Source: Zancudomyces culisetae
Taxonomy: Eukaryota > Kickxellomycota > Harpellomycetes > Harpellales > Legeriomycetaceae
DNA length: 36,139 nt
Assembly: GCA_001969505.1 (NCBI GenBank)
Contig: LSSK01000928.1
Span: forward strand, 1-36,139
Direction of reading: 5' to 3'
Shown here: piece after piece, positions 1 through 36,139 of the stretch
Layout of the letters: each line of letters begins with the position of its first letter
How positions within the stretch are numbered: the first letter of the stretch is position 1
Made by a program: the position numbers and the translations under genes
The notes under the pieces: generated by a model
What the model saw: the letters and a program-made list of their open reading frames with translations, nothing else
What the model was told of the DNA's origin: nothing
The model's database searches: none

Positions 1-154
1 TTTATTAGAATTTGAGTGCGCAATAATATTATATTGAGAATACTAACTGCTCGATAGCGCAACAAGGACAGTTTATCGCTACATAGGTATTAATTGTACG
101 AGTAGATCATTAAAAATAAAATAATAGACACACGCCCCACATGTCTTTTGTAAA

Positions 155-1036
155 ATGCAGCAACTGCTTGACCAGATAAAAACACTGAAAACCGAGCTGA
201 AGCTCTGGGAAAAGCAAAATGGCACGAGGTGTAATGTAGAGGAGATAAAACAAAAGTATCAACAGTACAAACAACTTAAAGCGCAACTGGCCCAGACTGA
301 GCAAAACAAATCAAATGATAGACTAAAAACCCATGCTATTAGCCTCCATTTCAAGGTAAAAAGGGGTAGCAACAAAAAAATCAAAACTAATATAGAAGAG
401 CTGCAAAAAGGGAGACACGCCGATTGTTCTGATACTACGGTTTTAAACTCAAGTGCTCAGGGGGAAATATTAGGACATGACCAAGTTCAAGAACAGCAAC
501 TACAACATGAAATAAACCAAGAGCAAGAGCAAGAAAAAGAAAAAGAGCAGAATAATTTCAGTCTTGAGACCTCTTCTTTTGCGTTGCCAGCACAACGCAA
601 ATGCTATTCTCTAAATGAAATTCGACAAAACATTCACAGCAATAACTCCGGTAAATTCCATCAGGACGGTGATTATGCTGACCAAACCGACCAGCCACTA
701 TCAGATAATGGTAATGAAAACTATATTGAGCAGAGTCCTGTTGACAAAATGCTTTGTGGTGATGGCCTTGAAGCAAGCACTAGCAAGTATAATGCCAAGA
801 TAAAACGAAAAGCAACCATGAAGCGGAGTACTAGGAGAGTCAAATTAAAGGTCGTTGATACCAATACAAAACTTCCAGCTAGTCTTCGTAAAACGAATAC
901 TCGAAAACGCACAGAGAGCAATGGTAATTTGTTGGTTAGCAATAACTTTACTAAAATGAAAATAGGCAAAAAGAACAAAGGTGCTGACAGAAGAAAGCTA
1001 TTTTACAAAAAAATAACAAAGAACAAAAAAAACTAA
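155..1036 (+). CDS. SLD2: Sld2/Drc1-like DNA replication initiation protein
   Basis: This intronless 293-residue protein resembles Sld2 (Drc1), the CDK target that binds Dpb11 to start DNA replication in the nucleus. Two short conserved stretches support the call. The N-terminal block at residues 8-45 (KTELKLWEK, then KQKYQQYKQLKAQL) matches the family's ELKxWE...YKxYxxLK signature. A basic block near residues 216-232 (KRKATMKRSTRRVKLK) matches the C-terminal KRTTRRVK motif. The middle is low complexity with a Gln/Glu/Lys run at 110-135, and the tail is very basic. It is much shorter than S. cerevisiae Sld2 (about 450 residues). I find only one S/T-P dipeptide (S194-P195), whereas the yeast protein has many CDK sites. 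It converges on HRD1 with 243 bases between stops. The ATG at 155 is the first in frame. Identity rests on short motifs, so it is fairly but not fully secure. Confidence 0.75.
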   Translation: MQQLLDQIKTLKTELKLWEKQNGTRCNVEEIKQKYQQYKQLKAQLAQTEQNKSNDRLKTHAISLHFKVKRGSNKKIKTNIEELQKGRHADCSDTTVLNSSAQGEILGHDQVQEQQLQHEINQEQEQEKEKEQNNFSLETSSFALPAQRKCYSLNEIRQNIHSNNSGKFHQDGDYADQTDQPLSDNGNENYIEQSPVDKMLCGDGLEASTSKYNAKIKRKATMKRSTRRVKLKVVDTNTKLPASLRKTNTRKRTESNGNLLVSNNFTKMKIGKKNKGADRRKLFYKKITKNKKN

Positions 1037-1279
1037 GACGGGAGTTTGATGAAATATTGTCAAGTTTTATCTGGTCCTTTACTCCCCACCTTCTCTTCCT
1101 TTCTCACTCTTGGAAAGTACTCGTGTAAAGGGCTGAAAACTAAGAGTTATTATTTTTTTTTTATTCTCGTCATCCCTAAAACAAAAAGGAAATAAGAAAA
1201 ATATTTCCTAAAAATATAAATGTATTAATACGTACTATTTAATTGTTGAACATAAGAGCTAAATTAATCTTTACTGTTA
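1037..1279. other. SLD2-HRD1 convergent 3' intergenic
   Basis: This 243-base convergent spacer contains a ten-T run near 1150 and AT-rich sequence suited to 3' end formation for both genes. I see no gene in it. Confidence 0.6.
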
Positions 1280-2869
1280 TCAATTTTTGTTTACCACCTC
1301 GTCCGCATCTAAGGATGTTTTTAATATCTCAATACACTCGTTAATTTGCGATTGCACTTTAGTCAGGGCATCAATCCTTTCGGCTATGACTTGTCTAGTT
1401 AGCGAATCGGTGGATCCAGGCTGTAGTGATGATAGGGTATTTGATAAACCATTAATACTTGCACTTGAGGAAACAGGAATTAACTGGGGATCCTTGAACT
1501 TGTAGCCAAGTATCGTCTTCCCACTTTCTGATGTGCCATGCTGTATAATTCCTCCGTTATAACCAATACCAATGTTGAACGTTGGAGAAAGATTGGGGAT
1601 AGATGCGGCCATATCACCTATATGTGAAGTACCACCGCTGGCCGCTGTTGCTCCAACACCAACCCCGATACCAGACTCATTGACCGCTGCTGCTGCTGTT
1701 GCTGGGGTTGCTCCTGTCGCTCCCGCCGTGGAACTACTGGTTGCAGCATTGGGGCTGTTGTCATGTGCCAAGTTAACTGTTTCCGAAACAGTGGCATGTG
1801 GTTTTTCAAACACACTTCTTCTACAGGTAGGGCAGCTTTGTTGTCTTGAGAGCCAGTTCTTCAAACAATTATAGTGGAAGTAGTGTCCGCAGTTTAGTTT
1901 TTTGACCCTGTCAGGCTCTTGAACATCCTCCCTACATATAATACAGACCTTGTCTCTTAAGCCGTTGATTTCATCTGCTGTTAAATCGGGGTAGAGTGTG
2001 TTTAGGTTTTTTATAGCGATATTGTATTTTGCAATCGATGTTAGTTTCATTAAAACATTTCTTGCTGTGATGTACAAATCCCTAATAAGGTGGAGAGGTA
2101 GCCCCTTCAGCTTTATCAGTATTGTAAAAATCACAATAAATATAAGTAGCCGTACTAGATCCGTTACTAATTCCACATAGAATATATACAGTGCCTTCAG
2201 CTGCCATTCTTCTTGGCTTATAGTATCGTACAGATTCATTATGAACTTAATTGTCCCTGCAAGTGCTGTAGTTAGTAACAATGGATACTCAGAGCCCGTA
2301 AGCAGCATTATTGTTACATGGTTGTCCATATGCCCGTTCCCACTCATCTTCTCCCGCATGTACCCTACGGTAAAGCTAAACATCTTGTAATCCACAAACA
2401 TCAACGTTGCTGCAAGTACCAGCACTCTAGTTATTTCTTTTTTGTCCATAATTGTTCGCTGTTCAATATACTCCATTCTTTCTTGTAACAGCCAGTGGAA
2501 AACTTTTGTGAATAACATTCCTACAACGAATATTAAGCTCAAAGGTTTAAAAGTTCCTCCGCTGAACATTGTAAAAACAAGCAGCATCTCTGACAGTGTA
2601 AACCATATCTTTTCGCTCAGCCTCTCCACCTCTATACTTCGTAGGCTGTCAAAAAATATCTTTACTACTAGTTTCCCTCCCCCTATTAATCCCAATAAAA
2701 GAACATTGGCAAGAATCAATAATGAAACCCCGCTATTCAGTTCAATACATGCTAGATAGAATTGTCGTTGTTTGGCATAAACCTTCGACACCACACCGAT
2801 GCCGAGCAAAAGGGAGGCGAGTATATATAATTTAAATCTCGTAGGCCTAAGTCTTTCCATATAATTCAT
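1280..2869 (-). CDS. HRD1: Hrd1 ER membrane RING-H2 ubiquitin ligase
   Basis: This 529-residue protein is the membrane-embedded E3 ubiquitin ligase of ER-associated degradation, which forms the retrotranslocation channel with Hrd3, Der1 and Usa1. The N-terminal half holds several hydrophobic helices between residues about 10 and 255. A complete C3H2C3 RING follows at about 309-350, with C309, C312, C327, H329, H332, C335, C346 and C349, including the CGHYFHYNCL core. The tail is rich in Ala, Ser, Thr and Gly (about 380-460) and ends in a predicted helix. The length is close to S. cerevisiae Hrd1 (551). It is intronless; the ATG at 2869 is followed by a basic residue cluster and the first membrane helix, as expected. 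The RING zinc ligands are all present, so it should be active. Confidence 0.93.
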   Translation of the reverse strand: MNYMERLRPTRFKLYILASLLLGIGVVSKVYAKQRQFYLACIELNSGVSLLILANVLLLGLIGGGKLVVKIFFDSLRSIEVERLSEKIWFTLSEMLLVFTMFSGGTFKPLSLIFVVGMLFTKVFHWLLQERMEYIEQRTIMDKKEITRVLVLAATLMFVDYKMFSFTVGYMREKMSGNGHMDNHVTIMLLTGSEYPLLLTTALAGTIKFIMNLYDTISQEEWQLKALYIFYVELVTDLVRLLIFIVIFTILIKLKGLPLHLIRDLYITARNVLMKLTSIAKYNIAIKNLNTLYPDLTADEINGLRDKVCIICREDVQEPDRVKKLNCGHYFHYNCLKNWLSRQQSCPTCRRSVFEKPHATVSETVNLAHDNSPNAATSSSTAGATGATPATAAAAVNESGIGVGVGATAASGGTSHIGDMAASIPNLSPTFNIGIGYNGGIIQHGTSESGKTILGYKFKDPQLIPVSSSASINGLSNTLSSLQPGSTDSLTRQVIAERIDALTKVQSQINECIEILKTSLDADEVVNKN

Positions 2870-4199
2870 CTTTGCCTCATATTCTTTGCTTGTTTTTGCT
2901 TTTTGTGATGCTTTTTCTACTCCAATCTTATAATAAGATTTGTTATCTCCTTTTTAGTTTGTGTAGTCCTTGCTGCTTTGAATATGTAAAGTGTTGTTTC
3001 TGTTTATCTGGGTTTTTTTTTCGTGCTATTTGCTGAAACTTTGTTAGGTTGTTTAGTTTTGTTTTTATTTTGTGTTATAGCAAGAAACTCAATTATTTAG
3101 TGATAGTTTTATTTATAGTAAAGCTTCTGGATTTGCTAACATTTACTATTTCGACTATTTTTGTGCCAGTTTGTTACAGAGGAAAGGGGTAAGAATGCAA
3201 GCTATTAGCCACCTTTCCTCCCCCCAACCTCCTCCATTTAAAGCTGCAAGATTTAAATTTGGCCTGAGCCTTAACCACACACGCTTGCAATTGTTGTTCA
3301 ATCATAATTTTCCACAAATAGAAAAAAAAAAATCAATTAATTAAACCAGAATAAATAGGCAGAGAAAACAAAAGCCCAAAGAATAGGGAAAGAAATGAAG
3401 CATATTCCTCTGTATCTTTAATACCCTTCTTGATAAGATGATTACAGCGTTGGCGTCCTAAAAAGTTATACAAGATAGTGTAAAGTTTACACGTAAGCTT
3501 GATTTCTGGTGTGGGGGTGTTGTGGAAAATATTATGAAACCTTACCTTTTTTTAATTTGCCTTGCTGACACTGCTTAAATATGTGAACCATATGAGTGTA
3601 TTCGGCAAAAGTAGCAAAACCCCATTTCCTCACCAATGACGCACTAAGGTATCATCATGGACACCAAATCTTCCATTATTTTACCACAATTCAAGAATCT
3701 TTTCAATAGAAATACTCTGAGAGCTCTGGGTGCTTTCTCTTTTTCAAATACCAACACTTCGTTTCAAATGCAGGATAACAGGGGAAAACTGGTGCAAAAT
3801 AAAAACGGTTTATAATTCGGAAAAATCAACAATGCAACGATAATCAATATGTATATCTCTGTAAAAGTCTAATATACCTGACCCACACACGTTAGCTGTG
3901 GTACAGTGAGGTAGGAAGTAGTATACTGGTGGAATATGCGTGAAACATCACGGATGATTGTTGTTTTTGTCTGGCTCAACCTGTGACAACAATATTTATT
4001 TGCCCAAAAATGGTACAAGTTACTTTATATAAAAGCAAGATAATGATCTAGGGTTATATTTTATGCGAAGCGCTGTTTGGAGTACAATTAACGGCCTTGA
4101 AACGATGACTAGTATCTAATAAAATAGATCCATTCGTAACCTTTAACTGAGGAGGAAACAAGAATAGATTTGTCTTAGATGAGCGAAAAACTCTTATGA
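2870..4199. other. HRD1 upstream / HUB1 downstream intergenic, no gene seen
   Basis: These 1.3 kb hold the HRD1 promoter side and the HUB1 3' side. I found only short open frames. The most distinctive is a 52-codon ATG frame on the plus strand at 3657-3815. It reads like a mitochondrial presequence but has no recognisable continuation. I cannot support a gene here. Confidence 0.5.
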
Positions 4200-4811
4200 T
4201 CATGAGTAGTATAGCTCCAAACTCATTCCATCGTGGATCTCGTCTAAAAGGTATCAAAAATATTAGAATATCACAATATTGGGGATGGTATGTTATATAT
4301 TGTAGAAATAAACAGAAACTTACAGTCTTCAAGAGTTACATGATCTTTAAAAATTGTGTACCTAAGATGGAATTTGCAAAGATTTTACATGTTTTTAACT
4401 CTGCTCTTAAGAACAGTGAAAAATAGAAATAAGATACGAGTAAAGCCTACAAAGCTTATAAAAAATAGAATAAATATTAGAAAACGTGGATAACTTACCA
4501 TTTTTTTAGTACTATCTTTTCTGGCTTAGTTCCGGTTTGTGCAGCAATAAGGATCTTTAAATCGCCAATTGTGTCATCTGGGCTAGTAATATTTTAATTA
4601 TAGTACAACTTTTAGTCACATTCTCTAATCGTCAAATGGTATGCTATATGAACAGTTACGTTCTAAGCACGTTGGTAAATCTATTCCCCTCTTGTAAAAA
4701 GGATCAAGCTGAAACACAAATACGTATAATAAAGTGTTAACAAAATAAGACTTACTTGCATTTGACGCGGACTTTTTTGCCCAAACGATCATTACACATA
4801 ATCTCAATCAT
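4200..4811 (-). CDS. HUB1: Hub1 ubiquitin-like splicing modulator, four exons
   Basis: Hub1/UBL5 is a small ubiquitin fold that is not conjugated. It binds HIND motifs of the spliceosomal protein Snu66 (and Prp38 in some species) and affects use of weak 5' splice sites. I deduced four exons: 4811-4756, 4582-4499, 4361-4324 and 4243-4200, total 222 bases for 73 residues, the usual family length. Introns of 173, 137 and 80 bases all start with GTAAGT and end in TAG. The phases match throughout. The product starts [18 protein letters not shown], has the NPDD and KIVLKKWYTIFKDH stretches, and ends ELYYS with the family's double tyrosine near the C-terminus. Each exon is too short to stand out as an open frame. 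No other protein family fits, so identity is very secure; exact splice points are inferred. Confidence 0.94.
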
Positions 4812-5130
4812 TTTCTTTGTGGAGGTATTTGAGGTATCTGCTATTTACATCCAGCTGCTTTTTCTATTAAGCTTTTAACGAAATATCTAACCTCTAATAA
4901 ATCTGAGCTGGATTATTTTTTCTTTTTGGTATTTGAAGCAAAATTGAGCAATGAGCAACCCAGTAATAGGCAATAATCGATCCATCTACTTTATTAATAA
5001 CAGAGTTGCGATTCTATCATAATTCGACCAAGGCTCAGTAAAAAAAAGGACAAAGTAAATGAATAAAGGACTTTTATATTGCCAAAATAAACAGGGTAGA
5101 GATACTGGAGGTTTCTATTGTAATCTACCG
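4812..5130. other. HUB1 upstream spacer
   Basis: About 320 bases lie between the HUB1 start codon and the weak candidate gene at 5131. It probably holds the HUB1 promoter. I see no distinctive element. Confidence 0.4.
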
Positions 5131-5508
5131 ATGGTACGTTCATCACTATCACACCGTGTACATTTGAAATATGTATAGCTGAATGCGTGCAAGTTTTTTC
5201 TCGTGGGCCACCTCTTAACTTGCACATATTCAACCATACAACCAAAATTTAAAATACAGGCGATTTTCAAGCATAAAGCTGAAAGCAGTGCCATTCCAAT
5301 CAACAAACCTGAAAAGTTCACTCTGCTGAAGTACATTAATTCCTTGAATAAGCAGTGTGCGCAGAGATTGCAAGGGCATCTAATACCACCAAGGCCAATG
5401 GAACGAATACCACATTTCCCGACATCTTTTTATGTGCCCGTTTTTTGTACTGCAAAGAAAAACCAATGCGGATTAGTATATTGCAACGCCAATATCCTAA
5501 TGTGCTAA
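5131..5508 (+). CDS. Weak candidate: spliced small gene or pseudogene, unrecognised
   Basis: I do not recognise this protein. An ATG at 5131 is followed directly by a GTACGT donor at 5134. A plausible acceptor (TACAG) ends at 5259, after a CTTAAC branch-like site. Exon 2 (5260-5508) is then open in phase, giving 83 residues rich in Lys, Pro and Ile. An intron right after the ATG is common in yeast genes. Local base composition is less AT-rich than the flanks, as in coding DNA. Another open frame (to 5594) overlaps the end. A one-base change in the T run at 5441-5446 would join the two frames, so this may be a decayed gene or a sequence error. Open frames of this length do arise by chance in this window. 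Confidence 0.28.
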
Positions 5509-7249
5509 ATGCATTTTCAATAGCTGTGTATAAACTCAGTGCAAACTATAAAGAGTTCTTTCTCTTTTTTTTCGTAGTTGTGGATAACAAGTAAAAGTTC
5601 AGTAAATCATTCCCTAATACTAGAAGATTGTTGAAATGAATAACACATAGCGCATATATTTTACTTTGTCATTTCTTTTTACATGTAAACTAGCACATTG
5701 TGCAATTGGTTAAGAAACTCTGTAAAGTACATAAATAGCACCAAAGACTTCATCCTCAACGTATAGTGAGTTTCGATGGTATCAACAGGTTGTATTACAG
5801 ATGGTTAACGAAAGGAAAAGCGGCTAAAAGTAAAATCCGTAGAAGGGAATGTCGTTTTTTTAAGAGGGGATAGTGGAAGAGCATGATTGATGTTTAACAA
5901 GTTGTCTATGTTTTAGGGGCTAAAAAAATGAAGTGTACATTAACTTGACCTTTTTCCAGGCTTCCATTTGACGGGAGAGGCGGGAGGGGGGTAAGGTAAA
6001 TCTCCAAATAGCAGGTGTGTACTCTACTCGGAATCAATGTGGTTTGCAATCAAGATAAAAAATTGCATTTTTTTTCAAATGCTTTGAACGAACCAATGAC
6101 ACGAGCGAAAAGTGAGAAAAACGCAGCAAAAATAACAACCATGTGGGAGATGAGCTTCAAAGCACGCTTGATTGGTGTGTTGCCCATTCTGTGCTTTTTT
6201 TTTTATACATTTCGTTGAAAAATGTTCAAGCTAATGAATAAAGTTAATAGCAAAAGAGTAACTACATTATTTGAGGTCATAGTAAATACATTCAAGTGCA
6301 TTGAATATCACATTTCAGGATAATGTTAGTGGGATAATGTATACTCCCCAATGAGGCGTTCGTTGAGCTTCAGAAAAATAATAGCTAGGAAAACCACGAT
6401 TGAGTTCAAATGATTTCCATACTCATGCTGCCTTAGCGAATAGAAAGCAAATATAGGTGGAATAACATAAAAGCTTTACTCACTTTGTGCAGTTTTTGAA
6501 TAGCATTTTTCCCTTACTGGCCCTAAGAAAAGAAAATGAAGTGCCAACAAAGTTGAATAAAATAAAGGGAAATCATGAATTACTATGTTAGCTGGGTAAA
6601 AATAAAGGGTATCAAAGTTAAAGTGGTAAATTTCCTGAGAGAAATGGAAGGCAGCTTCCTAAGATTTCATTGTTCATGGAAAACCATTTACAAAAAAAAA
6701 TATGCGGATAATATAACTGACCTCTTTTGTGTAGATTGTAACATGCTTTTTTAGATAGGTTAGCTAAGATGAAGTGGTATGATTAAATAACAGTTGTAAA
6801 CTCCAATAAAAGTGATTGGTGTTCTGTAGCCCATTGGTTATACAAAAAAAGCGTAAAAATAATTTGTGTGGGAAATTAAATCACAAGATATAATTATTAT
6901 AGGAGAACAAAGAATTGCATAAAAAGCTCAGCCTATAGAATCTTATTTTACATAATCCAGAAAAAGAATTCGGCTAAACGAAATGGATGGATATTCTAGT
7001 TATACATAAGTGTAGTTCTTTTTGTTTTTAGAGAAATTAATAGGGAAATGGTAAAAAAAAGCTTAAAATGAAAAAATATAGCATTGCACCTATGATTTAA
7101 AAGAAAACCAAAAGAAAAAACATATTAGGTTAAACTAAAGATAAAAAGAATATTTAAGAGGTAATAGCTAGCATCTTTCTACTCACGATTCATTTGGAAA
7201 AAAACAGGATAAATGTACATAAAGAACGCACCCAACTCTTTGTAGCAGC
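5509..7249. other. Gene-poor intergenic stretch, 1.7 kb
   Basis: This AT-rich stretch contains only short unsupported open frames. I see no gene, tRNA or repeat I can name. A run GGCGGGAGGGGGGTAAGG near 5980 stands out from its surroundings in base composition but has no clear role. The last few hundred bases probably hold the promoter of the gene at 7250. Confidence 0.45.
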
Positions 7250-7996
7250 ATGGACAAACCTAAAAGACCAAAAGCATTTAAAAAGATTAAGGATGATCCA
7301 ATTTTTGACTGTGGTATTGGGTTGAATAGACCCCACACCATTTCAAATTTTCAATTTTCTTCTAACGATGATAGTTTAAAATATGAGAGGAAAAACAAAT
7401 CACGAAATTCTCATGGAGGCAGCAGTAAGCATAAACATAGAGCGTCGAGCGGTGTGGAGTTCAGTTCAAAAATCCTTGCGCCATCTCCAAGAAAACTCTG
7501 TATGCTGAACTTTACTGGCCACATCTTGGGATCTGAGCAGAGTTCAAGCACGATACGCTCAAGCGAACGATCCAGAGAGAGCTCGCCAGAAAATTCGGGA
7601 AAATCAGAGGATGATGCAGCGAGGCTGGAACTGATGGATATTGTATGTAATTTTAGATCATTCAGTAGGAGACTAGATTTAAACACTAACCCTGATGCGC
7701 TCGCTGACACATTTACCGACACATGCTCTGTTACTACTGAAGAAGTGTCAGGTTCAAGCTGCTCGAGATCTTTCCGCGATTTTCCATTGGCGCACTCGCC
7801 TATTTGTCGAACAGGTAATACTTTGCCTAAGAATCATGGTTTTCGGCTTTATTTTGACTCGGGAAAGTCATACGAACGTTCCTTCACGAATGGAGCCCGA
7901 TCAGGGACCCCTGAGTGCCTCCAGCCGATTGGGTTCGACAATCCTAATGGGACCAGCGGTAATCTGGGTTATTCGGGGAACGATCTTGTTTTTTGA
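7250..7996 (+). CDS. Unrecognised basic, Ser-rich protein (248 aa)
   Basis: I do not recognise this protein. It is intronless and begins with a basic stretch (MDKPKRPKAFKKIKDDP). A hydrophilic Ser/Lys/Arg/His region follows, with possible kinase-site motifs such as SPRK near residue 80 and SPEN near 113. The second half is Ser/Gly-rich with scattered cysteines. There is no signal peptide or membrane helix, so a cytoplasmic or nuclear location is likely. Codon and base composition are richer in G and C than the flanking DNA, which supports real coding. The start at 7250 follows an AT-rich leader. It lies on the same strand as TFA2, about 0.9 kb upstream. It could be a fast-evolving regulatory protein; no function is claimed. 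Confidence 0.7.
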   Translation: MDKPKRPKAFKKIKDDPIFDCGIGLNRPHTISNFQFSSNDDSLKYERKNKSRNSHGGSSKHKHRASSGVEFSSKILAPSPRKLCMLNFTGHILGSEQSSSTIRSSERSRESSPENSGKSEDDAARLELMDIVCNFRSFSRRLDLNTNPDALADTFTDTCSVTTEEVSGSSCSRSFRDFPLAHSPICRTGNTLPKNHGFRLYFDSGKSYERSFTNGARSGTPECLQPIGFDNPNGTSGNLGYSGNDLVF

Positions 7997-8884
7997 GGTA
8001 CCTAGAGAAAAAAGAGCAAAATACCTAGAAAATGCTGCAGTACTGTAAATGTTTTACGAGATGCGATTTCCCGAGTTTATATCTGCCGATGCTGTCAATA
8101 ATATTTATTATCCCAAATGTGCTAATACTCTTTTTATTGTAGTTTTACTAATTTGCTTGGAACATTTTGGACTCACTGTATACTTATCACATTACTTATT
8201 TTGTTCTTTTTTTGTACTATCCTAATTATTTCTTTACTTGGTTTGGTTGAAAGTAATAAACGGCCAATTGGCGAGTGTATTTCACTTTGATGTTAGTTTA
8301 GATGTTGTTAACATAGTTCTCTGCTCCTTACTACTGTGGTGGTGGAAGAAAAATCCAAATTTTAGATTCGGCTTAAACAACTACAATCAGATAGAATCAA
8401 AACCCAGCGTAGTAGCAGTAATGTGACGTGAGAGTAGGCGAGAGTAGGTGAATAGGCTGAATGCTATGAGAAAAATAGTACAAAGTAAAGTTGGCTTATG
8501 ATTCTTTTAATTTTTTTTTATTTCTGGTGAAACTCAAAATTAGGTCAAATTAAATAAATTGGTCTGCATGAATTTTTTTTTAGCATTTAATTGCAAGTTC
8601 GTTTTTGTTTAGCCTAAATGAGCTGAAAAATTCTTGAGAGCAATATAACCAAGCCAAAAGTAAAGCATAGACGAATCGGTGTTGCGATTATAAAACACTG
8701 AGCTCTAACTTTCGAATTGTATGCTCTCTAAACGCGTATTACAAGAAACACGCATTATATATACGGAACATAGAATTTTCTTTGGAAGACAGTAGTTAAC
8801 TTTGGAATTATTCAATGGATATTGCAAAAAGCCTTTTACCTCAGTTGTTTGTATAATAAAGCCAAAAATTGGAGAATATATATA
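7997..8884. other. Intergenic, TFA2 upstream
   Basis: About 890 bases are AT-rich with T runs near 8510 and 8575. A short open frame at 8238-8426 has no supporting features. The TFA2 promoter should lie in the last few hundred bases. I see no other gene. Confidence 0.5.
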
Positions 8885-9806
8885 ATGTCTTCGCTATTAA
8901 AGAAGCATGAGGAATTTAAAAAGACCATAGCTAGGCAGGAGGTCTATGGAAAACCAGTAGTCAATTCGATCAGCAGTGCATTGGCTGCTCAAAATAATGA
9001 AAAAGTATCTCAAAGCAGACACGTTCTAGGTTCGCTATACTCGATTATAAACCATCTCAAGGTAGATGCCACAATACTTCTTTTTTACCTTAACTTTGTT
9101 TTTTTTTCTCTCGGAATATATAAAATATGAAAAACTAAGAGGTTGAAAATACACAAGAAACTGAATGGAAAATAACAATAGTTGTAATATCTAAATCCCA
9201 TTGTAAATTCCAATATAGACGGTAGGAAGGCCCCAAACATCTGCAGAAATATATCGGTATACAACGATAGACATCGACAAGGATGGTGCTATTTTTAAAG
9301 AAGTAACCAACAATTCCAAAATAATATATAACGAAGCCAACAAAACATTTGAATACAAGCCTGAGTTTGGTATCAGAAACAAGGACGAGCTACTACATAT
9401 GCTTGAGAAGAACCAAGGTAGAGGTGGGATAAGCGTTAGAGAGCTCAAAGACTCATACATTGATATCTCTAAAGCAATCCAAGAACTAAAACAAGATAAA
9501 AAGATTCTGACAATGGATAACAAAGATGGCACGCCCAGAGTTCTCTTTTGTAATACAGACAGTGAAAATAGCAAGCTAAGCATTGATCAAGAATTTAAGG
9601 ATATCTGGACCACACTTAGAGTTCCTGACGAAACCGATTTGGAGTTTGAGATGAACAAAGCTGGGCTGAAACAAATGGAGGTTTTCAGAACCAAGTCAGC
9701 AACCGATGCGGACGCACCCAGGGAAATGAAGAAGAGCAGAAAGTTCAAAATAACCAACACCCATTTGGAGGGTATCGATCTAACGCAGGACTATGTTCCC
9801 AAATAA
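8885..9806 (+). CDS. TFA2: TFIIE beta subunit (Tfa2), two exons
   Basis: This is the small subunit of general transcription factor TFIIE, which helps recruit and regulate TFIIH at RNA polymerase II promoters. I place exon 1 at 8885-9061 and exon 2 at 9219-9806 with a phase-0 intron of 157 bases, giving 254 residues. The donor is GTAGAT, unusual for this window, and the acceptor is ATATAG. The splice joins SIINHLK to TVGRPQTSAEIY, restoring the first winged-helix domain. The second follows (EYKPEFGIRNKDELLHML, GGISVRELKDSY, DGTPRVLF). The C-terminus has the hallmark KAGLKQMEV and basic KITNTHLEGI segments. It is shorter than S. cerevisiae Tfa2 (328), mainly lacking the long N-terminal tail. 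The ATG at 8885 is the first in the frame. It converges on RPS19. Confidence 0.9.
9062..9218 (+). other. TFA2 intron with non-consensus GTAGAT donor
   Basis: The intron is inferred from phase and from domain continuity across the junction. The donor GTAGAT departs from the GTAAGT-like donors of most introns here. Possible branch sites (ACTAAG near 9133) are not clear-cut. Confidence 0.75.
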
Positions 9807-9981
9807 GACTAGAGACAATACAATATTATTTACTTTTATTTATAGTATATGTTTTATTTACTACTAAATAAACGAACAAACAAACAGAAAAAGGCGGATC
9901 TTAATTGTATTGTAGCATTTTTACTAATATATTCCCACTTGTCTTTTTTTCTGGTAAGAGAAAAAGAAAGAAACATGCAAC
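9807..9981. other. TFA2-RPS19 convergent 3' spacer
   Basis: This 175-base AT-rich spacer separates two convergent stop codons and should carry both 3' ends. Confidence 0.5.
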
Positions 9982-10431
9982 TTATTGTTGCTCAGCAGCC
10001 AACTTGGTCTTAACTACTTGAGCGCTAATTCTATCAAGATCTCTTTGTCCAGTTGATGAGATTTTTCTACCACCGTTGTTGTCCTTTTCTAGAATATTTA
10101 GTTTCTCGAGTGCTTGGAGGCATTTTCTTGCAACGTTTCCTGATCCGTTGGCGTGGTGGCTTGGTCTGGTTCCTCGTCTGATCTTTCCTCCGTGTACCTT
10201 GGTCAATGCTCCAACTCCTACATTTCCGCGCAAGTAAATGTGTCTTGCAATTGCAGCGCATCTAACGTAGAACCAGTCATTGTCTAATGGGCTAAGTTCT
10301 TTGTATGCTCCTGTTTTGCAGTACTCGGTCCAGGCTGGGATATCTAGTTTTCCTGACTTTTTCAAGTGAGCAGCGTATGCCTTAACAAATGAGTGGGCGT
10401 TTACGTCCTTGACTGTGACTGGTGCTGACAT
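9982..10431 (-). CDS. RPS19: Ribosomal protein S19 (eS19)
   Basis: This 149-residue protein is eS19 of the small cytosolic ribosomal subunit, needed for 18S rRNA maturation and located in the 40S head. Family landmarks are clear along the length: VKDVNAHSFVKAYAAHLK at the start, the WFYVRCAAIARHIYLR and VGVGALTKVHGG core, then GSGNVARKCLQALEKL, and GRKISSTGQRDLDRIS near the end. The length is close to the S. cerevisiae protein (144). The coding sequence has no intron, unlike S. cerevisiae RPS19A/B. A strong splice donor and acceptor upstream instead point to an intron in the 5' leader. It shares a short convergent spacer with TFA2. Confidence 0.97.
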   Translation of the reverse strand: MSAPVTVKDVNAHSFVKAYAAHLKKSGKLDIPAWTEYCKTGAYKELSPLDNDWFYVRCAAIARHIYLRGNVGVGALTKVHGGKIRRGTRPSHHANGSGNVARKCLQALEKLNILEKDNNGGRKISSTGQRDLDRISAQVVKTKLAAEQQ

Positions 10432-10455
10432 TTTTTTGCTTTTCTATTTACTCGT

Positions 10456-10687
10456 CTAATAATCGATACCACATTAAATCGTTAGACTTTCACCGGATAT
10501 ACTGGGGTCAGCAGATGAAATAGTCAAAACACAAAAAAAAAACAAAAAGTCACACTGGAGTTTGATTCCATCTCAAAGGAAACAAAATCAATCTGATTTC
10601 AACTGTTTCCACAAATTCACAAATCTCAGCAATACATAGGTGATAATGAATAAGAAAGTGTTCTCGTTTTTCATAACTTATACTTAC
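10456..10687 (-). other. Inferred 5'UTR intron of RPS19
   Basis: On the RPS19 strand a perfect donor (GAG, then GTAAGTATA) begins at 10687. A GTCTAAC branch-like site and an acceptor (GATTATTAG) ending at 10456 lie shortly before the ATG at 10431. The 232-base intron would sit wholly in the leader, 24 bases ahead of the start codon. Leader introns are common in highly expressed ribosomal protein genes. Confidence 0.7.
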
Positions 10688-11199
10688 CTCTGAAGATTTC
10701 TCGAAAGATCGATTTCACACTTTTCGAACTAAATTTATTTTAGAAGGAACAAAAACAAAAAGTTTATACCTTTTATGAGCTTAGTTGTTTTATTAAATTT
10801 TTTTTTTTCAAGAAATTTTTTTGTGATTTTTTTTACTTAACAATAGAAGAGGGCATAAGGGTAAAACCCAAAATGTTTGCCAGAAATTTTTTTCATTTCT
10901 CCTGTTTCTCGAATATTTTGACCTCCTGGTTTAATTTGGGGGGCTTTAATGTCTTTATTTTTTTCTCCTAAAAAAAATTTTATAAGCAAAAAAATTTTTA
11001 AAAGCGCTATGTAGATATTATTGGGTAATAATTGACTTATTTTGTACAGTTATTGGATGCACTCTTTGCCTTTCTATAAATTGCAGTGTATTCCCAGTAA
11101 AAGGCTTATTTTGCTGGGATTTTACAAACGCACACAAAATCGAGATTTTATGAAAAAAACTAACCCTAAATAGTTTTTGTTTTTTTACACCAAAAAGGC

Positions 11200-11616
11200 T
11201 TATGCACAACCCAAGTTGTAAAGGGACAAGCCAATGAATCGTAGCAAGATCTTAGCCGATATTTGAAAACAAATCACGGGACTGTTGCCATTAGGATGAC
11301 ACAACCGCACACCAACACCAACACCAACACCAGCATCATCAATATCAATATCAATATCAACATCAATATCACTGCCTAAAAACTTTTATTATGTTTGGTT
11401 CGGTATAGAGTGAAGAACCTCAGCAAAAATTCCTCACATACAAAAAGGGCACTTGGTGTCTGATGAAACTATCAATTCAGCTATACTTTTGGAACTGAGT
11501 TGCACATTTTCGTTCCAAAGTTGCGACTTGCCCTATAAAATAAACACATGACTGAAGCATCTCAAGCTGAATGAATACAGGTTATATCTGATTACATTAT
11601 GTACACAGTACAACAT
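11200..11616 (-). CDS. Very weak candidate: three-exon small Cys-containing ORF
   Basis: I do not recognise this. Exons 11616-11605, 11532-11442 and 11375-11200 join in phase to 92 codons. The donors are GTACAT and GTATGT; the acceptors are TATAG and TTTAG. The product would contain KCPFC and CHPNG motifs around a stretch of alternating Asp-Ile and Gly-Val pairs encoded by the hexamer repeat. Because the repeat is free of stops it lengthens any frame through it, so the support is thin. The first exon is especially uncertain. It may be a real small gene, the end of a larger one, or chance. Confidence 0.18.
11308..11370. repeat. Simple tandem hexamer repeats
   Basis: Two neighbouring hexamer arrays follow each other: ACACCA-type units, then ATATCA-type units with a few substitutions. 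The unit length keeps reading frame on either strand. Confidence 0.85.
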
Positions 11617-13280
11617 TAAAACATCTGGAATCCTTTATGCGTTTAAAGAAAGCTATCAAAGTACTTTATGAACATAATGCGAGAGAGTGTGAATAGCATG
11701 TAAACAATGAATAAAATGCACCACACTCTTTTAGGATTTGTACAAAATGTTGTTTTCAGATATCTAACTTCGCTCGTATAAAATAACTTTGATATTTTAT
11801 TATGTATACTTCGATTCACGCACTACCCCTCCCCTTTTCCGAAATTCATAGTGACATAATGGATAGACCAAAGATACTCAGAGAGAAGCATCTCTCAAAT
11901 CGTAGATTATAGCTTACTGTGATTAGATATTAGTTTAGTTTAGCAATACCATTTTTATCAATACTTGCTTAATACACACGTTTATTTAGAATGATTGTGA
12001 TACTACTAATTCATATTTTTTTGATGATTGCAAGCTGTACTGCTATTATTGCAAAACATAGAATAATTTGATATTTACAATGGAAGAATAGTGTACCAAG
12101 CGATGTAATATATTGTCTTGCAATCAGAATTAGTAACATCAATATCAAACTTTGATTGATGCTTTTAGATTTTCCAGTTTTACCTAGCTAAGCATCTTCC
12201 TGAGTTTACCACTATTTATATTGTCGGAAAGTTGTGTAAATAGTGACTTTGTTAAATAAATAGCTTACTACCCCTCATGGATGAAATTGGAAAAGAGCGC
12301 ATACATATCTTATTTTCGTATCACTTTCTACCTCTTTTTCGGCTGCAGTGAATATACCCAAAGTATGCAAAAGTAGCATGTATTATTTTCTCTATTTTTT
12401 TTTCTGCAACACAGAGTATACACCTGAAAAGCTGCTTAATTGTTGAATTAACCATACATTTTCTTCCTTCTCTGCGTTCTTTTTTCCTTCGCTCATGTTT
12501 TTTAAGGATCAAAAATAACAATTTATTCGTTCGCGTTATTTTTTTTGATAAACTAAAAAAAAAGAAAAATATCCGAAACTGAAAAAATATGTTGTTAAGC
12601 AAAGTTACATACAGATTGGAGTTTGTGTGTGAGAGTATGTATAAAGTAGCTAAGCTTGATGACGCAATGTCTTGAACATGTACTTATCCACTCAGTACAC
12701 TTTTTGTTGTTAGCCACTCATCAATTGGAGAAAAGCTGATATGAACCAAAAAAGGATGTTTCCATTTTGGTACTTGCATGTTTGTTCTTTTTTGAGTAAA
12801 AAGCATCATTACCATAACTTCTACACGTAAAGTAATATTCTACTGTGGTTGGGTGTGTTTATGATATTTTCAATTTGAAAAATAATTATATAAAGCACTT
12901 ATATCCAAACTCCTCTTAGATTTGTTGTTTAATTCAATGAGGTGAAAGTTAGGTTTTATTACATCTTTCATTATAAGAAGAATACAAAAGAATTTTGAGG
13001 ATCAATAAAAGATTAAGTTTGTCTCCGACATAAAATAGTACATTTGATCAATCTCTCTACAACTGAGCGGTGAAACAAAAAAAAAACACAAAAACAAAAC
13101 AAAAATATCTTTTGAGCAAAGTTAGTTTTGCATGAGAATAGTAAGGCTACTTAAGCATATACCACACCTAGTCAATAGGAAAGGCAAAAAAAAAAACTTA
13201 ACGGTGAGCCGAGATATATGATCAACGATAGAGCTATATAGTATAGAAATAAGAACAAAATCGATACCAATATATATATA

Positions 13281-14060
13281 ATGGTAGCACTAGGGTTTGT
13301 GGGTGATTTAAAGGACAGTGGAACACATGAAATTGTCGAGTCGATTTTGGGTCAACATGGGATTGACAGTTATATTCAAAATCTGTTTTGTTTTTTTGGG
13401 TGGCTCTTTATTCCCGTTGGCATTTTCCATGTGCTGGTGGGAAGTAGAAATAGAAGAATAACACTATTTATGATAGGGTTTATCTGGGTATTTATATTTA
13501 CATTGCAATTGTATTTTGTGGTTGTGTACTATATCAAAGATTATAGCGACCCCATTGGGTACTTTGTAGTTTTTATGATATTAACAGGTTTGGGTATAGG
13601 GATTTTATCTGCAATGTACCGAACATTTGGAAACGTGCTACTTTCAAGTTTGTTTGGGTTTTTTTTTATTTTTATCACTGACCTGGGTATACTACACTAC
13701 TTTGAGAATGCTACACACTTTGTCCATCTGATTATGATATTAGGAGCTTCTTTGATTTTCTTCCTAATTACTCTGTATGAGCGATACCAAAATGAATGCG
13801 CAAAGGTATACACATCATTTATAGGTGCTTGTGAACTGGTTTTTAGTATAGCGTACTTTTCGAGACTCAACTTTTATCCAAACCTATTAAAATCAATTCT
13901 TGTGGCCGACAGCTCAGAGTATCTTGGTGGCATTGGGGAATCTATTGCGATATATATCAGCGTTTATTTCATTACTCTAGTAGGGTATCTTGTTCAGTCA
14001 ACTCTCAAGCAACTCACATATAAAGATGTAGAATTGATTGGTCTTTACCTGGACAAGTAG
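13281..14060 (+). CDS. Seven-helix membrane protein, TMEM198/DUF4203-like
   Basis: This intronless 259-residue protein has seven strong hydrophobic segments. They lie roughly at residues 36-53, 60-85, 90-112, 115-135, 142-163, 174-194 and 221-242, with short loops and a brief soluble N-terminus. The layout and the glycine-bearing helices (GYFVVFMILTGLGIGILS) resemble the TM7SF3/TMEM198 domain family (DUF4203), whose cellular role in fungi is not established. No catalytic motif is visible. The ATG at 13281 follows an alternating TA run. The gene converges on PTC7 with a 325-base spacer. The family call is from topology and general sequence style, so moderate; an unrelated polytopic protein is possible. 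Confidence 0.8.
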   Translation: MVALGFVGDLKDSGTHEIVESILGQHGIDSYIQNLFCFFGWLFIPVGIFHVLVGSRNRRITLFMIGFIWVFIFTLQLYFVVVYYIKDYSDPIGYFVVFMILTGLGIGILSAMYRTFGNVLLSSLFGFFFIFITDLGILHYFENATHFVHLIMILGASLIFFLITLYERYQNECAKVYTSFIGACELVFSIAYFSRLNFYPNLLKSILVADSSEYLGGIGESIAIYISVYFITLVGYLVQSTLKQLTYKDVELIGLYLDK

Positions 14061-14385
14061 ATGGTTATTGGGGTTATTGTAATTTGTACAATTCCAAAGA
14101 ATTGAAAATAAAACGGTCATTTCTCAAGATTGAAATCGAGGTTTATACAAAACACTTTCGATTGAAGGGTTCGAGGTAAATTCTTATGAAAAAAATCAAG
14201 CAAAGCTTGCACTTTCTTTCCCATGCGCGAACAACCGAAATGGGTTCACAAAACATAATATATTCGTTTATTTTCGGACACATCTAATATGTTGCGATCA
14301 CAATAAAAGGGGGTAAACATGTCTAGGTTGATTCTGGCTTATTAGTAGTACAGTCTTTTCTAACTTGAAAAAAAATAACAAAAAG
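14061..14385. other. Convergent spacer between the 7-TM gene and PTC7
   Basis: These 325 bases lie between convergent stops and should hold both 3' ends. No gene or repeat is seen. Confidence 0.5.
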
Positions 14386-15958
14386 TTAACGGCGGTTGGG
14401 GGTATCTTCTAAATCTGCTACAACAGCTGAGACTACACTTATATCATCAGCCTTTCCTCCATGGTAATAAAGCCCTTCATAAATCGCATGGTTTTGGAAT
14501 GGACTTTCCGTACAGTCAGAATCCATGCTTACTTTGTAGGCTCGCTCAGCCAATTTACGGGATATTTCAGCCGGGTCCAAGTAGAGCTGAGGGAATTTTG
14601 ACGACTGTATTGGTGTCTATAATTATTATTAGTACCGACATTTGTTAAATAGCTATTATATACTCTTTTCATTGGAAGATTTTTGCATAGAGTCAATAAA
14701 ATTTTAAGTAAAGATGGATTTTCAATTTAAATATAGCCTGTCACTATATAATGTTATTAAGATGAGATGCTTAATATAAAAAAATCTTTTTCAATTACGT
14801 ACCTTGATAGCTTGGTCAGTGTTGATGAGCTTGGTGGGTTTGGCCTTAGTTTTAACCACGGGTGATGTACATTGATCCACCACCTCTAGAATATCCTCAT
14901 CAAATAAATTATCAAACATCCCATCTGATGCAACAATTATAAGGTCACCCTTCTTCACTCCAATTCTAAATACCTGAGCGTCTATTGGCATATCCAAACT
15001 AGGCTCTGTACTAAGTTGGTAGGGAAAGTTAAATGAGTGTTGTTGCTCTTCGGTGCGAAATATTATATCACCATCTCTGACTACCATAAGCCCACAATCA
15101 CCCAAATTAGCTACTCGCAGCTCATTGCCAACTAGAATTACTATACACGCTGTAGAAGATCCCTTTAAACCCTAGTTGAATAAGTAAAGCAAAAAAAGGG
15201 GGGAGGTAAGTTGAATACATTACTTGAAGATAGTACAGGGATTTCTTAATTTGAAAAACTTACGAGATCCAAAAGCTTTTTTTTGGCCTTTGCATGAGCG
15301 ACATTCAAAATGTCCATTGGCGAAGCATCGCTATTTCTCATAAACTTATCGTCTTCGACATCCTCAAACCTACTAATTTCTTTGCATGCATTGTACATTA
15401 GACTCAATGCAAACAGTTTTGGGTTGCCGTTTTTTTTGTTCATCCATCCTCCAACTCCGTCACCTATTCCAATCGCATCACTTCTGTGAAAGTACGCGTC
15501 CTCGCCAACGCTTCTACAACACCCTGATTCCTCATATTTGCTCACAATAGCACTATAATCCTCTGTAGCATTGTTTTTCTTTATGTCTGCTCTATTTTTT
15601 GGAATTCCGTAGCCCGCATGATAGAAAGTATAGCTGCCAAGATCGATTGGTCTTTTTTTATGTATATTATCACCTATTCCATATAAAATAACGTTGTGCT
15701 GTAATAAAGATATCCCAGAGCCCAATGGTTTGAATGGAAAAACTAAAAGTCGAGCTTTGGCTGTCTTCTCATTCATTGTAGTGGTTTAGTTGATATTGGT
15801 TTCTTACCTATAACACGGCTAATAGTATCCTTAAAAGTACCGATGGGTGCAAAGTTTTTGTTTGTGATATACGTGGGGGTATTTCTAAGTGTACCTGTGT
15901 TAAAAACAACTTTTTTTGTAGCTTTTGACCCTAAACGAAATCCTCTAAGCAAACTCAT
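14386..15958 (-). CDS. PTC7: Ptc7-type mitochondrial PP2C phosphatase, four exons
   Basis: Ptc7 is a type 2C Ser/Thr phosphatase that activates coenzyme Q synthesis by dephosphorylating Coq7 in mitochondria. Deduced exons are 15958-15808, 15742-15264, 15171-14803 and 14616-14386: 409 residues, against 343 in S. cerevisiae. All metal-binding motifs are visible: GEDAYF, IGDGVGGW, NLGDCG, VASDGMFDN and GKADDISVV. The basic N-terminus rich in Arg, Lys, Ser and Thr fits a mitochondrial presequence. Introns are 65, 92 and 186 bases with GTAAGA, GTAAGT and GTACGT donors; intron 3 has a TACTAAT branch site. The acceptor of intron 1 (TTTTAG at 15743) is the best of three phase-compatible choices. None of the introns can be retained without a stop. 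The ATG at 15958 is the first in frame. Confidence 0.92.
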
Positions 15959-17423
15959 CAATATTAAAGCTCTATGCTCGATATGTACCTTTGTTTTCTT
16001 TGATTTCTCTCTGTTTCAAGGAAAGTATTATGAAGCAATGTGTCATGAATTCTGACAACTAAATTTGATCTACAAAGTGCAGTACATTTAAAGTTGTAAT
16101 TCACCAAAAAAAAATTTTTTCAAGACGAAAACTCAACGATTTATTGTTCTTAGAACTAACTCTTTAGCAACCTTTTTTTTTTATAAACAGCCTTGACCCA
16201 AGAAAAGGTATGTAAAAAGTTTGATTTTTTTTTTTTTCGTGTTTCCACCTTAAACTACTGGCCCATTTACTAGGAAACAATAAAAAACGAGCACTAATCC
16301 ACAAATTGTTAACAATACCAAGTTTACTCATCAATAAAAAAAAATTTTGTACATTTTTGGGCTATAACTCGTTTGGGGCATTTAATTTGCCCAAAATCTC
16401 CAGAAAAACCTAATAGTTGAATTTCCTACTGGTTAAAAATACTATTTCAATTTTGAATGACAGTAGTTTGAGTACTATCGATAATTTGATAATAGCACAG
16501 CTGTTTAGCTTTCTTTCTGCCTCCCTTTTCGCTCTGTTGTATCTTTTCCTCAGTAAATTGGCGAGCTACATATTTTTCCTACGTTGTGATTTGCTCTAAA
16601 TTATGGCTCAATGATTTTTTTAGCGAATTGTAATCAAAGCCGCTTCTGCAAAAGATGTGCTGCAATTGGGAATGATTATTAGCGCGCATTTTTTGTCAAT
16701 TACATTTCCCATGACCGCAAAGTAACAGTAAACCTTCCTTTAGTAGAAAACACTATTTGCACTAACCTCACAAAGTATCATTCTAGATCACATGGGGTTT
16801 TTCTTTGTTGGGAATGCTACACTCTTGTGTTTGAAGCCTGGTGAATAGTGCACATAGCACTTTTCACATGTGCTTTTTTAATTTCTTTTATCATTTAATT
16901 AACTAGAAAATCCCAACCATCACAAAAAACTTGGTCAAGTCGCATACTGAAAAACTGGTACATTTTTATGAACGAAAAAACATTCAGGAGCAATTTACAA
17001 ACCAAAAATACCATTTTATAAGACTTGAAACTACCCCCTGCATACAAGAATTAATGGGCCTTGGGTTTGATATAAAATTTAAACGGTGGAAATCGACACT
17101 TTTAAAAGTCCATGGATCCAATGAGGTGGCTATATATCATTTAGAATCTAGGACAGCTATGCTTTGTTTTAAAACATAAAAGAGTAGAAAGAAGATCGAA
17201 ATGCGGCCACTAGCCAGAGATCCTCTGTACCACGACGAAGCGTTATATAAACATGGTTGTGGGGATTCAAATTGTTTCACCAATATGTTTGCTTAATCCA
17301 TTGTTCTAGGTGGTAATAATGATGATTTGATGAGTAGTTATTCGAATTTGTTATGGTTTGTGTGCTCACTCGATATAGTATTGGGTTAACACAAAGCACT
17401 TGTGTGTTTTTTAAAATCCTAGT
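15959..17423. other. PTC7 upstream region, no secure gene
   Basis: The left end should contain the PTC7 promoter. A textbook intron end occurs on the plus strand: AACTAAC at 16162-16168, a T run, and AAACAG ending at 16190. After 17 bases comes AAG-GTATGT at 16208. I could build a 55-codon chain through it (15974-15984, 16191-16207, 16274-16413), but I do not trust it as a gene. Open frames at 16417-16599 and 16931-17179 have no recognised content. Confidence 0.4.
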
Positions 17424-17849
17424 CTAGTTCTCTGTTATCCCAGTAATGGCAAAAACAGCAACCAAAATAAATCCCAGTAATGGGAAGTGCCCAGAATCTT
17501 TTTTCTTGAGTGAGGGTGAGGGTATGGTGTGTTCGGCAGTGTGTTTTGAAGGTTTAGCTCCTTTGGTGTCAGAGTGCAAGGCGCTGCGGAGGGAGGTGTT
17601 AGTCTTTGTATCTTGAACAAATATACCCCTTTTGATTATGCTTGTGTTGTCTTGTGCAGTATTATTCTTCAAAATAAAGGCTAATCCGGCCAAACAGGCG
17701 TATGAATGCCAGGATATTTTCCTGTAACATTAGTTGGTATGAGCCAACAGGCTAGCCATTTATCAGCGCCAACTGACATCCCCCAGCTATTAAAAAGACG
17801 AAATACTTCCGATCTACTTATGGGCAATTCCAATGTCATGATCAATCAT
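17424..17849 (-). CDS. Weak candidate: two-exon, two-helix membrane protein
   Basis: I do not recognise this protein. A 98-codon frame at 17721-17424 contains no Met, so it needs an upstream exon. An ACTAATG branch-like site and an ACAG acceptor end exactly at its beginning (17722). A short exon at 17849-17818 with a GTAGAT donor joins in phase, giving 109 residues. The product has a hydrophobic stretch near residues 15-30 (SYACLAGLAFIL) and a second at the C-terminus (PLLGFILVAVFAITGI). A basic, Ser/Thr-rich loop lies between them. That suggests a small two-pass or hairpin membrane protein. The GTAGAT donor recurs in TFA2. The first exon is speculative. Confidence 0.33.
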
Positions 17850-17894
17850 TCATATCCAGAAATATGAAACACGGAGTAGGAACATAGTTAATTA

Positions 17895-17938
17895 TATGCA
17901 TAGTTAATTATATATATATATATAACTAACTATGCATA
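17895..17938. repeat. 44-base AT palindrome
   Basis: The arms TATGCATAGTTA (17895-17906) and TAACTATGCATA (17927-17938) are perfect reverse complements. The TA-rich middle also pairs except for one mismatch. Just left of it, CATAGTTAATTATAT occurs twice in tandem (17883-17897 and 17899-17913). Confidence 0.9.
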
Positions 17939-17981
17939 GAGAGAATAGAAAAGTAGTTAGTTTTAGTTAATAGTTCGTTAA

Positions 17982-18021
17982 GGTTAAGTTAGATAATCAT
18001 ATAGCCATATGGTTAAGTTAG
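17982..18021. repeat. Direct repeat GGTTAAGTTAG
   Basis: The 11-mer GGTTAAGTTAG occurs at 17982-17992 and again at 18011-18021. It sits in a tract rich in TTAG and GTTA words that follows the palindrome. Confidence 0.8.
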
Positions 18022-18494
18022 TCAAGATAAATAATAAAGTTGCTGATATCACAACGCTAATTTACAATATCCAAAAGTTCAACTCAAAATGCGCAGAAGC
18101 GAGAAATTTTTGCTCCAATACTATGCTGGCTTCCTGAGAAAATGTGTCACTTTTTTTTATGCGAGGAAAATGTGTCATTAGCTGGATAGCAGTTTTGAAT
18201 ATCCATGATCGAGAGGCAAAGAACCCAAACACCCTAATCCTGACCCTTAATCCAAGCCCAAGCCAAGACTCAAATCCAAATCCAAATCCAAATCCAAATC
18301 CAAATCCTTTATAAAACCATAACAATTATATAACTTTTCTATTGCCTGTCTTTGGTAGTAGTGTTTTTTAAAAGCAGATTATCATAATATAATAAGGTCA
18401 GAAAATTCTTGATAAAAATATATCGTACTCTTGCTTTACATACATAAACGCACACCTAGGGTAAATTAACATTCCAATTACGAGCAAATCAAAA
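18022..18494. other. LYC1 upstream region with hexamer repeat
   Basis: Apart from the hexamer array at 18271-18306 this is AT-rich sequence that should include the LYC1 promoter. The minus-strand open frame at 18062-18325 is a by-product of the repeat. Confidence 0.5.
18271..18306. repeat. Tandem hexamer (CAAATC)6
   Basis: Six perfect CAAATC units follow a degenerate stretch of related words (AATCCAAGCCCAAGCC). On the minus strand it reads as GGATTT units. Confidence 0.95.
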
Positions 18495-19604
18495 ATGGCC
18501 ATTGAGGAATCATTAGATAACTTTGAGCTGGTGCCAGCCACCACCATAGAACAAATACACGAGACTTGGTTAAGGACCCACGCCGAATGGGGTGTAGGAG
18601 TCATGGATGTGAAAACCTACCACGATAGAGAACATGTGCTTGCAAACCAGGATTTCACCGGAAAAAATATAACCATATGGCTCTATGGCGAGAAGAAGGA
18701 AAGGTTGTCAGAAACTGGCTCGTTGAATTTCAAGTCATCACTCGAAACTTTCAAGAGAAAGGCACTGATAAAACGAAAGGGGAAAAGCGAAGTCGAGGAA
18801 ATACTGTGTCATTCAATAGCCACAGTTTTCGTTCCCATATGCAATAGAGGGCATGGATACGCTAATGGTATGATTGGCGAGCTTTATAAAGCTTTGAGCA
18901 AGTTAGGCGAGGCTTCTACTCTGTACTCGGACATAGGAAGAAAGTTTTATTCAAAGTTTGGATGGGATGTTCATCCATTTGTAATAACCGATATAGAAAT
19001 ATCCGCAATAAACCAAAGCGACAAGCAAGCTACTGACACTGAGCAGTTCGTTGTGGAGCTGATAGATGAGGAGCTGGCAAAGGAAGTCGCAGAGGAAGAT
19101 TGTAAGAGACTGGCTGTACAGTTAGAAGAAATGGACTCATCACAGTCCACAAAGTTCTTAATCTTACCAGAAGTTTCTGCATACCAATGGAGATGGGCGC
19201 GGGAAAAGTTTGAGGCGGAGAAATGTTTCGGAATCGATCACAGCAATGGAAATGGCCTCAAAATATTTGGTGCAAGAATAAAAAACAGCACTAGCTTTAT
19301 TATTTGGGCTCACAAATTCAGGGAAAACAAAATGTATATTTTACGAGAGAACTGGAGTAACGAGAAGCATATAAAACCACTAATGGATGCCTGCATTGCT
19401 GAATGCAAGAAGCATAGTCTTTCAAAGATCACATCTTGGAACTTAAACCCTGCTTCCATAGCCGTCTTGGAGCGCGAGTATGGACCAGTCGCAGTCACCA
19501 GTAATACAATGCCAGAGCTATCTCTGCCCAGTTTGGCAATTTTTAACAAAGAAAAGGACGAAAAAGTTGATTGGGTACTAAACAGTGATTATGCTTGGGT
19601 ATAG
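18495..19604 (+). CDS. LYC1: Lyc1-like lysine N6-acetyltransferase (GNAT)
   Basis: This intronless 369-residue protein resembles Yarrowia LYC1, which transfers acetyl from acetyl-CoA to the side-chain amine of free L-lysine, the first step of lysine catabolism in several yeasts. The acetyl-CoA binding loop appears as RGHGYANGM at residues 118-126 after strand HSIATVFVPI. Another family stretch, LYSDIGRKFYSKFGW, follows at 143-157. The C-terminal half (SAYQWRWAREKFEAE, ITSWNLNPASIAVL) also fits the family. The length is close to Yarrowia Lyc1 (about 390). The ATG at 18495 is followed by an acidic N-terminus. It converges on NOP16 with only 36 bases between stops. An uncharacterised GNAT of other specificity is possible. 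Confidence 0.8.
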   Translation: MAIEESLDNFELVPATTIEQIHETWLRTHAEWGVGVMDVKTYHDREHVLANQDFTGKNITIWLYGEKKERLSETGSLNFKSSLETFKRKALIKRKGKSEVEEILCHSIATVFVPICNRGHGYANGMIGELYKALSKLGEASTLYSDIGRKFYSKFGWDVHPFVITDIEISAINQSDKQATDTEQFVVELIDEELAKEVAEEDCKRLAVQLEEMDSSQSTKFLILPEVSAYQWRWAREKFEAEKCFGIDHSNGNGLKIFGARIKNSTSFIIWAHKFRENKMYILRENWSNEKHIKPLMDACIAECKKHSLSKITSWNLNPASIAVLEREYGPVAVTSNTMPELSLPSLAIFNKEKDEKVDWVLNSDYAWV

Positions 19605-19640
19605 CATTTCTATTTATTAAAGTTCGTGTATTGTGTCTAT

Positions 19641-20707
19641 TTACAACTTCATGTCTTTTAAAAACTTTTTAACTTTGCGCTCTAGCTGCCTTTCTGTTAA
19701 CTGCTGAACATTTAGCTTTATGTCCCAGAACATTGCCTATTTCACATTTGCACATTATTGTTAACATTTAACTCTTTTTGTAAACTCACTCACCATTTCC
19801 TTGAGCTTACTCCCCCCTTTTTTTTTACAAAGAAAAGTAAATAAAGAAAGAAAACAAGAGTGTATGTATTCGGGTATTACCTTGTAATCCAGCCCATGTT
19901 TATTTATCATTTCCTGAATAAATTTAACCTCGCCGTCCGAACTCCATCTCTCTGTCTTGGGTTTGGAGTCTGCCAAGCTCTGTAATTCTATAAAAATATA
20001 TTTATAATATCGGCATCAGTTTGCAATTCGCGTTCATACAACATCCATTTTCAAATATTCTTACTACCCAACAACCCCCCTCTTTTTTATGATTTGTATT
20101 TGGTTTTAGGGGAACGCTTTACAAAGTAAAAGTGAATAAACGCCAACGACTTACTTCTAGCAATATCTGTTTTAGGTTCTACTGGTGCTTTCTCTCTTTC
20201 GATCTCCTCCTCCTCCTCCTCCTCTTCTTCTTCCTCGCCCGCTTCTCCGGTTTCTGGAACTATAATCTTTTCAACTTTCCCCTTTGAATCACGCTTGATA
20301 ATACCATACCCTGCAGGTATGTATTTTTTCATTTCCTCTTCAGTTAATTCCTCATAGTTTTTACCTCCAAGTTGAGCGTATTCAACCTTTTGATCTTCAA
20401 GCATTTCTTCGATATCTGCAAACTCATTTTCCTCTGAAGCTACCTTTTGAGGTTCACCCTCTTGTTCTTCCTGTTGTTTCTTCTGGTATGAAGGAACATC
20501 TAACCAAAACTTTTTGTTGGCTCCTCCAGAAATGCCATTCAACTTTGAAACCAATCCAACACGTTTGTAGTTCTCTGCTACCGAGCCCTTTTTGTTCCAT
20601 CCATCCTTTAGTAAATGAAGACCCTTAAACTTGAGCTTTTTCTTGGGCTTTCCGCTCACCTTGAGCTTGGGATTCTTAAGCTTCTTTCTTGCTCTTGGAT
20701 TTGCCAT
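19641..20707 (-). CDS. NOP16: Nop16 ribosome biogenesis factor, three exons
   Basis: Nop16 is a nucleolar component of early 60S pre-ribosomes. The deduced exons are 20707-20155, 19987-19881 and 19736-19641, giving 251 residues against 231 in S. cerevisiae. The N-terminus is very basic (MANPRARKKLKNPKLKVSGK), with GWNKKGSVAENYKRVGLVSKLN typical of the family. The centre is acidic, with an unbroken Glu run coded by GAG/GAA repeats at about 20208-20237. The C-terminal part, split over exons 2 and 3, carries the diagnostic KPKTERWSSDGEVKFIQEM, HGLDYKAMFWDIKLNVQQLT and basic RKVKKFLKDM. Introns are 167 and 144 bases with GTAAGT and GTAATA donors. The splice phases agree. The S. cerevisiae gene has no intron. 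Without exon 3 the conserved end would be missed. Confidence 0.93.
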
Positions 20708-21676
20708 TTTGGTTTTAATTTAATACTTTTCCTTGCGTTTTATTTTAGCAGGGATCGAATTTCTATTTTCATAATGGGAAAAAAAAAGAAAAAAAAGAAA
20801 AAAATTTTTTTTGCCATCAATTGTAATGGAGAATCCACTACAAAACTCAAAAAAAATCCAACAGGTTGTGTGAAATTGAGTACGACACAACCCGTTCATA
20901 GACAGACCCCATAGACCCCATAGACATGGTCTATTAGCGATCATTAGAGTACTGCGGTAGTTACGTGAGCTGACTTGTGTCGTTATGACCAGTTGAAGTA
21001 GTCATGATTATTGCTTTATCTTTCTAATACAGTTCTTTTGCCAAAGAGCACATTTGATCATTTTAAGGATTAGCCTTAATGCTTTTTTTGGGGCATACTA
21101 ATAAAGTATAGTAAAAAAAAGTAGGGTGTTAGACACAGAAGCAAAGGTAGGCCTTTTCTGGTCTCCAATAAAATCAGAAACAAAGTTTTTGGGCTCGATT
21201 TACAAGCAAGGTTATTACTTTCTTTGAGATGGTTAAGCTCATATACATGTTGTGAGTACTTGTGTTTGAGTTTGTACGAATCACTACACTACTTTTTAAT
21301 ACTCATGACAATTTGTTGTATAGTCCCTGGCAATACCCACTATTCTTTGTACTTTCTCCCTAACATTTCAAAATTATAGCACATCTGTTATAAAACAAAA
21401 CAAAACAAAACAAAAAAGCCCAAATGTATCAAAGGTTAAGGAACGATTGCATAATAGTGGGTTTAGCAGTAGAAAGGGTTCTAAATCTCAAAAATATAAG
21501 AGTCCAACATGCTATATGATCTTTTTACCGTTTTTAGGATAGTATCACTAAGCCCAACTTGCGTACTTTCTGGGACTAATTACCAATACTCATTTATTTA
21601 CTGAGATTCAGATATTTTAGATTGGCCTTATGTTCATATACAAATGTACGAACTTACTCTCCTGAATTGAAAGTAG
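20708..21676. other. NOP16 upstream intergenic
   Basis: About 970 bases include an A-rich run at 20780-20805, two tandem ACCCCATAG units at 20906-20923 and an AAAAC array at 21392-21411. The NOP16 promoter should lie at the left end. I see no gene. Confidence 0.5.
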
Positions 21677-22148
21677 ATGGATGAATATGGTATGTATTAA
21701 TGCGTGTGGTAGTAGTGGTGGATCTTCTACTTTTTGCCTTTTTTTTTTTGAAAGTAGCAATCCTATGGCCAGAGAGCGAATATTTATTCTAGTCTCTGCT
21801 GATTTTGCGGATATGAACAGCCCCACTTTAGAGCTCTGGCGTATTATTTTGAAAATGCACAAACGCATGCTGAGTATGTTAATTCTTTTCTGATACTTCC
21901 AATGTACTTTTAAGCACCCATGACAACTACTGTTAAAAGACAATTCATTCTAATAAAACTGTGATTTTATCTCATCCGATTCTTTACGTTTTTTTGTAGC
22001 TTTTGAAACAACTTTACTCAATATTTGAGTTGAGCATTAGGCTTTTTTTTTTCCAGAGTTAATATCCATGATGGACAAACACTTGTCCCGCACAGATACC
22101 TGTTTCTCCACTTCTCTCGCCATACAACGGATATCGCTTAGCCTGTAA
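21677..22148 (+). CDS. Weak candidate: three-exon 61-residue helical protein
   Basis: I do not recognise this. Exon 1 is 21677-21689 (ATG to GTATGT donor). Exon 2 is 21793-21873, ending at a second GTATGT donor. Exon 3 is 22057-22148, entered after a ten-T run and CCAG. All phases agree and the chain ends at TAA. The product is a mostly helical peptide (PTLELWRIILKMHKRML, then KLISMMDKH), of the size of small coiled-coil complex subunits. Two consensus donors flanking an in-phase open exon are better than random. I could not match a family, and branch sites are unclear. It could be a real small gene or a coincidence. Confidence 0.3.
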
Positions 22149-22884
22149 TATAAAAGCGGATTTTTTTTAAATTCTCCACAAGACCTAGGCGGCCTAGGGC
22201 AATTTACAATTTATAATTCTGGGCTTAACATACACAAGAGTTTTCGTCGCAGAGATAATGGCTAGAACAGCGAAATAATTAATAGGGGAAGAAATGTGTT
22301 TTTATTAAAGCGTTTTCCCCAATATTTTGAATTAGGCCTAACTAACACAAATTCTGGTACTTGCTATATATGGGAAGCGGATAAACCATACTTGAATATA
22401 TATAATATAATTAAAGCGGGATTTTGTTATACTATGTGAGAAAACATGTTGAATTAGCGTGATATTCTAGAAAGTCCAATGGACCTGCGTGGTAATATGG
22501 TAGTTTTTTCTTTGAAGCATACTTTATTTGATTTAGTTAAATATCAACTGTTGTGTGTTTTGTGTTATAAAAAATAGCAAAAGTAGTATAATACGCATCA
22601 TAAACAATAGTTCAAATTTTTCGCAATTCATAACATGATATTTGTTATACATATATACTAATAGCACAGAGAAACGATACTAGCATCTACATTTATATTT
22701 ACATTTACATTCAAAGTTTTCTAACTCATTCGAATTAGAACCATTAGGTATTAGCGTACAACAGCACAACAACCCCATTAAACATAGCATCTAATACCAT
22801 TGCAACACCATAGTTACATTTACAACTTAACCAATATAATAATACACAAATCATCCATAATAAGTATTAAAAAAAAACATAATC
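22149..22884. other. Upstream region of the rhomboid-like gene
   Basis: About 740 bases of AT-rich sequence. Two copies of the palindromic word CCTAGG, separated by CGG, lie at 22194-22208. ACATTTATATTTACATTTACATT-like pyrimidine-purine repeats lie near 22685. No gene is seen; the promoter of the downstream gene is expected here. Confidence 0.5.
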
Positions 22885-25024
22885 ATGAGCAGAGGAAGGT
22901 TTATGTTTGATGTGATAAGCGAACACAGATCAAACGAAAAAATCCTAGATGGTTTGGGTATATCATGCGAATCATCAAACCCAAGCAAAGATAGCCAACG
23001 GGAAACTGGATCAACAAAGCTTTTGTATTCAAAAAACTTCAAAAAGGTTACTATTAATGGAGTCTCACATTATGCATTTGTATCCAACTCTCGAAATGTA
23101 GATCCACTAATGCGCTCTAATTCTAACCCACATAATCAAGACCTCAGAATTCAAGAACTGTACAACCGAAGTGCCAGCCTAGCCAACACTCCTTTATCTC
23201 TTGGTTATACGGGTAGCTATTCGGGGAGTATTTACAATGAAGATACACACAGCTCTATATCAGATATGCCTTTTGGCATAAGAGAGCATCTTTATACTGG
23301 TAACAGTAATTTATTGCCATACAACCACAATTTACTGAACAATCATTATAATATAGATTCCAACTTTAGAAACTATCTGGAAAAACCTGGGTCCAGGTGG
23401 AATTTACTATGTTGTACAGATCGCTCATTTTATCAACGAGCTAGAAAAAACTGGCTGGCTATCCTTATTTCTGTAGTACACATATTTTTTTTTATCAAGT
23501 TGGTGTACTTTAACACAATTGTTTCCAACAGACTCCTACACAAAACATCTGACACTAACATTATGTTTTTCAGACCCGAGGTAAGTTTATTTACTCTTTA
23601 TTTAACTACAAAAGCCTGTAGAACGTACAATGTGTCGTTTTTTTTTTTTTGCAAACTAGTACCTATAAAAGCAAATGAGTATGCTCTGGTAGTTTAGGAT
23701 GTACAAAATTAATGTGCTATTCCTCTTTTTTTTTGAGCTTTTTTTACTTCTTGAAAAGAATTAGCAAGATAATTTAAAAAGCGTTTCAACTGAACATTAA
23801 CCAAAAAATTTATAGACACTTGTTGCTGCCGGATCAGTGTTTGCTCCTTGTATGCGTGTTTCAACATTTTCAAACAAATCACAATTGCCATGCCCTGTTG
23901 TTTTTAATGAAGTACATGCAAAAAACTCGACACGACCACTAGATATATTTTGCAATATAGATTCATACTGTAGCCTGTTACAACATATTAAAAAAAACGA
24001 TACCACCAACACAAGCATTAAAGATACACTCACGGTTAAAAAAAAAATCGGTGACCTGGATTTCAAATACCAAAGTGGTAGATTTATCTACGGCATGATA
24101 ATTCCCTCTGGTCTTGTACAGCTAATTTTTATATTGATAGTAAATCTAACAGTTTTCATTGAAGTGCAGAAGCGGATCGGATCACTAATAACGTTGTTTG
24201 TGTATCTGTATTCTGGTATTACAGGATATCTATTTGCAGCAAATTATCTGTCAACAATAGCTGTAATCACGGGCCCAGTTCCATCTGCTTTTGGAATTTA
24301 CACTACTTACTTGATGTTATTTGCAAAAGACGTATTAATGGACTCCAGTAAAAACAACTATATGTTCAAGATGATTCCTTTTAAGGGAGTGGGCAGAAAA
24401 AACAACCACTACAAAGAACTAAATCCGCAATATACTAGGTTTTTTATTTATTTGCTGTTGATGGTTTTGTATGCTCTATCGCCGTTTTCATACTTTCTGT
24501 TGGTGATAGGTGGAATGGTTGGTGGGTTATTTTCAGTTTTGTTTGTCATTATCTGGGTAGGTGCCAACGATAGCAGTTGGAAAAAAAACGAGTCGGATAC
24601 CAATGATGTACATGTAGGAGCACTTCTACATACGGACAGTAGACATGATGTAGAGGATTTAAACTATGTCGCAGCGCATGGAAGTACTCAGTTAAATCTA
24701 ATTACTGGAAACAATGGCGATACGCCAAGTAAATATCTGAAGGCATATTCAAAGAATGTTAATACTGTTTCGGATAGACGACAGCTTATTCTAAAGGTAC
24801 TTATCAGAACAATGGTGTTTATCTCGCTACCACTTTATATTTGGTGTCTATACCATTCCTTTAAAAACAGACATATTTCAGGTCTACAGAAGCTGTATGG
24901 AGACAGAGTCACACCACACTATCAAAAAAGCCTGGAATTTGCAGAGTGTAGAGGTGCAAGTGGTTTATTGCGTTGGGCTATTGAGTATTTATCAGCAATA
25001 TGTGGAAAACAGAGTGCAGTTTAG
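22885..25024 (+). CDS. Rhomboid-fold pseudoprotease, iRhom-like, two exons
   Basis: Exons 22885-23580 and 23816-25024, joined in phase 0 across a 235-base GTAAGT...TATAG intron, give 634 residues. The order of parts matches large fungal rhomboids. A hydrophilic cytoplasmic N-terminus (about 185 residues) is followed by one helix at about 190-212, then a Cys-bearing lumenal loop (VFAPCM, LPCPV, FCNIDSYC). The multi-helix rhomboid core starts near 320. The active-site GxSx motif is replaced by GPVPSAFG at 385-392, with Val at the serine position. The histidine of the usual HIGG in helix 6 is Val in VIGG at 462-465. Both catalytic residues are therefore missing, as in metazoan iRhoms, which bind and route client membrane proteins. 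The helices look intact and it is not truncated. Loss may be lineage-specific; function is inferred only. Confidence 0.85.
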
Positions 25025-25440
25025 AAAAATTGCGAATTTTCAGACTACTCACCAAAAAATTGTATATTTTCTTTAGTATATAGTTATCTGATACGATTAT
25101 TTATTTCAGTAGAAAAATATTTTTTATTTTATATTTAATACTATTAAAAAAAAATAGCAGATATAATAGAAAAACAAATCGGTTATATTAAACAAGCAAT
25201 CTATTGTTATTCTGACAGTCAAACACAGTTACTGGCATAATTAAAACATTAAATAGCGCTCTTATAATATCCATATACAATTTCACCCAATATCCATGCC
25301 CTTTCGGCATATAAACTCCAGGAACACACAAATAATGAAACAGGAGGAATGTGGCAAATTGGAATAATGATCAACCCCCCCTCCCCAAGTATGCAATGTT
25401 CTCTTCCGCTCGCACTAGTGTCAAATTATTGTGGATAAGC
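25025..25440. other. Convergent spacer, rhomboid-like and SH3 genes
   Basis: These 416 AT-rich bases lie between two convergent stop codons. No gene is seen. Confidence 0.5.
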
Positions 25441-27694
25441 TTACACTGCTATGTTCTTGTTTTCATCAGTGGCCTCCAAGCATACAAGAGGAACAACGCC
25501 CATTTCCTGCTTGTCTACATTTTTAGCATAAGCCCAGCCATCAGAAAACACATTGAGAATCTTTATCTCGTCATTCAACGTTAATAGCAACTCGTCTTTT
25601 TCTTGAGGAAAGTATGCATATGCCACCTTATACGTCTTTCCTGTGCAGTCATCTTTTGTGATGTGATCATCACTGTTACTACATGTTTCAAAGGAGTCAG
25701 AGTTTGTACTGATACTTCGTGTTGAAGAATAGCTTGAATCGGTTACAGAAATTATGCTATTTCTATTCACTAATACCCTGGGTTGCCCTTTAAACTGTAC
25801 TAAACCATTTGTATTTTGTGTATATGTATTCGAATTCACACAATTGGATGAGGTGGACGCGCTGGGATTTTCTTCATTGTGTATTACACCCTTGTTGTTA
25901 TCGTTATCATTACCATTACCATTATCATGTGAAACAGTGGGAATATCGTTGTTAAGAAAGTTGTATATCGTTCCCTCTGTATTACTAACAAGCGCTGGAT
26001 TAAATGTAGTATATGTTTGAATGCTATTTTTTCTAGTACTACCATAGCTGGTCCTAGCATTCATATTTGAGCTTACATCAAAATCACTATCGTGTAATCT
26101 TCCAGTACCTACTGCTTGGTTATTATCAACCTCCATCTCTAACACGCTCTCTTTTTTCTTTTCACTATACCCCTTTCCAATATCCGAAGATAGTTCTAAA
26201 AAACTGGAGTCAAACGTATCCTTAAAAGTCAAAACGTTATCTAAAACATTCAAACTTTTGTGGGACTTTTCAGCTTCAACCCTGAAATTGGGCCCAGAAA
26301 TTTTGGTATCACTACATTCAGGATCAACTGGGTTTGTAGATTTTTTAATAGTGGCTTGCAGGTTGGTATATTCCCTATCCATTTCTTTGTTGTTCACTTC
26401 ATAGTTTTCAAATTTTTTAAGTGTAGAATACATGCTAATTGTCTTTTCCAGCCGCGGAAACTCGAGAACAGGTGTTTTGAAAGATTCGTCAATTGGCTTG
26501 TTTTCATTTATAGAAGAAAACTTGGGGTTAACAGTAGATGCGGTAAACCTTCTGTAGAATTTAGTTAGAGGCTTTTCCACAAAATTCATATCGGGGTTTA
26601 TGCTGCGTGTGGTTTCTGCTTCATAGCTGGATCTTTTCTCGTGTAGTTTGTCGTCTCCAAAATAGTTTTCTTCTAACTTTCTGTTGAGGTTTCTAAGTGC
26701 TCTCTGTTTTTTCATCATGCAGCCAAAAACTAACATTGCAACCACCAACATTGTTGCCAATATGGAGATAACTATGTTTTTTATGACTTCACTACCGCTC
26801 TTTGAGGGGATACTACATTTCCCTGTTGTGAATGCCCATATACAACAAGTATCAGTTGGATTGCTATTACAGGTCTTACAGAGTTCCTCTTCGTTGGAGT
26901 ATTTTCCATCTATTTAATTAAAAAGTTAGTCATAAGTAAAATTTGAGGGAGTAAAGCAAAATATCTAGTGTTAGCTCGAGAAGATTGGGATCACAAAAAT
27001 GTGTTTATATATCACAAGTTATTAAACCAGGTTTACCACATGGAGAAGCATCAGTAATGCGTAGGCTCAGGCAGCTATCACTTTCTCCATTGTACGGGCT
27101 ACTGGAGCACGTTTTCTGTGTACTTTCTAGTCCACCGATCATATTTGAGTTATTTTTACAGCTGTTGCTGTTCGCCAGAATCTTGGTCCAGGCACCTATG
27201 TAGTTGTAACACGAATCTTTACATATTTTTATGGCTTCATTTCGATTACACTCTCTGGCTGCACTGGTATCAAGAAGCCCTCTACAGATAACATCTGTTC
27301 TTCCTGAGACTGTTTCAAAGCCATAAATATCTTTACACCCAAATGCACTCTGTAGATTTTCCCTTTCAGCTGTAGAGTTGAAATATTGCAAAAAAACCCC
27401 ATCAAATTCATTAGAGTTACGGATCGAGTTTTCGCGTATGTTATTTATAGGAAAGTAAAAGTTGCCAAAGCTGGCACCGCAAAATTTAGAATTGCTTAAA
27501 GGAAAACACTTTTGAGATACATTGCCTCCAGCTGGGGTAATGTTGTTGCTAAGAGGGGGTTTTATTCCCCCAACACCTAACTTGTCAATAAAATATAACA
27601 GATCGCTGGATATTATATCTGAACCAAGCGCTGAAGTGCCAACTAGCACCATCAATGACACAACAGATGCTTTCACACTTTGTGTCTTTGTCAT
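25441..27694 (-). CDS. Single-pass membrane protein, Cys-rich ectodomain and Fus1-like SH3
   Basis: Exons 27694-27037 and 26909-25441 join across a 127-base intron (donor GTAAAC, branch GACTAAC, acceptor AATAG), giving 708 residues. A signal peptide (residues 1 to about 25) precedes an ectodomain with more than a dozen cysteines and several N-glycosylation sites. It includes QKCFPLSNSKFCG, CRGLLDTSAARECN and, after the junction, ELCKTCNSN...DTCC. A membrane helix at about 265-287 (IVISILATMLVVAMLVFG) is followed by a basic stop and a long Ser/Thr/Asn-rich cytoplasmic region. The C-terminus is an SH3 domain (KTYKVAYAYFPQEKDELLL, DGWAYAKN, MGVVPLVCLE). The SH3 resembles that of Fus1, the mating-fusion scaffold, but Fus1 of S. 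cerevisiae has only a short, mucin-like exterior. The role could be cell-surface sensing or fusion; this is inference. Confidence 0.85.
26910..27036 (-). other. Intron in the SH3 membrane protein gene
   Basis: Donor GTAAAC at 27036, branch GACTAAC about 20 bases before the AATAG acceptor ending at 26910. The junction codon becomes GAT and links two Cys-rich parts. Without splicing the ectodomain would stop about ten residues later, before the membrane helix, giving a secreted form. Confidence 0.8.
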
Positions 27695-29667
27695 CTTTTT
27701 GGTAATATTCTATGTTTCGTTTTCTTTTGCTTTCTTTAGATATGTGTTCATAAAAGTATTCCTTAGTGTATATAAAGCGGTTCTTATCCCCAACTCGCAT
27801 CAAAGTAATAATATGTATGTATAATAAGACGAAGAAAAAGGAGAAAAGGGTTTGTTTCGGCAAGGGAGGTTAGTAAAAGAATTTGGAATAGACATTCCGC
27901 GTTGGGTTAGTCTTCATATATGATATAGTGAATATTAGTTATAAAAAAAACTTTGTCCCTTAATGTAGTTTTATCACTGACGGTTCTATGTCAAAAAGTG
28001 TAAGCTATGGTTATACAAGACTGCCCTCTTGTTAGCGATTTGGCTGTCCATACGTATCGAATTATAGTCGTGATAAATGATTATGATGAGTTTTTTTTGT
28101 GTTATGGATGCATCCTTGGATAATTCAGCACTTTGTTTTTTTTTTAGGAGCTTATTGTGCAAAATTCGATAATCAAAAGGGTTTCTCTTATTAGAAATAA
28201 TAAAACACTAATCACAATACCATGAACAATAGGACTAAATATTGTCCATAATCTCGTTACAATTTTTTGATCTTATAAATAGCACACTTGTAGAGGATTT
28301 TTTTTTTCTTTTGCACCTGGAGCGGCCTTATTGGAAAGGAAGGTTAGGAGTAATTAAATAGTATCTTTTGAAGTGTTTGTACCCCAAATTTTGAATGGCC
28401 ACAAACAGAAAAACAAAAAGCTCAAAGACAAAAGACTCATAAATTATGTTATATTTTCAGCTCTTTGTTTCTCTACTTTGCTCTGCCACAGTGGTTAGTT
28501 GTTCTTTTATTTTTATTATTCCTATTTTCCCTGAACTGCCCATAAAATGCTTTTATACAACTCTCCAGTGTTTCTTTTCCGAAGAAGCAACAGATCAAAT
28601 TAATGGACCAACATAGGCTGTTGCAACTTTGCAAAAGTGAAACCTCAGCTTTTTTTTTCAAACCAGTCGCAGTATTGCGCTTTAACGAAAAAAAAAGCCA
28701 CACTTCTAAACCAGAAACCCCTCAAAAAACCATGTGTGATTGGGGATAACAACGATGTAGTTTCATATATTTATGTGCAATTGGGCTAAACGATATTAGA
28801 ACCTTTAAAGCTAATACTGAATAGTTATTCGCAACCAAAAAAAAATAGCTGCAATACTGAAATACTAGGACTGTGATTGAAATCTCACTCAACAAATGAA
28901 TTCTTTCCCCCATTTCTACTGTGGTTCGCCTATCTTAATAGTAAAAAAAAAGCCTTTGGGGAAAAACAAAGATCACAAAAGAAAGGCACTAGAAGCCTGG
29001 AGAATGTAAAAAAAGGGAGGGGAAGAAGGACGGTTTTCTGTATATATGTATTTCTTCCTTATGCATTTATAAGGAATATTCTGTTGTTAGTGCTAAGTGG
29101 ATGCAGTGTTACTGACTGTTGTAGTGCCTCAAGGGTTTATCGCGTTTCCCAATTACATTGCCAAAAAAAACTGCGATTCAGTTATTTGAGCAAGTTTGTA
29201 CAGCATCATCAAATTATATCTCACCAATGCTTTGTAGCCTCAATAAACCTTGCGTAGCGATGAGAACAGCAAGCTCTTGGCATTAAAGTGCAGTTTTGCT
29301 AGATGAGCTGATAATTCCGTTAACTATTTTAACCACCGTACTTGTGTAGCTTTGATGCTGCAGATCATAATTATAACACATTTAAGATTTAAGTTAATCA
29401 CTTTCTACTGATATGTAGTTGTTGATGGTGAGTATAGCGGCCAGCAAGGGCAAAGCTGAGAAAAGAAACAGAGATTATTCTAATGTGTGCACCGTTTTGG
29501 TTTCAATTTTATCTTTTTTTTTTGGTGAATAATTGGATCTAGATATGATTAAAAATTTTTCCTTCCGGAACGATTTTTGGCTATGTATCCAAATCAAGTT
29601 GTGTACATACATCAACACATAAATCAAGTCCCATAAATCCAGATAAGCACGCCATAGCGAGGATCAA
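27695..29667. other. Divergent intergenic region, 2 kb, no gene seen
   Basis: This is shared between the SH3 protein gene (leftward) and the PPR-like gene (rightward). It holds T runs near 28090, 28140, 28300 and 29515, and a hairpin (TTCCTTAT, six-base loop, ATAAGGAA) at 29055-29076. A 126-codon frame at 28877-29257 lacks a leading ATG and recognisable content. Confidence 0.5.
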
Positions 29668-32448
29668 ATGAACAGTGCGGTAAAAGCAGTGAATCGACGG
29701 GGCAGTAATTCTGCGTTAAAAATCTGCAGAAACTTTGCACCTTTCAATAGATTGTGTATTGCAGCTACACCAAGTGTAAAATGGGGCCATTTGTGCGGAA
29801 AAAGTAAATTCTTGCCCTTTAGCACCTGCTCTCTCAGCATGGGTAAAAGCTACAATGGTACCATAATGTGGCAGGATGGCATCAACACTAAATTGCTTAC
29901 ACAGGTGGATGAAAAGGTAGACATTCTTTACAAAGCGTGGTTGGACTATTTAAGAAATGCGGAAACTCAGGACGGTAACAAGTTAAACGGGGAAATAAAG
30001 GAGCATATAGACATAGGAAAGAATGAAGATAATTCAAAGTCAGTCACCGAGTTAAAATACGAAGAGAAATATCAAACCCTTCGGGAAGTGTTTCTTCTAA
30101 AAAATATTAGCAATCATACTGAATTTCTAAAGTATCTGTTGAACGAAGTATACCAAATTTATAATCCCTCACATCAAAGACGGATAGGAAAGGAAGAATA
30201 CATCCTTGACGAGCCCCTTTTGATAGAAAAGGGGGAGCGACTAAAAGAAATTCTGGAGGTATATTTGGTAATACTCCAAACGAACAATGAGCTGATTGAA
30301 ATTGAAAAGTACCCCGACCTGTTTAGATTATATTTTGCTATTGTTAGGATACAATCAAATGAAGAGGTGGTCAAAGAGTATATGAATGGACTGATTAGTG
30401 CTCACAGTTGTATCATGGATACGAAACTTTTGAGGTGCTTTTTGCACACGCTTTCAAAAATGCGGAATAAAGAGCAGCTTTTGGCAAATGCGTTCCGAAT
30501 ATACAGGATAACTATTAAAAAAAAGACATTTCTCGGTGTACTTGCGGATTCTACATGTTCTGCAGAGTTATCCGCATTTATGGCAGACTTTGGGGACGAT
30601 AAGAGGATACATACGCAGTTTTTCAAGCTTCAGGAGATAGTATTGAATAGTTCAAAGACCACCATGGCTGATAAAAAAAACTTTTTGGCGTTTGTGAGTG
30701 GCTTGCTGTACAGATCCAACAAAAGGTATAATATAAGAAAAATGGATTGCTTGCTAGATCTTTATCAAATCCTAATATACAATAATCTGGGAAGCAGAGT
30801 AACTGATATCGTGATAAATATGACAAATCAAATGGAGGAAAAATTTGTTGAAAAAGAAAGTAAAAATAGCGATGGTAATAAGGACTCGTATATAGAAAGT
30901 AAAGTCGACTTTTTAAGAAAGAAGTATCGCAGCGATTTGTTGAGCACCGCAATGCTTTTGGTGAACAATGATTATTACAACAGACAAAAGCAACTCGCAG
31001 TGGAGAGTTACGTAGAAAATCAGCTCAAGGTATGGAATGTTGATTGGGGACTTGTTGCATTGTATTTCTATGTTTTGTCACGAAAGACAAACTATAAAAC
31101 AACATCAATGGCGCTCAGAGAATTGGTATTTCATCTTTATGATTCCAAGAACGGCATTAAAGAGGAAATCAAAAACCTAATATACTATTATAGAAGATTT
31201 GTGAAAGCAGATATGCACGCACCTGGAGAACACTCGGACAAAAAGGTAGATTTTGATGATGTTGGTGATATTTTGAAGTACTTGCTTTTGTTTTTTTCGG
31301 AAAGGGGAAGTATCACCCAGCTGAAGGAAATGTACGATGTGATTTTTGACTATTGTTCGAACCATGTTCCAGATTTCATTCCCAAGATGAACCTTCTGGT
31401 AATCACACATGCAAAAAAGAACAATGTACATGCTAGCGTAGATGTTTTATACTTAGCGATGCATATACTTCGAGTTAACGAACGCGAAATACCACCAGCG
31501 AGGAGGGGAAGTGCGTACATCACGTCGCTGTACCTCATGCTACAGGAATTGGATACTTATCCATTTATTAGAGATATCTTGGCTAATGAGTTTGTTCGAA
31601 GAAAGGAGTACAACCTACCACTAGCACTAAAGCCAAAGATTGTCGATACAAGAAGTGTTGATCATGCGTATATGATGCATCTGCTCAAATCAACAGACGT
31701 TTACAGCTTGGTTTTTGCTAGGACCGGTAGGCAGTATTTTGCAGAGTCGCTATCAGGCGATGCAAATGCATTCATATGTCTATTTGATACATATTGTAGA
31801 CAAAAGCGTGTTGATATTTGCATTTATTTGCTGAAGATGTTGACACTATACTTTGCAAACCATTGCCGCCTTGTGGACCCCTTTCTGTTCAACGCGCTGT
31901 GCGAGAAACTGTTGATACTAAAAGAAACGAGTGGCGAGGCAAAACTCAGGATGTTTAAGCAGCTTCAGAAGCTATCAGGGTTTATGAACCAAGCTAGCTC
32001 ATCAATAATTTCCGGCAAAAGGGAAAGTACTGTTTATTACGAACTTGATCAGAAAACCATTACCACGTACATTAAAGAACTACTTTTTTACAGATTTAAT
32101 ATCTATTATGTTGTCCATCAAGCCCTGTTTGTGTTTCCAAGAGAATTTACTGGATACAAGCCAAATAACAAAGTTTTCATAATTTTGGCCAACAAAATCA
32201 TTCAAATCATGGAATCCGGCCTGAAAAATGCCATAAATGAGAACCATGACTATTCTGTTGCTTATAACCGCAGCTCATATGGCCGTGGTAATCACACCGG
32301 CTATGTTACCGATATCGCCGAAAATAATGAATACAGACTGTTGTTGCAGTACATGGTTGATCACTTTTCGAGGAACGGATATCTAGCGAAAAACAATGAA
32401 CTAAAGGCGAACTTACACCACAAAGCCAAAGAACTTCTTGACTTTTGA
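29668..32448 (+). CDS. Large mitochondrial, probably PPR-like helical-repeat protein
   Basis: This intronless 926-residue protein begins with a basic, Ser/Arg-rich, acid-poor stretch to about residue 60 that fits a mitochondrial targeting sequence (MNSAVKAVNRRGSNSALKICRNF). The rest is almost entirely helical, with paired-helix segments such as NAFICLFDTYCRQKRVDICI near 705 and PFLFNALCEKLLIL near 745. That pattern resembles fungal pentatricopeptide-repeat proteins of mitochondrial RNA processing or translation (Rmd9, Ccm1, Aep3, Pet309 types). No catalytic motif is visible. Fungal members diverge fast, so I give no ortholog. The start at 29668 is the first ATG of the long frame. A second ATG (SMGKSYNG) at codon 58 is possible but would remove the presequence. 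Confidence 0.85.
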   Translation: MNSAVKAVNRRGSNSALKICRNFAPFNRLCIAATPSVKWGHLCGKSKFLPFSTCSLSMGKSYNGTIMWQDGINTKLLTQVDEKVDILYKAWLDYLRNAETQDGNKLNGEIKEHIDIGKNEDNSKSVTELKYEEKYQTLREVFLLKNISNHTEFLKYLLNEVYQIYNPSHQRRIGKEEYILDEPLLIEKGERLKEILEVYLVILQTNNELIEIEKYPDLFRLYFAIVRIQSNEEVVKEYMNGLISAHSCIMDTKLLRCFLHTLSKMRNKEQLLANAFRIYRITIKKKTFLGVLADSTCSAELSAFMADFGDDKRIHTQFFKLQEIVLNSSKTTMADKKNFLAFVSGLLYRSNKRYNIRKMDCLLDLYQILIYNNLGSRVTDIVINMTNQMEEKFVEKESKNSDGNKDSYIESKVDFLRKKYRSDLLSTAMLLVNNDYYNRQKQLAVESYVENQLKVWNVDWGLVALYFYVLSRKTNYKTTSMALRELVFHLYDSKNGIKEEIKNLIYYYRRFVKADMHAPGEHSDKKVDFDDVGDILKYLLLFFSERGSITQLKEMYDVIFDYCSNHVPDFIPKMNLLVITHAKKNNVHASVDVLYLAMHILRVNEREIPPARRGSAYITSLYLMLQELDTYPFIRDILANEFVRRKEYNLPLALKPKIVDTRSVDHAYMMHLLKSTDVYSLVFARTGRQYFAESLSGDANAFICLFDTYCRQKRVDICIYLLKMLTLYFANHCRLVDPFLFNALCEKLLILKETSGEAKLRMFKQLQKLSGFMNQASSSIISGKRESTVYYELDQKTITTYIKELLFYRFNIYYVVHQALFVFPREFTGYKPNNKVFIILANKIIQIMESGLKNAINENHDYSVAYNRSSYGRGNHTGYVTDIAENNEYRLLLQYMVDHFSRNGYLAKNNELKANLHHKAKELLDF

Positions 32449-34180
32449 AGATCTTGATGATAACTTGAATGCGTAATGGTGTGTGTTACATCACATCTAC
32501 GCAGAAAAGTGTGCTTTGAGGCAAAGCACACACAATTAGATTAGTTTATAGGAGCTCGTCTATTTTTCCACTTGATTCAAAACCATTTGCTGAAATTGTC
32601 AAAAGGCACCACTAGAAAACGAGCAGAACTATAGAGCTATGTCCAGATAAAGAATGGTTCAATCTTGGGAAATAATATGGACCAATAGGCTTGTGAATCT
32701 TAAATTACTGCATTTCTTTTTGCCTTACATTTCTCCATTCCCCCACTTTCATGTCTGCTTTTTCTTTATTTTCAACCAAAATACATATATAAGCCCAGAC
32801 TTTCTGAAAATGTGCTTAAATAATTGGAACCAATTTTAACAATTTTCGCTAGTTTACAGGCAATAAAACACAATAAGTGTACAAAAACCTGTTATCATTT
32901 TAATAATGCGAAACCAGAATCTAAGAAAATAGAACACAGAAAATTATGCAAAGATACAAAAAACGTTTTCATGACAGATAGTCATATGGAAAGTAGTGAA
33001 GTTAACAGTTTGTTGGCCGTTCTATTTTGATCACAAGCAAGAATTTTTTTTATTGCGCTGCTAGCTTTTTGATTAGTAATTAACTCATTGGTTAATAAAG
33101 CACTGTATATGTAAATGAAATAATTCATACAAATCATTTTGAGAGTACTGGCAAATTATAAACAGGCTTGAAATTGCATTGGTTTTTAAAAATATTAATC
33201 ACTTAATGGCAGCGTAAGAACAAAGTGGAAGATCTGAAAAAAGCTTTACCCAATTGAGACTTTTTGCTTAATGCATTATTTTTACCCAAAAGTGGGCTTA
33301 AAGAGTACAGCTTGATGAGCAAAATGGGTATAACCTGCAAAATTGTAAGTTATGTTCAAAAAATAAAAGAAAAAGGCCAAGCAAGCTCTTAATGAGACAC
33401 TACAGTTAAAATGCGGACAAAAGTTATTTTCTGCTTTTTTTTTTCGGCGATTAGTAGTTACGTGAGGTTCCAATGAGCTAATAGCTTTGTCAGGGCTGCA
33501 TCCCAGAATTGAAGTTTGCGATGATTTCCTAGCATAAATCCAATTAAATCGCACACTAATATGATGGAAAAAGAGGAATGGGGAGGCAAGCTGGGAGACT
33601 GGATATCCCGATGTCTATATTTTATTTTTGATTTCTACCCACCATCAGGGGAAAGAGTTTGCAGCAAAGCCATAGTCAGCATAAAGTGCTCTTTATATTT
33701 TTGTAGGCAATTTACATTGCTGACGGTTATTTTTCAGAGAATAATTCAAATAAGAAATATGGATTAATGTGTGAATTATTTCTTTATTTGGATGCATTAT
33801 TCCAAAGTGCCTCTTTTATTTATTGAATAGCTCAACACTCAATCAATCATAAACGAAAAGCAAAAAAGCAATTGAGTTTAAGACGCTTCTCGACATAAAA
33901 CAGCAATTTTAAGAACTGAAAAGTATAACAACTTTGAAAGGATTTCAAGCAAAAAAAAAGAAAAGAAAAGATAAACCAATTAATTCTTTTTACAAGTGGA
34001 AAAGTGATGAATGTTTCGAGAACAGAACTGAACGCTTAATTCTATTGAACTTTCTTTTGCACTATTAAATTATATTAAACACAATAAAAATCACACATAG
34101 ATCAAAAATAGGGGATAAAGGTGGAATAAAAACCCAAAAGATTAAAAAATATACATAAAAGCAAAAAACAAACTTACATT
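32449..34180. other. Intergenic, PPR-like gene 3' side to AP-1 gene promoter
   Basis: A perfect hairpin at 32509-32531 follows the PPR-like gene. The rest is AT-rich with short unsupported open frames (32654-32839, 32824-33030, 33282-33554, 33561-33767). The last few hundred bases, A-rich from 33940, should contain the bZIP gene's promoter and leader. Confidence 0.5.
32509..32531. other. Perfect hairpin in the 3' flank of the PPR-like gene
   Basis: GTGTGCTTTG (32509-32518) and CAAAGCACAC (32522-32531) are perfect reverse complements around a three-base AGG loop, 61 bases after the stop codon. It may be part of the 3' untranslated region. Confidence 0.85.
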
Positions 34181-35882
34181 ATGACGAGCGTAACTGACAA
34201 TCAGGCTTTGCTGGAAAATCTACTGCTAAGTCTACTGGGAAGAAACGGAACCACAGAAAATGTCGAAAATGTTGACCCAAGCACTTTTGTTCAAGAGAGC
34301 AAGAGTGACACCAAAAAAAAAAGTATAAATGAAGGCGAGGGTGAGGGTGAAAGCGAAGATAAAAGTGGTGACGATCAATCAGAAGAGGGAGCAGATTCAT
34401 CCAAGTCAGGAGGTAGTCACTTTACTTCAATTACTTTTGTAATTTAGCTACAGGGGATTTGTGGTAATACAGATAATTATAATTATAATTGATATATCTC
34501 GAATAATAGAGGGGAAAAAGAAAAAAGCCGGTAGAAAAAGAGTCGAAACAGAGGCTAAAAGTAAGCGAGTTGCGCAGAATCGAGAGGCTCAGCGAGCATT
34601 CAGAAAACGCAAGCAGGATCAGCTGGACCAGATGGAACAGGAGATTGTTGAGCTGAGACGGGAGAAAGAAAGAGCGACCTCTCAACTGTCGGAATTGCAG
34701 GATAGATTGGGAAAGCTGGAGCGAGAAAACAAAGCACTTAAACAGAGTATAAATGTGAACCCGAACGTGGCGACTCTAAGTAATGGAGCAAAAGGCAGCC
34801 GCGCCTATAACAAAGGCAATGTGGACATTAATACGATACTGAACGGCTATGTAGCAGGACCTGGAACAGATGGAGGAGGAATATTTGACTTTAAAGCACC
34901 AAGCCAGGTCCCAGTGGCTGCAACTGCGACAGGCAAAAGCAGCAATATCAATAAGGGGGGAAACAATGCGATATATAATAGTATAGTTGGGAGCATGGAG
35001 CCGAGCGTGGAGATATTCAAGGGCGTACACAACTTTGAAACTAATACTAACTTTGTAACAAACAGCTCAGCAGCCCAAAAGCATAGCACAGACGAAAAAG
35101 AAATACAACAATTAATACTTCCACCCGAGGTGATCTCAACTATGCTTTCAACTAACAATGAAGGAATAACTGATCCAGGGCTCGGGGTGGGAGCAATGGG
35201 ACTCGATGCACTGGGTGTATTTTCTACCTCTACACATGCTACAGACTCACCATTTAGTGAATACCTTGGCAATGGGAATTACTATGATGGGAAAGGGATA
35301 TATACTGAAAGTCCAGAGAGTAATGTGACTAAAGTGGAGGAGGATGAGAATGAAGAGGGCGGGGAGAGTCTAGGAAGTAGAACAGGAAGCGGGCTGATAC
35401 AAGATCTGGCTACATTCTTTGAAAATAAAGAGAAAATTGGAAGACTTGGCTCCAAAGGAAAGATGGGAAGAGTGGTAAACGTTGGTACTTCAAGTAGCAC
35501 TGGCGAGGCAGAGTTTGGAAATCTATTTGATGAGTTGGTCTCCAGCAATGGTGATGTTGATGGCTGGATAGAGAGCCCTCTAAATATTTCTCAAAACGTT
35601 CCCCAAAATATTCCCCAAATCACCAACCGAAATCAAAGTATAGACGAACAAAACATCAACCATTGTATTGGCTTGGTTGGCCAAAACTCGAACGTCGATA
35701 ACTATTCAGGATACTACAATGAAAACGATGGCGAGAATATACTAGGCATGGGGATGGGAATGGAGCCTTCTAGTGGATTGACGTTGAGTTGCAATGAACT
35801 GGACGAGCTATGCATGTTGCTGAAAAAACATGCCAAGTGTGCCGATGTTCTAAAGTCGATTTCTAACCAATATACCCAGTAA
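34181..35882 (+). CDS. AP-1 (Yap1/Pap1-type) bZIP transcription factor, two exons
   Basis: Exons 34181-34412 and 34510-35882 join across a 97-base intron to 534 residues. The fungal AP-1 basic region is at about 80-110. Its signature residues are N101, A104, Q105, F108 and R109 in QNREAQRAFRKRK, followed by a leucine zipper to about 155. Yap1-type factors activate oxidative-stress and drug-response genes; redox-driven disulphides between two cysteine boxes mask a nuclear export signal. The C-terminal box is recognisable as ELDELCMLLKKHAKC with C505, C512 and C521; the 512-521 spacing equals that of the last two Yap1 cysteines. The partner of the first Yap1 cysteine is not in its usual place. 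The middle has only one cysteine (C463), so the N-terminal box is absent. The donor GTAGTC is weak. Confidence 0.9.
34413..34509 (+). other. Intron in the bZIP gene with weak GTAGTC donor
   Basis: The intron is fixed by phase: only GTAGTC to AATAG restores KSG-EGKKKKAGRKR. There is no clear branch site. Reading through it stops the protein after 88 residues, before the DNA-binding domain. Confidence 0.75.
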
Positions 35883-36139
35883 ACGAGGTGTAATGCGTAT
35901 TTTTCAACCTATTTTTTTTTTGTTTTTTGAATTTAAATGAGTACAATAATCCTTAATGATATTTCCATAACTTTTTTTTCTAATTTTAAATGCTAAAAGC
36001 TTGATTCCTAACAACAATAAAAAAATACATAAGTTTAACCCCTCCCCCACCCCAGCTATGTTGTACTTTTTTTGGGCGTTTTTCCCAAAGCGGCGATTTG
36101 TGAGCTAAAAAGGGACTAATAGGTACTGTTTGGTTTTGG
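35883..36139. other. 3' flank of the bZIP gene to window end
   Basis: AT-rich sequence with T runs near 35911 and 35972, suited to 3' end formation. No gene is seen. Confidence 0.5.

What the first reader, a model, noticed from the sequence alone, without database searches (positions are those of the whole stretch)
22885..25024. Yeast rhomboid that has lost both catalytic residues
The rhomboid core is intact in helices and length, but GxSx reads GPVPSAFG and HIGG reads VIGG. A Pro after the first Gly is also typical of iRhoms. Together with the long cytoplasmic N-terminus and Cys-bearing lumenal loop this looks like an independently evolved or shared pseudoprotease. iRhom-type regulation of membrane-protein traffic is known from animals; I am not aware of a studied example in budding yeast.
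Basis: partly seen in the sequence, partly recalled or inferred. Interest (0 to 1): 0.75.

Follow-up and report, generated by a model that had tools for sequence, protein, structure and literature searches.

The report
Dead rhomboid protease in a fungus
A fungal gene encodes a membrane protein built like a rhomboid protease but without the amino acids needed to cut, so it probably grips other membrane proteins instead of cleaving them, as other known 'dead' rhomboids of animals and yeasts do.

Summary
Exons 22885-23580 and 23816-25024 give a 634-residue protein, inferred to have seven membrane helices. A profile of 120 fungal rhomboids (taken to be the ROM-1-like class) scores it 57.6 bits; the best of 500 shuffles scored 8.6. 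Predicted models match rhomboids and iRhoms best. All five active-site positions are lost: the TM2 His, His and Asn became Pro, Gln and Ile, the Ser became Val (GASG to GPVP), the TM6 His became Tyr or Val. The only His between TM2 and TM6 lies in a loop. Three other rhomboid genes of the genome keep Ser and His.

The iRhom reading is only partly supported. The long N-terminus and four loop cysteines also occur in protease-type fungal relatives, which score higher than iRhoms. The Pro in GPV sits where iRhoms carry theirs, most simply by convergence. No protease-type sister was found in the genome, which disfavours a simple inhibitor role. 'Budding yeast' is not established, and yeast already has studied rhomboid pseudoproteases (Der1, Dfm1, Dsc2). 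Most likely it is a non-proteolytic binder of client transmembrane helices in ER or Golgi. Expression and conservation in relatives are untested.

The parts
22885..23580 (+). exon 1: cytosolic N-terminus (residues 1-189), TM1 (about 191-209), start of the lumenal loop; topology inferred
   Evidence: open frame; hydropathy segment 191-209; the fungal rhomboid profile aligns from residue 178
23581..23815 (+). intron, GTAAGT...TTATAG, 235 bp, phase 0
   Evidence: homology runs across the junction; GTAAGT donors also read in two RBD2 introns of this genome; no TACTAAC box; no RNA evidence
23816..25024 (+). exon 2: rest of the lumenal loop, TM2-TM6, cytosolic loop, TM7, C-terminal tail, stop
   Evidence: single open frame of 402 codons plus stop
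23849..23971 (+). four loop cysteines C244, C258, C278, C284 (first to last codon)
   Evidence: Cys in 120 of 120 fungal relatives at all four columns
24104..24133 (+). TM2 positions of the active-site surroundings: H to P329, H to Q334, N to I338
   Evidence: H, H, N in 120 of 120 fungal relatives
24272..24283 (+). GPVP (385-388) in place of GxSG; the catalytic Ser column is V387, preceded by iRhom-like P386
   Evidence: S in 120 of 120 relatives; iRhom1 GPAGSQFG aligns to GPVPSAFG
24491..24514 (+). TM6 catalytic His region: Y458 ... V462 I G G
   Evidence: His column falls on Y458 (MAFFT) or on V462 if ungapped; G464, G465 and G469 are kept
24785..24841 (+). TM7 (residues 556-574)
   Evidence: hydropathy; the iRhom1 structural alignment of the exon-2 model runs to model residue 353, inside or past it
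23113..23130 (+). RSNSNP (77-82), match to the 14-3-3 mode I consensus (recalled) in the N-terminus
   Evidence: 287 of 20000 shuffles of the N-terminus contain such a match, 2 of 100 parsed fungal relatives do; one of seven patterns tried, so weak

Best explanation
The gene encodes a catalytically dead descendant of the fungal non-mitochondrial (ROM-1-like, 'secretase' type) rhomboid protease. It has the sequence and predicted fold of a rhomboid, keeps the four loop cysteines and TM6 glycines, and has lost every active-site residue (shown by sequence). It most likely sits in the ER or Golgi membrane, N-terminus in the cytosol and the Cys loop in the lumen (inferred). There it binds the transmembrane helix of a client protein without cutting it and hands the client on, for transport or for extraction and degradation (inferred from how iRhoms, Dfm1 and Dsc2 work). 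As no protease-type sister of the same class was found in the genome, it probably acts on clients directly and not as a decoy for an active copy.
Confidence: 0.6

Rival explanations
1. A quality-control adaptor of the Dfm1/Dsc2 kind: the dead rhomboid thins the bilayer and helps pull misfolded or orphaned membrane proteins out for proteasomal degradation.
For: The yeast rhomboid pseudoproteases in the passages I read (Der1, Dfm1, Dsc2) work in membrane-protein quality control. The Arg beside the membrane before TM2 is kept, as G320-R321; a G-R pair is reported for working yeast Der1 in place of W-R (PMC12615303, passages). Hrd1 and derlins are encoded in the genome.
Against: No SHP box by regular expression; DER1 not among Pfam hits at E<=10 for exon 2 and no UBA hit at E<=1, both weak tests since Pfam hardly sees the rhomboid core either. 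Derlins are already present. The Cys loop and TM7 fit the secretase class.
Confidence: 0.25
2. An iRhom-type escort: a regulated client carrier from ER to Golgi or surface, with 14-3-3 binding to the N-terminus.
For: Pro exactly where iRhoms have it; a 14-3-3-like RSNSNP in the N-terminus, while phosphorylation and 14-3-3 recruitment drive iRhom2-stimulated shedding (PMC6451368, passages); iRhom1 is the top structural row in both comparisons, though tied with GlpG.
Against: iRhoms are described as only in metazoans (PMC3149277, passages). The N-terminus and cysteines are shared with the fungal class. The 14-3-3 match is one of seven patterns tried. No client is known.
Confidence: 0.2
3. A gene in decay: a rhomboid protease whose function was dropped, still open by chance.
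For: Only 33 of 79 other near-invariant columns are kept; no relatives found.
Against: 634 codons without a stop, plausible splice sites, four of four cysteines kept. Divergence to 23-29% identity without constraint should have broken the frame (inference).
Confidence: 0.06
4. Wrong gene model or an unusual active site that still cuts.
For: Splicing is inferred without RNA; no TACTAAC branch box.
Against: All five positions lie inside one uninterrupted exon; the scan of the three + strand frames found no HxGG and the only GASG is after TM7; no His in TM2-TM6 apart from loop H430.
Confidence: 0.03

Closest known systems
Fungal rhomboid proteases of the non-Pcp1, non-Rbd2 class (for example Neurospora crassa Q9HEF8, P0082)
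   Same: TM1, Cys loop, rhomboid core and TM7, long N-terminus, four loop cysteines, TM6 glycines; best sequence match found
   Different: all five active-site residues replaced; 23-29% identity to the 24 aligned
iRhom1/iRhom2 (animals)
   Same: dead rhomboid core, Pro just before the lost Ser, seven helices, long cytosolic N-terminus; the only PDB sequence hits
   Different: lower sequence score than nearly all of the 120 fungal relatives; four loop cysteines as in fungal relatives; no ADAM17-type client known; a fungus
Der1/Dfm1 and Dsc2 (yeast rhomboid pseudoproteases)
   Same: non-catalytic rhomboid fold in a fungal secretory membrane (location inferred here)
   Different: apparently another lineage: no DER1 or UBA hit and no SHP box found; Cys loop present
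Rbd2 and Pcp1/Rbd1 of the same genome (L003, L001/L002, L004)
   Same: rhomboid superfamily
   Different: those keep Ser and His; Pcp1 scores only 17.5 bits with the fungal profile

Membership tests
Fungal ROM-1-like rhomboid lineage | sequence similarity over TM1, loop and core above controls | tested here: met
   57.6 bits against at most 8.6 for shuffles; that the 120 are the ROM-1-like class is by elimination, no ROM-1 sequence was compared
Fungal ROM-1-like rhomboid lineage | four invariant lumenal-loop cysteines | tested here: met
   C244, C258, C278, C284
Rhomboid protease (active, MEROPS S54) | Ser in TM4 (GxSG) and His in TM6 | tested here: not met
   V387 and Y458/V462; no alternative His
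Rhomboid pseudoprotease (functional class) | rhomboid fold without the catalytic dyad | tested here: met
   sequence; fold by predicted models only
iRhom | GPx in place of GxS | tested here: met
   G385 P386 V387, aligned with the iRhom1 GPA
iRhom | conserved Cys-rich iRhom homology domain between TM1 and TM2 | tested here: inconclusive
   leans to not met: four loop cysteines, the fungal number, and phmmer of exon 2 matches iRhoms only over query 90-170, not the loop; the domain was not compared directly
iRhom | metazoan lineage | tested here: inconclusive
   closer by score to fungal rhomboids; no tree with iRhoms was built
iRhom | client trafficking or ADAM17-type partner | not testable with these tools
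   needs experiments
Derlin | DER1 family match (PF04511) | tested here: inconclusive
   not among Pfam hits at E<=10 for either exon, but the filters drop weak hits and even PF01694 reached only 10.1 bits; separate derlin loci exist
Dsc2/UBAC2 | UBA domain (S. pombe Dsc2) | tested here: inconclusive
   no Pfam hit at E<=1; budding-yeast Dsc2 also lacks it

The most novel reading that the evidence does not exclude
Fungi invented their own iRhom: a secretase-type rhomboid protease was converted, independently of animals, into a phosphorylation- and 14-3-3-controlled carrier of client membrane proteins, hitting on the same inactivating Pro.
Probability: 0.12. Interest if true: 0.8.

Novelty: new variant of a known kind. 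Interest (0 to 1): 0.5.

Why it matters
The rhomboid pseudoproteases discussed in the passages I read are mainly iRhoms (animals) and Derlin/Dsc2/UBAC2-type proteins. A dead member that stems from the fungal secretase-class protease would be another origin, and a simple genetic system in which to ask what the fold does without catalysis. The shared Pro hints at a preferred route to inactivation.

Tried and rejected
Relatives by the protein itself: residues 180-490 (3057 candidates, none at E<=0.001) and 318-421 (32 candidates, none at E<=10). The search needs shared 5-residue words, so distant relatives can be missed; absence is weak evidence. Reference relatives came from a composite query: 1776 proteins at E<=0.001, only the best 120 listed and used. 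Those whose source gives a name are, as far as I recognise them, Pezizomycotina; many rows have no name. No close yeast relative was compared.

Foldseek alone gave no significant hit for either model and listed unrelated proteins; the VIA-align rows are a second look at Foldseek candidates (121 and 91 chains aligned), so other families are not excluded. Derlin structures did not appear in them.

A relocated active site: rejected. A second copy or allele of the gene in the genome: only the window itself matched. Selection (dN/dS): not possible, no allele or sister sequence.

Taxon: eS19 and Nop16 score best to chains 9axt and 8esq, which I recall as fission yeast; the other of the two Nop16 hits, 8i9p, I recall as Chaetomium. 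Complex I 49 kDa is present but its PDB scores do not discriminate. U1_yeast was not found, but that search had no positive control. Left undetermined. RNA polymerase loci were fetched and read but not used.

Full report
What is there. The gene runs from 22885 to 25024 on the + strand with one intron, 23581-23815, and encodes 634 residues. The intron starts GTAAGT, as do two introns that I read in the RBD2 gene of the same genome. Homology to fungal rhomboids begins in exon 1 (TM1) and continues through exon 2, which supports the junction. There is no transcript evidence. Hydropathy picks out segments at 191-209, 331-349, 356-374, 460-478 and 556-574; TM4 and TM5, missed by hydropathy, are helices in the predicted core model. 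Seven helices is therefore an inference from both.

The active site. In columns invariant in the 120 relatives, the TM2 His, His and Asn read P329, Q334 and I338, the Ser reads V387 within GPVP, and the TM6 His reads Y458, or V462 if a four-residue gap is closed. None of the five is kept. The four loop cysteines are all kept, as are R321, N375, G464, G465 and G469. Among the other 79 near-invariant columns (118 or more of 120, window residues 186-480) 33 are kept, so the catalytic loss is total but not statistically selective at this divergence. From residue 290 to 497 the only His is H430, between TM4 and TM5. The string GASG at 612-615 lies after TM7. In the same genome, Rbd2 (GISG, GHLTG), Pcp1 (GASG, HLGG) and a second Pcp1-like gene (SLGSSG, HIGG) keep both residues.

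iRhom or not. Zettl et al. 2011 (PMC3149277, passages) name three iRhom distinctions: a much longer N-terminus, a large conserved loop domain and GPx for GxS. They state that iRhoms are found only in metazoans and that the Pro alone disrupts active rhomboids. GPx is met. The other two are not informative here, since fungal relatives have a similar N-terminus (TM1 motif at median 176 in 101 relatives; 201 here) and the same four cysteines (96 of 98 parsed). Sequence scores favour the fungal class: exon 2 against the 120 gives 19.0-40.0 bits, median 31.8, against 18.5 for iRhom1. Independent loss in a fungal lineage, with a convergent Pro, is the simplest reading; no tree with iRhoms was built. 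A survey of fungal serine proteases names three fungal rhomboid groups (homologues of Pcp1, Rbd2 and C. elegans ROM-1) and dismissed likely inactive homologues (PMC5567314, passages and section 15), so such proteins could have been filtered out there. I assign the gene to the ROM-1-like group by elimination; no ROM-1 sequence was compared.

How it may work. Rhomboid pseudoproteases keep recognition of transmembrane helices and membrane thinning (PMC11555709, passages). Dsc2 reads helix length for degradation at the yeast Golgi (PMC11513148, passages). Derlin Dfm1 needs the WR motif, while Der1 carries G-R in its place without apparent loss (PMC12615303, passages); the window protein has G320-R321 at the corresponding Arg. 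Searching the genome with the Neurospora protein found only this gene and the Pcp1 pair, and PF01694 found only Pcp1, a Pcp1-like gene and Rbd2. Each of these searches missed one known rhomboid gene, but a protease-type sister should have scored well in one of them. I therefore found no same-class protease that it could inhibit, and favour direct client binding. Escort or degradation is open. RSNSNP at 77-82 resembles a 14-3-3 site (287 of 20000 shuffles, 2 of 100 relatives; one of seven patterns tried), a lead only. The same call found no SHP box.

Limits. One genome, no transcript, no close relative, species unknown. The genome (23.1 Mb in 859 contigs) may not be a budding yeast.

Noticed in passing
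G000 contigs C266/C723, C131/C587, C95/C469: Contig pairs with equal scores carry the Pcp1, RNA polymerase subunit and derlin loci (Pcp1 proteins almost identical), suggesting partly uncollapsed alleles; the window gene is single.
   Followed up: no
window 25441-27694 (-): A secreted-looking Cys-rich frame (27005-27694) followed by a frame with a hydrophobic start and an SH3 domain (25441-26751, Pfam) may be one gene.
   Followed up: no
window 1280-2869 (-): Hrd1/synoviolin-type ubiquitin ligase with N-terminal SYVN1 domain and RING finger.
   Followed up: no
window 13281-14060: Membrane protein of the TM7S3/TM198 family.
   Followed up: no
window 18495-19604: LYC1-like acetyltransferase.
   Followed up: no
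L003 and L004: The RBD2 and second PCP1-like genes appear to have several introns each, more than usual for budding yeasts (recalled); with the eS19 and Nop16 scores this makes the budding-yeast label doubtful.
   Followed up: partly
window 24953-24964: The string GASG occurs in the C-terminal tail after TM7, probably by chance.
   Followed up: yes
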